A stretch of DNA of 54,545 bases, taken from the NCBI GenBank assembly GCA_022775905.1, contig JALFJX010000026.1:1-54545 (forward strand). The letters are read 5' to 3'. Under the pieces are notes generated by a model, which had not been told where the DNA came from, searched no databases, and saw only the letters and a program-made list of their open reading frames with translations. The position numbers were made by a program, and so were the translations under genes. Source of the stretch: Methanobrevibacter sp. Lineage in GTDB: Archaea > Methanobacteriota > Methanobacteria > Methanobacteriales > Methanobacteriaceae. Shown here piece after piece: positions 1 through 54,545 of this stretch (its first letter is position 1; each line of letters opens with the position of its first letter).

Positions 1-268
1 AGCAGAAGCAAACCCAATCAGATTTGACGGACCACCTAGAGTAGTTGGTTTAGGTTTCCAAGTAGCTAACGGTCAATTAATCGGTCCTGTAGACTTATTC
101 GATGACCCTGCATTCGACCCTGCTCGTGAACAAGCAGCAAACATTGCAAGCTACCTCAGAAGACACGGTCCTTTCGAACCTCACAGATTACCTGCTGAGG
201 AAATGGAATACACTTCATTACCTGGTGTAATGGAAAAATTAGAATCCAGATTCGAAGATATGGATTAA
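1..268 (+). CDS. fbp: Fructose-1,6-bisphosphate aldolase/phosphatase, C-terminal part (partial)
   Basis: The window opens inside a reading frame whose first complete codon begins at position 2 and which ends with TAA at 266-268. The 88 visible residues include the stretches RFDGPPRVVGLGFQ and GPVDLFDDPAFDPAR, typical of the C-terminus of the archaeal bifunctional FBP aldolase/phosphatase (class V FBPase). That enzyme makes fructose 6-phosphate from triose phosphates in gluconeogenesis. The N-terminal catalytic part lies outside the window, so completeness cannot be judged. A hairpin with a T-run follows directly. Confidence 0.9.
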   Translation, partial: AEANPIRFDGPPRVVGLGFQVANGQLIGPVDLFDDPAFDPAREQAANIASYLRRHGPFEPHRLPAEEMEYTSLPGVMEKLESRFEDMD

Positions 269-273
269 ATTTA

Positions 274-300
274 AAGAGATTTTAAATCTCTTCTTTTTTA
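274..300 (+). terminator. Hairpin terminator after fbp
   Basis: A perfect 9-bp inverted repeat (AAGAGATTT at 274-282 and AAATCTCTT at 284-292) is followed by a T-rich stretch. It lies 5 bases after the fbp stop and before the convergent DUF3781 gene, so it may end transcription from both sides. Confidence 0.7.
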
Positions 301-315
301 CTTTTTTTTAAAAAA

Positions 316-555
316 TTAGTTTTTATGAGCAGTTATTATTGTGAAACTGCTTGAATTAATAGTTATTTTACAATCATCAACTATTACATAATAGTTTTTT
401 CCTTGTTTTTCAACAATTGACTCTTCTTTTTTTAGTTTTGAAATACAATAATTAACAGGTTCATCTGTTATTCCTAAGTTTTTCTGTATTCTTCCAATAC
501 CCATTTCTGTTGTATGAATTTTATCAATATTTTTCAATAGTTCTGATTTATGCAT
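316..555 (-). CDS. DUF3781 family protein
   Basis: A 79-residue soluble protein. The pattern MHKSELLKNIDKIHTTEMG, then GKNYYV, then SSFTIITAHK at the end matches the small DUF3781 family, whose function is unknown. I chose the ATG at 555 over the upstream one at 591. A GGTG ribosome site lies 5 bases before it, and the family begins at this MHKSELL motif. The gene is divergent from the ABC permease and converges on fbp. A TATA-like element at about 600-613 could serve both divergent genes. Confidence 0.7.
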   Translation of the reverse strand: MHKSELLKNIDKIHTTEMGIGRIQKNLGITDEPVNYCISKLKKEESIVEKQGKNYYVIVDDCKITINSSSFTIITAHKN

Positions 556-599
556 TTTAACACCTGATTTTTGCATCTTGGTTGATGGCATGAATAGTT

Positions 600-613
600 A
601 TTTATATATTCTT
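600..613. promoter_or_regulatory. TATA-like element between DUF3781 gene and ABC permease
   Basis: The sequence TTATTTATATATTC lies about 25 bases upstream of the ATG at 629, which would give an almost leaderless mRNA for the permease; no ribosome site precedes that ATG. Read on the other strand (GAATATATAAATAA), it could also start the DUF3781 transcript with a leader of roughly 25 bases. This is inferred from spacing only. Confidence 0.4.
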
Positions 614-628
614 GTTCTATTTATTATT

Positions 629-1738
629 ATGTCATTTTTAAAATTTATTCTTAAAAATCCATTTAGGAGGAAAAATAGTGCAATCTTAGCTATTGTGGGA
701 ATTGCAATAGGTATTATTGTCATAGTTTCTCTTGGAGGAATTACAGATGGTCTGGTCAATACGTTTGAAGATACCATCCATGCAGGAGGTGCTGATTTTT
801 CAATTTCAGGAAAGGAAACTGGAGATTCTGCATATGGAACAAACACAATAGATTCTGGCTGGACAGAAAAGATAGCTAATGTGTCTGGTGTGGATGAAGC
901 TTATCCGATTTATGTTGTTTTGACTTCTGTTGGTGATGACTCTATGAATACTCTGATTGGTATTGATGCTGAAGGCAGTGAACTTGCAGACATATCAATG
1001 AAAGAAGGTAGGCTTTTTGAAAATAATGCTTCTGAAGTTATTTTAGGTGAAATCTACGCAGATGATAATGATTATTCTGTAGGAGATAACATCAAAATTA
1101 AAGATGAAACATTTGATGTAGTTGGTATTTATGAAACTGGTGATCAAAACATGGCTGGTGGAGTATTTACATCAATTTCCAAAGTAGGAGAAATAATGGA
1201 TGATGAAGACTCAATTTCCAATATTTATGTTAAAGTAGAAAAAGGTGCAGATGCCCAAACAGTTGCTGATAGAATTGATGATAAATATGGAGATAATATT
1301 ACTACAGTAACATCAGTTATGGAAATGACTCAAATGGCTAACATGTTAAATATGCTTCAGGCATCAACTTGGGCAATTTCACTTCTGGCAATTGTTGTTG
1401 GTGGCCTTGGTATCATTAACACAATGCTGATGTCAGTATTTGAGAGAACTCGTGAAATTGGTGTGTTGAAGGCAGTGGGTTGGTCAAATAAGAAGATTCT
1501 TACAATGATTGTCGGTGAATCATTGGTAATTACTATTGTATCTGCAATTATCGGCTCTTTGATAGGATTTGTAGCATGCACATTGTTAGGTCCTCAAATA
1601 GGAATAAGTCCATTATTTACACCAAAGATATTCATACAGGCATTTGCAATTGCAATAATTGTTGGAATAATCGGTGGAGTATATCCTGCAATTAAGGCAG
1701 TGCAGCTTCCACCAACTGAGGCATTGAGGTATGAGTGA
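629..1738 (+). CDS. ABC transporter permease, MacB/FtsX type
   Basis: A 369-residue membrane protein with the MacB/FtsX layout. One N-terminal membrane helix (about residues 18-40) is followed by an extracytoplasmic domain of about 200 residues. Three C-terminal helices begin at about residue 255, with the FtsX-type loop ERTREIGVLKAVGWSNKKI between the first two. The C-terminal PPTEALRYE is typical. The in-frame ATG at 578 would add a poor hydrophobic leader; MSFLKFILKNPFRR at 629 fits family starts and the upstream TATA box. The ATPase gene follows after 9 bases. Family role: export or mechanotransmission; the substrate is unknown. Confidence 0.85.
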   Translation: MSFLKFILKNPFRRKNSAILAIVGIAIGIIVIVSLGGITDGLVNTFEDTIHAGGADFSISGKETGDSAYGTNTIDSGWTEKIANVSGVDEAYPIYVVLTSVGDDSMNTLIGIDAEGSELADISMKEGRLFENNASEVILGEIYADDNDYSVGDNIKIKDETFDVVGIYETGDQNMAGGVFTSISKVGEIMDDEDSISNIYVKVEKGADAQTVADRIDDKYGDNITTVTSVMEMTQMANMLNMLQASTWAISLLAIVVGGLGIINTMLMSVFERTREIGVLKAVGWSNKKILTMIVGESLVITIVSAIIGSLIGFVACTLLGPQIGISPLFTPKIFIQAFAIAIIVGIIGGVYPAIKAVQLPPTEALRYE

Positions 1739-1747
1739 GGTGACAAG

Positions 1748-2446
1748 ATGAATGCTGTGGAAATAAAAGATTTGTATAAAAGCTATGAAAATGGAAAAAT
1801 CAAAGCATTGAATGGGGTTGACCTCACAATTAAACAGGGTGAATTCGTATCAATTATAGGTCCATCAGGTTCTGGTAAGTCAACATTGTTAAATATGCTT
1901 GGAGCATTGGATGTGCCCGATTCAGGAAGTATTTATGTTGCTGGTGAGGACTTAAAAAGTTCTAAAAATCTAAACAAGTTCAGGGCAGAAAAAATTGGAT
2001 TCATATTCCAGTTGCATAATTTGATTCCAAACATTTCTGTTGTTGAAAACATTGAAATTCCAATGTATACTCAAAAAATGTCATCAAAAGAAATGAGATC
2101 TCGTGCACTTAAGTTGTTGGATGATGTTGGCCTTGGAGATAAGGCAAAGATTTTGCCGAACAAATTGTCTGGTGGTGAACGTCAAAGAGTAGCTATTGCT
2201 CGTGCACTAGCAAACAACCCCTCAATAATATTGGCAGATGAACCAACAGGATCACTAGATTCTAAAACAAGTAGTAAAATTCTTAAGCAATTAATCAATT
2301 TACACGAAGATAAAAATGTAACATTAATAATTGTAACTCATGATATGGATGTAGCCAAACTAGCTGATAGAGTTATTGAAGTTTTGGATGGTGAAATAAT
2401 CTCAACAGGTGATGATTCTTTAATAAATAGCAAAATTGATGTTTAG
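1748..2446 (+). CDS. ABC transporter ATP-binding protein, LolD/MacB type
   Basis: A 232-residue ATPase with Walker A GPSGSGKST (about residues 39-47), Q-loop FIFQLHNL, signature LSGGERQRV, Walker B IILADEPTGSLDS and the H-loop IIVTHDMD. The close spacing to the permease upstream makes them one exporter unit. The DEPTGSLDS form is typical of the LolD/MacB/FtsE class rather than importers. No periplasmic adaptor gene is adjacent. The stop overlaps the end of the convergent DUF357 gene by 4 bases. Confidence 0.9.
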   Translation: MNAVEIKDLYKSYENGKIKALNGVDLTIKQGEFVSIIGPSGSGKSTLLNMLGALDVPDSGSIYVAGEDLKSSKNLNKFRAEKIGFIFQLHNLIPNISVVENIEIPMYTQKMSSKEMRSRALKLLDDVGLGDKAKILPNKLSGGERQRVAIARALANNPSIILADEPTGSLDSKTSSKILKQLINLHEDKNVTLIIVTHDMDVAKLADRVIEVLDGEIISTGDDSLINSKIDV

Positions 2447-2685
2447 ATGATTCCATGAATCATCCTTAAAGCATCAAGTAAACCGTGACTGTATTCAATA
2501 CAACCGAATGCAGTCCTCATATCTTCTTTTTCGAGATAATATTTGGAATCATTCCAGTAATCAATAGCTCGGTCATAAACTTCTTTTTCTTTTCCTTCAA
2601 AAGTGATGTCAGCTACCTGATTTAAATTTCTCTCTAATTTTGCAATGTCTTTTGCTATCTTTTCAGGACTTTCAAGTTCAGTCAT
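2443..2685 (-). CDS. DUF357 domain protein
   Basis: An 80-residue, mostly helical acidic protein with the archaeal DUF357 pattern: a helical N-terminal half followed by AIDYWNDSKYYLEKEDMRTAFGCIEYSHGLLDAL near the end (fragments seen at about residues 40-72). Function is unknown. Its start overlaps the end of the archaetidylinositol phosphate synthase gene by 8 bases, so the two are translationally coupled. Confidence 0.75.
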   Translation of the reverse strand: MTELESPEKIAKDIAKLERNLNQVADITFEGKEKEVYDRAIDYWNDSKYYLEKEDMRTAFGCIEYSHGLLDALRMIHGII

Positions 2686-3247
2686 TTAATTGCCTCCAAA
2701 CGTGTAATATTCTTTGTCCAACAGTAAAGTAAGATAATATTACTAATATGTAAATGATGTATGTAAAGTAGATATCTCCTGCGAAGTATCCGATTATTGC
2801 CCCGACCATTAATATAATCATACGAACGGCACGTTCTGCAATTCCAATATTGCATTCAGCCCCCTGTGATTCTGCTCTTGCTCTTACATAACTCACACAT
2901 ATTGCGGAATGAATTGCGAGAACTCCAACAAACCAGTCACAGTATCCACCAAATATTATTCCAATGTAGATTATTGCATCTGCAAACCTGTCCATTGTAG
3001 AGTCAAGGAAAGCACCAAATTTGGAAGATCTATTATGATATCTTGCAACAGCACCGTCAACAACATCTAAAAATCCGGAAAGTAAAATTGCCACGGTTCC
3101 TAAAATCAATAATTTATTTGCAAATCCATAAGCTGCAAGAAGAGCAACAAATGGTGAAATTACTGTCACAATATTTGGATTTACATTTAATCTCTTAGCG
3201 ACAGGGTTCAATATTCTTGTTAATAATGGTCTTAAACTTTGAAGCAT
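2678..3247 (-). CDS. CDP-alcohol phosphatidyltransferase, likely archaetidylinositol phosphate synthase
   Basis: A 189-residue integral membrane enzyme. The CDP-alcohol phosphotransferase signature D-G-x2-A-R-x8-G-x3-D-x3-D is complete as DGAVARYHNRSSKFGAFLDSTMD at about residues 64-86; the aspartates bind metal and the CDP-lipid. Several hydrophobic helices flank it. In Methanobacteriales this family makes archaetidylinositol phosphate from CDP-archaeol and inositol phosphate. The head-group assignment is from family knowledge and not provable from the motif. It is the first gene of a two-gene unit with the DUF357 gene. Confidence 0.8.
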   Translation of the reverse strand: MLQSLRPLLTRILNPVAKRLNVNPNIVTVISPFVALLAAYGFANKLLILGTVAILLSGFLDVVDGAVARYHNRSSKFGAFLDSTMDRFADAIIYIGIIFGGYCDWFVGVLAIHSAICVSYVRARAESQGAECNIGIAERAVRMIILMVGAIIGYFAGDIYFTYIIYILVILSYFTVGQRILHVWRQLND

Positions 3248-3294
3248 AATTTATATATAAAGATTTTATCTAATATAATTGTTAGGTAGTTTAA

Positions 3295-3876
3295 ATGAAA
3301 ATTTTAAAAACAAGTATTGACTGTATTGATGAAAAAATAATTAATGAAGCTATTAATGTATTGGCTGATGGTGGGGTGGTATTATATCCTACAGATACTG
3401 TTTATGGTTTGGGAGCTAATATTTTTGATAAAAAAGCAGTTAGAAGAGTTTATGACATTAAACAGAGAAGTTTTCTAAAGCCTTTTTCAATACTTGTTAA
3501 AGACATTGAAGCTATTGATTTGGTTGCAAAGGTCTCATTAAATCAAAAAAAACTTTTTTATAAATACTTGCCGGGACCATATACATTTATTTTAGGCAAA
3601 CGCAGCATAGTTCCACGTTCAGTTACAAGTGGATTGAATAATGTTGGTGTTAGGGTTCCTGATTGTGGAATCGCATGTAATTTAGCAAGAATTTTCCCAA
3701 TTACCACAACCAGTGCAAATCTTTCTGATGATGAAATGTTATCAAATCCTAAAGAGATATTGGAACAGTTGGATTGTGATGTTGATTTGGTGATTGATGT
3801 TGGAGATTTGGATTCAAATGACCCGTCATCTATTGTTGATTTATCCGGATTCAAGCCAAGAATCATCAGAAAATAA
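3295..3876 (+). CDS. Threonylcarbamoyl-AMP synthase, Sua5/YrdC/YwlC family
   Basis: A 193-residue single YrdC-domain protein. Visible motifs are YPTDTVYGLGAN near residue 32, the basic KQRSFLKPFSILV segment that binds ATP and bicarbonate-derived groups, and TTTSANLS near residue 142. It makes threonylcarbamoyl-AMP from threonine, bicarbonate and ATP, the first step of the universal t6A37 tRNA modification. It lacks the C-terminal Sua5 domain, so it is the short YrdC/TsaC form. It stands alone, divergent from the lipid gene and ahead of radB. Confidence 0.88.
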   Translation: MKILKTSIDCIDEKIINEAINVLADGGVVLYPTDTVYGLGANIFDKKAVRRVYDIKQRSFLKPFSILVKDIEAIDLVAKVSLNQKKLFYKYLPGPYTFILGKRSIVPRSVTSGLNNVGVRVPDCGIACNLARIFPITTTSANLSDDEMLSNPKEILEQLDCDVDLVIDVGDLDSNDPSSIVDLSGFKPRIIRK

Positions 3877-3926
3877 AAATAAATTTATTCTTAAATTATA
3901 TATTTTATAAAATACAACATTGTATT

Positions 3927-4631
3927 ATGAAAGTATTAGCTAATTTTGAAGATAATCACAAAATTCCATCAAATTCTGCTCTTGATGTAATGTTAAGTGG
4001 TGGATTTGAAAAAGGAACAATTACTCAGATATTTGGACCACCTAGCTCAGGTAAAAGTAATATAAGTTTATCTGTAGCAGTTAATGTTGCCAAATCTCAT
4101 AAAAAAGTGATTTATATTGATACTGAAGGGGGAATCTCAATTGATAGGATCAAACAAATTTCAGGTGATGACTTTTCAAATGTTGCTAATAATATAATTG
4201 TTTTTGAACCGACAAGCTTTTTGGAACAGAATGATACTGTCAAGTCAATTGAAGTATGGCTTAGAAAAAACCATCGGGATGTCGATTTAATTGTTTTGGA
4301 CTCTGCTGTTGCATTATATAGGGTAGATGATATGAAATCATCAAGATTAAATAAGGAATTAGGTAAGCAGATGGGTCTTTTATCCAAAATCGCCAGACAA
4401 TATGATGTTGCAGTAATTTTGACAAATCAGATTTATAGTTCCTTTGATGATGAAGGAAACAATGATGTTAAAGCAGTTGGTGGAACTATTCTACAGTATT
4501 GGAGTAAAGTAATAATTCAACTTGAACGTGGTGATGAAATCAATCAAAGAATTGCCACATTAAAACGTCATAGAAGCATTCCTGAAGGAAAACAAGCAAT
4601 TTTTTCAATTACTTCAAGAGGGATTATTTAG
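3927..4631 (+). CDS. radB: DNA repair and recombination protein RadB
   Basis: A 234-residue RecA-fold ATPase without the N-terminal helix-hairpin-helix domain of RadA, the size typical of euryarchaeal RadB. Walker A is GPPSSGKSN (about residues 37-45) and Walker B is LIVLDSA near residue 119. It continues with the RecA-like segments LTNQIYSS and AVGGTILQYWSKVIIQL. RadB is thought to help RadA in recombination. A TATA-like stretch (about 3893-3906) sits close to the ATG and no ribosome site is visible, so the mRNA may be leaderless. Confidence 0.9.
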   Translation: MKVLANFEDNHKIPSNSALDVMLSGGFEKGTITQIFGPPSSGKSNISLSVAVNVAKSHKKVIYIDTEGGISIDRIKQISGDDFSNVANNIIVFEPTSFLEQNDTVKSIEVWLRKNHRDVDLIVLDSAVALYRVDDMKSSRLNKELGKQMGLLSKIARQYDVAVILTNQIYSSFDDEGNNDVKAVGGTILQYWSKVIIQLERGDEINQRIATLKRHRSIPEGKQAIFSITSRGII

Positions 4632-4688
4632 GTACTTTTATTAATAATTAATAATATATATTTATTTTGGAATTGTTGAGTGGTATTT

Positions 4689-5858
4689 ATGAGGACTAAT
4701 TTTGATATTAAAAACCCAAAGAAAAAGTTTAAAAAAACTGAAAGGGTGCCTCCAAAAGGTTATGATAACGCAAATGACTTTTTTGAAGATATGTATATGG
4801 ACGAAGATATGATTTGGATGGGTCAAAACACCAACCATTTACATGATGATACAATAGCTAATGCTATGATTGATGCTATTCGTATGAAAACCTATTGCAG
4901 ATATCCTGCCCCAGAAGGATTTTCAGAACTCAAAAAATTAGTTTTAGAAGACTTAGGTTTTGAAGGTAAAGAAGTTTTATTAACATCTGGTGCAACTGAA
5001 TCATTATACTTATGTATGCAAGCGTTACTCGCACCTGAAGATAATGTGGTTTTATCAGATCCGGGATACTTTATTATTGGGGACTTTGCAAACAGATTTG
5101 CAAATGAAGTAAGATATGTCCCTATTTATGATGAAAAATACAATTATAAATTAACTCCTGATCTCTTAAGAGAAAATATGGATGAAAATACTCGTATGGT
5201 TATTTTAATCGATCCATTAAATCCTTTAGGTTCCTCATACACTGAAGATGAATTAAAAGAATTTGCAGAAATCGCAAAGGAAAATGATATTTACCTTTTA
5301 CATGATGTTACTTACAAAGACTTTGCAAGAGAACATTTCTTAGTTGAAAATTATGCTCCTGGCCAAACCTTGACCATTTACAGTTTCTCAAAAATATTTG
5401 GAATGGCTGGTTTAAGAATTGGCGGAGTTATTTCTTCAAAACCAATAATTGATGCTATTAAAAATGCTGTTGTAAACGATTTAGGTGTAAACATTATTTC
5501 TCAATATGGTGCTATTGCAGGTCTCAAATCAAAAGATGCTTGGTTTGAAGACATGAGACAAACCTGTTTTGAGAATCAAAGATTAATCAAAGAAATGGTT
5601 GATACAGTTGATGGTATTTTCTTACCAGTATATCCGTCTGATGCAAACATGATGGTTATTGATGTTTACGAAACTGGAATCAATCCAAAAGATTTATCAA
5701 ATTATCTAATTAAAAAAGGACTTTTCACAAGAGAAGGAGAATACACTTCTGATGAATATGGTGACAGATACTTACGTATAAGTTTCTCCATTCCAACAGA
5801 AGAAATTGAAGTATTCTGTGAAGAGTTCCCTAAAGCTATTGAAACTTTAAGAAAATGA
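4689..5858 (+). CDS. Pyridoxal phosphate-dependent aminotransferase, class I/II
   Basis: A 389-residue fold-type I aminotransferase. The PLP lysine lies in SFSKIFGMAGLRIGG (about residues 235-249). The substrate loop DPLNPLGSSY replaces the usual PxNPTG, and YRISFS-type C-terminal residues appear as YLRISFSIP with the carboxylate-binding arginine. It resembles histidinol-phosphate and aspartate aminotransferases, but I cannot fix the substrate. I chose ATG 4689 over the upstream in-frame start because a GTGG site precedes it. Its last codon overlaps the next gene (ATGA), so it is co-translated with the Fe-S protein. Confidence 0.82.
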   Translation: MRTNFDIKNPKKKFKKTERVPPKGYDNANDFFEDMYMDEDMIWMGQNTNHLHDDTIANAMIDAIRMKTYCRYPAPEGFSELKKLVLEDLGFEGKEVLLTSGATESLYLCMQALLAPEDNVVLSDPGYFIIGDFANRFANEVRYVPIYDEKYNYKLTPDLLRENMDENTRMVILIDPLNPLGSSYTEDELKEFAEIAKENDIYLLHDVTYKDFAREHFLVENYAPGQTLTIYSFSKIFGMAGLRIGGVISSKPIIDAIKNAVVNDLGVNIISQYGAIAGLKSKDAWFEDMRQTCFENQRLIKEMVDTVDGIFLPVYPSDANMMVIDVYETGINPKDLSNYLIKKGLFTREGEYTSDEYGDRYLRISFSIPTEEIEVFCEEFPKAIETLRK

Positions 5859-6589
5859 TTAATGTAGATTTTATGGGGTTTAAATATCATAAACCTCTTC
5901 CTAATTTTTATAAAACTGATAATCCAACTAATCCTAAAAGAGAAATATCAGATGAACTGCTTTTTGAATTAAATGAACTGGCTAAAAAATATAATTTTAC
6001 TGGAATTAGCTATTCTAAATTGTCTGATAATTTTAAAAAGGATTTGAATATAAATTTTGATAATGTAATTATTTTTAAATTTCTCATTGGGGAAGAATTA
6101 ATAAATATGGAACCTTCTCAAAAGAAAGGAAAATTGATGGATAAGGAATTCCAGAACTATGGAGTTCATGTTTATGAGTTTGCAGATTTTTTAAGGGAAA
6201 ATGGATTTCAAGCAGATTTGTTGCATCCTTTAGATGACAACTTAAGTTTAAGGGCAATAGCTATGCAGTCAAGAGATTGTATAATTACTAGAAGCAACAT
6301 ATGTTTATTTAAAGATGGGTTGAACAACAGTTTTTTCATGGTTCATACTTCAATCGATAATCTTCCTGTCAAGGATGAAAATGATATGTTGTGGGTTAAA
6401 GAATTCTGTTCAACCTGTGGTGTTTGCATCGAACGATGTCCTAATGATGCATTTGATGATAATGAAAAAATTTTAAGGAAAGTTTGCACTGCCCATAGGG
6501 AAGGCTGTAATGAATGTATTCTAAAATGTCCTTTCTTTAAAAGAGGTTATGATAAAGTTAAAAGAAGATATGATCGGATGAATAAGTAG
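5855..6589 (+). CDS. 4Fe-4S protein resembling the ferredoxin part of QueG-like reductases
   Basis: A 244-residue protein. The C-terminal quarter carries two cluster motifs: CSTCGVCIERCP (about residues 182-193), and CTAHREGCNECILKCPF further on, with an irregular spacing like that in epoxyqueuosine reductase and reductive dehalogenases. The N-terminal 170 residues have no cysteine clusters and include a QAIAMQSRD-like segment (SLRAIAMQSRDCIITRSN). It overlaps the aminotransferase by 4 bases, and a DGC-type zinc protein gene follows 8 bases later. The reaction is unknown; archaea use archaeosine rather than queuosine, so a QueG role is unlikely. Confidence 0.7.
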   Translation: MINVDFMGFKYHKPLPNFYKTDNPTNPKREISDELLFELNELAKKYNFTGISYSKLSDNFKKDLNINFDNVIIFKFLIGEELINMEPSQKKGKLMDKEFQNYGVHVYEFADFLRENGFQADLLHPLDDNLSLRAIAMQSRDCIITRSNICLFKDGLNNSFFMVHTSIDNLPVKDENDMLWVKEFCSTCGVCIERCPNDAFDDNEKILRKVCTAHREGCNECILKCPFFKRGYDKVKRRYDRMNK

Positions 6590-6597
6590 GTGTAAAA

Positions 6598-6975
6598 ATG
6601 AGTGATAAAATAGCTTTAGTTTCATGTAGTGGTTTAAGTCCATTAGGATTAGTTGTAAGAGCTGCAAGTGTTGAGCTTGCTTTAGAAAATGATAATATTG
6701 TTGCAGCATGCATTACTGAATATTCTGCTCAACCAAACAATTGTTCTCCAATTTTGGATGATGCAAAAATTGTTACAATAACTGGTTGTGCTGATGACTG
6801 TGCTTCTGTTATATTGAAAGAAAAAGAAGTGGATTCAGTTAAAAATATTTCAGCAGATTCTGTTGTAAAAGCTTATGATTTAAATCCATTGGATGCGGTT
6901 CGTTTAGATGAAGATGGTGAAAAAGCAGTTATTGTTTTGAAAAAATACATCTTAAAAGAACTTGAAAACATCTAA
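6598..6975 (+). CDS. Putative zinc-binding protein, DGC-domain type
   Basis: A 125-residue protein with the layout of the DGC (putative zinc-binding) family: a cysteine in LVSCSGLSPLGLVVRAASVELA near the N-terminus, a central ITEYSAQPNNCSP and the double cysteine motif GCADDCAS. A GGTG site precedes the ATG. It is the third gene of a tight cluster with the aminotransferase and Fe-S protein, so it probably serves the same unknown pathway. Family function is not established. Confidence 0.65.
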   Translation: MSDKIALVSCSGLSPLGLVVRAASVELALENDNIVAACITEYSAQPNNCSPILDDAKIVTITGCADDCASVILKEKEVDSVKNISADSVVKAYDLNPLDAVRLDEDGEKAVIVLKKYILKELENI

Positions 6976-7010
6976 AAATTTTTAAAAAAATAAATAAAAA
7001 AAGAGAATAT

Positions 7011-8789
7011 TTAATCAGATAAGTAATAATATTCTCCTTTCTCTTTTTGTTCACGATCTTTATAACTGTCAAGTTTGTTTACTCTTGGTCTTTTTGTTTC
7101 TTTATCTCTTCTGAATGTAATGTTGAGATTTCCTAAGAATTCGTTCATTGCATTTCTAAGGTCTGTTGGTTTTGATGCATGACCGTTTAAACCAGGAGTT
7201 CCGTTGAATACCATTGCCCTATCTGAAATGTAATCGATAAATACGATATCGTGGTCAACAATAAGTGAAGCAGCATTTCTACTTTCAACCATCTTACGGA
7301 TAACTCTTGCAGCAATCAATCTTTGTTCTACATCTAAGAATGCTGTAGGTTCGTCGAAAAGATAGATTTCAGCATCTTTTGATAATGTTGCAGCAATAGC
7401 TAATCTTTGAAGTTCTCCACCACTCAATCCTTTAACTGGTTTATCTAACATTTCATCCAATGTTAATGGTTTCATGATTTCACTTTCAAAGATTTTACTA
7501 CCAAAACTAGGAGCATTCATATATAAGAAGTCACTTACAGTTCCTTCAAAGTTGGAAACTATGTATTGTGGTTTGTATGCAATTTTAACTTCTTCATCAA
7601 CTTCTCCGTTGGTTGGTTCTTCAACTCCTGCGAGTATTTTAGCAAAAGTGGTTTTACCAATACCGTTTGAACCGAATGCAGTTACGATTTCATCATAGAA
7701 TATTTCACCAGCATCTGCAGATAATTTAAATCCGTCATAATCTTTGTTTAAATCGGAATAGCTTGCAAGTGCATCTCCTTCATCTTCAGGAGTTGGTGGT
7801 CTTATAGTAAATTCAATAGGGTTTCTTCTGATTCTTACATTTTCTTCAGCTAAGAAACCATTGATGTAAGCATTAATTCCTAAACGAACACCTTTTCTTC
7901 CAGATACGACTCCATATCCTCCAGGTTGGCCATATAAAATATGGATGTTGTCGGATAATGCATCTAATGTAGCAAGGTCGTGCTCAATAACAAGAACGCT
8001 TTTTCCTTCTTCTGCAAGTGAACGGATTACTTTTACAGCATTTAATCTTTGAGATACGTCAAGCCAGGAAGTAGGTTCGTCGAAGTAATAGAAATCTCCT
8101 TCTCTTAAAACAGTTGCAGCTATTGCAACTCTTTGAAGTTCCCCACCACTTAGGTTTTCCATTTTTCTGTCCAATACATTTTCAAGCTGTAATTCTTCGG
8201 TAACATACTCGAGTTTGTCTCTTTCATTTACTTGAGTGAGCAAGTCTCTTACTTTTCCTTTTACAACTTTTGGAAGCTGGTCGACCATTTGTGGTTTGAG
8301 GATTGTTTTGATGTTTCCTTCAGATAAATCCTTGAAGTATTTTTGAAGGGATGATCCTTTGTAGAATTCAATTACATCGTCCCAGTTTTCAGGTTTGTTT
8401 TCATAATCTCCGAAGTTAGGAATTAAGTTTCCTGATAAAATATTCATGATTGTGGATTTACCAATACCGTTTTGCCCAAGAAGACCTAAAACTGTTCCTT
8501 CTTCAAGGGTTGGAATTCCAAACAATTCGAATTGGTTTTGACCAAATCTGTGAATTGGTTCTCCTGCAGCTTCTGGTAAGTTGATAATTGTAATAGCATC
8601 GAAAGGACATCTATTTGTACAAATACCGCATCCTTCACATAATTCTTCAGATATCAACGGTTTTTTGGTATCTTCGTCAATTATGATGGTGTCTTCATCC
8701 ATTCTAACACCTGGACAGTAATTGATACAAAGATAATCACATTTTTTTGGTTGACATCTATCTTTGTCTAAAATTGAAATACGAGTCAT
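7011..8789 (-). CDS. Ribosome recycling ATPase ABCE1 (RLI)
   Basis: A 592-residue twin-ATPase. The N-terminus has two 4Fe-4S motifs ([15 protein letters not shown] and [12 protein letters not shown]). These are followed by NBD1 (Walker [10 protein letters not shown], signature [12 protein letters not shown], Walker [12 protein letters not shown]) and NBD2 ([33 protein letters not shown]). This order is diagnostic for ABCE1, which splits ribosomes after termination. I chose the ATG at 8789 ([12 protein letters not shown]) because it matches family starts; the in-frame start at 8798 has no better support. It is a single-gene unit convergent with the DGC gene. Confidence 0.97.
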
Positions 8790-8903
8790 TATAATCACAT
8801 AATAAATATAATCATTAATAGTTTTGTATATTATTATAATTAAATTTTACAATAAATAGGTTAATTTTTTAATATACAAATTAAATATTTAATATTGATA
8901 TTT

Positions 8904-9242
8904 ATGAAACAAGTGATGATTGTAAGAACTGATTTAAAAATGGGTAAAGGAAAAATAGCTGCTCAATGTTGTCATGGGTCTATTGGTTCATATAAAAAAG
9001 CTTCTCCTGAAAAGATTAGAAAATGGGAGAGTGAAGCTTATGCTAAGGTTGTTTTAAAGGTTAAAACTTTGGATGAAATAACTGAGCTTAAAAAATTGGC
9101 GGATATCAATAAAATTCCTAATTATTTGGTTGTTGATGCTGGAAGAACTCAGATACCTTCGTCAAGTGTTACAGTTTTAGCGCTTGGTCCTGATGAAGAT
9201 GAAAAGATTGATAAGATAACTGGTGATTTGAAACTATTATAG
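8904..9242 (+). CDS. pth2: Peptidyl-tRNA hydrolase, Pth2 type
   Basis: A 112-residue protein with the complete Pth2 pattern: KQVMIVRTDLKMGKGKIAAQCCHG at the start, then KVVLKV, then IPNYLVVDAGRTQIPSSSVTVLALGP. It frees tRNA from peptidyl-tRNAs dropped by ribosomes. I chose the ATG at 8904 over a TTG at 8895. An AT-rich TATA-like stretch lies about 20-25 bases upstream and there is no ribosome site, so a leaderless mRNA is likely. The mfnE-like gene follows after 19 bases. Confidence 0.95.
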   Translation: MKQVMIVRTDLKMGKGKIAAQCCHGSIGSYKKASPEKIRKWESEAYAKVVLKVKTLDEITELKKLADINKIPNYLVVDAGRTQIPSSSVTVLALGPDEDEKIDKITGDLKLL

Positions 9243-9261
9243 TTTTTAGAAGGTTGTAATC

Positions 9262-9924
9262 ATGAGTATAAAACAGGTTGTTAAGATTGGTGGGAGTTTA
9301 TTTCCGAATTATGCAATAGATTTGGCAAAACAGCTAAAAGGAACAGATTCTCTCATTGTTCTTGGTGGAGGAGAATTTGCAAACCTTATTCGTAAATATG
9401 ACTCTGAAATTAGTTTTTCACAAGAAACTAATCACTGGACTGCTATTGACTGTATGGATATAATAGCTAAACTTGTCAATGATAAGGTGGACTCTACAAA
9501 ATTGGCATATAGTATAGATGAGGCTAAAAAGATTTCTGATGATGGTTTTACACCAATATTCATTGTTTCAGAATTTTTAAGAAGTGAAGATCCATTTGAA
9601 TGTTCATGGGATGTAACTTCAGATTCCATTGCAGCTTATGTTTCTCACCTTCTAAATGCAAACCTTTTAATAGTAACAAATGTAAATGGTATATATACCC
9701 AAGAACCTAAAGAGCCAGGTTCAACATTCATAAGTAAAATCGATGCAAAAACTATGCTAAATTTTCAAGAGTCATCGATTGATGTAATGTTACCATCTCT
9801 TTTATTGAAGTTCGGGACTAATTGTTATGTTGTGAATGGGAAGTGCCCTGAAAGGGTTTTATCTTTAATAGATGATAATATAAATGATTATAACTTCGAT
9901 TACACACAAATAATAGGTGATTAA
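9262..9924 (+). CDS. mfnE: Amino acid kinase family protein, likely [5-(aminomethyl)furan-3-yl]methyl phosphate kinase
   Basis: A 220-residue amino-acid-kinase fold protein: KIGGSLF at the N-terminus (phosphate loop), LVLGGGEFAN near residue 33, the WDVTSDSIAAYVSHLL segment, and TNVNGIY near the ADP site. Length and motifs fit MfnE, which phosphorylates the furan intermediate of methanofuran, the CO2 carrier of methanogenesis. It could also be another small kinase of this fold, but the lack of a substrate domain and the methanogen host favour MfnE. The zinc-ribbon and aEF1B genes follow closely. Confidence 0.72.
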   Translation: MSIKQVVKIGGSLFPNYAIDLAKQLKGTDSLIVLGGGEFANLIRKYDSEISFSQETNHWTAIDCMDIIAKLVNDKVDSTKLAYSIDEAKKISDDGFTPIFIVSEFLRSEDPFECSWDVTSDSIAAYVSHLLNANLLIVTNVNGIYTQEPKEPGSTFISKIDAKTMLNFQESSIDVMLPSLLLKFGTNCYVVNGKCPERVLSLIDDNINDYNFDYTQIIGD

Positions 9925-9926
9925 AA

Positions 9927-10088
9927 ATGAAAACTGTAGAATGCATTTCATGTAAACAAGAAATTCCATTAACTGGTACATTTGTTGAATTCGAATGTCC
10001 TATTTGTGGAGCAAAAATCGCAAGATGTGAAAAATGTCGTACCTTTGGTCACGCTTACAAATGTGAATGTGGTTTCGAAGGACCATAG
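9927..10088 (+). CDS. Small zinc-ribbon protein, HVO_2753 family
   Basis: A 53-residue protein reading MKTVECISCKQEIPL at its start. It carries four CxxC-type pairs (CISC, CPIC, CEKC, CECG) that would bind two zinc ions. The composition and length fit the archaeal HVO_2753-like zinc protein family, often found next to aEF1B as here. It begins 2 bases after the mfnE stop and ends 22 bases before the aEF1B start, so the three are probably one transcript. The role is thought to involve RNA or ribosomes but is not established. Confidence 0.85.
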   Translation: MKTVECISCKQEIPLTGTFVEFECPICGAKIARCEKCRTFGHAYKCECGFEGP

Positions 10089-10110
10089 ATTTTAAATTGG
10101 AGGAATTAGA

Positions 10111-10380
10111 ATGGGTGAAGTATTAACTACTATGAAAATCATGCCTGACAGTCCAGATGTAGATTTAGATGCTATTAAAGCTACTATCGAAAGTTCCATG
10201 CCTGAAGGAGCAAAACTCCACAGTATGGCTGAAGAACCTATCGCTTTTGGTTTAGTTGCTATTATCTTACAATTCATCACTGATGATGGTGAAGGTGGAT
10301 CTGAACCTGTTGAAGAAATGGTTCAAGCTATCGAAGGCGTAGCTAGTATCGAAATTACTGGTGTCGGAAGATTAATGTAG
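10111..10380 (+). CDS. ef1b: Translation elongation factor aEF1-beta
   Basis: An 89-residue protein with the archaeal EF1-beta pattern: MGEVLTTMKIMPDSPDVDL at the start, GAKLHSMAEEPIAFGLVAI in the middle and EITGVGRLM at the end. It exchanges GDP for GTP on EF1-alpha. A strong GGAGG site lies 9 bases before the ATG. A hairpin terminator follows. Synteny with the zinc-ribbon gene supports the call. Confidence 0.96.
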   Translation: MGEVLTTMKIMPDSPDVDLDAIKATIESSMPEGAKLHSMAEEPIAFGLVAIILQFITDDGEGGSEPVEEMVQAIEGVASIEITGVGRLM

Positions 10381-10395
10381 AGATAAAACTGTGTT

Positions 10396-10436
10396 ATGGG
10401 AAGATAAAGTTAATTTTCCCATTTTAATAATTTTAA
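10396..10436 (+). terminator. Hairpin terminator after aEF1B
   Basis: The arms ATGGGAA (10396-10402) and TTCCCAT (10416-10422) form a 7-bp stem followed by a T/A-rich run (TTTAATAATTTT). It lies 15 bases past the aEF1B stop and closes the mfnE-zinc ribbon-aEF1B unit. Confidence 0.6.
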
Positions 10437-10613
10437 TTACTAATCGCTACATTAATTTCAAGTTATTTGTTCGATAATTCTCATTACTTATTTTTTAATT
10501 AGTTTACTTTTAATATCGGTTTTTATTGATTCATTTTTTCAAGTATTGCTTTGTTTATATTGGATTTTTCATGTTTTCATTGGGGTGATATTTTTTATTA
10601 ATTTTTTATTTAC
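10437..10613. other. AT-rich spacer without a gene
   Basis: About 180 bases of T-rich sequence between the aEF1B terminator and the palindromes ahead of the DUF4143 ATPase gene. I see no ORF with a ribosome site, no RNA gene and no repeat. Confidence 0.6.
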
Positions 10614-10671
10614 TTTTCATTTAAATGAAAACAATATTCATTTTTAAGTATAGTTTTTAGTTAACTGAAAA
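10614..10671. promoter_or_regulatory. Two operator-like 18-bp palindromes ahead of the DUF4143 ATPase gene
   Basis: TTTTCATTTAAATGAAAA at 10614-10631 is a perfect palindrome. TTTTTAGTTAACTGAAAA at 10654-10671 is the same design with one imperfect pair. Their starts are exactly 40 bp apart, about four helical turns. The second abuts the TATA box ATATTTATAT at 10671-10680. That placement is what a repressor operator pair would have. The regulator is unknown. Confidence 0.55.
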
Positions 10672-10715
10672 TATTTATATTGAAGTTCAGATAAAAGTTG
10701 TATTAAGTGATTTTA

Positions 10716-11915
10716 ATGATTATTCAAAGACAGGATTATATTGAAAAGATCAAGCCATTTATTAATAAGCATATTATTAAAGTTTTAATTGGAACCAGGC
10801 GTTCCGGAAAATCAACAATGCTAAAACAAATAATTGATTTATTATTAAATGATGGAATTCCTCAAGAAAATATTGTATGGATAAACTTTGAATTAAGTGA
10901 TTATTTTGAAATAACTGATATTGAAAAGCTTGAGGAGTATATTTCTTGCCAAATTGAAAATGTGGTTGGTAAAATTTATCTTTTCTTTGATGAAATACAG
11001 GTTGTTCCTCAATGGGAGAAATTGATTAATTCCTATTTTGCGAAAGAAAATTTTGACATATATATAACTGGATCAAATTCAAAATTGTTATCAGGTGAAT
11101 TTGCAACTTATTTGTCTGGCAGGTATGTTGAATTAAATATTTATCCATTCTCTTTTCGAGAATATATTGAATATAATGGAATAACTGATGATTTCAGATC
11201 TCATTTTTATAAGTATCTGGAGGATGGGGGAATGCCTTCAACTTATGATTATGGGGGTGATGGCAAAAAATTGATTATAATGGATTTATATAATTCTATT
11301 GTTTTAAAAGATATTATTCAAAGGAATAATATTAAGAATGTTGATTTGTTGGATCGAATCATGAGATTTGTAATGTATAATATCAGTCAATCCTTTTCAG
11401 CTAATAAGGTCTATAAAAGATTAAAACAGAATATGGTGAATTTATCGGTTAATACTATCTATAACTATTTGAAATTCTTTGAAAATGCATGTCTGATTTA
11501 TCAGGTAAAACGTGAAGATTTACAAGGTAAAAAAATACTTAAATATGATGAAAAATACTATTTATGTGATTTAGGATTTCGCCAGGCAATAATTGGAAAT
11601 AATCAAAGGGACATTACTCGTGTAATTGAGAATATTGTTTACATGGAGCTTTTAAGAAGAGGTTATGAAATCACAATAGGTAAAGTGGGCGATTTAGAAG
11701 TTGATTTTGTATGTAAAAAACAAAATAAGCCAATTTATATTCAGGTATCTTATTTGTTGACTAATGAGGAAACAATTGAAAGGGAATTCAGACCATTAAA
11801 GAATATTTTAGATAATTATCCTAAGTATGTAGTTACTATGGATGATGTGGACATGTCTCATGATGGAATAGAACATTTAAATCTTGTTGATTTCTTGTTG
11901 GGTGATGAAATTTAA
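10716..11915 (+). CDS. AAA+ ATPase with DUF4143 domain
   Basis: A 399-residue protein. The N-terminal ATPase has Walker A GTRRSGKSTM (about residues 26-35) and Walker B YLFFDEIQ (about residues 89-96), then ITGSNSKLLSGEFATYLSGRY as sensor region. The C-terminal DUF4143 part carries a PD-(D/E)xK-like core (LEVDFVCKKQNKPIYIQVSY) near residue 330. This family is common in patchy accessory regions and its role is unclear. I chose ATG 10716 over the in-frame GTG at 10707. A TATA box at 10671-10680 gives a short leader. AT content looks higher than in the housekeeping neighbours, consistent with transfer. Confidence 0.85.
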   Translation: MIIQRQDYIEKIKPFINKHIIKVLIGTRRSGKSTMLKQIIDLLLNDGIPQENIVWINFELSDYFEITDIEKLEEYISCQIENVVGKIYLFFDEIQVVPQWEKLINSYFAKENFDIYITGSNSKLLSGEFATYLSGRYVELNIYPFSFREYIEYNGITDDFRSHFYKYLEDGGMPSTYDYGGDGKKLIIMDLYNSIVLKDIIQRNNIKNVDLLDRIMRFVMYNISQSFSANKVYKRLKQNMVNLSVNTIYNYLKFFENACLIYQVKREDLQGKKILKYDEKYYLCDLGFRQAIIGNNQRDITRVIENIVYMELLRRGYEITIGKVGDLEVDFVCKKQNKPIYIQVSYLLTNEETIEREFRPLKNILDNYPKYVVTMDDVDMSHDGIEHLNLVDFLLGDEI

Positions 11916-12048
11916 ATTGTTTTAAAAAATAAATATCTTTTTTCATTTTCCCAATGTATAATATGAGATTAATGTAATTTTTTTAGTAGGATTTTGATTT
12001 AATTATTTATTTTTACTATTTTTTGAATTTTATTGTTGTTTTTTTTAA

Positions 12049-14036
12049 CTAGTTTATTGGAAATATTAAAATAAATCCAATGCCCTTTTTATTAGTTATT
12101 TCATAGTTTCCATCCATTTGGTTTACTAAGGAATTAATTATTTGCCAACCCAATCCTTTGCTATTTAAAATTTTTTCAATGTTTTCTACTCCTGTTCTAT
12201 TGTCTTTATATTCGAAACGACAAAATATTTTATGGTTTTTCTGGAATGTGTTTAAAGATTTATAAATAGTTTTATGATCTATATTTTCATCAAATGCATG
12301 TTTGATTGTGTTTACTGTCAGTTCATTGATAATTAAAGATAATGGGGTTACAATATTGATGGAGAAAGTTAAGTCATCATCAAGTTTTCGAATAAATTCA
12401 ATATCCTTAACTGATGAATGATTGATTAATTGCTTGTCTAAATCAGCTAAAAACTTTGCAATATTCATATAATTCATATTTTCATCTTTATAAATTCGCT
12501 CATGGATTAAAGCAAGGGATGTGATTCGTCTTTCAGTAATATCAAGAATTTTTTCATATTCTCCTTTATGGAATCTTTTTTCTAAATTAATGAAACTCAT
12601 GATAAGTTGAAGATTATTTTTCACGCGATGATGAATTTCTTGCAGTAAAACTGTTTTTTCACGGTCAGTTTTTATCAAATGGTTGGTGTAATCTTTTTCT
12701 GTTGTAATATCTTGTGCAGACATACTTAAACGAAGGTATTTATTGTTATTGTCATAGATTTTACGTGCTGTGCCTCGTAAATGTTTGACTGTGTTGTTTT
12801 CAGTTTTAATTGTAAATTCCCACATGATGAATTCATTAGCTTTTAAATTATTAAGTTCCTCCTTGATATTTTCTCTTGTATTTATAGTCACCTCCTCGAA
12901 TATGTTATGGTCAATGTCAGTTAAGCGGGGTTTGCGTTCTAAAATCCTATATGCTTCTTCAAACCAGTGATAGTTTCCCCCAGCATCTTTATAATAAATG
13001 GATAAGGATGTTGAACGTTTTACATCTTTCACTACTGAATTAAGAACTTTTAATTCTTGATTTTTAACTGTGTCTTCAGTGATATCTTCACAAATTAATA
13101 AATGGCCAATTAGCTTATCTTTTCTGTATACTGTACTTTTATTTAATTTATACCAATGATTTTAGATTCATATAAGTATTTTATTTCATATTTGTCTGAA
13201 TAAAAGAAATTCAATAATTCCCGGTGGTTATTTAACATGTCTTCTACTTTTTGGCCAATATATGTTTCATTAATTGTAGATGTCGTTTCTACAAATTTAT
13301 TGAATTCAATTAGTTTATTTTCTTCATTGAAAAATAACATTCCTACATTTGCAGAATCAATAAATTCTTGATGGATGATGGTTGAATCTAAAAGATCATA
13401 GCCTGAAATGGCCCACCAAACTAAAATTAAGTCAAACATGTATATTAAGGGAATAAATGATGTGTCGATAAATAAGATTCCAATGGATGTAATAAGATAT
13501 GCAAAAAATAATAAAATGTATGGCTTGATTGAATTTTTGTGGTTGGCCATTCCAATAACAAGCAATACTGTGGAACCTCCGATAATTAGATATTGGTAAA
13601 TTAAAAAGGATGTGTAAATTGGTGTGTAAGTAAATTCACTAAATCCATTAGGTAATATTGTTATTGTATATAAAATTGGAATAACAATTTAGGAAGAATC
13701 CAATTGTCATAACTGTGGGGATAATGAGAAATAAATGCATATGTTTTGATTTTATGTATTTTTCCCCGGCTAATAAATATAATGAAAAATTTAAAGCAAT
13801 AACAGGCATTATTGTATATGTCATTTCTGATACTGCTGAAGCAAATAAACGATAATGTAGGTCTATTGTAAAAATTTGTAATGCTTCAGATAAAAACAAC
13901 AGTAGGTATATGAAAATATTGAATGAAAGTAATCTATAACCTAAGTTTTGTGTTTTAATGTGGAAACAAAAAATTCCACTGAAATAAACAAGAATATTAC
14001 TAAAATTAATCCGTAAATTAACGATTCGTTAAACAT
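12049..14036 (-). pseudogene. Membrane sensor histidine kinase broken by three frameshifts
   Basis: A single kinase gene can be read from an ATG at 14036 with a strong AGGGGA ribosome site, but only across three one-base shifts. (1) At the A6 run 13968-13973 (T6 on the coding strand), where the first frame stops at 13941-13943. (2) At 13688-13690, in a three-T run. (3) Next to 13154-13155, where WYKLNK resumes. Order: N-terminal membrane helices, a PAS-like segment (ANVGMLFFNEENKLIEFNKF), a second PAS region, the HisKA_2-type phosphoacceptor LLQEIHHRVKNNLQLIMSF, and an HATPase domain (LIINELTVNTIKHAF). The last piece, 12049-13032, is the longest open frame. Neighbouring genes are intact. It could be a decaying gene or sequencing error in short runs. 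Confidence 0.82.
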
Positions 14037-14220
14037 AAAATCCCCTCAAATTCAATAAAAATGTATTTGGATGACTTTGTATTTTCCAGTTATTTTTTAT
14101 AGTGTAATGTAACTTTAAGCATAGTTTAAATCTTAAAATAATGTGTATGGAATTATCAATTTGGATTCTAATACTTATTAACAAATATTAAACAATTTAT
14201 AAATTTATTGTATAAATTTA

Positions 14221-14280
14221 AGATATTTATATAGTATGTTGTAGAATATATTGATGTAATTAAAAATTAGGTTCACCTAA
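14221..14280 (+). promoter_or_regulatory. Promoter with iron-box-like operator for the 29-aa peptide gene
   Basis: A TATA-like stretch (about 14224-14232) is followed by TTAGGTTCACCTAA at 14267-14280, an inverted repeat of the TTAGG-N4-CCTAA form seen in front of feoB. The operator would lie just after the predicted start of transcription. A similar sequence is the classic DtxR/IdeR box; which regulator binds here is inference. Confidence 0.6.
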
Positions 14281-14325
14281 ATTTTTAATATTTGGATTAA
14301 TTTATTGCTACAGGAGGTTATAATC

Positions 14326-14415
14326 ATGGCAAATAAATCTGAATGTTGTGAAGTTAATGATAAAAAAGAGAAAAAAAGCATTCTTAAAAGATTATGGTGC
14401 TTTTTTCGGATGTAA
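14326..14415 (+). CDS. 29-residue cationic Cys-containing peptide
   Basis: A very short ORF, but with the best ribosome site in this area: AGGAGG 8-9 bases before the ATG. The peptide begins MANKSECCEVNDKKEKKS and ends ILKRLWCFFRM. It has a Cys-Cys pair, a lysine-rich middle and a hydrophobic/aromatic tail with a third cysteine. The stop is followed by a T-rich stretch. An iron-box-like palindrome lies 46 bases upstream. I do not recognise a family. It might be a metal-related or membrane-associated regulatory peptide; that is speculation from composition and operator. Confidence 0.6.
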   Translation: MANKSECCEVNDKKEKKSILKRLWCFFRM

Positions 14416-14442
14416 TTGTCATTAAACACTTTTTTCTTTTTT

Positions 14443-15351
14443 TTAAATCTTAGGCTCTAATTTTTTAATAAATGCTCCCATAAAAATTACAATTGATGGG
14501 AAGAACAAACCATAGATTACAAACAGTAGGCTTGATGAAACCACATCACCCATAACGGTTGACCCTGCCATCAGCATTATAAGTCCAATTACTGGTGTTA
14601 AAATGGCAATGAATGTATAAATCAAAATGAATGAGTTTAGTTTTTGAGAATATTCTTTTAATTTGATTTGCATATCAAAAGAAATATCTTTGGCTATTAT
14701 ATCTAAACTGTTGGACAGGTTGCCTCCTACTCTTAATGTGCTGATGATTTGATGTATTGCTCTTGTTAGACCTTCGGATTTGACTCTTTCGGACATTTCA
14801 AGTAAGGATTCTTCAGTTGAACTTCCAAATTTGATTTCTTCCAAAACTCTATTAAATTCTTGTGAAATGGATCCGTAATTTGCATTCTTGATTGTAACTA
14901 ATGTGTCATGAAGCCCTTTTCCTGATTTCAATTCAATTCCCATGTGTCTTAATGCATGGGGCAGTTCCTGATTTATATCTGAGTAATTTCTCTTCTGTTT
15001 GATTTGAGGATAATAAAATACAAATATGTATGTCATTAAAACAGATACAAAAAATATTCCAGAAAGCTCTAAACTTGTTAAAATTGTCAAGGATATGAAA
15101 ACCAAAACCAGGAATGCTATTGTAGGTTTTGATATTAAATGGGGAATTAAAAATTCTCTAAGTTCATTAATATGGTTATATTCACTTTTTGGGATTTTTA
15201 CATTAGATTGTAAATTTAATTTTTTAGCTATTTCTGCATTTATTTCAGGTGTTTTTTTAATTTCATTAAATGAAATATATCTAAATGAATTGAGGAAATT
15301 TAGTGTTATTTCACCTATTGCTATAAAAAAGTTTCTTAAAATAAAAATCAC
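14443..15351 (-). CDS. Type II secretion/pilus inner membrane protein, TadC/GspF family
   Basis: A 302-residue membrane protein. It shows the T2SSF domain with [23 protein letters not shown] around residue 135 and [31 protein letters not shown] further on, plus paired membrane helices in the N-terminal and C-terminal parts. It forms the membrane platform on which a TadA/FlaI-type ATPase acts. The start is a GTG that overlaps the ATPase stop by 4 bases, so the two are co-translated. No pilin or prepilin peptidase gene is nearby. Confidence 0.85.
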
Positions 15352-16772
15352 CTGCTTAGGATTTTACTTAAAACTTCTTCTGGACTTTTATAATATGATT
15401 CTAAAACAAAATTGACATCTTCAACGGATCTAATGCCATTTTCATGCATATATCTTAAAACTAATTCTCTTTTTTCAATTTCATGATATAATTCGTTAAT
15501 GGAATTTCCACTTAAATTTGCAATTTGAGATAGTGTTCTGCTGCTTATGCTGATATTTTCAATTGTATCTGTTTCAGGATTCCATTGGAAAATCTTGTTT
15601 AACTGAACAACTCCATCTTCCATTCCAACCACTTCTGCCACTTCACTGATTCTTCTAAATGATACTCCTGATGAAGTATAAATCCTGTTTTGCATTATGA
15701 TAAAATCAATTGCTTGAATCATTATTTCTGGTACGGACATGGGTTTATTTGTTAATCTTGTTATGGTTTCTCTTGCATCATTTGAATGTAATGTTCCAAA
15801 TCCTGAATGTCCTGTATTTAATGCGGTAAATAATGTTATTGCCTCTTCGGCTCTTACTTCACCAACAATTATTCTGTCTGGACGTTGCCTAAGTGAATTC
15901 TTAACCAGATCATTCATTGTCAATTCTCCTTTGTTTTCAACATTTGCTGGTCTGGTTTCCATTCTAATTACATGTTCATGGGGTATTTGCAGTTCTAATG
16001 TGTCTTCAATGGTGATTATTCTCTCGGATGGGTTGATGAAGGCTGAAAGAGCATTGAGTGTTGTGGTTTTTCCTGAACTTGTTCCTCCAGATATGATTGC
16101 ATTGGCAGATTTGACTCCTAATCCGTCAAAACATAACCAGAAGAATGCTGCAAGTTCAATGGATATTGTTTTTGAATTTATCAAATCAATAATCGTAAAG
16201 GGGTCTTTTCTAAATTTTCGTATTGTAAGTGATGGGCCATCTGCTGAGATTGGGGGTATTGTGGCGTTTATTCTGGATCCGTCAAGTAATCTACCATCTA
16301 AAATCGGAGATTCCTGATCAATACGTCTGTTTATTTGTCTTGCAATTCCATCTATCAGGTCAATTAACTCTTGTTCATCTTTAAATGTTATGTTTGTTTT
16401 CATCATTCCATATTTGCGATGATAGACAAACACTGGTTTATTTATTCCAATTATCATGATTTCCTCAAGGTCGTCATCTTGAATTAATGGATCAATTTCT
16501 CCATATCCTGTTATATCTCTGAGTAGCTTTCGAGATAAGTTATCTAAATATTCATTTGAGACATCATTATTCTCTAAAGTTTCTTCAATTCTTTCAAATA
16601 AAAAGCTCTTGATGTTATTTAATAACTTCTCATCATTTTCCTGAAATGTTTCTCCAGTTGATATAGCTAAATCAACTAAGTTTTCCCTAATTTCTTTAAG
16701 AAGTATTTTTTCTTCAGATGTGTAATTTTGATTTATGATTTCGTATTGTGGTATTATGTCATTATTGTTCAT
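15348..16772 (-). CDS. Type II/IV secretion system ATPase, TadA/CpaF/VirB11 family
   Basis: A 474-residue ATPase. Walker A is [15 protein letters not shown] (about residues 238-252), the Asp-box is [12 protein letters not shown], the Walker B region is [12 protein letters not shown] and the His-box is [12 protein letters not shown]. The N-terminal 200 residues form the usual cap domain ([21 protein letters not shown]). It powers assembly of archaeal type IV pilus-like fibres or secretion. A GGTGA site lies just before the ATG. It forms a two-gene operon with the TadC-like protein. Confidence 0.92.
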
Positions 16773-16807
16773 ATTTTCACCAATGGCGATTTTAGTTACA
16801 GTTAGTG

Positions 16808-16822
16808 ATTAGTAATACTAAT
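16808..16822. promoter_or_regulatory. 15-bp palindrome between divergent TadA and methyltransferase genes
   Basis: ATTAGTAATACTAAT is a perfect odd palindrome in the 132-base divergent intergenic region. It may be an operator for one or both genes. There is no other support. Confidence 0.3.
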
Positions 16823-16904
16823 TAATATAGTTTTTATTACTTTTGATGTCAAAATAGTTATTAAAAAGCAATAATAAAACATTAGTATAACTGTGGTGTT
16901 TTAT

Positions 16905-17801
16905 ATGATTGATTTAGATGAGCAAATTAAGACATTGGACTACTGTGAAAACTGTAGGGATATTCAAATAAAAAAATTCAATCCTCTAAAAGAATTAATA
17001 GACTTCGATGAGCTTGATGGGGAATATATGAAATGTGACTGTGGAAAAAGACCATTGGACATTGTAATGAGCCATATCTTAAAAATAATGATTGAAGGAA
17101 AAATTGTTCCTGAAAAAGCATCTCTAAGACGTAATTCTCCGGTGCCATTGTCAAGTTTCTATTACAGTAATCTTAATCATCAATTCATTGGTGAAAATGA
17201 ATTGATATTGCTTCATCCAGATTTTACTTCTGAAGTGGCTTTAAGATTATTCGAAGATGTTCCTGAAGTTAAATGTGTGCTAAAAGGAAGTCCTCAAAGT
17301 CATATTGGTCAATTTGACAAAGATGCTCAAATTAATCATTTTGAAATACTTGTTGGGGATGATGAACAGATTAATGTGATGAGAACATTGATTCAGGATA
17401 AAATTGTTTTAATTAAAAACCAATCTAAACACCATATTGAAGTGGCAATGACCACAGAACAGAAATTATTGAGATTGCATAATTACCTTGACAATAATGG
17501 AATCGAAAAAGGCATAGCTATTGATGGTATGTGTGGTCTTGGAGCTTTGGGAATCTATTTGCTTAAATATGGGTTTGAAAAAGTAATATTCAATGATATA
17601 AATCCTGAAATGATTGAAAACTTAAGAAAAAATTTGGACCTTAATGGTATAACTGATGGATTTGAAATATTCAATGAATCATTTGAAGATTTGGATATTG
17701 AACATGTGGATTTATGTGTAATTGATGCATTTCCTGGTGTAGATACATCAGAAATCATTAAAAAAGCAGAAAAAATAGCTGATAATGTGGTAATTATCTA
17801 G
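16905..17801 (+). CDS. SAM-dependent methyltransferase-like protein with N-terminal zinc-finger-like region
   Basis: A 298-residue protein. The C-terminal Rossmann part shows a SAM-binding motif AIDGMCGLGALGIYLLKYG (about residues 205-223) and the acidic FNDINPEM that follows. The first 50 residues carry paired cysteines (YCENC and MKCDCGKR) that could bind zinc. It resembles tRNA-type methyltransferases such as Trm1/Trm5 in the Rossmann part but I cannot place the target. The start at 16905 has a GGTG site 7 bases upstream. It is convergent with the permease gene, 3 bases apart. Confidence 0.65.
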   Translation: MIDLDEQIKTLDYCENCRDIQIKKFNPLKELIDFDELDGEYMKCDCGKRPLDIVMSHILKIMIEGKIVPEKASLRRNSPVPLSSFYYSNLNHQFIGENELILLHPDFTSEVALRLFEDVPEVKCVLKGSPQSHIGQFDKDAQINHFEILVGDDEQINVMRTLIQDKIVLIKNQSKHHIEVAMTTEQKLLRLHNYLDNNGIEKGIAIDGMCGLGALGIYLLKYGFEKVIFNDINPEMIENLRKNLDLNGITDGFEIFNESFEDLDIEHVDLCVIDAFPGVDTSEIIKKAEKIADNVVII

Positions 17802-17804
17802 CTA

Positions 17805-19058
17805 CTAAATAAACATCTTCATATATATCACAATTGCTGGAATTATTAAAACACCCATCAGATGGGACTTTCCAACACCAATGTAATGGGGTAGCATCCC
17901 GAGGGCTGTTGAGGTAATAAGTGCTATTGTCATATATGCAATTGGGGCTTTATAATAAAATATGAATATGTACAATATTAAAATTTGAAGTAAAATTACT
18001 CCAATTGATAATTTTTTATAATCAACCATCCCCATTAGTCTGGAAAATGAATCTCCTAATTTTAATGACACTGCCAGTGAAACTGATACTGCAAGCAATG
18101 ATGCAAATATAAAAATTATCAGATGATTCATGTTCATTTCTGAAATTAGATAAGACATGTAAACTGCAATTCCACTTCTGGGATTTCCAATAATGTATAT
18201 TGCCATTAGTGAAAATAGGCAATCTGAAATATTGAGTCCTGATGTTGCAAGCAGGAAATTAACTGTATCATCATCATTATTGTCGTTAGTTCCACTTACT
18301 GCTTGCGCTATAACTGTTCCCTGTGCTGGTCCAAAGCCTGGAAGAAAACCTAAAATTGCTCCTGTTATTCCTCCTGCAAAGATGCTCTTGAACTTATTGT
18401 AATCTATGTTTAGTTCATAAAATGGGTTTTGGTGAGGTAGTGTGGAGGAGTCATTTAAACTAAATAATATTGTGCTTATTCCAAAAAGTCCTGAGAATGT
18501 GCACATTAATGTAACTCCTGAGGTGATGGGTGTCTGAAACAAGATCCATCCTAGAATTCCGGATAGTATAAATAAAAGCATTGACCACAGGAAATCTCTA
18601 AAATTTGCTGTTAAACTATATGTTAAGTAAACTGATGCAACAAGAAGAATCATCCATGTGTACGGTTTTATTGTATCATGAAGAATGGGTAGGGCTATTG
18701 AAAAGAGTGGAAGCATTATGATTGTCACAATTATTGCTCCAAAACCTCCGACAGATACTATTCTTATAACTTCCTTTGCTCTACCTTCCAATACCATTCG
18801 GTGTCCTGGAAGTATTGATGTTGCTGTTCCTTCCTGTGGAACTCCTAAAAGCATTGAGGGTACAAATTCAATCAATGCATGTGCAATTGACATGGAAACC
18901 ATCAACACACAAAGAAATTCTGGTGAAACTTGGGTTAACAATGCTCCTGACGATGCAAACAATATTGCTCCTGCAGTATTGACATGGATTCCGGGAATAA
19001 TTCCTGTTGTTGTTCCAATTAATATGCCTATAAAACATGCTATAACTAATTCTATCAT
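17805..19058 (-). CDS. TctA-family (DUF112) membrane permease
   Basis: A 417-residue polytopic membrane protein. The N-terminal GIIPGIHVNTAGAILF and the repeated internal GFLPGFGPAQGTVIAQ (about residue 238) are the duplicated signature of the tripartite tricarboxylate transporter large subunit TctA/DUF112. Roughly ten membrane helices are predicted by eye. No TctB or TctC partner is next to it; archaeal members usually stand alone. The substrate is unknown. Confidence 0.82.
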   Translation of the reverse strand: MIELVIACFIGILIGTTTGIIPGIHVNTAGAILFASSGALLTQVSPEFLCVLMVSMSIAHALIEFVPSMLLGVPQEGTATSILPGHRMVLEGRAKEVIRIVSVGGFGAIIVTIIMLPLFSIALPILHDTIKPYTWMILLVASVYLTYSLTANFRDFLWSMLLFILSGILGWILFQTPITSGVTLMCTFSGLFGISTILFSLNDSSTLPHQNPFYELNIDYNKFKSIFAGGITGAILGFLPGFGPAQGTVIAQAVSGTNDNNDDDTVNFLLATSGLNISDCLFSLMAIYIIGNPRSGIAVYMSYLISEMNMNHLIIFIFASLLAVSVSLAVSLKLGDSFSRLMGMVDYKKLSIGVILLQILILYIFIFYYKAPIAYMTIALITSTALGMLPHYIGVGKSHLMGVLIIPAIVIYMKMFI

Positions 19059-19200
19059 AGCTATTCATTAATCAAACTATAATTTAAACTTTGTTTAAGT
19101 AATTGCCCAATATTGTTGTATTTTTTAAATATTTATTTTGTTCTAATTAGTTTAAACATAATTATTATGTTGATGATGATTGAGAATCTGAATGTTATGG

Positions 19201-19662
19201 TTAGAACTGATTTCTATTGAATTCTAATGATTTCAAGGACACTTTTGATAATATTTTTAACAAATCTTCACGGGATATGTCCAGCTCTTCACAAATCATA
19301 TTGTCCCATTCTTTTTCTTTCTGGATTAAAAACTCAGCAGTTTCGATGCCTTTTTCAGTTAATTTTATCTTATATGCTCTTTTGTTGTCTTCGTTAACCT
19401 TTCTTTCAATAAGTCCTTTGCATTCAAAATCTTTAAAAGCTCTTGAAACTCCGCTTCTATCCATCAAACAAGCTTTTGCAATATCTGATTGTGTGGTTCC
19501 CATTTCATAATATAAGAACATTAGCATATAATATTGGCTTGGTAATATTTCAGTTCCATTTTTAATGTGTTTATTCATGTAAAAATCATGAGTTTTATTC
19601 AATGTAATTAAATGATTTGCGAGAAATGGTGACTCTTTAATTATATCGTCATATTCAATCAT
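19201..19662 (-). CDS. MarR-family transcriptional regulator
   Basis: A 153-residue winged-helix protein. The DNA-binding part runs from TTQSDIAKACLMDRSGVSRAFKDFECKGLIERKVNEDNKRAYKIKLTEKG (about residues 54-103, in fragments), flanked by helices that would form the dimer. The ATG at 19662 has a GGTG site 6 bases away; the GTG at 19671 overlaps that site and is less likely. It is divergent from the secreted protein gene at 19758, and two TTTGT/ACAAA palindromes lie between, suggesting autoregulation. Confidence 0.85.
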   Translation of the reverse strand: MIEYDDIIKESPFLANHLITLNKTHDFYMNKHIKNGTEILPSQYYMLMFLYYEMGTTQSDIAKACLMDRSGVSRAFKDFECKGLIERKVNEDNKRAYKIKLTEKGIETAEFLIQKEKEWDNMICEELDISREDLLKILSKVSLKSLEFNRNQF

Positions 19663-19714
19663 TGTTTTCACCTAAAATAATTACTAATATTTTTATGGTT
19701 AATATTTAAATAGT

Positions 19715-19751
19715 ATTTGTAACAAATTATACACAAAAATATTATTTGTGT
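19715..19751. promoter_or_regulatory. Two TTTGT...ACAAA palindromes, candidate MarR operators
   Basis: ATTTGT-A-ACAAAT at 19715-19727 and ACACAAA-N7-TTTGTGT at 19731-19751 lie side by side in the divergent marR/secreted-protein promoter. Placement and symmetry fit autoregulation by the adjacent MarR protein, which is inference. Confidence 0.45.
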
Positions 19752-19757
19752 GGTATC

Positions 19758-20255
19758 ATGAATAAGAAACAGATTATAATTATTTTGTCGATTATTGTTG
19801 TTTGTTTTGTATTGGCAGGACCTGCATTTGCAAAAGAAAAGGTTAAAGTAAAGATTACTACTGATGATTATCCATTGAATAATAAGGGTTTTATTGTTAT
19901 ATCTCTTGTAGACAGTCATGATAATGAAATCAAAAGTAAAGGAACTATTCATTATAACATTACTGATGAATATGGAAATTATAATTGGGCATATAAGTCT
20001 TATGATGGTGAACTTAGGCTAAAATACACTGTTGGAAAATATAAAGTTAAAGTTAAGTTTGATGGTGATTCCAAGTATAAATCAGCTAAAAAGACCAAAT
20101 CAGTGCTGGTAAAAACTGAGAAGTTTGATCCTTATACTTATTATGATGACCATAATTGGGGTTTAAATCAGGAAATCGATGATTATATTGAATATAATTA
20201 TTGGGATGAAGATATTTATGATGATCCTTATACTTATGATGGGGAAGGACCTTGA
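19758..20255 (+). CDS. Secreted Ig-like surface protein
   Basis: A 165-residue protein with a clear signal peptide: MNKKQIIIILSIIVVCFVL, ending at AFA before the charged KEKVKV. The mature part to about residue 118 looks like one Ig-like beta-sandwich repeat (KGTIHYNITDEYGN ... GKYKVKVKFDGDSKYKSAKKTKSVLV), as in methanobacterial adhesin-like proteins. The C-terminus is rich in Asp, Tyr and Trp with no membrane anchor. Position 19758 is chosen because the upstream start would precede the signal core. It is divergent from the MarR gene and may be its target. Confidence 0.75.
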   Translation: MNKKQIIIILSIIVVCFVLAGPAFAKEKVKVKITTDDYPLNNKGFIVISLVDSHDNEIKSKGTIHYNITDEYGNYNWAYKSYDGELRLKYTVGKYKVKVKFDGDSKYKSAKKTKSVLVKTEKFDPYTYYDDHNWGLNQEIDDYIEYNYWDEDIYDDPYTYDGEGP

Positions 20256-20281
20256 AAATAAGTTTTTAAGAAAAGAGAGAT

Positions 20282-20324
20282 AATTGGTGTTAATTGAGGT
20301 TGAAAACACCAATTCGTTTTTTTT
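20282..20324. terminator. Hairpin with T-runs on both strands, copy A
   Basis: AATTGGTGTT (20282-20291) and AACACCAATT (20305-20314) form a 10-bp stem, followed on the plus strand by CG and eight T. On the minus strand it is followed by TCTCTC and T. It can end the secreted-protein transcript and also the candidate minus-strand RNA. Confidence 0.6.
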
Positions 20325-20456
20325 AGAAAATTTTGGCAGATAAATTTTCTATGTATTAAATTAGAAAATTGTGTAAAGCTAATTTAATACGGAAAGATAT
20401 GTATTTTTTTGGAGATTACATTATTTTTTGGCTAATAATGTTTTGAAGTGATGAAT

Positions 20457-20540
20457 TTAGTCTTACCTAAATGTATGTCATTTGTATTAAACTTTGTTTT
20501 TATAGTATATAATGGTTTGTATTTTTTTAGGTAAACCTAA
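20457..20540. promoter_or_regulatory. Iron-box pair around a TATA element, copy A
   Basis: TTAGTCTTACCTAA (20457-20470) and TTAGGTAAACCTAA (20527-20540) flank a TATA-like element at 20501-20513. On the minus strand the first site falls just past the predicted transcription start and the second lies upstream of the TATA box. Confidence 0.6.
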
Positions 20541-20585
20541 AATTTACTATTTCATTAAAATAATTTTTTTTAAAAAAGAGAGATA

Positions 20586-20618
20586 ATTGGTGTTTGGCTA
20601 TAACACCAATCAGTTTTT
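20586..20618. terminator. Hairpin with T-runs on both strands, copy B
   Basis: ATTGGTGTT (20586-20594) and AACACCAAT (20602-20610) form a 9-bp stem around a 7-base loop. On the minus strand TCTCTC and a T-run follow; on the plus strand CAG and five T follow. The stem is kept exactly while the loop differs from copy A. Confidence 0.55.
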
Positions 20619-20749
20619 CAGGGAATTTTTTGGCAGAATAAATTCCATGTGTATTAAATTAGAAAATTGTGTAAAGCTAATTCAATACGAGATATATATT
20701 TTTGGAGATTTCATTATTATTTGGATAATAATGTTTTGAAGTGATGAAT

Positions 20750-20833
20750 TTAGTCTTACCTAAATGTATGTCACTTGTATTAAAGTTTGTTTTTATAGTA
20801 TATAAAGGTTTGTATTTTTTTAGGTAAACCTAA
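20750..20833. promoter_or_regulatory. Iron-box pair around a TATA element, copy B
   Basis: TTAGTCTTACCTAA (20750-20763) and TTAGGTAAACCTAA (20820-20833) flank TATAGTATATAAA (20794-20806). The arrangement and spacing are the same as in copy A. Confidence 0.6.
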
Positions 20834-20915
20834 ACTTTTACTCTCCATTGTTTTTGAGTGAGAAATAGATATATAACGATTGTTATTATTTATATATAAA
20901 TGTTTTGGTATGGAT

Positions 20916-21002
20916 AAATATTTAAATACAATGAAATATTGATAGATTAGTGTTAAGGTTAGCCTAAATTAGCATTTGATAAAATTTTTTAGGCTAACAT
21001 AA
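20916..21002 (+). promoter_or_regulatory. feoB promoter with two iron-box-like operators
   Basis: A TATA-like stretch lies at about 20916-20927. TAAGGTTAGCCTAA at 20954-20967 sits at the predicted transcription start and TTAGGCTAACATAA at 20989-21002 sits in the leader. Both fit TTAGG-N4-CCTAA with one mismatch and closely resemble the known DtxR/IdeR box. Iron repression of feoB is the natural reading; the regulator is not in the window. Confidence 0.7.
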
Positions 21003-21032
21003 AAATATGTTATTTAATTAAGGAGTTTGTTA

Positions 21033-23042
21033 ATGAAAAAATTAATTGTGGGATTAGCAGGGAACCCTAATGTGGGTAAAACTACTGTTTTCAATCAATT
21101 AACTGGTATGCGTCAACATGTAGGTAACTGGCCGGGTAAAACTGTTGAAAGAGCAGAAGGTCACTTTGAACATGGTGATTATGGATATGATCTTGTTGAC
21201 TTGCCAGGGAATTATGCATTGAGTGCTCATACTATGGAAGAAATCGTCTCAAGAGATTTCATTGTAGATGATGACTCTGATGTGATTGTTAATGTGGTTG
21301 ATGCTGCAAATCTTGAACGTAATTTATATTTAACAGTTCAAATGATGGAATTAGGTGCTAACTTAGTTTTAGCAGTTAATATGAATGATTTTGCAAGAAA
21401 AAAGGATCACATCATTGATATGGAATTGATGAGTGAGCTTTTAGGATTTCCGGTTATTGAAATTAATGCTAAAACAAAGGATGGTTTTGAAGAATTATTG
21501 AATACTGTCGAAGAAGTAGCTGAAAATCCTAATGATTCAAGTGAAAAACTGTCATACAGTAATGATATTAAGGGCCATTTAGCAGAACTTCAGGAAGTCA
21601 TTGAACAGGATGATGACTTATTGAAGGTTCCTTCAGTTTGGACTGCTGTTAAATTATTAGAAAAAGATACAATAGTCATAGACAAAGTTCAACATTCTCC
21701 TCAAGGATCAAAAATCATGGTTGAAGTTGATAAGGTAAGTAAACATTTGTATGATGTTTACAGAGATGGTCCTGAGGAAGTTATTGCAAGTGCAAGATAT
21801 GCATTCATTGATGGTTTGGTGGCTGAAGCAGTTAGCAAGCCGGCTGTTGAAAAAGAAACTATGACTGATAAAATTGATAAAGTTGTAACCGATCGTATTT
21901 TGGCTCCATTTATATTTCTTATAATAATGTGGTTAATGTTTCAGGTAACATTTACTGTTGGAGCTCCATTCCAAGATTTGATTAGTCAATTGTTTGATTC
22001 ATTGAGTGCATGGGTAGGTACATTCCTTGGCGGTGGCCTACTTGAATCATTTGTATGTGATGGTATCATTGGGGGAGTAGGTGGTGTTCTTACTTTCTTG
22101 CCGATTATTATTTTAATGTTCTTGTTCCTAAGTATATTGGAGGACTGTGGTTATCTTGCAAGAGCTGCATTTACATTGGATAAGATTATGCACAAGATTG
22201 TCGGTCTTCATGGTAAGGCATTCATTCCTATGATTTTAGGATTTGGGTGTGGTGTACCTGCTATTATGGCAACAAGAACCATGGAAAATGAAGGGGACCG
22301 TATGCTTGCTATGATGCTTGTTCCATTCATGTCATGTACTGCAAGATTACCTATTTATGCAATATTTGTTGCAGCATTCTTCTCAGATAATGGTGGTAAC
22401 GTATTGCTTGCAATTTACTTGTTGGGTATTGTTGTAGCACTTGTTGTGGCAGCTATTCTTAAAAGAACAATGTTTAAAGGATTGTCAACTCCATTTGTTA
22501 TGGAACTTCCGACATACAAAGTGCCTTCCGTAAAAGGAGCATTATTGCATACTTGGGAAAAGGTAAAAGGATTCTTAAGAAAAGCAGGAACAATCATTCT
22601 TGTCTGTTCCATCATATTGTGGGCATTGCAGAACATATATCCTTGGGGAGGAAACGATCCTCAAATGAGTCTTTTGGGAATGATTGGTACAACAATCGCT
22701 CCAATATTTGCACCATTAGGATTTGGAACATGGCAAGCTGCTGTGGCTATTCTCGCAGGATTATCTGCTAAAGAAGTGGTTGTATCTACATTCGGTACTC
22801 TTGCAGGAATGGAAGGGGATGATGAGGCAGGAATCACTCATTTGATTCAAAATTCATTTACACCATTGTCCGGATTTTCATTCATGGCTTTTACTTTGCT
22901 TTATACTCCATGTATTGCAGTTATCGGTGCGATTAAAAATGAAACCAATGGTTACAGATGGGCGTTAACTATGTGCGGTATTACTGTAGTGACTGCTTAT
23001 ATTGTTTCATTCCTGATTTACAACATTGGTCTTTTCAAATAA
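21033..23042 (+). CDS. feoB: Ferrous iron transporter FeoB
   Basis: A 669-residue GTPase-permease. The N-terminal G domain has GNPNVGKTT (about residues 9-17), DLPGNYALS and NMNDFARK. A linker (to about residue 265) follows, then a polytopic membrane domain with the paired Gate motifs: ILGFGCGVPAIMATRTM and VPFMSCTARLPIYAIF. It takes up Fe(II) across the cell membrane. An AGGAG site lies 8 bases before the ATG at 21033; the in-frame start at 21027 is too close to that site. Two iron-box-like operators and the tandem RNA-like elements lie upstream; feoA follows with its own promoter. Confidence 0.97.
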   Translation: MKKLIVGLAGNPNVGKTTVFNQLTGMRQHVGNWPGKTVERAEGHFEHGDYGYDLVDLPGNYALSAHTMEEIVSRDFIVDDDSDVIVNVVDAANLERNLYLTVQMMELGANLVLAVNMNDFARKKDHIIDMELMSELLGFPVIEINAKTKDGFEELLNTVEEVAENPNDSSEKLSYSNDIKGHLAELQEVIEQDDDLLKVPSVWTAVKLLEKDTIVIDKVQHSPQGSKIMVEVDKVSKHLYDVYRDGPEEVIASARYAFIDGLVAEAVSKPAVEKETMTDKIDKVVTDRILAPFIFLIIMWLMFQVTFTVGAPFQDLISQLFDSLSAWVGTFLGGGLLESFVCDGIIGGVGGVLTFLPIIILMFLFLSILEDCGYLARAAFTLDKIMHKIVGLHGKAFIPMILGFGCGVPAIMATRTMENEGDRMLAMMLVPFMSCTARLPIYAIFVAAFFSDNGGNVLLAIYLLGIVVALVVAAILKRTMFKGLSTPFVMELPTYKVPSVKGALLHTWEKVKGFLRKAGTIILVCSIILWALQNIYPWGGNDPQMSLLGMIGTTIAPIFAPLGFGTWQAAVAILAGLSAKEVVVSTFGTLAGMEGDDEAGITHLIQNSFTPLSGFSFMAFTLLYTPCIAVIGAIKNETNGYRWALTMCGITVVTAYIVSFLIYNIGLFK

Positions 23043-23230
23043 TTAGAATTTGATTGCTGAAATCTAAAAATAATGATTATTTTATTATTTTTTTTAAAAA
23101 TTTTAAATATTTATGTATGCCTAAATTAAAAACAGTATGTTGGAATCATGAGCAGTGCAATGGATTTTTCTGTGGTTTGTGTTCCTAAAGTATGGATGGA
23201 ATTATAAAAGTAAATTTTTAGACGCAACTA

Positions 23231-23289
23231 AAAATATTTATATATTCCTTATGATAAAATATCAATTAAGAAATTTTTAGTATGCCTAA
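23231..23289 (+). promoter_or_regulatory. feoA promoter with weak iron-box-like site
   Basis: A TATA box (AAATATTTATATATT, about 23231-23246) precedes TTTAGTATGCCTAA at 23276-23289, a degenerate form of the box seen before feoB. The position fits a site at or just after the transcription start. Confidence 0.45.
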
Positions 23290-23311
23290 AAATTATCATT
23301 TTGGTGAGATT

Positions 23312-23539
23312 ATGAAAACCTTAAAAGATGCAAAACCTGGTGAAACAGTAACTTTAGTTAGATACCATAACACTGGGGATGTAGATTTAAGAAGACATTT
23401 ATTAGGTATGGGTTTCGTTAAAGGAGCTAAGATTACCCTTAAAAAAGTAGCTACTTTAGGTGATCCTATTGAAATGAGTATCAAAGGCTATGATATATGT
23501 CTTCGTAAAGAAGAAGCTGCAAATATTGAAGTTGAATAG
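23312..23539 (+). CDS. feoA: Ferrous iron transport protein FeoA
   Basis: A 75-residue SH3-like protein. MKTLKDAKPGETVTLVRY at the start and RRHLLGMGFVKGAKITLKKVATLGDPIEMSIKGYDICLRKEEA (fragments) are the FeoA pattern. It is a small cytoplasmic partner of FeoB. The upstream in-frame ATG at 23282 lies inside the operator, while the ATG at 23312 has a GGTGA site 5 bases away, so 23312 is chosen. It lies 270 bases after feoB with its own promoter. Confidence 0.95.
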   Translation: MKTLKDAKPGETVTLVRYHNTGDVDLRRHLLGMGFVKGAKITLKKVATLGDPIEMSIKGYDICLRKEEAANIEVE

Positions 23540-23585
23540 CTTCAATGTTTCTTATTTTTTATAACTTTTTTTTATGGTGTTTTTT

Positions 23586-23783
23586 ATGAAATGTCGAATG
23601 TGTGGTTTTGAATTCGATGAAACTCAACTTGAAAACAGAGGATGTACTAGTTGTGGAAAACATAATTGTAATCAAATTCACTGTCCAAATTGTGGATTTG
23701 GCAATTCTCCAGAATTAGATCAGGAATTTGAGTTTATAACAAAACTTAAAAATAGATTTAAAAAGAAAGAATCAAGAGATTGA
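23586..23783 (+). CDS. Small zinc-ribbon protein of the feo cluster
   Basis: A 65-residue protein with four metal-binding knuckles: MKCRMCGFEF, GCTSCGKHNC and HCPNCGFGN. It ends in a charged helix (KLKNRFKKKESRD). Zinc ribbons of this kind are often found after feoA/feoB in archaea and may assist or regulate iron uptake; that role is inference. The GGTG site before the ATG at 23586 decides the start over the one at 23574. It is 46 bases after feoA and convergent with cbiO. Confidence 0.75.
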   Translation: MKCRMCGFEFDETQLENRGCTSCGKHNCNQIHCPNCGFGNSPELDQEFEFITKLKNRFKKKESRD

Positions 23784-23785
23784 TT

Positions 23786-24622
23786 CTATTTTATTTTATT
23801 TAATATTTCTTCAACTGTCTCATCGACGGTTATCTTATGTGTATCAACATCAAATCCATTTTCTTTTAATTTATAAAGAATTTCAGTTGTTATTGGTGCT
23901 TTTAGGTGGGCTGTTTTTAATAATTCTTTATCGGAAAAAATTTCGTGTTTATCTCCTTGAGCAATTATCTCTCCATGATGTAGAACAAATATTTTGTCTG
24001 CAAAATGGTTTACCATTTCAATATCGTGTGATGAAATTACAATACTCATTCCTTTGGAGTTGAGGTCATTTAAAATATTTAATACTTTATCAACACCTTC
24101 AGGGTCAAGACCTGCAGTTGGTTCATCTAGAATCATTATTTCGGGCCTCATTGCAATAATTCCTGCAATAGCCACTCTTTTTTGTTGACCTCCACTTAAA
24201 TGGTGTGGTGTTTTCTCTTCAAAACCGCTCATTCCAACCATTTCAAGTGCTTCTGTAATTCTGTTTTTGACTTCATCATAATCAAGGCCTAAATTCATGG
24301 GTCCAAAGGCAACATCTTCTTTAACAGTTGGTGCAAATAACTGATCATTAGGGTCCTGAAATACGATTCCTACTTTTTGTCTTACTTTAAGTAGTTCTTC
24401 ACGGTTATAAACTATCTTTTCTCCATCAATTTCAATGTGTCCTGATGTAGGTTCTGTTAAACCGTTAAAATGTGAAAAGAGTGTTGATTTACCGGCACCG
24501 TTAGCACCTATGATTGCAATTTTTTCTCCTTTTTTAATTTGAATATTGACATTTTTTAAAGCTTTAGTTCCATCAGGATAAGTAAAAGATAAGTTTTTTG
24601 TCTCTAAATGAATTTGTTCCAT
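23786..24622 (-). CDS. cbiO: Nickel/cobalt ECF transporter ATPase
   Basis: A 278-residue ABC ATPase of the energy-coupling factor class. Walker A is [16 protein letters not shown] (about residues 38-53), Q-loop [17 protein letters not shown], signature [14 protein letters not shown], Walker [14 protein letters not shown] and H-loop [10 protein letters not shown]. The QDPNDQLF motif is typical of CbiO/NikO/EcfA. It is the last gene of a four-gene importer operon, with a GGTGG site before its ATG. Whether nickel or cobalt is carried cannot be read from the ATPase. Confidence 0.92.
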
Positions 24623-24630
24623 TTTGCCAC

Positions 24631-25461
24631 CTAATTAATTGATAAATTTTGACCAATGTAACCTAATTGACCACTATATTTGAATAAGATAATTTCGAGT
24701 ATTATTACTATAATTATGATTGAAATAATAAATATATAATCGCTTTTCTCAGGGGATTTCTTTTCATTGAACATTTCTGATGCATCTGAAAATCCACGGC
24801 TCACCATACTTTTATGAACACGTTCTCCTTGTTCGTAAGATTTTAAAAACATCATTCCTATTGTGTATCCGACCTGTTTTACTCTCCATTTGTAAGGTGT
24901 GTTATCTGAATGGATGCTGAAGTTTCTTGATTTTTGGCTTTTTCTGATTGCTGCGAGTTCATCAACAAACAAAAATAAAAATCTGACCATGATTGAAAGA
25001 ATCATTGCAAGATCTCTTGGCATTTTTAACTTTCTAAATGAACTGGCCATTTCCTGCAATGGTGTTGTTGATGAGTATATGATAATTGCAGTTAAACATA
25101 CAATCATACGAACAAGCAATAATATTGCCCAATTGAGTCCAAAATCAGTAATATGTAACCATGAATAACTCCAGATTATAGTTCCTGGTTGTATAAATGG
25201 TTGAAATATGATTATTGCTCCTCCAAATGGAAGTAACATTAATAATCTTTTTGCAGAATCAATATATGATAAATTGGCCATTTTTAAGATAAATAATAAC
25301 ATTATTTCTAAGATTATTGGTATAAAAAGTTCTTTTGAAATAACACATGCAAGAATAATAAAAATAGTTGCGATTAATTTAATACGTCCTCCTAGATTAT
25401 GTATGGGACTATCCTTTGATGCTAATTCATCAAATCTCATAATTTGTGTTATGTCTACCAT
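24631..25461 (-). CDS. cbiQ: Nickel/cobalt ECF transporter transmembrane protein
   Basis: A 276-residue membrane protein of the CbiQ/EcfT family. Hydrophobic helices fill the first half. The coupling-helix Ala-Arg-Gly type motifs appear as [24 protein letters not shown] and [19 protein letters not shown] near residues 132 and 208. It couples the ATPase to the NikM substrate-binding subunit. Eight bases separate it from cbiO. Confidence 0.88.
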
Positions 25462-25539
25462 ATTAATTCACTATTATAATATTAAAAAAAGTAAGTTATA
25501 TATTTTGTTTATAAGGGAAAAAGAAGAAATTAAAATGAT

Positions 25540-25845
25540 TTAATTTCTACTTCTTAAAATTGCTGCAACTCCATATCCTACACCGAGAGTTACAATGGCA
25601 CCTATTACTAGGGCAACAACTTGTAATGCTTGGTTGTCTGGAGCGCTTGCAAATGCGTAATCTGGGAAGATTGCATCAGGAATTCCATTAATTTCTTCAA
25701 TTTGGAAGTCTTCTGCAAGTCCAGAATCTTCTGCAGATTTTTCAAGTCCGTCTGGGTTACCAGATGCAATGTATGGTGAAAGACAACTGATCACGATACA
25801 AATGACTACTGCAACAACGATTAAAGACATGTCTTTTTTATCCAT
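25540..25845 (-). CDS. PDGLE-domain (CbiN/NikN-like) subunit of the nickel/cobalt importer
   Basis: A 101-residue protein with two membrane helices (about residues 8-25 and 74-95) around an extracytoplasmic loop that begins with NPDGLEKSAEDSG, the PDGLE motif of CbiN-like/NikN subunits. The ATG at 25845 is preferred because an AAAGGAG site lies 9 bases before it; the ATG at 25854 directly abuts that site. It starts one base after the nikM stop. The family helps the M subunit load metal. Confidence 0.85.
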   Translation of the reverse strand: MDKKDMSLIVVAVVICIVISCLSPYIASGNPDGLEKSAEDSGLAEDFQIEEINGIPDAIFPDYAFASAPDNQALQVVALVIGAIVTLGVGYGVAAILRSRN

Positions 25846-25846
25846 A

Positions 25847-26479
25847 TTATGCATCTCCTTTGTTCCATGCGAGTAAGTCTGGTCTGAATTTGTCTAATGC
25901 TGCAAGAACGATTACAGTTAAAACAGCTTCGATTACTCCAATGAAGAAGTGGTATAATACCATTGATGGGATACCAATGTTCACTGGGAATGTACCAGCA
26001 ATACCCATTTCAATAGCACATGCTAATGCAGCAAGTACTGTTGCTAACCATGCAGCAATTCCTGCTGCTGGGTAATTTCCTATTTTTCCGTTTAATGCTT
26101 TAAATGTGTATAAACCTGTAAAACCTCCAACTATAGCCATGTTTAATACGTTTGCTCCTAAAGCAGTAATTCCTCCGTCTCCGAAGATTAATGCTTGGAT
26201 GAGTAAAACAACGGTAAATACTAAAACAGCAGCTTCAGGTGCTAAGAATACGATAGCAACTAATGCACCTCCAACCATGTGTCCACTGGTACCAAATGGG
26301 ATTGGCATGTTCATGGACATGATTGCGAAGATACCTGCTGCAAGTACTGCTAAAAGAGGTATACGTTTTTCATCTAAATTGGATCTAGCCCATTTTACAG
26401 AGAAGTATAATGCAACAATTAAAATTACATAGTATATGAGGCATTGTACGATTGGGATAAATCCGTCAGGTATATGCAA
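25847..26479 (-). CDS. cbiM: Nickel/cobalt ECF transporter substrate-binding subunit (CbiM/NikM)
   Basis: I place the start at a TTG at 26479, giving 210 residues that begin MHIPDGFIPIVQC. The N-terminal Met-His-Ile of this family forms part of the metal site, so an extra N-terminal extension is unlikely. A GGAGG site lies 7 bases before the TTG, whereas the ATG at 26524 has none. The protein has 6-7 membrane helices with AIMSMNMPIPFGTSGHMVGGAL in the middle (conserved His). It selects Ni(II) or Co(II) for the importer; a methanogen needs both. A structured leader precedes it. Confidence 0.9.
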   Translation of the reverse strand: MHIPDGFIPIVQCLIYYVILIVALYFSVKWARSNLDEKRIPLLAVLAAGIFAIMSMNMPIPFGTSGHMVGGALVAIVFLAPEAAVLVFTVVLLIQALIFGDGGITALGANVLNMAIVGGFTGLYTFKALNGKIGNYPAAGIAAWLATVLAALACAIEMGIAGTFPVNIGIPSMVLYHFFIGVIEAVLTVIVLAALDKFRPDLLAWNKGDA

Positions 26480-26499
26480 ATTAATTCCTCCAATAATTA

Positions 26500-26720
26500 A
26501 AAGTAATACTTTTTTGTATTTCATTTATATGGTGTGTATTACTTAAAGTGTATTTTATTTGTTTAATTTAATAAATATCAAGGTTTTATGGATGTTTATT
26601 AAGTATGAAGATTAATAAATCCTTTTTTTACCTTGACATTTTATAATTTAGGTTAAAATTAATATATAAATGTTATTAAAGTAATACTTTTTTGTATTAT
26701 TTTTTAATTTTTGTAATACT
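26500..26720 (-). promoter_or_regulatory. Leader and promoter of the nickel/cobalt importer with repeated GTAATAC elements
   Basis: The minus-strand TATA box lies at about 26660-26671, with a predicted transcription start near 26638. A 21-base direct repeat containing GTAATAC-N6-GTATT occurs at 26500-26520 (just before the ribosome site) and 26678-26698 (just upstream of the TATA box). A further GTAATAC lies near 26713 and a GTATTAC near 26536. Inverted GTAATAC/GTATTA pairs could be operators for a metal regulator such as NikR; this is inference. Confidence 0.5.
26578..26635 (-). promoter_or_regulatory. Strong stem-loop at the 5' end of the cbiM leader
   Basis: Nested arms pair as TCAAGGT/ACCTTGA (26578-26584 with 26629-26635), GGAT/ATCC (26590-26593 with 26619-26622) and TTATTAA/TTAATAA (26596-26602 with 26612-26618). 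They leave a 9-base loop, a 2-base bulge and one internal loop. The hairpin begins at the predicted mRNA 5' end, about 100 bases before the start codon. It could be a metal-sensing leader or an mRNA stabiliser. Confidence 0.55.
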
Positions 26721-26740
26721 TAATGTAAAAAAAGTTGTCA

Positions 26741-28015
26741 CTATGTGGATTTTTTCATGTTAATTAAATAGATGAAAAGGGCTATTGCAAAGTATAATAA
26801 AACTTGAATATCCAAAATTCCAGTTTCTATGCCTAAAATTGCATATGTTAAAATCAATGAGTAAATAGCAATATAGAAATAATTTTTAGTCTTTTGCATT
26901 ATTTTAAATCCAATGCCCAAAATGAATCCTAATATGCACATTTCCACTGCCACACCTATCTTACCGAAGTCAACTACCATCTGTCCAATCAGGGTAGGAG
27001 TCACTGTAACTTCTGTTCTCCATGCTATGAGCTTTCCAACAAGCATTCTTGGTCCTAAATCGCTTCCTGGAATTGAACTTGCCAGTAACTGTCCGTGGGT
27101 TAGACCGAAAGTGCCTCCAATAAAATCAAGCAGATTTAGAACATGCAATGTAAAGTCTGCTCTGGATTGTAATGTGTAGAGGGGGTTTGTTGATGATGTT
27201 ATTGTCATCTCACTAAGTGATCTAAAATAACCAATTCCTATAATTGCACCTACACCAATTAATCCTCCCATCACAACTTCCCAAAGAGAAATGATATTTC
27301 CATAGAAACCTATGATAATTATGATAAGAAATACGGCAAGTAGTGGTGTCCTATAACCTAGAAGCAATAATAATGCACTGTCCATTGCAAGCAAAAATAG
27401 GAATCTGAATCTTGTCTGTGAACGGGTGATGTTTTTTGATTGAAAATCGTTTAGGTAAGCACTAGCAACTAAACATGTTCCAGGAATTATCAAAAACACA
27501 GGCATTGTAAATATTGGTTTCAATAAATATCTTATTGATGGTTTTAAAAGAGGAATTCCTCCAACAGATGCAATACATATTCCAAAAAACACTATGCTGA
27601 CTAAAATTAAACAGAATCCGATGGAATAAATGTCTTTTCTGTTAAATTCAACAAGTTTGATGTTTTTATTTAGGAATCTTCTTGGGATTATTGTTGATCC
27701 TATAAAAAATGCAATAAATCCGATGAGTAATGTAATAACCAAACTTGTAGAGGGATTGTTCATTGATAAAATTAAAAAGAATGAAAATAATACAATCACA
27801 ATTAATGGGTTGAACAAATGATTTTTTAGAATGTTGCTTTTATTTAAAAAGTTTAAAAAGTCTTCATCTGGGTATAACTTCTTGAAATAACTGTTGACCC
27901 ACTGGTTTTCAATAAATGATAAAATTGAAAAAATTGTGGTAAACAGGAATGATTTGTGAAACTCATCACTAATCTTGTTTATCACTGAAGTTAACTTGGA
28001 ATAAATAACGCTCAT
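26741..28015 (-). CDS. Oligosaccharide repeat unit polymerase-like membrane protein
   Basis: A 424-residue polytopic membrane protein with about ten to twelve helices and a long loop holding SLSEMTITSSTNPLYTLQSRADFTLHVL and GSDLGPRMLVGKLIAWRTEVTVTPTLIGQM (fragments, about residues 245-350). This layout fits archaeal Wzy/O-antigen polymerase-like proteins that join lipid-linked sugar units outside the membrane. No glycosyltransferase genes are nearby, so the glycan is unknown. The anchored protein gene at 28028 lies upstream on the same strand, 12 bases away. Confidence 0.6.
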   Translation of the reverse strand: MSVIYSKLTSVINKISDEFHKSFLFTTIFSILSFIENQWVNSYFKKLYPDEDFLNFLNKSNILKNHLFNPLIVIVLFSFFLILSMNNPSTSLVITLLIGFIAFFIGSTIIPRRFLNKNIKLVEFNRKDIYSIGFCLILVSIVFFGICIASVGGIPLLKPSIRYLLKPIFTMPVFLIIPGTCLVASAYLNDFQSKNITRSQTRFRFLFLLAMDSALLLLLGYRTPLLAVFLIIIIIGFYGNIISLWEVVMGGLIGVGAIIGIGYFRSLSEMTITSSTNPLYTLQSRADFTLHVLNLLDFIGGTFGLTHGQLLASSIPGSDLGPRMLVGKLIAWRTEVTVTPTLIGQMVVDFGKIGVAVEMCILGFILGIGFKIMQKTKNYFYIAIYSLILTYAILGIETGILDIQVLLYFAIALFIYLINMKKST

Positions 28016-28027
28016 TATTTACACAAC

Positions 28028-28798
28028 TTAAAAGGTTCTTATGTTTGTAACATTGTAGTTATTCTTAATTTGGTCTAATTGACTTTCACTGCAATTGTAT
28101 ATCCTAATGGTAATTTCATCTGTAATTCCATTAATGTTTCCCAAAACTGAATTCGCATCATCAAGGCTCTGTTGGTTAGCATATTCTAATATTAAGCTAT
28201 TTCCAAGACCTGTAGTAGGTGTCTTAATGGCTACTCTTTTATCATGGGAATTTATTTTGTTTGTTATTTCCTGAATTTTCATTAAATCAAATGAATCGAG
28301 TGAGATTGTGGTGGATATTTCAAAATCTCCAGATAAATTCTTATTTAAATCATTTATTGATGAAATGTTTTCTGGATTTACTTTAATTTCCACTAAATTT
28401 GGATATTTGCTGCCATTTGTTTCAAGTGAAATCTTATCTATGTAAACATCTGCTTCTGGAATGCTTTTGTATAAACCAACAAGATAATTTGTGTTGTTTG
28501 ATTCAATCAATATCTTAACGTCGGTTCCACCATCATTTCCAATCCATTTTACAGTACCGTTCAATGATGTTTCATTGCCTGTTGTTGCATTAAAACCCTC
28601 AACACTGGCTTTTACAATATATCCGTCTTTATAATAGTTAGAATAAGTATCTGGAATTTTATTGATTGTTGATGCATCAAATGCGGTTTTCTGTATTTCT
28701 GAAGAATCATCAGTTGTGATGTGTATGAATGCAAATGCAATTGCACACACAACTAAAATGATTATTATATAGTCAACTAAAGTAAATTTTATTTTCAT
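28028..28798 (-). CDS. Membrane-anchored extracellular protein, DUF4330-like start
   Basis: A 256-residue protein with a single N-terminal membrane helix (FTLVDYIIIILVVCAIAFAF, about residues 5-24) and an extracytoplasmic body rich in Asn, Thr and Ser. Several possible N-glycosylation sequons are visible (NATTGNETSLNGT). The anchor and first segment resemble DUF4330 proteins. It sits in one strand unit with the polysaccharide polymerase, which suggests a role in surface glycan assembly. I do not recognise an enzyme motif. Confidence 0.55.
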   Translation of the reverse strand: MKIKFTLVDYIIIILVVCAIAFAFIHITTDDSSEIQKTAFDASTINKIPDTYSNYYKDGYIVKASVEGFNATTGNETSLNGTVKWIGNDGGTDVKILIESNNTNYLVGLYKSIPEADVYIDKISLETNGSKYPNLVEIKVNPENISSINDLNKNLSGDFEISTTISLDSFDLMKIQEITNKINSHDKRVAIKTPTTGLGNSLILEYANQQSLDDANSVLGNINGITDEITIRIYNCSESQLDQIKNNYNVTNIRTF

Positions 28799-28807
28799 AA
28801 TTTATAC

Positions 28808-28975
28808 CTATTCGTCGTAGATAGCGCCCACTGGGCAGACATCAACACATTCACCGCAGTTATCGCATTTTTCAGGATCAATAGTTACAGTATAAGCTTT
28901 TCTTTGAATTGCTTCTTCTACACATACGTCAATACAGTCTTCACAAACTCCGCATTCTTCCATATCAATTTTCAA
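28808..28975 (-). CDS. 2[4Fe-4S] ferredoxin
   Basis: A 55-residue ferredoxin. The two cluster motifs are CGVCEDCIDVCV (Val replaces the usual Pro after the last Cys) and CDNCGECVDVCPVGAIYDE. I chose a TTG start at 28975, giving MKIDMEECGVC. It has a GGTG site 6 bases away, while the ATG at 28963 has no ribosome site. It would carry electrons for one of the many ferredoxin-dependent enzymes. It sits between the surface protein gene and the tRNAs. Confidence 0.88.
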   Translation of the reverse strand: MKIDMEECGVCEDCIDVCVEEAIQRKAYTVTIDPEKCDNCGECVDVCPVGAIYDE

Positions 28976-29157
28976 TTATTACACCAGTTTTAATTAATTT
29001 TAAAAAATATATTTTATTAGTATTATTTAATATAATATGTAATATTTAAATAGTTTGTTGACAAATATTATTTTGTAGTTTTAAAATTTTCGATAGTGTT
29101 TGGTCAAAAAAACATAATATTTATATACTATGAAGACTAACATTATTATTGTTGTAT

Positions 29158-29240
<83 letters not shown>

Positions 29241-29280
29241 CTATTTTATGATTTTTTCAAATTATTAGTTTCCTGACAAT

Positions 29281-29353
29281 GCCTTAGTGGCTCAGCCGGT
29301 AGAGCGCCACCTTGGTAAGGTGGAAGTCGGGGGTTCGAATCCCCCCTAAGGCT
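29281..29353 (+). tRNA. tRNA-Thr (anticodon GGT)
   Basis: A 73-base tRNA with acceptor arms GCCTTAG (29281-29287) and CTAAGGC (29346-29352), and discriminator T, as usual for archaeal tRNA-Thr. The anticodon stem CCACC/GGTGG encloses TTGGTAA, so the anticodon is GGT at 29314-29316. It lies 40 bases after tRNA-Leu with no TATA box between, so the two are probably co-transcribed. Confidence 0.96.
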
Positions 29354-29419
29354 TTCTAACTATTTTTATATAATTTTAACATCTTTAAAGATATTATTTC
29401 ATTTAAAAAAAGAATTTTC

Positions 29420-29980
29420 TTATATTTTTTTAATTTCAACATTTTCTAAAGAGTTTATTCTGTTGAAATCATTATTTAAAAGAAACATTAGTATTTCTAA
29501 AGCTTTTTTAATTCCAGCTTCTGATCGTTCATACAATTTATCACTGTCTAGTTCATTTAAATCTGCATAAACATTTGTGGTGGTGGTTATTTCATATTCA
29601 TTATTAATGATTGTTATTCCTCCACGACCAACACCGGCAGTAGTTCCGATTGCTATATCGCAATCACTTAAATGTTTAACGGCTTTGGCCATTATTTTAC
29701 TAACTTCTTTATCTCCAGGTTCATCATAAACCTTTATTCCCTTAATTAAAGTGTTAGGTTTGGGAGGATTCTTAACATTCAATATTTTTTTAACAGCTTC
29801 AATGGTGGGAATAAATAGGCTACATGTCACACTAAGTTGATTGTAATCAAAATCACTGTATTCATTAAGGTTTTCAATGTAATCAAATCCAAAGTCACCT
29901 TCGTAACTTTGTGCTAATGCATGTAGTTCTCTGCCTATTTTTCCCTGAGTAAAACACTCAGCAGTCGCTATTTTTATCAT
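29420..29980 (-). CDS. hcgF: FeGP cofactor biosynthesis protein HcgF
   Basis: A 186-residue protein. Cys9 in MIKIATAECFTQGKIGREL is at the position of the cysteine known to bind guanylylpyridinol as a thioester in HcgF. ATTAGVGRGGI-like residues appear as GTTAGVGRGGITII. It acts after HcgE in making the acyl-iron ligand of the [Fe]-hydrogenase cofactor. It overlaps hcgE by 23 bases and ends the hmd-hcg cluster. Confidence 0.85.
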   Translation of the reverse strand: MIKIATAECFTQGKIGRELHALAQSYEGDFGFDYIENLNEYSDFDYNQLSVTCSLFIPTIEAVKKILNVKNPPKPNTLIKGIKVYDEPGDKEVSKIMAKAVKHLSDCDIAIGTTAGVGRGGITIINNEYEITTTTNVYADLNELDSDKLYERSEAGIKKALEILMFLLNNDFNRINSLENVEIKKI

Positions 29981-30623
29981 TTATATCTCTTAATTCCTTT
30001 AATGCAGTCATGGTTATGATTTTTGCAACTTCATCTAAAGTATATGGGGTTACAGGTTCTCTATCTCTAATTAATTTATTTGTTGTAATTACTAAATGAT
30101 CTTTTGTAATTCCTTGTGCCCTTAATTCTTCAACAGCAGGATTGTTGTCATCATATTCAGAAATGTCTTTTATTTCAATATTTTCGTTTCCAAATCCAAA
30201 TATTCCTGCAGTTCCGATTGTCACTGCTCCTCTTTCCTGTGCCTTTTTAATGATTTTTGCTGCAGTAGGTATTGTATTTCCTCCAGCTATAACGATGATT
30301 ACTACATCTCCTTGAACTAAATCCAAGTTATTTTCATCAATGTATTCAGTATAACTGTCCACACGTCTGAATTCTTCATTGTGAGTACATAGTTGTTTTA
30401 AGAAATCGGTTTTGTTTTGGCCAATCTCAGCACCTAACATTGTGAATATTACGTCTCCACCATCAATTTTTTGCCCATCAAATGCACCAATGATTTTTGG
30501 TCCTCCTCTATGAGCCTGCATTATGTTTATTCCAATTCTTAATCCTAATCTTCCGCATCCTATTAAATCAATTCTACCTTTAGGGACTCTGCTGTCTTCT
30601 ATTTTTTGTATTTCATCAGTCAT
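29958..30623 (-). CDS. hcgE: FeGP cofactor biosynthesis protein HcgE (ThiF/E1-like)
   Basis: A 221-residue Rossmann-fold protein with the nucleotide-binding loop RIDLIGCGRLGLRIGINI near residue 17 and GGNTIPTAAKIIKKAQ further on. HcgE resembles ThiF/E1 enzymes and adenylylates the carboxylate of the guanylylpyridinol precursor. It overlaps hcgD by 4 bases and hcgF by 23 bases, which supports one operon. The call rests mainly on its place in the complete hcg order. Confidence 0.87.
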   Translation of the reverse strand: MTDEIQKIEDSRVPKGRIDLIGCGRLGLRIGINIMQAHRGGPKIIGAFDGQKIDGGDVIFTMLGAEIGQNKTDFLKQLCTHNEEFRRVDSYTEYIDENNLDLVQGDVVIIVIAGGNTIPTAAKIIKKAQERGAVTIGTAGIFGFGNENIEIKDISEYDDNNPAVEELRAQGITKDHLVITTNKLIRDREPVTPYTLDEVAKIITMTALKELRDINDKNSDC

Positions 30624-31321
30624 TTTATCACTGTTTTTATAGGTTTTATGTTTATAATTTCAACATCTATGTCTAATTCTTCTACGAGGTTGCTAAGTCT
30701 GATTAAACCTGGAACTTCACTTTCATGATGCCCTAAATCTATGAGAGTTATTTGTAAATTTTTTGCAAGAATTGCTGTCTCTTGACATAAATCTCCTGAA
30801 ATTAGCGCATCTAGTTTTTTTTCTTTAGCTAATTCTATATATTCTGGATTTTTTAAACCAAAACCTGATATTACGCCGATATCTTCAAGTTTTTTTTCAG
30901 AATCTAATCTATTAACTATTTTAATTTCTTCAAAATTATCTAAGATGATTTCTTCTAGTTCTTTGAAGGTATATTCTGATTTACAAATTCTCCCAATCTT
31001 TGTAGTAGTATCAAAATAATCGTTAACTTCTAATTTTAATATTTCTGCTAATGTTTCATTAGCTCCACCATCAATTATGTCCCAATTTGAATGAATTGTA
31101 TATGTTGGGGTTTTTGGAGTGAATAATGGTGGATGATGAGTAATTATTAATGTATTTTCATTAAATGAATCATATTCAGGTAACAAATCCATAAAAATTT
31201 TAATTGAGTTGATGTCTGAATCTAAATTGTAATTTCCCATTAATCCAACTTTGTCAAATTCTAAAGCTAGATTAACAGGTATTTTTTCTTCTAAAAATGC
31301 AATAATCTTTTTAAGTTTCAT
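30620..31321 (-). CDS. hcgD: FeGP cofactor biosynthesis protein HcgD (Nif3-like)
   Basis: A 233-residue Nif3-family protein. VNLALEFDKVGLMG near residue 17, LIITHHPPLFTPKT near residue 58 (metal-binding His pair) and the C-terminal LIDLGHHESEVPGL are the family marks. It binds two metal ions and is thought to deliver iron in FeGP cofactor synthesis. It overlaps hcgC by 11 bases and hcgE by 4. Confidence 0.88.
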   Translation of the reverse strand: MKLKKIIAFLEEKIPVNLALEFDKVGLMGNYNLDSDINSIKIFMDLLPEYDSFNENTLIITHHPPLFTPKTPTYTIHSNWDIIDGGANETLAEILKLEVNDYFDTTTKIGRICKSEYTFKELEEIILDNFEEIKIVNRLDSEKKLEDIGVISGFGLKNPEYIELAKEKKLDALISGDLCQETAILAKNLQITLIDLGHHESEVPGLIRLSNLVEELDIDVEIINIKPIKTVIK

Positions 31322-32102
31322 TTAAATCAGTTTTTATTTTTGAAATTTCAGTTGCAATCAGCTCATCGCAGTTGAATGGTTCAATTGTTGATATTTTAAG
31401 TGCTTGCTTATCAACTAATTTTATGAATTTGGCAATGTTTTGTTCTTTAAAAATCACTTCTTCAAAGAATCCCATTTCACATGCACTATAAAGGACTCCT
31501 TCTCTTTCAAGACATTTATTCAATACATTTGTTAAAATACCAATAGTCAGGGTCATTGTTCCTGATGTTTTTGTATTTATGCCTTTTGTTTTAATGATTG
31601 CCTTATTTTTGGCTTTAACTGCATTCAATCTTTCATAAATATTATTTTTGTTTGATAAAATCTTATCATTGTCTTCTGCAACAGGATCTTCAATAATGAA
31701 TGTATCAACATCAAATTCTGAGGATTGTTTGATATTGATGCCTCCAAAACCAGTAGTGTCAATGACAACTTCACCTGTATAGATTAAATCCAAGTCAGAT
31801 GAAAAACTAATTGTATTTTTAACAGTTCCTCCAATTTGTGTATCTAACAATTCTTTTAAGTGTGGATAAATGTCTATTAATAAAATATTTTCATATTCTT
31901 CACTTAATTTTTTCACAATGCCTATTCCTGTAAAGTAAGTTCCAATAACAACTATTTTTGCATCTTTCCTGATGTCTAGTTTATTAATGTAATTAAAAAC
32001 TGCATTGGACTTTTCATTTATTATTTTATTAAAAATATCTATTAATTTAGTTTTAGATTTTATTGTAAGTACTTCAGATGTGATTCCAGTATCAATATCC
32101 AT
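31311..32102 (-). CDS. hcgC: FeGP cofactor biosynthesis methyltransferase HcgC
   Basis: A 263-residue protein with a Rossmann-like core (KIVVIGTYFTGIGIVKKL, then ILLIDIYPHLKELLD). It has the HcgC pattern of an unusual SAM binding site; HcgC C3-methylates the pyridinol ring. It starts 3 bases after the hcgB stop. Position between hcgB and hcgD in the standard order supports the name. Confidence 0.85.
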   Translation of the reverse strand: MDIDTGITSEVLTIKSKTKLIDIFNKIINEKSNAVFNYINKLDIRKDAKIVVIGTYFTGIGIVKKLSEEYENILLIDIYPHLKELLDTQIGGTVKNTISFSSDLDLIYTGEVVIDTTGFGGINIKQSSEFDVDTFIIEDPVAEDNDKILSNKNNIYERLNAVKAKNKAIIKTKGINTKTSGTMTLTIGILTNVLNKCLEREGVLYSACEMGFFEEVIFKEQNIAKFIKLVDKQALKISTIEPFNCDELIATEISKIKTDLNET

Positions 32103-32105
32103 TAT

Positions 32106-32585
32106 TCAACCTTCTTTGTTAAATCCAATCTTTTCAAGTGCTTCACATGCTTCTTCATATACTGCTTCTTCAATACTTTTTTTATGAATTGCGTGAGATG
32201 GTGAAGTTCCACAAGTCAATATTCTTCCTTTGTTATCTATAAAAATAAGCAATGATCCTGAACCTGGAATTCCTAATCTACCTCTTGCTATGATTAAATC
32301 GGCATCACTTTGGTCTAATGCCATGTAAGCCTTTGCAAGAGCAGGTATTCTGCTTGTATCTGCAGTATTTGTATTAATTTGAAGTATTTCTGCTTGATGT
32401 AAATTATATTCTCTTAAAACTTTATTCAATACTTCTACTTTGATACCATTCTTATTTGGAACACATACTTTTTTAGCATTATTTATGTATTCCTGAATTT
32501 CATGTATTTCTTCAAGAGTATCTCCAAATCTACAGTTATTTCTAGATTCTTCAAATGCATTATGTATCATCTTTTCAAATGCCAT
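32106..32585 (-). CDS. hcgB: FeGP cofactor guanylyltransferase HcgB
   Basis: A 159-residue protein. The segment DADLIIARGRLGIPGSGSLLIFIDNKGRILTCGTSPSH (fragments, about residues 94-130) is typical of HcgB, which joins GMP from GTP to the pyridinol precursor. It lies between the radical SAM gene and hcgC in the usual order. Confidence 0.9.
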   Translation of the reverse strand: MAFEKMIHNAFEESRNNCRFGDTLEEIHEIQEYINNAKKVCVPNKNGIKVEVLNKVLREYNLHQAEILQINTNTADTSRIPALAKAYMALDQSDADLIIARGRLGIPGSGSLLIFIDNKGRILTCGTSPSHAIHKKSIEEAVYEEACEALEKIGFNKEG

Positions 32586-32608
32586 AATATCATATTCTTA
32601 AATGAAAA

Positions 32609-33607
32609 TTAAATAGTTTGAGGTATTAATCCTAATTTTTCAATTACATTAACTACTTCATTATAATTACCATATTCTGGTGATCCAACCCCTTTTACTT
32701 CATGAGGGTAATTATCTGCAATTACAGTAGCTAAATTATTTGCCCCTGCTTTTAATGAGAATTCAACGTTTTCAGGTCCAACTGTTGGTGTTGGCATTGT
32801 AATTCTAATTGTAGGATACATTATGCGTGTAACTGCAACAATTTTCAATTGTTCTTTTAATGGGAATGGGGGATAATCTGCCATTGCAGTATCAGGGTAT
32901 GGATTAAAGCCCATTATAGGAATTTCTTCAAGTGTTTTGAAGTTAGATAAAAAGCGTAAATGTTTTAATCTGTCTTCAATACTTTCTCCAATTCCCAAAA
33001 GTAGTCCTGAGGATAGGCCGATTCCAGCTTCACTTACTCTTTTACAAGTTAAAATTCTCTGTTCAAGTGAATCTCCTGGTTTTCTTTCATAAAATATTTC
33101 TTCGTTGATGGTTTCAAGGTTACAGCATACTGTATCTGCACCTAATTCTGCTAGCTCATTAACGGATTTTTCGGTTAAGTCTCCACCAACATTAACTAAT
33201 ATCTCTAAATTAGAATACTCTTTTACGATTCTGCAGGCATTTACAGCCTGTTTGCCTTTATAACCATATCCTCCTGAACAACTTACTCGAGGAATATGTG
33301 CTTCTTCAATGGAGGTAACTGCATTTAAAATCTCTTCATTTGATTTATAAAATGCATTATAGTATCCATTTCTAGAAGTTTTTTCTGCAAAACCACAGTA
33401 TTCGCATCTAGGTTGAATTTGGCATTTATTTGTGATGTGGACTGTTGATGTTAATTTTATTTCTTTGGATTGATTGTCTCGGATATAACGAGCTATTGAA
33501 AACAATTTCTCTAAATCTTCATCATTATTTATCTTTAATAATTCTAAAAATTCTTCGTCAGTTAATTCTTTTCCTAATTTTGCTTTGTTTAAAATATTAT
33601 CAATCAT
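32609..33607 (-). CDS. hcgA: Radical SAM protein HcgA
   Basis: A 332-residue radical SAM enzyme with the unusual cluster motif C-x5-C-x2-C (CQIQPRCEYCGF, about residues 63-74), as known for HcgA, instead of CX3CX2C. A biotin-synthase-like barrel follows (RVSCSGGYGYKGKQAV, VNVGGDLTEKSVNELAELGADT, GLLLGIGE). It is thought to build the pyridinol core of the FeGP cofactor. A GAGG site lies 8-10 bases before the ATG. A hairpin terminator separates it from hmd. Confidence 0.93.
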   Translation of the reverse strand: MIDNILNKAKLGKELTDEEFLELLKINNDEDLEKLFSIARYIRDNQSKEIKLTSTVHITNKCQIQPRCEYCGFAEKTSRNGYYNAFYKSNEEILNAVTSIEEAHIPRVSCSGGYGYKGKQAVNACRIVKEYSNLEILVNVGGDLTEKSVNELAELGADTVCCNLETINEEIFYERKPGDSLEQRILTCKRVSEAGIGLSSGLLLGIGESIEDRLKHLRFLSNFKTLEEIPIMGFNPYPDTAMADYPPFPLKEQLKIVAVTRIMYPTIRITMPTPTVGPENVEFSLKAGANNLATVIADNYPHEVKGVGSPEYGNYNEVVNVIEKLGLIPQTI

Positions 33608-33696
33608 GTAACATCAATCCTCATTGCTTTTTTTGAAAATTAGTTTAACTTATTTTTTAATAGCTACTTTTGATAATTATTAAGAAATAAGTTAAA

Positions 33697-33720
33697 AATT
33701 GTTGGATTAATCCAACAATT
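33697..33720 (-). terminator. 24-bp perfect palindrome between hmd and hcgA
   Basis: Arms AATTGTTGGA and TCCAACAATT around TTAA form a 10-bp stem. On the minus strand it is followed by five T. It lies 15 bases after the hmd stop and 90 bases before hcgA. It should end most hmd transcripts while letting some reach the hcg genes. Confidence 0.7.
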
Positions 33721-33734
33721 GTTTAACATGTGGT

Positions 33735-34748
33735 TTATTGATCTTTACCTAAGTAATCTAATACAGTAGGAACGATTTCTGCTAAGTTACCAAAGTTCAT
33801 GGAGTCAGCAGTACCGAGTAATGCAGCTGGGTTTAAAGCTTCGTCCATTTTGTCGATTCCCTCGTTTTGCATTAATGCAGTTACTTGAGTTAAAGCTTCG
33901 TTAGCCATAGATTGTGCAAATCCTGCAGGAGCACCTAAGATTTGGGTTACGGTGTCTCTGTATGCTAAAATACCTGCGTAGGTAATAGCAGTTACTGCAG
34001 AACACATGTCACATACAGGACCTACCATGTTAGCAGGTAAAGTGAATGCAGATCCTCTTGCTTTTTGACCTAAATCCATTAAAGTGTCGATGGAAGCTTG
34101 GTCAGCAAAACCTTCAGCGATGTAAACTTGTCCTTTCATTTCAGGTACAGCACCTGGGTGGTAGGAAGCTACGTTTACGTTAGTTCCAAGATCTTCGAAG
34201 ATTTTGTTTAATCCAGTGGTTGGAATAGTGCATGCGTGAGTTACGATTGCACCTTCTTTGATGTTATCAGCGAATTTTTCGATGATAGCAGGTTGCATTC
34301 CACCTTCTGGTAACCAGGTCATTACCCAGTCAGCGTCAGCTACAGCTTCACGGTCATCGGTAGTAACTTTCATTCCTAAATCTTCTGGGTGGGTGAAGTG
34401 AATTGCACCTTTGGATGGTTTTGGAACAGTTTCAGCTAATTCAGCAACTTTTGCTCTGATTGCAGGCATTACTTCTTCAGGGTTTCCAGCTTTGTGTGCT
34501 GCCATTACTTCGGCATAATCGAAATCATCAACTACAGTAAAGTCACCATCAAAAGTTGGGTCAGATACAACAACTTCATCTACGCCAGCTAATTCTAATA
34601 ATTCTGCACCCATTTCAATAGTTGAGTGTGTCATTGAAATGTTTTCTTTTCCAGTTGCTTCTGCAACTTCACAAGCTCTTGCGAAGTTGGTGATTCCACT
34701 TGCAGCATGAGTTCTGTAACATCCTGCACCTAAAATTGCTACTTTCAT
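33735..34748 (-). CDS. hmd: [Fe]-hydrogenase, 5,10-methenyltetrahydromethanopterin hydrogenase
   Basis: A 337-residue enzyme. The N-terminal Rossmann domain starts MKVAILGAGCYRTHAASGIT. The iron-ligating cysteine lies in VTHACTIPTTG (about residue 175). The C-terminal helical domain has GPVCDMCSAVTAITYAG. It reduces methenyl-H4MPT to methylene-H4MPT with H2 using the FeGP cofactor, so it replaces F420-dependent hydrogenase when nickel is short in methanogens. Codon choice is that of a highly expressed gene. A strong AAGGAGAG site and a long leader of about 130 bases precede it. Confidence 0.98.
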   Translation of the reverse strand: MKVAILGAGCYRTHAASGITNFARACEVAEATGKENISMTHSTIEMGAELLELAGVDEVVVSDPTFDGDFTVVDDFDYAEVMAAHKAGNPEEVMPAIRAKVAELAETVPKPSKGAIHFTHPEDLGMKVTTDDREAVADADWVMTWLPEGGMQPAIIEKFADNIKEGAIVTHACTIPTTGLNKIFEDLGTNVNVASYHPGAVPEMKGQVYIAEGFADQASIDTLMDLGQKARGSAFTLPANMVGPVCDMCSAVTAITYAGILAYRDTVTQILGAPAGFAQSMANEALTQVTALMQNEGIDKMDEALNPAALLGTADSMNFGNLAEIVPTVLDYLGKDQ

Positions 34749-34802
34749 TTTTTAGTCTCTCCTTTTAAGTTTCTTAATTTCTAATTTTTTTTTGAAAGAT
34801 TC

Positions 34803-34867
34803 TTACTACAATGTTATAATAAAAAAAGGGTATGATTTTTTTTGGTAGTTAAAACATATTGTAGTAA
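34803..34867 (-). promoter_or_regulatory. Inverted repeat in the hmd leader
   Basis: TTACTACAAT (34803-34812) and ATTGTAGTAA (34858-34867) are perfect 10-base inverted arms 45 bases apart, in the leader of hmd. The minus-strand TATA box (about 34905-34916) puts the transcription start near 34880. They may pair in the mRNA as a long-range stem or act as two operator half-sites. Confidence 0.5.
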
Positions 34868-34952
34868 TAAGGTTTATTAAGTTTGTGCTACTATTTAAAT
34901 CTTTATATATTTCTCTAAATTAGTATTTCTTATTTTAAATATAATTATTTTT

Positions 34953-34970
34953 AGTAATACTCGTATTACT
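34953..34970. promoter_or_regulatory. Palindrome AGTAATAC-TC-GTATTACT in the hmd/hcgG divergent promoter
   Basis: An 18-bp palindrome with 8-base arms. A TATA-like stretch at about 34932-34942 would place the hcgG transcription start inside it. Its half-site GTAATAC is the one repeated in the promoter of the nickel/cobalt importer at 26.5-26.7 kb. Binding by a nickel regulator is inference. Confidence 0.55.
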
Positions 34971-35078
34971 TTTTTATTTTTGATATAACTAATTTTAATT
35001 AAAAATAAATCAAAAAGTTTTTATCTAATATTGGTATTAAATATATCTAGAATTTTATTAATTGGAGGAATTTTTATC

Positions 35079-36575
35079 ATGTATGATTTAATCAAGGAAG
35101 CAGTTCATGATGATGCGGCAGCAATTGAAATATCAAAAATGAAAAAAGATGTAGGTTCTGTTGTAGATGCAATTTCAGAACTTTCATTAGAAGAGACTAT
35201 GAAGTTAGGAATGAGTTTTAAAAGATTTCCATTAGGTTGTGATTTGACTGAAGTTGTTGTAGGTACTTGTGCTTCTGATTTGGAATTGGTGGACTTGCTT
35301 GGGAATTGCCGTCTATCAGATATGATTGGAGCTCCGATTCATATATGTGCTTATGCTTTTTCTGATATTGGTGAAAAATTTGGAATGACTGGGCTTGAAG
35401 TAATGAAAAAGGTTCATGAAATTGTTGATGTTCCTCTTGACTTGGATCATTTTGGTGAAAATGGTGCTATGAGACTTCCAAGAAATATTTCTGGATGTGG
35501 TGGAGACTGCTATAATGATGGTCCAGCATTTACTGAATGTCCTCGTGGAAGGATACATGAAAGATTGATTGACAAAGAATTGGAACAAAAAGATGATAAG
35601 GAAGAATGGGTAAAATTATCTTCTTCTGTTGCAGTTAACGTTTCCTCTGAACAAACTGGTGAAGCTCATGCAGCTCCATTAAGGGAGGCTCGTGATGTTG
35701 CAGATTTAGCTAAAAAATATGGAAAAGGTTTGGAATCCATCATGTTTGTCGGTGATGGTTATGATGAAGTGATAACTGGTTTTGAAAAATCCATTGAACT
35801 TGGTGCTGATGTTATTGTAGTTGAAGGAGGACCATTCAATAGATGTGAAAATACAACAGAATCATTTGCAAAAACAATTGCAGCTGCAAGGATATTGTCT
35901 CCTGGAAAAGTTGTAGCTACCAATGGTGCTTATGAACATGAAGTTAGGGCAGGTCTTAGATCTGGTTTGAACATGGTTATTACAGGATTTCCTAAAAACC
36001 ATCATGGATATATGTGTGGATATGAACCTGGTACTGCAAGAAGAGGTAAATTTGGTCTTCCGAGAGTAATTCAGATAATCAATGAAGAGTTTCCAAATAG
36101 GGGCCTTCCTGCTCAAAAGCATGATTTGCTTGCAATAGCTACTGCAGTTAAACTTGCAGGACCTGAATATATTTATCCTAATAAGATTGGCTCATATTAT
36201 GTTGGTGATGCTCACTGGGCAACTCTAGTTAACTCAAGAATGTATCAAAATATTCAATTAAAACATACTTTAAATGATATTGTTAATTTAACAGAAGGAA
36301 ACACTGTTTCTTTACATGGTGGAAGATTTATATCATGGGTTCTTGCCAAGGAACTTGACAAGCAAGTGGATGAAATTATCATCTCTGATGTTGATAAATG
36401 GGTACTGGACAATACAATTAATAATCTGCAGGATGAATTGAATGCTACAATCATTGCTGAAAGTGATGATAAAGTTGCAGCTAGTCAATCAGACTTTTCT
36501 ATAGCTTCAACAACTATGATTCCTATTAAAGATAACATTTTAAAGAAAGTTCCTAATGCATTAACTATTGTTTAG
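35079..36575 (+). CDS. hcgG: FeGP cofactor biosynthesis protein HcgG
   Basis: A 498-residue protein. The ATG at 35079 (MYDLIKEAVHDDAAA) has a GGAGG site 10 bases before it; the longer frame to 35031 is unsupported. HNISGCGGDCYNDGPAFTECPRGRIHERL shows a cysteine cluster as RNISGCGGDCYNDG near residue 145. The C-terminal third has a Rossmann-like part (HGGRFISWVLAKEL) as in fibrillarin-like HcgG. It is involved in late steps of FeGP cofactor assembly. It is divergent from hmd and shares its control region. Confidence 0.9.
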   Translation: MYDLIKEAVHDDAAAIEISKMKKDVGSVVDAISELSLEETMKLGMSFKRFPLGCDLTEVVVGTCASDLELVDLLGNCRLSDMIGAPIHICAYAFSDIGEKFGMTGLEVMKKVHEIVDVPLDLDHFGENGAMRLPRNISGCGGDCYNDGPAFTECPRGRIHERLIDKELEQKDDKEEWVKLSSSVAVNVSSEQTGEAHAAPLREARDVADLAKKYGKGLESIMFVGDGYDEVITGFEKSIELGADVIVVEGGPFNRCENTTESFAKTIAAARILSPGKVVATNGAYEHEVRAGLRSGLNMVITGFPKNHHGYMCGYEPGTARRGKFGLPRVIQIINEEFPNRGLPAQKHDLLAIATAVKLAGPEYIYPNKIGSYYVGDAHWATLVNSRMYQNIQLKHTLNDIVNLTEGNTVSLHGGRFISWVLAKELDKQVDEIIISDVDKWVLDNTINNLQDELNATIIAESDDKVAASQSDFSIASTTMIPIKDNILKKVPNALTIV

Positions 36576-36667
36576 ATTTTCCTTAAAGTTTAAATTTATA
36601 AAAATAAATAATATTAAATATCATTAATTATATTATTTTATTTTTAATTAAATTTTTAAGGTGAATT

Positions 36668-37531
36668 ATGAACTATAAAAAACTTATATTAGTTGGTTGT
36701 ATTTCTGCATTTGTTGCTCTTTTAACTTCAGTAATGGGTGTTGCAGGTACAATTATTGGTTCAGTAATTTCTTCTGTTCTTTATAATATGCTTACAGAAG
36801 TTTTAGAAAGTCCTATAGAGAAAAAAACTTTTAGTTCTAATTTTGAATGGGAAATAGCTTATGCTTTTCCACTTATTGTAATTGCAATAATTCAATTCAT
36901 TTTAATTACAGCATTATTGTCTGAATTTGGCATTTTGCCTTACACATTTTTAAAAGTATATTTGTCACTTCAGGATTTCGCTAACAATAATCTATATCGT
37001 ATTTTAGGTTTGGCATTGCTCGTTATGAGTATATATCCATTTGCATTGAAAAGAGGAATAATAAAAAGGTCATATGGTGCAGTCATTGCATTTGTCGGAC
37101 TTATCTTTTTAGCACGTGGTTTTGTCGATTTGGGAAATACTATTACAAATCTTTATGATAAAGTGTTTATGTATTTTGATTTACCTATTGCTGTTGTTGC
37201 TTTTGTATTGTTGGTATTTGTAATAATAAACATACTCATTTCTGCTAATGCTGAAAATGAATTTAATGTAACAAAACACTCTGTTAATGAAGATTACTTT
37301 GCTAATCAGAAAGTTCATCATCATTCTAGAAAACATAATGATTTTGACTATGCTGAAAAAAGAGACAGGTTAAGACAACCTCCTCAAAGGGTAAATAAAC
37401 CAGTATGTAATGTCAAAAAGGCTCCTGATGTAACATTCAAAAAGGATCTTAATCAGGAATCTGTAGGAATAAATCAATCATCTGATAATATTCAGTTTGA
37501 ATCCAATGATTTGTTGGATGATTATAAATAA
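36668..37531 (+). CDS. Membrane protein of unknown function
   Basis: A 287-residue protein with about five membrane helices (near residues 5-37, 63-90, 112-130, 138-153 and 172-195), then a hydrophilic, His/Lys/Asn-rich cytoplasmic tail of about 85 residues. GVAGTIIGSVISSVLYNML near residue 24 is glycine-rich. I do not recognise a family. It lies 10 bases before the PhoU-like gene, so they may share a role, for example in ion or phosphate balance. Confidence 0.6.
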   Translation: MNYKKLILVGCISAFVALLTSVMGVAGTIIGSVISSVLYNMLTEVLESPIEKKTFSSNFEWEIAYAFPLIVIAIIQFILITALLSEFGILPYTFLKVYLSLQDFANNNLYRILGLALLVMSIYPFALKRGIIKRSYGAVIAFVGLIFLARGFVDLGNTITNLYDKVFMYFDLPIAVVAFVLLVFVIINILISANAENEFNVTKHSVNEDYFANQKVHHHSRKHNDFDYAEKRDRLRQPPQRVNKPVCNVKKAPDVTFKKDLNQESVGINQSSDNIQFESNDLLDDYK

Positions 37532-37541
37532 TCGTGATATC

Positions 37542-38429
37542 ATGAGCAAAAAAGATAAAACATTGAAAGATATTTTAGATCTTATCTTATATGAGAATCT
37601 TTCAACTCAAGATGAAATAGCTGAAAAGTTGGGAATAACTCGTAGATATGTTACTCAGTTATTGCAGCCTCTTGTTAAAGATGGAACTGTAAAAAGAGCA
37701 TATATGATTGATTTGAAAAGCTATGAAAAAGTTGCTGAATCTTTAAGCGATTATGCCGGAACTCCTGAAACAAAAGGTAATGTAATTGTCAATGATATGA
37801 TTGCAAATATGGCAAAGCATGTTCACTCACAAATAGAAGTTTCATTTGATGCAGTTTTGGAATATGATGAGGATAAGGCAAATAAAGCTTTGGAGATGGA
37901 TTATGCAACAAACAATATGGTTGAAAAGATAAGAACTTCTGTTGAAACTATTGTTAATATGAATAAGCATTCTGAAATTTCAAAATCAATGCTTTACAAT
38001 GAAATTGCTTATGATTTGGAACGTATTGGTGATTACTGTGGGCATATTGCTAAATTTGTAATAAATGATGTTTATGAAATTGACGAGAATGTCTTGAAGA
38101 AACTAAAAAAGATGTATAAAATAGCTCAGAAAATGATTCGTCTGGCCATTACTTCATTCATTGAAGGAAAAACAGAGCTCAAGGATGATTTGATGGAGCT
38201 TGAGGAATCAATCCATATTCTTCAAACCAAAGCAATTAACCTTATTGCAGAGCAGATGGCAGAAAATTCATTTGATGAAAAAGAGCGTTCAAATTATTTT
38301 ATTTATTTATTTAGAGTTGTTAAAGCATTTGAAAGAATGGGAGATATTTCTGTTGAAATGATGGACGTTTCAGTTGAATTCCATCAAAATATTCCAAGAT
38401 CAACTACTCCGAGAACTTTCAGATATTAA
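37542..38429 (+). CDS. phoU: PhoU-family phosphate uptake regulator with N-terminal winged helix
   Basis: A 295-residue protein. The first 60 residues form a winged helix (STQDEIAEKLGITRRYVTQLLQPLVKDGTVKRAYMID). Two PhoU repeats follow with the metal/acidic motif pattern EIAYDLERIGDYCGHIA and RVVKAFERMGDISVEMM. The archaeal HTH-PhoU form may bind DNA directly. The ATG at 37542 follows a GTGAT site; the longer start at 37497 overlaps the previous gene. No Pst transporter genes are nearby. Confidence 0.88.
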   Translation: MSKKDKTLKDILDLILYENLSTQDEIAEKLGITRRYVTQLLQPLVKDGTVKRAYMIDLKSYEKVAESLSDYAGTPETKGNVIVNDMIANMAKHVHSQIEVSFDAVLEYDEDKANKALEMDYATNNMVEKIRTSVETIVNMNKHSEISKSMLYNEIAYDLERIGDYCGHIAKFVINDVYEIDENVLKKLKKMYKIAQKMIRLAITSFIEGKTELKDDLMELEESIHILQTKAINLIAEQMAENSFDEKERSNYFIYLFRVVKAFERMGDISVEMMDVSVEFHQNIPRSTTPRTFRY

Positions 38430-38452
38430 AAAAGTAATTAGATTATTATAAT

Positions 38453-39295
38453 CTAATTATCATATATTTTTGTTGTTGCGTGCCTATCGGCCCAACATTG
38501 GATACATACGCCAATAGGTAAACCTGCTGTATGGGTATGTGCTTTTAAGATTTTAACATCCAAACAGGTTGTTTTTCCACCAAGTCCCATTGGTCCGATT
38601 CCAGAATTATTGATTTCAGTCAAGATTTCTTCTTCTAGTTCTGCTATTTGTGGGTCAGGGTTACGTTCACCTACTTTTCCAAGAAGTGCTTTTTTACCGA
38701 GTTTTAAACATAAATCGGATGTTCCACCAATTCCGACACCGACGACAGTTGGAGGACATGGTTTTCCTTTAGCTTTAAGAACGGATTCGATTACAAATTC
38801 TTTTATTCCTTCGATTCCTTCAGCAGGAAGAGCCATTTTTAAAGCATTGTTGTTTTCAGAACCAAATCCTTTTGGTAATATTGTTATTTCAAGATAATCT
38901 TCGTCAATAAATTCAATATCTATTGGAGGGATGTAATCTCCAACGTTGACGATGGTATTTTCTCTTGTTAATGGATCTACGATATTTGGTCTGATTGGGA
39001 TTTCTTTAGTTGCTTTTTTAATCCCTTCTTCAATGCCTTCGCGCAAGTTTTCAACTTCAACATTACCTATTTTAACAAAAACCACTGGCAGACCTGTATC
39101 TTGGCACATTGGAATTTGTTTTTCTTCAGCAAGTTTAATATTTTTTAAGATAGCTTCAATATTTAACCTTGCAAGGTCATGTTCTTCATTTTTAAGAGCA
39201 TCTTCAAGTGATTTTCTTACATCATCACCAAGAACGATAACCGCTTTCTTGTAGAGCTCATAAACAGTTTCTTTAATAGTATCTTTAGTAATCAA
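38453..39295 (-). CDS. fumA: Fumarate hydratase class I, alpha (N-terminal) subunit
   Basis: A 280-residue protein with the class I fumarase alpha pattern. The cluster cysteines lie in [16 protein letters not shown] (about residue 60), [17 protein letters not shown] and [15 protein letters not shown] near the end. It hydrates fumarate to malate in the incomplete reductive citric acid branch. The beta subunit is not in the window. It follows porF by 50 bases on the same strand and may read from the por transcript. Confidence 0.92.
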
Positions 39296-39345
39296 AATAA
39301 AACCTTGTAAAAATTAATTAATACTATTTTTTCATTTCAAAATAT

Positions 39346-39582
39346 TTAAATTTTAATTACTTTAATTGGGCAGACTTCAACACAATCTCTGCATTTGGTA
39401 CATTTATCACCATCAATAGTTATGGCTCCGCCTAATACTTTGATTGCATTTTCCCTACAAGCTTTTAAACATGGTGCATCTGATGGTTGGCAGTGCATAC
39501 AAAATAAGATTGGAGTGTCAACATTTGGTGATTGTTGACAACTTCCACAGGTTGTACAATTTGTACAGTTTCCTGAATACAT
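39346..39582 (-). CDS. porF: Pyruvate oxidoreductase-associated ferredoxin PorF
   Basis: A 78-residue iron-sulfur protein. It carries paired cysteines in CTNCTTCGSC, CMHCQPSDAPCLKACRE and the full motif CTKCRDCVEVCPIKVIKI. Methanogen por operons end with two such ferredoxin genes, porE and porF, which link the enzyme to electron carriers. It lies 9 bases after porE. Confidence 0.85.
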   Translation of the reverse strand: MYSGNCTNCTTCGSCQQSPNVDTPILFCMHCQPSDAPCLKACRENAIKVLGGAITIDGDKCTKCRDCVEVCPIKVIKI

Positions 39583-39591
39583 AATTCTCGA

Positions 39592-40092
39592 TTATTCGTC
39601 TAAAACAAGTCTTGCTCTTGCTTGACCTGTTAATACGTGGACAATTCCACCTTTTTTGCTGTCAGGTTCGTACATTCCAGACATTTTAGCAAGGAATTTT
39701 TCTTGGTTTTTAGCACGAACTTTTTCAGGATCTGCAATACTAATAGCTCTTTTGGTACATGCTTTGATACAAGCAGGACCTTCTTCCCTATCAGCACAGA
39801 GATCACATTTTTCAGCAACTTTGGATTGGAAAGTCATTGCACCGAATGGACAAACCATTACACATAATCCACATCCGATACATTTTTCAGTATCTACACC
39901 TTCATCGGTGATTGCTTCAGTCGGACAGATTTTGATACATGGTGCACTTTCACAGTGTTGACATACAATGGAATAAAAGGAAGAATCGTGTTCAATAATT
40001 TTTATCCTACTAGCATTATGGACTGATGCACACATGTTTTCACAGTTCATACATCCGTCACATAAGTTGCTATTTACAAGAATACTTTCCAT
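39592..40092 (-). CDS. porE: Pyruvate oxidoreductase-associated ferredoxin PorE
   Basis: A 166-residue polyferredoxin-like protein with four cluster motifs: CDGCMNCENMC, CQHCESAPCIKICP, CIGCGLCVMVCPFGA and CDLCADREEGPACIKAC. This HycB-like layout fits PorE. An AGGAGG site precedes the ATG. It lies 11 bases after porB. Confidence 0.87.
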   Translation of the reverse strand: MESILVNSNLCDGCMNCENMCASVHNASRIKIIEHDSSFYSIVCQHCESAPCIKICPTEAITDEGVDTEKCIGCGLCVMVCPFGAMTFQSKVAEKCDLCADREEGPACIKACTKRAISIADPEKVRAKNQEKFLAKMSGMYEPDSKKGGIVHVLTGQARARLVLDE

Positions 40093-40103
40093 TGATATTC
40101 CTC

Positions 40104-40970
40104 CTATAATCCTAATTCTTTACAGTGTGCGTCAACGTATTTTTGGATTTTTTCAACGTGTTCTTCGTCTAAGTGTTTGAATCTTTTTTGTACAGATAAG
40201 TAGTCTTTAACTGGTTTTTTCTCATCTGGTCTGTATGTAATTTCAAAGTTACCGTTTTCAATTTCATATAATACCCAAGATCCAGTTTCTACTGCTAATC
40301 TTCCCATTTCAATGGTTTTTTCAGATGGGAATCCCCAACCGGTAGTACATGGTTGTTGTAAGTGTATGTAAGCAGGACCATCGATTGCAGCTGCTTTTTT
40401 AACTTTTTTGACGTAATCTTCAGGGTATGCGATAGATGCAGTAGCTACGTATGGAATTCCGTGTGCAGCCATAATCATAGGCATGTTTTTCTTAGGTTTG
40501 TCTTCCCCGAAACTTGCGCTTCCTTTTGGTGAAGTAGTGGTACTTGCACCGTAAGGGGTAGCTCCACTTCTTTGAATACCTGTGTTCATGTATGCTTCGT
40601 TATCGTAACAGATGTAAAGCATGTTGTGTCCTCTTTCCATAGCTCCGGATAAGGATTGTAAACCGATATCTACAGTTCCTCCGTCACCACCGAAAGCGAC
40701 TACATTAACATCATCTTTTCCTTGAATTCTTAATGCACTTTCTACACCGGATGCTACTGCACCGGAGTTTTCAAATGCAACGTGAATGAATGGTACTTCC
40801 CATGAAGTTTCTGGGTATGGGGTAGTCATTACTTCAAGACAACCTGTAGCAGAAATAGCTACAGTGTTTTTTCCTAATGCGTTGAGAGCTAATTTTACAG
40901 CAATTGATGCTCCACAACCAGCACAACCTCTGTGTCCTGGTGCTAATAAATCTTTATCAGGTATATCCAT
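40104..40970 (-). CDS. porB: Pyruvate:ferredoxin oxidoreductase, beta subunit
   Basis: A 288-residue TPP-binding subunit. [15 protein letters not shown] near residue 12 gives two cluster cysteines. The TPP/Mg motif is [15 protein letters not shown] (about residue 93) with [14 protein letters not shown], and a further Cys lies in [10 protein letters not shown] chose ATG 40970 ([12 protein letters not shown]) since a GGAGG site lies 9 bases upstream; the longer start lies within porA. Confidence 0.95.
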
Positions 40971-40972
40971 AT

Positions 40973-42118
40973 CTATTCCTCCTCGAGTCCAATCCATGTA
41001 ACGTCTTGTACTGGTTCTTTGGTTTTTTCGTAAACTTCAATGATTGAATCAGGTGTGATGTCTCTTCCACCTAAACCTACGATGAATCCGTAGATGTCTT
41101 TGTCAATTTTAACTTTCATGTCGGAGTATAATGCTCCACCAATTCCGAATGTGAAGTTTTTATCAAGAACAGCAATTTTATCACAATTTTTGACTGCTTC
41201 TTTGATTTCTTCAACTGGGAATGGTCTGTATGCTCTAATTTTGAGTAAACCTACTTTTTCGCCTTGTTCTCTTAATTGGTCTACAATTACTCTGATGGTA
41301 CTGCAGAGAGAACCCATTGCAACAAGAATGATGTCTGCATCTTCGGTTTTGTATGGTTCAACAAGACCATATTTTCTTCCGAATATTTCAGCAAATTCAT
41401 CACAAGTGTTTTTGATGACTTCAAGTGAGTTTGTCATTGCAACGTCCATATCGTGTCTTGCTTCAGTATAGAATCTGGTGTCAGCAAAACTACCAAGGGT
41501 CATTGGTTCGTTAGGGTCAAGAAATGCATGTTCTGGAACATATGGAGGTAAGAACTTGTCCACGCTTTCTTGATCTGGAATTTCTACAGGTTCTACGGTG
41601 TGAGTTAAAATAAATCCGTCTAAACATACCATTGTTGGGAGTAATACGTTAGGATTTTCTGAAACTTTGTAAGCCATTAAAGTAGTATCTAATGCTTCTT
41701 GTGCATTTTCAACATAAATTTGTAACCATCCTGCGTCTCTTTGTGCAATGGAATCTTGTTGGTCGTTCCAAATGTTTAATGGTGCAGAAATTGCTCTGTT
41801 TGCATCTGCTAAAACGATAGGTACTCTCATACCTGCTGCTGCAAATAAAATTTCGTGCATTAACATTAATCCTTGGGAAGATGTTGCTGTAAATACTCTT
41901 ACTCCAGCACCACTTGCTCCAACAGCAGCACTTATTGCACTGTGTTCTGATTCTACTTTAACATATTTAGCATCAATTTTTTCATCAGCGACATATTGTG
42001 CTAAGTATTCAGAAATTGTAGTTTGTGGAGTAATTGGATAAACGGGAATAACTTGTGGTTTAGCTAATCTTACAGCTTCTGCAACTGCTTTGTTTGCGGT
42101 CATTACTTCTTTTATCAT
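40973..42118 (-). CDS. porA: Pyruvate:ferredoxin oxidoreductase, alpha subunit
   Basis: A 381-residue subunit. [15 protein letters not shown] near residue 25, [32 protein letters not shown] (fragments, about residues 53-85) and the C-terminal [13 protein letters not shown] are typical of PorA. With PorB, C and D it makes pyruvate from acetyl-CoA and CO2 with reduced ferredoxin, the main carbon assimilation step in methanogens. A GAGTGAT site precedes the ATG. Confidence 0.96.
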
Positions 42119-42131
42119 TAAATCACTCTCT

Positions 42132-42374
42132 TTATTCTTTTACCATTTGAATTGCATCGGAAGGACATTCATTTGCACAAATTCCACATCCTTTGCAGTA
42201 ATCATAATCAATGTCATGTTGTTTATTTACACTGGAATCTGGACAGAAAATAATACAATTGTCACAGTCAATACATTTTTCTTTGTCTAAAATTGGTTTG
42301 AAAGTTCTCCAACTTCCAGTTTTGTTAATTCTACTATTACCTGGTGTTTTAATTACACAGCCTATATTTACCAT
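42132..42374 (-). CDS. porD: Pyruvate:ferredoxin oxidoreductase, delta (ferredoxin) subunit
   Basis: An 80-residue ferredoxin subunit with [16 protein letters not shown] and [19 protein letters not shown]. The N-terminal [21 protein letters not shown] is the PorD tail. The ATG at 42374 lies 6 bases after a GGGTG site, so it is preferred over the GTG at 42383 that overlaps that site. It lies between porC and porA. Confidence 0.94.
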
Positions 42375-42391
42375 TCTATTCACCCTTCTTT

Positions 42392-42913
42392 TTATCCCAT
42401 ATCATAAGCTTTTTTAGTAGCTTCTACATTCAATTCTCCAACTTTACCTGGGAATGTTTCTCTAATTACTTCGAGTAAGGATTCAATAGTTACGATTCCG
42501 GTTTTTTTAGCAAAGTATCCTAAAATAATAGTATTTACAATATTACGTCCTAACATATCTAATGCAACAGCGGTTGCATCAATTTGGTTTACGATATGTT
42601 CTCCACTACCTTCAAAACTTGTAGTATTAATTATAACTTCTGCATTGTCTTTAATTCCTGAAAATACGTCCACTACATTTAATAAACCATCGTCTAAAAC
42701 TAAAACATGGTCTGGGTTGTAGATTTGGTATCTTAAAGCTATTGGCTCACTGTCAATTCTTGTGAATGCCATAACTGGAGCTCCTCTACGTTCAACTCCA
42801 AAGAATGGAAAAGCTTGGGAATATTTGCCGTCTTTGAATGCTGCTTTAGCTAAAATTTCAGCAGCAGTTACAGCTCCTTGTCCGCCTCTTCCATGAAAAC
42901 GAATTTCGATCAT
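42392..42913 (-). CDS. porC: Pyruvate:ferredoxin oxidoreductase, gamma subunit
   Basis: A 173-residue subunit that begins [21 protein letters not shown], the hallmark start of PorC, and continues with [16 protein letters not shown]. The ATG at 42913 has a GGAGG site; the longer frame to 42961 is not supported. It is the first gene of porCDABEF, with the promoter in the 175-base gap to the divergent DHPS-like gene. Confidence 0.95.
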
Positions 42914-43088
42914 TATTTTTTCCTCCATATATTTATCATGTATAATCATTATAAATTCCAAAATATATAAAGTTTTATGTTACTTTTTAAATGGTTATAT
43001 TTTATTGTATAATTCGAATTTTTTTAAAAGGTTTTAACTATAATGTATAATAATATAATATATAGAAAAATCTTATTGGAATGTTATT

Positions 43089-44693
43089 ATGAAAGTTTTG
43101 ATTATCACAGGGGAGTTGGCATATCCTCTAATAAAAGATGTTGTTTCAGATTCAAAGGAAGATATTATTGTACACATTGCTGACAATACTCAGGTTGCAG
43201 CATTCCTTACTCCTAGACAAATAATTAAAGAAGTGAAAACCTGCTTTTCAGAACAGCTGGATGAAATTGACATGATTCTAGTTCCAGGTTTAATCAAAAA
43301 GGGAACAAAGGAAATTACAAAAGAACTTGGAATCCCTACATTCAAGGGATCAACCGATGGGGCAGACCTTGCAATGGTATTGAATCTTGTGGGCAGCATT
43401 GAACTGTCTGAAGACAAGCCTGCCGACAAATTAATCGATGAGGAAAAAAGGAAAAAGGCTTTTGAATTCATTGAGGAATTTGAAAATGATACTGAAAACA
43501 TTGAAAGACTTCTCAAAAAACCAAATAACATTTTAATCAAAAATCTTCCTGTAGGTGAAGATTTCCCAATGAGAGTATTATCTGAAATAGCTAATGCACC
43601 ATTTTTATCAAAAGAAGCATTAATCAACAAATGCCAGTACTTCGTTGATTCCGGAGCGGACATGATTGATATAGGAATGGCTGCAGGTGAAGACTTTTCT
43701 GATAAAATTCCAGAACTTATAGATACATTACGTCCTATTGTTGGTGACAGGCCATTAAGTATCGACACATTAAATGTCAATGAGATAAGGATTGCAGCGG
43801 AACATGGGATTGACTTTGTTTTAAGTCTTGATTTGGGTAACAACTCAGAAGTTCAGGAAATTCTAAAAGAAAAAGGAATTCCTGCAGTATTGCTTCCAAC
43901 TAACTTCTCACAGGGAAAATCTCCAAAGTCTCCTTCTGAAAGAGTTGAGGCAATGCACCAATTGATTAAGGATACTGAAGGATTGAAATATGTTGCAGAT
44001 TTGATTTTAGATCCTGTAAATAGTTCAAGTATTGTGGAATCCATAATTGCATGCCATGAATTCCATAAAGTAAATCCTGCACCAATGTTTTTCGGAGTAG
44101 GTAATGTTACTGAACTTATGGATGCAGATTCCGGGGGAGTAAATGTTCTGCTTGCAGGAATTGGTATGGAACTGGGTGTAAGCATACTGTTCACTCCTGA
44201 AGAAAGTGGAAAGACAAGAGGGAGTGTATATGAATTGTCCACAGCATCCAAAATGATGTTTCTTGCAAAACACAGAAAATCCATTCCAAAGGATTTGGGT
44301 ATTAATTTAGTTGCATTCAAGGACAAACACAAAAGAAATGATGTCATATTGAATGAAAGGGACGGTATTCCAGAAACCAAACAGGCAAAACCTATGAAGT
44401 TCATCAGGGACAAGGCAGGAAGTTTCAAAATTAATGTGGATTATGGAACTACTGTGCGAGAGAGTAAGATTACTGCCACTCATTTCAAGAAAAACAGTCC
44501 TGATATGGTAATTGTAGGACATTCTGCCCGTGAAATATATGAAGAAATAATTGAAAAAGAACTAGTTACCAGAATGGAACATGCAGCATATTTGGGTGCT
44601 GAATTAAAAAAAGCAGAAATCGCAATGATTACTGGAAAAGAATATGTGCAGGATTTTGAACTGTTCAAAAATCCTGACCAATTTAAAAAATAG
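43089..44693 (+). CDS. Dihydropteroate synthase-related protein
   Basis: A 534-residue protein. The central part (about residues 150-350) is a DHPS-type TIM barrel: DSGADMIDIGMAAGEDFSD, RPLSIDTLNVNEIRIAAEHGIDFVLSLDLGN (fragments) and LILDPVNSSS. The N-terminal 110 residues look like a separate Rossmann-like domain and the C-terminus is archaeal-specific. In methanogens this family is thought to act in tetrahydromethanopterin synthesis, joining the pterin and aniline parts; proof for this group is limited. It is divergent from porC. Confidence 0.82.
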   Translation: MKVLIITGELAYPLIKDVVSDSKEDIIVHIADNTQVAAFLTPRQIIKEVKTCFSEQLDEIDMILVPGLIKKGTKEITKELGIPTFKGSTDGADLAMVLNLVGSIELSEDKPADKLIDEEKRKKAFEFIEEFENDTENIERLLKKPNNILIKNLPVGEDFPMRVLSEIANAPFLSKEALINKCQYFVDSGADMIDIGMAAGEDFSDKIPELIDTLRPIVGDRPLSIDTLNVNEIRIAAEHGIDFVLSLDLGNNSEVQEILKEKGIPAVLLPTNFSQGKSPKSPSERVEAMHQLIKDTEGLKYVADLILDPVNSSSIVESIIACHEFHKVNPAPMFFGVGNVTELMDADSGGVNVLLAGIGMELGVSILFTPEESGKTRGSVYELSTASKMMFLAKHRKSIPKDLGINLVAFKDKHKRNDVILNERDGIPETKQAKPMKFIRDKAGSFKINVDYGTTVRESKITATHFKKNSPDMVIVGHSAREIYEEIIEKELVTRMEHAAYLGAELKKAEIAMITGKEYVQDFELFKNPDQFKK

Positions 44694-44695
44694 TT

Positions 44696-45145
44696 TTAGT
44701 TGAAGTCTGTTTCACTTGAAGTACCTTCACTTTGACCTGCAGATTCACTTGAACTGGATCCTGAGCCAGATTCACTTGATCCGGAACTTGAACTTGATCC
44801 GCTGTCACTTGAACCAGAATCAGAACTACTACTGTAGGAACCGCTGCCGCTACTGTAACTGCTACTGTAGGAACCGCTGCTACTTGAACTGTATCCACTG
44901 CTACTTGAACTGTAACTGCTGTCACTAGAATCTGAAGCTACAAGCCCAGTATCACGAGTTGCACCTGAATCAGATGTTGTAGTATCGTTAGCAGTTATAT
45001 TAGTTGTTGTATTTGTTGTATTGTTCATTACTGGGTCAGTTTCTTTGTTAAATGAAATACCATTGTTTGCAATAACAAAAGCAGCTGCTCCAGCAATTAT
45101 AATTAACACTACTAAAACGATTATGATAGCATTTTCAGCTTTCAT
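44696..45145 (-). CDS. Ser-rich membrane-anchored surface protein
   Basis: A 149-residue protein. A single N-terminal membrane helix (AIIIVLVVLIIIAGAAAFVI, about residues 6-25) is followed by a Thr/Asn-rich stretch with N-glycosylation sequons (NNTTNTTTN). A low-complexity tail of about 75 residues then follows, almost entirely Ser, Gly, Tyr, Asp and Glu. The DNA repeats short units such as ACTGTAGGAACC on the other strand, which could vary in number. It may be a cell-wall spacer or glycosylated stalk. Its stop lies 3 bases from the end of the convergent gene. Confidence 0.65.
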   Translation of the reverse strand: MKAENAIIIVLVVLIIIAGAAAFVIANNGISFNKETDPVMNNTTNTTTNITANDTTTSDSGATRDTGLVASDSSDSSYSSSSSGYSSSSSGSYSSSYSSGSGSYSSSSDSGSSDSGSSSSSGSSESGSGSSSSESAGQSEGTSSETDFN

Positions 45146-45246
45146 ATTTTACCTCCTATATTTTATAATATTATATTATTACTACTTATATTGTTACACA
45201 AACTTTAAATAAATTTAGATTAAATCTTATCTTATAACAAATTATT

Positions 45247-46116
45247 ATGAAGGTTTATGAATTGCAAGTTGAAAATATTACTATTAAAGATATTGATGAA
45301 AGTCTTTTAGATGCAAATTACGTTTCAAACAATGAAATTTCAACCACTTTATACTTATCCTTTTTACTTGGAAAACCAATGCTTATTGAAGGACCGCCTG
45401 GTGTTGGAAAAACAGAACTGGCAAAGGTTGTTGCAAAAACATTCGACAGAGACTTTTTCAGGATACAATGTTATGAAGGAATCACCTTTGAACAGATTGT
45501 CGGTGAATGGAATTACCAAAAGCAATTGCTTCACCTTGAAGCTGCAAAAAATGATTCAAACAGTGAAGATAAAATATTTGATGAAGAATATTTCATAAGA
45601 AGATCTCTTCTCAATGCATTCTTAAATGAAAAGGATTCTGTATTGTTGATTGATGAAATCGACAAGGCTGATGAGGAAGTTGAAAGTTTCTTGCTTCAGG
45701 CATTAGGTGAACAGGAAATCACAATCAACGATTTGGGAACTTTCCAATTGCAAAATGATTTGGTTGTTATATTAACATCCAACTCTCAAAGATCATTGCT
45801 TGATGAAACAAAGGACAGATGTTTGTTCTTATACATTCCATATCCTAGCGTTGAACGTGAAGTTGAGATTGTAAAATCAAAATTACCTGAAGCTGATGAT
45901 GAAACAGTATCTTACATTGTTAAGTTGGTTCATGATATACGTAATCTTAATTTGATGAAAAAGCCGTCTGTAAGAGGTACTGTTGACTGGGTTCAGTCAG
46001 TAATTAACTTGGGAACTAAAGATATTGACCAATCCTTGAAGGACAGTGTTGGTGTTGCAATCAAAACAGAAAGCGATAAGAAAAGAGTTATGAAAGATAT
46101 TCTTAATAAAAGATAA
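45247..46116 (+). CDS. MoxR-family AAA+ ATPase
   Basis: A 289-residue ATPase. Walker A is [13 protein letters not shown] (about residues 49-61), Walker B is [15 protein letters not shown] near residue 135 and sensor 1 is [12 protein letters not shown]. The C-terminal lid is present. MoxR proteins work with VWA-domain partners to mature or remodel protein complexes; the next gene, 1 base away, encodes such a partner. Confidence 0.9.
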
Positions 46117-46117
46117 A

Positions 46118-47272
46118 ATGATAACTAAGATAGCGACTTTGTCAGCTCAGCTAAGGGAAAAGGATTTGCCCGTAAGTGTCAGAAGTACTCAGGCAGCTGT
46201 GGAGATATATAGGGATTTGGGTGAAAGAGATAGGAATCTCCTAAAAACAGCATTGATGGCAATTTATGTTAAAGACCGATATGATATTCCAAAATTCAAC
46301 AAGGTTTTTGATGAAGTTTTTGCCGCTGTCAAAAATGACGACTTGCCTAAACAGCTTCAGCAAGGCAAAGCGTATAATGGTGCAGGACCCAAATCTAACA
46401 AATATGTCATTAAAAAACAGGGGGATATGGCAAGTAAAGTCAGAAAGGAAAAAATTTCAAATGAACAGTTGAAAATGCTTTCCGGCCAGCCTTTACTTGA
46501 AGAAGCTAAAAAACTTGAGCGTGATGGGGAACTGATGAACAAGGATTTGACAAAATTGAATCGTTTCGATCCTCGTATGCTTGAAATCTGCCAAAGATTG
46601 GGTAAAAGAATTGCAAATAAACGTTCAAGAAGAAAGGTCAAAACAAGTTCCAATAAGATTGACATTAGAAGAACATTAAGGGCAAACCTTAAATACGGCG
46701 GAGTTCCATTTGAGCTTGTAAAGGCAAAGCCAAGGCCTCACAAAAATGAGCATTTGTTCTTGAATGACATTAGCGGTTCATGTGAATGGATTAGTAGCTG
46801 GTTTTTCATGCTCATGTTTTCAGCACAGACAGCATTCAAACGCTCAAGAACTTTTGAATTTGACAATAAAGTAATAGAGACAACTGATGCTCTAAAAGAA
46901 GAATATCTTATTGATTCATTTGTAAAAGTTAAGGACATGCGTATCAAAAATATGATGGTGCACGGTACATCCGATATGTACTCATCATTTAAGAGCTTTC
47001 AAGAACAAGCTAATATTAACAATAAATCTTATGTGATTATTTTATCCGACTGCAGGGACTGGGCAGGACCTAAGGTAAATGGTGTTCCGGCCAGTGTTGA
47101 ACTTGTTGAGGAAATGGTAAGAGACTCAAAAAAACTCGTAATTTTAAATCCTGAAGATAAAAATAAATGGGATGTTGTGGACAGTTGTGTTTCACTGTAT
47201 GGGGATGCAGGTGCACAGGTATTTGAAGTTAACACTTTAAACCAACTCGCACAATTTGTAGAACAGATGTAG
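46118..47272 (+). CDS. VWA-domain (CoxE-like) protein, partner of MoxR ATPase
   Basis: A 384-residue protein. The C-terminal half is a von Willebrand A-like domain with [15 protein letters not shown] near residue 212 (a DxSxS-type metal site) and [10 protein letters not shown] near residue 308. The N-terminal half is helical and basic, as in CoxE/YehP-like proteins. It begins 1 base after the MoxR stop, so they form a chaperone-like pair. The client is unknown. Confidence 0.82.
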
Positions 47273-47280
47273 GTAGTAAT

Positions 47281-48198
47281 ATGCAATGTAGTAAATGTGG
47301 TAATCCTAAAGTCATTATTAAAAAGGAACAATCCGGTCAGTTATTGTGTAAAGATTGTTTCATTGAATCAGTTGAGAAAAAAGCTATTAAAACAGTCAGA
47401 AAAGAAAAACTGCTAGATAATGGAGATAAGGTTTTAGTTGCACTTTCCGGTGGTAAGGATAGTGTAACAACACTCGAAATATTAAATACATTTCGTGAAA
47501 TGCACATCATTGACCTTTGTGCAGTAACTGTTGATGAAGGAATTGACAATTACAGGCAGGACGGTGTTGATATAGCTATTAGACATGCCGAAAGATTGGG
47601 CATTGAACATAAGGTAGTTTCACTAAAAGACGAATATGGCATTACATTAGATGAGATAATGCAGAGGGATAATCATAAGGGGTCATGCACATACTGCGGA
47701 GTATTCAGGAGAACAATCATCAACAAGGCTGCTCGTGAAATGGGTGCAACAAAAATCGCTACAGGACATAACCTTGATGATGAGGTTCAGGGAATATTGA
47801 TGAACTATCTTGAAGGAAACACTGACAACCTGACTAAATTGGGTGCAAAGACAGAATCCAAGGCGGAAGAATTCACTGTTAAAATCAAACCTTTACGTGA
47901 AATCCCTGAACGTGAAATTGGATTGTACGTCGTTGCAAAAGAACTTGAAGTTCACTTTGACAGCTGTCCTTATGCAATGCAGTCATTTAGGGGAGAAGTC
48001 TCTGAAGCCATCAACCAATTGGCAGAAAAGCATCCGACTATTAAATATTCCACACTCAGAGGATATGACAAAATTAAAAATGTCTTGAAAAAGGAAATGC
48101 AAAAGGAGTTCAACCATGGAAGATGCAGTAGGTGTGGTGAACCTGCAGCTAATGAATTGTGCAAAGCATGCTCCTTTTTAGAAGAATTAGGATTGTGA
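47281..48198 (+). CDS. tRNA 2-thiolation protein, NcsA/TtuA (TIGR00269) family
   Basis: A 305-residue PP-loop ATPase. The N-terminal zinc finger is CSKCGNPK with CKDCF. The PP-loop is [15 protein letters not shown] (about residues 51-65), the catalytic CxxC is CTYCGVFRR with HNLDDEVQ, and the C-terminal zinc finger is CSRCGEPA with CKAC. It thiolates U34 or U54 of tRNA. A SAMP-like ubiquitin fold gene follows 4 bases later, which supports a sulfur-carrier partnership. Confidence 0.92.
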
Positions 48199-48202
48199 TA
48201 AA

Positions 48203-48403
48203 ATGCAATTTACATTAAAATACAAATCAATCGATGAAAAAAGAGAATTGTCTGACAATTATACAATTAAAGATTTGCTTTCAGATTTGGAATTGTCCGC
48301 TCAAACAGTAGTATCCAAACAGAACGGTGAACTTGTAATTGAAGATACAGTAATTGAAGATGGCGATGAAATTCAATTAGTTCAAATCATATATGGTGGT
48401 TAA
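48203..48403 (+). CDS. Ubiquitin-like sulfur carrier (SAMP/MoaD/ThiS family)
   Basis: A 66-residue beta-grasp protein that ends in VQIIYGG. The C-terminal Gly-Gly is the thiocarboxylate or conjugation site. It starts 4 bases after the NcsA-like gene, so it probably carries sulfur for that enzyme, as SAMP2 and TtuB do. It could also modify proteins. An E1-like gene is not adjacent. Confidence 0.85.
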   Translation: MQFTLKYKSIDEKRELSDNYTIKDLLSDLELSAQTVVSKQNGELVIEDTVIEDGDEIQLVQIIYGG

Positions 48404-48404
48404 T

Positions 48405-49265
48405 TTGGATATCAGCTATGAATGTGGGCCTTGTTTTTTAAGACAGGCTCGTGAAGCTTTAGACTTGTCAACAGATGATGAAAGCGTTAAAATGGAAGCT
48501 ATGGGTGAAATTTTTAAATATTTAAGCACTATCTTTAAAGAGGGAACCAACTCAAACAGCACAGGCTCCGCAATGCATAAGATCATTAAAGAGAAAACAG
48601 GCTGTATGGATCCTTATTATAATGAAAAAGTCGAAGGTAATGAAATAGCACTTAAATATTTAACTGATGTCAAAAAAATATTGGATGAGGATGACAGTCT
48701 AGAAAACTATGTCAAGATAGCCATCATAGGAAACATTTTAGACTTCGGTGCATTCACATTGGATGATGATATTGAAAGTGTAATCAAAAATTCACTTAAA
48801 AAAGATTTGGCAGTTAAGGATATTGAAGAGTTTGAAAACGCTTTAAAAACTCATGACAAAGTATTGTATCTTGTAGATAATACTGGTGAAATAGTATTTG
48901 ACAAATTGCTTTTAGCTAAAATCAGAGAATATGGATTGGATATTACAATTGCTGTTAAATCAGAACCTATTCTAAATGATGCAACAATGGTCGAGGCATT
49001 GGATGTGGGTCTTGACGAATTCGGTGAACTTGTTGAAATAGGTGCAGGTACTGTAGGTTATGTAGACAGTGAAATCTCAGATGAATTTAGGGAAATATTC
49101 AACAGCCATGAATTTGTAATCTCAAAGGGTATGGGAAATTATGAAGGATTGACTGAAATAGATTTGTCCAGTAAAGATATTTACTTCTTGTTTTGTGTAA
49201 AATGCAATACCATTGCAAGGCATGTCGGTGCAAATTTACATGATATGCTTCTTTTTAAAAAATAA
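48405..49265 (+). CDS. DUF89/ARMT1-like metal-dependent phosphatase family protein
   Basis: A 286-residue protein. YECGPCFLRQAREALDL at the start, EKTGCMDPYYNEK, VLYLVDNTGEIVFDKLL (about residue 160) and FVISKGMGNYEGL are the DUF89 pattern; the Asp and Asn bind metal. This family hydrolyses phosphometabolites in damage control. A TTG at 48405 has GGTGG 5 bases upstream and gives MDISYECG. The ATG at 48393 overlaps the previous gene and has no ribosome site, so I prefer TTG. Confidence 0.8.
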   Translation: MDISYECGPCFLRQAREALDLSTDDESVKMEAMGEIFKYLSTIFKEGTNSNSTGSAMHKIIKEKTGCMDPYYNEKVEGNEIALKYLTDVKKILDEDDSLENYVKIAIIGNILDFGAFTLDDDIESVIKNSLKKDLAVKDIEEFENALKTHDKVLYLVDNTGEIVFDKLLLAKIREYGLDITIAVKSEPILNDATMVEALDVGLDEFGELVEIGAGTVGYVDSEISDEFREIFNSHEFVISKGMGNYEGLTEIDLSSKDIYFLFCVKCNTIARHVGANLHDMLLFKK

Positions 49266-49277
49266 ATATGTGATATT

Positions 49278-50012
49278 ATGATCATCGGTTTAATTGGATT
49301 TGGAAAAGTTTCAAAAAATCTCATAAATTTGATTAAATCAGATGACATTACATTTGTAACTTCAATGGATGGCAGGTCTAATAAAACCATTGGATCCATT
49401 GAAAAATTAGAAATCGATGTTTTGGATACATTTAAGGATGTAGCTATTGTATCAGACATTTTAATTTCTGCAAACTCTCCGAAAAATGCAATAGATGCTG
49501 CAAAAAATTATGGGAAATTTACAAAAGGAATCTATCTTGACTTAAACAATATTTCTCCGGAAACAACTCTTGAAATAAATAATTATGTTGAGAATCTTGT
49601 TGATGGTGCAATAATTGGAAAAGTAGATTCTGATAATCCTGTTTTATATTTATCCGGTGCAAAATCAGATGAATTGCTATTTTTAGATAAGTTCATTCAA
49701 ACTAAAAAGATCAGCGATAGCGTTGGGGATGTAGCTATTTTGAAACTGCTTAGAAGCAGTTATACAAAGACATTATCTGCTCTTTTGATTGAATCAGCTC
49801 AAATAGCTAACGAATATGATTTGGAAAAAGAGTTTTTTGATATTTTATCCCTGACTGAAGGAGATGATTTTAGGGAAAAATCCACATCAAGAATAAATAA
49901 TACATTGAATAATTCAAAAAGAAAAGCTGAAGAGCTTGAAGAAATAATTAATTGTTTTGATAAAAATGAGTTGATAATGGTTAAGGCAGCCTTAGAAAAG
50001 CTTAACCAATAA
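49278..50012 (+). CDS. NAD(P)-binding oxidoreductase-like protein with DUF1932 domain
   Basis: A 244-residue protein. The N-terminal Rossmann motif is IGLIGFGKVSKNLINLI and VSDILISANSPKNA follows. The C-terminal helical part (SVGDVAILKLLRSSYTKTLSALLIES, fragments) resembles DUF1932 domains of 6-phosphogluconate dehydrogenase-like enzymes. It lies 12 bases after the DUF89 gene and ends in an 11-base overlap with the convergent TmcAL-like gene. The substrate is unknown. Confidence 0.75.
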   Translation: MIIGLIGFGKVSKNLINLIKSDDITFVTSMDGRSNKTIGSIEKLEIDVLDTFKDVAIVSDILISANSPKNAIDAAKNYGKFTKGIYLDLNNISPETTLEINNYVENLVDGAIIGKVDSDNPVLYLSGAKSDELLFLDKFIQTKKISDSVGDVAILKLLRSSYTKTLSALLIESAQIANEYDLEKEFFDILSLTEGDDFREKSTSRINNTLNNSKRKAEELEEIINCFDKNELIMVKAALEKLNQ

Positions 50013-51261
50013 CCACTTTAACTTTAAATCCTTTTTTAGCTTCTTTTATATGTCCGTTAACTGGAATGAAGTGTGCATCCATGATGTATCTTAGGTATGT
50101 AACTTCTTTTGCTGGAAGCCTTAAGTTTGTTTTAATCTTTTTACCTTCACTTTTGAACTGAACTGAAATCTTCCCGTTCTTGTCAACATACAAGTCTGTT
50201 TTAAGACCTTCTTTTGTAATTTTTGTCTCAAATTTAGTTAGATTCAAACCAGCTTCCAAGCTTAATGGAGCATCAACATCAATCTTTTCGCTTCTGAACT
50301 TGTCATTTGCTTCACGGGCATCCAAATCACTACTTGCAACATACCATGCCCTGTCAATGACTCTTTGAACTTTCTGGTTGTCAGGAATAACACCCTGAGA
50401 TTCATAACTTTTCATCAAATCCATTACTTCTTTTTTTGTAACTTCCATTTCAATCGCACTGATTGCAAGCCTGGTCATTACCGGACCATAGTCGGACCTT
50501 CTAAATACGGCCCATATGGATTCTGGGTCTCTATAAACTCTTCTTTTGATGATTTCATTAATTGTATTCCCATTGAGGTAAGCTATTTTTTCAAGATTTC
50601 CTCTGGAATAAGTGTTCATTCTTTTGTAAATATCAGCCCAATTCCTGTCTCCAGGAACTCTTCCAGCATCGATTTCGCGCTGGAGAATCTCAACAGTTGT
50701 TTCTGGAAGCAAATCTTTAACTTCATCAGTGATTACCATTCCATTATCAATAATTGACTGTCTGATGAGCCTTCCGGAATATTTGTCTTTGTTGAATTCC
50801 TTAACTACATGGTAATTGAGTTTGGATCCAAGAAAATGATTGATTGCATACCAGCGTATTTCGTTTCTGTTTGTGTAGCTTTTTGGCATTCCGACAAAGT
50901 TTCCTTCATCAATGAATTTCTGTGCTTTTGATTTTATTTCATCAAGTGAGATTTTCGCTGAAGTAATGTAGTCAGTCACTCCATCATCAATCATTTGTTT
51001 AAGTCTAATAGGTACACTGTAGGATAATACTAATCTATGATGTAATCCTTCAAAAGATTTAACATCATCAGCACCCAATGCCAATGCCATATCTCTACGG
51101 GCTTCAAAATTAACGAAAAATGGAGCATGATTTGCGCTGAATCCCTTATTTAAATAAACAACTACTTTCTTATCTTCCTTATCAGCTAGTTTTCTAGCCT
51201 CTTTAATTAATTTTTCATGACCTTTATGAACAGGGTCAAAATCTGCACTAATTCCAATCAA
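50002..51261 (-). CDS. Nucleotidyltransferase-fold protein resembling TmcAL
   Basis: A 419-residue protein. It opens MIGISADFDPVHKGHEKLI: the HxGH motif of nucleotidylyltransferases, in a context very like bacterial TmcAL (MIGIIAEYNPFHNGH). The next 200 residues match the TmcAL size and include TSAKISLDEIK. The C-terminal half is extra and ends in a beta-rich part (TYLRYIMDAHFIPVNGHIKEAKKGF, fragments). I chose the TTG at 51261 with a GGTG site 6 bases upstream. Archaea make ac4C with TmcA instead, so the substrate is open. Confidence 0.7.
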   Translation of the reverse strand: MIGISADFDPVHKGHEKLIKEARKLADKEDKKVVVYLNKGFSANHAPFFVNFEARRDMALALGADDVKSFEGLHHRLVLSYSVPIRLKQMIDDGVTDYITSAKISLDEIKSKAQKFIDEGNFVGMPKSYTNRNEIRWYAINHFLGSKLNYHVVKEFNKDKYSGRLIRQSIIDNGMVITDEVKDLLPETTVEILQREIDAGRVPGDRNWADIYKRMNTYSRGNLEKIAYLNGNTINEIIKRRVYRDPESIWAVFRRSDYGPVMTRLAISAIEMEVTKKEVMDLMKSYESQGVIPDNQKVQRVIDRAWYVASSDLDAREANDKFRSEKIDVDAPLSLEAGLNLTKFETKITKEGLKTDLYVDKNGKISVQFKSEGKKIKTNLRLPAKEVTYLRYIMDAHFIPVNGHIKEAKKGFKVKVVIG

Positions 51262-51296
51262 TATTAACACCAAAAAAAAGAAAAAATTTGGATAGA

Positions 51297-51779
51297 CTAT
51301 CTATCCATTAATTTTAAAATACCACTTATCACTAACCAAATTCCGATTAAAGTACCAAGAATAATTGGGTTTGAGAGATAAGTTCCAATAATTATATATA
51401 ATAAACCAAGAACAATTCCAATGATTCCAATATAAAAACCATATCTTGAATTACGGTTGTTGATCAATGAAGCAACAGCAACAATGATTAACATTATTCC
51501 TGCGAAATACATTGAAATTTCAGTTAGGAATCCAAGTAATGCTGGATTGAATATCAAACAAATACTTAAGAATAAAAGTATAAGTCCTAAAACTAAATCA
51601 AGTATTGCACCACTACTATTATAGTCTATAATTGTTACTCCAACAATAAGCAAGTAAATAGACATTAATAATACGGATAAACCAATTAAGGAACTAACTC
51701 CAATAACTCCCATTATTGGAAAAATGATAATTATTAATCCGAGAAGTATGGATAGTAAACTAACAAATTTAGTTTTCAT
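51297..51779 (-). CDS. DUF308 (HdeD-like) membrane protein
   Basis: A 160-residue protein made of about five to six membrane helices with glycine and small residues (GLIIIFPIMGVIGVSSLIGLSV, fragments; LGLILLFLSICLIFNPALLG; YGFYIGIIGIVLGLLYIIIG). This is the DUF308/HdeD pattern. Family function is unclear outside enteric acid resistance. A GGAGG site precedes the ATG. It lies between the TmcAL-like and RaSEA genes on the same strand. Confidence 0.75.
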   Translation of the reverse strand: MKTKFVSLLSILLGLIIIIFPIMGVIGVSSLIGLSVLLMSIYLLIVGVTIIDYNSSGAILDLVLGLILLFLSICLIFNPALLGFLTEISMYFAGIMLIIVAVASLINNRNSRYGFYIGIIGIVLGLLYIIIGTYLSNPIILGTLIGIWLVISGILKLMDR

Positions 51780-51817
51780 AATTTCCTCCTACTAATTAAT
51801 TAATATTTCAAATTATA

Positions 51818-52900
51818 TTAATATAATGGGATATGCTTAATCTCAACAGTTGAGCTATTCATATCTGAATTATTAATTTCAGCTAACCATTCACTTTTGC
51901 ATTCACAGTCATATTCGATTTTAGTCTGTGTTAAATTGTTAGCTATAATCATATGTTTTAAGTCTTTATTACATTTTTTACAGTTGTATGGTCCACGTCT
52001 TGATCCAAATCCTGATGTATCTAAAAGTGCAGGTATATCTAATTCGTCACGTACGGTGTTTATGATTTCAATACATGACCAGATCCAAGGTGGCTGATAA
52101 GCTCCTTTTCTCCAGAATCTTTCAATTACTGTTCCACCATGTATTGTTGCAGGACAGAATGAAAGTCTATCTACATTAATGGAATCACAATATCTTGCAG
52201 TTTCTATTGCTTCATCTATTGCCTGTTTTTCGGATACAAGAATAGGTTTTACAAAAATATATGCCTTTGTCTTTAAATTGTATCCTTTTGTATCTCTTAG
52301 ATGTTGCATTAATTTTGTAGCATTTTCAAAATCATCACGGGTAAAACCCTTGTTGATTTTTTTAAGTCTTGTATAATCATTGGATGTTTCAAGACCGATA
52401 CTTACTTCAAATAATGTGTCTCCAATAATTTCATGAATTTCATCCAAGTATTCCTCTTTAACATATTCCGGTCTGGACTCAACAATAATCTCAGTAACAT
52501 TACCTAAGTTCATTAATGTTTTTAGGATTTCATCACGAGCATCTTTTGGAAGTTCGTATGGATTAAGAAAACTTCCTGATGCGAATAGTTTTACAGAAAT
52601 CTTTTCTTCTTCAGCTATTGGATGTCTTTCCAAATGTTGATGGAATATTCTGAGGATAGTTTCTGTATCAATTGGTTCCAAAGTACAATCGGATACGTAA
52701 CTACACATAGTACATCCTCCGCTGTCACCAAGTGCCCATGAACATCCTGGTGTTGGAAGGATTATGAATAATGTTTTTGCAATTCCATCATAAGTCAAGT
52801 CATTATTATACCAACTTGCTCCAACTTGCTCTGGAGTTTTTGGATCTTTTCTCTCAAAAGCTCTAGTTCTTATATCTTTTGTTAAATTTTCAATTTCCAT
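51818..52900 (-). CDS. Archaeosine biosynthesis radical SAM protein RaSEA
   Basis: A 360-residue radical SAM protein. The cluster motif has the long spacing seen in RaSEA: TPGCSWALGDSGGCTMCSYVSDC (about residues 51-73, in two fragments CSWALGDSGG and CTMCSY). A C-terminal zinc site (CKKC with CECKS) fits as well. With ArcS it turns preQ0-lysine tRNA into archaeosine at G15. It probably forms a unit with the DUF308 gene downstream. Confidence 0.88.
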   Translation of the reverse strand: MEIENLTKDIRTRAFERKDPKTPEQVGASWYNNDLTYDGIAKTLFIILPTPGCSWALGDSGGCTMCSYVSDCTLEPIDTETILRIFHQHLERHPIAEEEKISVKLFASGSFLNPYELPKDARDEILKTLMNLGNVTEIIVESRPEYVKEEYLDEIHEIIGDTLFEVSIGLETSNDYTRLKKINKGFTRDDFENATKLMQHLRDTKGYNLKTKAYIFVKPILVSEKQAIDEAIETARYCDSINVDRLSFCPATIHGGTVIERFWRKGAYQPPWIWSCIEIINTVRDELDIPALLDTSGFGSRRGPYNCKKCNKDLKHMIIANNLTQTKIEYDCECKSEWLAEINNSDMNSSTVEIKHIPLY

Positions 52901-53042
52901 TATAATACCTGCAATAATATTAATGTAATATTATACTATTAGGTTGTTTTTGTAATTAAAAATTATTGTTGAAAAAAATAGTTTTGTTAATAAGTTGTGT
53001 ATATTGAATTTAAAAAAATAAAAAAAGAAAAAGTAAGCAAGT

Positions 53043-54005
<963 letters not shown>

Positions 54006-54015
54006 TTATCACCAA

Positions 54016-54044
54016 TACTAACTTTGGTTAGTAATATATAAAGT
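54016..54044 (-). promoter_or_regulatory. mer core promoter with palindrome
   Basis: The minus-strand TATA box ACTTTATATATT (about 54033-54044) is followed at once by TACTAAC-TTTG-GTTAGTA (54016-54033, 7-base arms). The leader is only about 10 bases. The site overlaps the zone between TATA and transcription start, where a repressor would block. Confidence 0.5.
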
Positions 54045-54545
54045 AATTTTTATTTGAATTAGATAGAAAATTTTATATATTAATCATGTTTTTCAATCTT
54101 GGGGTATTGTATTAAATTACTATTTATTATATATTTTATTTTTTGTAATACTTGCTTTATTATAGTATTATTATTATAGGCTCTAAAATTTTTCAATATA
54201 TTTCTTTATTATTATATTCTATTTTGATGATATAATCTGTTATTTCTAATTAATTTTTTAAAATTAGTTTTTAATATCTTATTTTTATTTTTTGTTTATT
54301 TTTGCAATATTTTTTAATTGATTTTGTTGGTATAATTATTGCATCTATAAGATGTGCTATGTGTTTATGGCGATGGTCTAAGTTTATTGCATTGAGCAAT
54401 GTTGACTATGATGACTGCTTTTCCACATGTAGCTATAATTTATCATGTTTATTAGATTATTAATGAATGTGCTTGTGAGTACCTGAGTTTTTTTCGGGTA
54501 TGATGTACGTTTTGTAGATGTGGTGAAATTTGATTATAGAAACTT
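54045..54545. other. AT-rich spacer and less AT-rich end region without a convincing gene
   Basis: From 54045 to about 54340 there is T-rich sequence with nothing I can support. From about 54340 to the window end the base mix is less AT-rich. There are small hairpins (ATTGC/GCAAT near 54385-54405; TACCTGA/TCGGGTA near 54480-54502 with one wobble pair) and a possible 34-codon ORF (54359-54463) without a ribosome site. A GGTGA followed by TTG at the extreme end may open a further gene, but the window stops there. Confidence 0.35.

Follow-up and report, generated by a model that had tools for sequence, protein, structure and literature searches.

Small RNAs that spare iron are known in bacteria, where RyhB, PrrF, FsrA and IsrR have been described. 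PrrF1 and PrrF2, paralogous iron-controlled sRNAs that depend on Fur and Hfq, lie in tandem in Pseudomonas, and FsrA of Bacillus subtilis is repressed by iron and binds Shine-Dalgarno (SD) sequences through a C-rich motif. IsrR of Staphylococcus, which is about 174 nt long, controlled by Fur and conserved across one genus, has two metalloregulator boxes at its promoter and several stem-loops with a terminator, and its single-stranded C-rich regions pair with SD sequences, fdhA being among its targets (PMC9410917). No archaeal iron sRNA was described in the open-access literature that we searched. Few cells are as rich in iron as methanogens, and the genus Methanobrevibacter contains the main gut methanogens of humans and many of those of ruminants.

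We analysed a 54,545-nt stretch of Methanobrevibacter sp. DNA (contig JALFJX010000026.1; the window) in which two tandem elements lie beside feoB, and consider it quite likely that each copy is a gene for an iron-repressed, iron-sparing non-coding RNA that blocks translation of fdhA and probably of fwdF. According to this model, a DtxR-family repressor would, when iron is sufficient, occupy two TTAGGNNNNCCTAA boxes that frame the TATA element and start site and shut the promoter; under iron shortage the RNA would be made, ending at a hairpin with a U-rich tail. It would fold into five hairpins, with AAUCUCCAAAA left open between the second and the third, and this motif together with neighbouring A/U bases would pair with the SD region of mRNAs encoding iron-rich enzymes, above all fdhA (formate dehydrogenase alpha) and probably also fwdF (polyferredoxin of formylmethanofuran dehydrogenase). 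Pairing over the SD would block translation of these mRNAs, and iron would be spared. Formate and CO2 enter methanogenesis through formate dehydrogenase and formylmethanofuran dehydrogenase.

The element is best read as an archaeal iron-sparing sRNA that would work like IsrR, FsrA or PrrF without being homologous to them. With IsrR it shares paired boxes, hairpins, C-rich open regions, genus-wide conservation and fdhA as a target, here a predicted one; unlike the shorter, Fur-controlled bacterial RNA, it has DtxR-type boxes and multicopy genes, and an Rfam search and a pattern scan detected no sequence relation between the two. The likeness to PrrF proposed in a preliminary description of the locus stands for the tandem arrangement and for iron-box control, but the target side, with its anti-SD pairing, is more like that of IsrR or FsrA; unlike the Fur- and Hfq-dependent PrrF RNAs, the archaeal family has DtxR-type boxes and occurs both in tandem and scattered, at 1-10 matches per genome. 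FsrA resembles it in the anti-SD C-rich motif, but is bacterial, needs the small proteins FbpA, FbpB and FbpC and is not homologous. As regards descent from PrrF, IsrR or FsrA, no homology was found in Rfam (for the RNAs that have a model there) or in a pattern scan of GTDB genome contigs. Methanosarcina sRNA154, whose role concerns nitrogen and not iron, is likened to the element by description. It and Haloferax s479 are archaeal sRNAs of nutrient or metal physiology (PMC11549558 and PMC8155600, respectively); s479 concerns zinc rather than iron and is likewise likened by description (PMC8155600). LhrC of Listeria also occurs in several copies per genome, but differs in its envelope-stress control and its targets (PMC4132741).

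The features of the locus are as follows.

20262-20545, minus strand: copy 1 of the element
20565-20838, minus strand: copy 2 of the element
20266-20485, minus strand: putative copy 1 RNA with five hairpins, about 215 nt, predicted start about 20485-20482 (covariance model match 160.4 bits; folding z -6.5 against shuffled sequence)
20527-20540, no strand assigned: copy 1 operator 1, TTAGGTTTACCTAA on the minus strand, upstream of the TATA element (box searches, promoter alignment)
20500-20512, minus strand: copy 1 TATA element (TTATATACTATAA) with an upstream A-rich, BRE-like sequence (sequence; TTTATATACT conserved in homologs)
20457-20470, no strand assigned: copy 1 operator 2 (TTAGGTAAGACTAA on the minus strand), within the RNA 5' hairpin H1 (box search, alignment, covariation)
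20407-20417, minus strand: copy 1 invariant unpaired motif AAUCUCCAAAA, candidate anti-SD seed (alignment, conservation, pairing tests)
20353-20390, minus strand: copy 1 hairpin H3 with conserved loop UUUACACAAUUUUCU (inverted repeat; covariation helix 5)
20334-20340, minus strand: copy 1 hairpin H4 loop UCUGCCA, conserved (alignment, conservation)
20269-20313, minus strand: copy 1 terminator-like hairpin AUUGGUGUU/AACACCAAU, then UCUCUCUUUU (fold; covariation helix 7)
20569-20778, minus strand: putative copy 2 RNA, about 210 nt (covariance model match 163.4 bits; folding z -4.9 against shuffled sequence)
20820-20833, no strand assigned: copy 2 operator 1, TTAGGTTTACCTAA (box searches, promoter alignment)
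20793-20806, minus strand: copy 2 TATA element (TTTATATACTATAA) (sequence, promoter alignment)
20750-20763, no strand assigned: copy 2 operator 2, within H1 (box search, promoter alignment)
20700-20710, minus strand: copy 2 invariant unpaired motif AAUCUCCAAAA (alignment, conservation, pairing tests)
20570-20610, minus strand: copy 2 terminator-like hairpin and U-rich tail (fold; covariation helix 7)
20954-21002, no strand assigned: degenerate box pair (TAAGGTTAGCCTAA, TTAGGCTAACATAA) upstream of the divergent feoB (repeat and box search)
21033-23042, plus strand: feoB, ferrous iron transporter, divergent neighbour of the RNA pair
23282-23539: feoA, after feoB

Pairwise alignment showed the two copies to be 87% identical over 283 bp, with direct repeats in register (161 nt at 91% and 52 nt at 90%, plus flanks); each element spans about 280 bp with its promoter, the RNA alone about 210-220 nt. 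The duplication of elements of roughly this length was thus found where the preliminary description had placed it, as were the boxes, TATA elements and hairpins, on the minus strand, and its account of strand, promoter layout, terminator and approximate RNA start also holds. A third copy in the same genome, at the end of another contig, has both boxes, the TATA element and the AATCTCC motif, and pairing in its terminator hairpin is kept through base changes.

A covariance model of 225 positions, built from 21 copies, found 62 copies, and the alignment of these 62, fitted to the model structure, provides covariation for all five hairpins. We found that: (i) 35 of 49 pairs show two-sided change, against 17.5 in shuffled and 9-17 in slid controls; (ii) 208 cells carry such changes, against 50 and 18-55, respectively; (iii) 94.6% of cells are paired under the model structure, against 86.3 shuffled and 36-52 slid and (iv) covariation is seen in all seven helical segments, that of the terminator hairpin included. 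In an independent MAFFT/RNAalifold run, H3 and the terminator showed the same compensations, with A-U replaced by G-C in 16 rows and U-A by C-G in 6. Among unpaired positions, variation is lowest in AATCTCCAAA, in the loop of H3 around CACAATTT and in that of H4 (TCTGCCA); motif AATCTCCAAAA is present in 47 of the 62 copies, CTCCAA in 55, UCUGCCA in 53 and CACAAUUU in 56, and further CUCUCC/CUCCUC loops occur in 30. No ORF is conserved across the 62 copies, the sense-strand ORFs being short and variable, which bears out the earlier claim that no protein is conserved, and a protein-coding gene was rejected on this ground. Sequence and covariation together describe a structured non-coding RNA that stands alone, with a promoter and a terminator of its own.

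The family is present in 65 of 67 genomes of Methanobrevibacter sensu lato, including 37 of 37 high-quality ones, and in named Methanobrevibacter records too. The preliminary description had made the presence of hairpins and boxes in related genomes a test of its proposal, which it passed: across these 65 genomes the copies are often tandem, with structure and operators conserved. Beyond the genus, none of 72 genomes from 16 further genera of Methanobacteriaceae had the strict pattern, so that 1 genus of 17 was positive, with zero control matches; BLAST matches in the other 16 were marginal at most (best E 8.5e-7, most above 1e-5), and we take them for chance matches of AT-rich DNA, although more distant homologs may exist in these genera. 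Of the 46 stretches obtained in the scan of GTDB genome contigs, 42 were Methanobrevibacter, the remaining four being single unrelated matches that look like chance. Rfam 15 held no covariance model that matched the RNA family above its gathering score. A viral origin was rejected, the pattern being absent from viral contigs, and so was a cis-acting feoB leader, given the opposite strand and the unlinked copies. Among the genomes are G007 and G004, which we take to be M. smithii and M. millerae. In a millerae-like group (L047, L056, L058, L061) the copies, up to three in tandem, adjoin a rubrerythrin-like gene (named by eye). We also noticed a second RNA class, partly different but under the same box-TATA-box promoter and with loops such as ACTACACTCCGATT, TTACTCTCTTTC and ATAACTACTCTCACG, which often directly adjoins the first (L007:1391-, L011:1806+, L014:1801+, L021:1432-, L031:1421-, L046:3931+, L050:3902+, L053:3333+).

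Judged by sequence, the RNA promoter carries an iron-responsive operator. Perfect TTAGGTAAACCTAA boxes lie at operator 1 of both copies, and second boxes with one mismatch (TTAGTCTTACCTAA) at both operators 2. The window holds 9 box sites with at most one mismatch, against 1.7 expected and with none of 100 shuffles reaching 9, and the whole genome has 10 exact boxes, against 1 for a control pattern; the same box precedes both feoB genes of the genome. Across 71 elements, nearly every family promoter has the TTAGGNNNNCCTAA box 1 at 12-14 nt upstream of the TATA element (without exception among copies whose TATA element was correctly placed by the script), and about 90% have box 2 at 41-45 nt on its downstream side. 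Two operators had been proposed to frame the promoter; both boxes were found, with the refinement that box 2 is inside the transcribed region, where its palindrome helps to form the 5' hairpin. Box 2 is missing or degraded in six copies of the millerae-like group, and since some of the copies that have lost it retain the outer stem, RNA structure is independent of the operator. The controller may be a DtxR-family repressor, with an ORF of 237 aa on G000:C30 as the candidate: the genome encodes DtxR-family proteins, one of which has both DNA-binding and metal-binding Pfam domains. The best of these proteins scores nearer to the MntR than to the DtxR equivalog models of NCBIfam, below the cut-off for both, so the metal could be manganese or both.

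With regard to targets, AAUCUCCAAAA/AAUCUCC is the complement of an SD region, and the starts in the same genome that are preceded by TTGGAGATT include those of the formate dehydrogenase alpha subunit and the polyferredoxin, FdhA and FwdF being identified by curated models above cut-off. Pairing with mRNAs of iron-containing proteins is predicted strongly for fdhA and less so for fwdF. Among 465 leaders, which cover about a quarter of the genome and were drawn in part from stretches picked for TTGGAGATT matches, fdhA ranks first, at -22.6 kcal/mol with copy 2 and -21.2 kcal/mol with copy 1 (z -4.7; next best -19.2), these being energies that allow neither for mRNA structure as a competitor nor for an RNA chaperone. 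The predicted duplex comprises about 20 bp with one bulge and lies over the SD. When the CUCC core was kept and its flanks were shuffled, 0 of 2000 sequences reached the observed fdhA energy for either copy. In 15 of 15 genomes, each paired with its own RNA copies against background leaders reused from one genome, fdhA comes among the first 6 of about 465 leaders. The M. smithii group has ATTTGGAGA in its fdhA leader and TCTCCAAAT (UCUCCAAAU) in one RNA copy, changes that match one another and would fit co-change of the two partners. fwdF ranks high in the genome under study, and its pairing is strong in some other genomes and ordinary in others (rank up to 25). UCUGCCA, CACAAUUU and the other loops had no convincing target among the sampled leaders. 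FrhA-like and Xer-like genes appear as pairing candidates of the copy 1 terminator loop.

An iron-controlled structured RNA need not act on mRNAs; it might bind or titrate a protein, with the CUCC motif as part of the protein site. The nearly invariant UCUGCCA and CACAAUUU loops are what one would expect of a protein-binding scaffold and the many copies per genome fit a titrating RNA, but the unpaired CUCC and its flanks match fdhA far beyond the anti-SD core alone and extra CUCUCC/CUCCUC loops recur in about half of the copies, and we regard a protein partner as unlikely. Less likely still is that the signal is manganese or another metal instead of iron. Such a signal would suit the nearer MntR score of the best DtxR-family protein, itself under both cut-offs, but the boxes stand at two feoB genes, no recognised manganese transporter is found among the 10 exact sites and the predicted targets are iron-sulfur enzymes. 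We give very little weight to the idea of a DNA-level element (an operator array or mobile repeat) or of a leader or attenuator of a neighbouring gene: copies are dispersed as well as tandem and include rubrerythrin and prophage-like loci, as repeats can, but covariation extends through every helical segment to the terminator hairpin, the box-TATA-box promoter is fixed, the RNA points away from feoB and gene neighbours differ between copies. We favor, over these three, the iron-sparing RNA that would block translation of fdhA and probably fwdF.

The fdhA leader is also the subject of a separate finding. Its block TTTTGGAGATTATAAAATGGTTGA recurs in non-coding places in most genomes searched for it, and on the opposite strand of these blocks lies a second conserved RNA (RNA-B) with its own promoter and hairpin (L226, at G000:C12 around 43119, L221, L223, L225, L227 and L231; reverse strand of the TTTTGGAGATTATAAAATG match). 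RNA-B has an archaeal promoter and, over about 24 nt (TCAACCATTTTATAATCTCCAAAA), runs antisense to the translation start of fdhA, with which it is predicted to form a duplex of -37 to -42 kcal/mol; its hairpin (GGAAGTAG/CTACTTCC) leads into a C-rich run and a T-run. It is tandem in G010, apparently in other genomes too, and lies beside a dph5-like gene in some; no iron box was found at its loci, nor any Rfam match. The fdhA-like non-coding matches had been considered as sponges, a reading rejected because the other strand reads as an antisense RNA. Since RNA-B is perfectly antisense to the fdhA leader, conservation of that leader is not independent evidence for the iron RNA; the ranking of fdhA and the shuffle tests are independent of that conservation.

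Taken as a whole, the family probably represents the first archaeal iron-sparing sRNA regulon: genus-wide, multicopy, under DtxR-type control, shutting formate dehydrogenase and formylmethanofuran dehydrogenase at low iron, converging with IsrR on mechanism and on fdhA, and sharing the fdhA leader with an unrelated antisense RNA. Should its transcription be borne out, the family would be an archaeal counterpart of the iron-sparing sRNAs of bacteria and, if the reading is true, fdhA, paired operators and C-rich anti-SD pairing would be points on which the two domains have converged. A conserved RNA coupling the supply of iron to the use of formate and CO2 would connect iron with methane formation in a way open to experiment; with the covariance model, the seed motif and the targets at hand, the reading can be tested directly.

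Iron boxes were also seen at other genes. The second feoB (G000:C6:18467-18529, L035) has two exact boxes framing a TATA element and a leader of about 140 nt. Single exact boxes lie upstream of a pyruvoyl arginine decarboxylase-like gene (G000:C9:10211, L037), between the TATA element and the start of a BASS-like transporter gene (C9:203728, L038; both genes named by eye) and before a TATA element without a clear ORF (C30:15846, L044). In the window, a box at 14267-14280, about 41 nt downstream of a TATA element, has a promoter layout like that of the RNAs, and behind it a micro-ORF with a strong SD (14326-14415, plus strand) encodes a basic, Cys-containing peptide of 29 aa (MANKSECCEVNDKKEKKSILKRLWCFFRM), which recalls, as a suggestive parallel only, the small Fbp proteins that assist FsrA.
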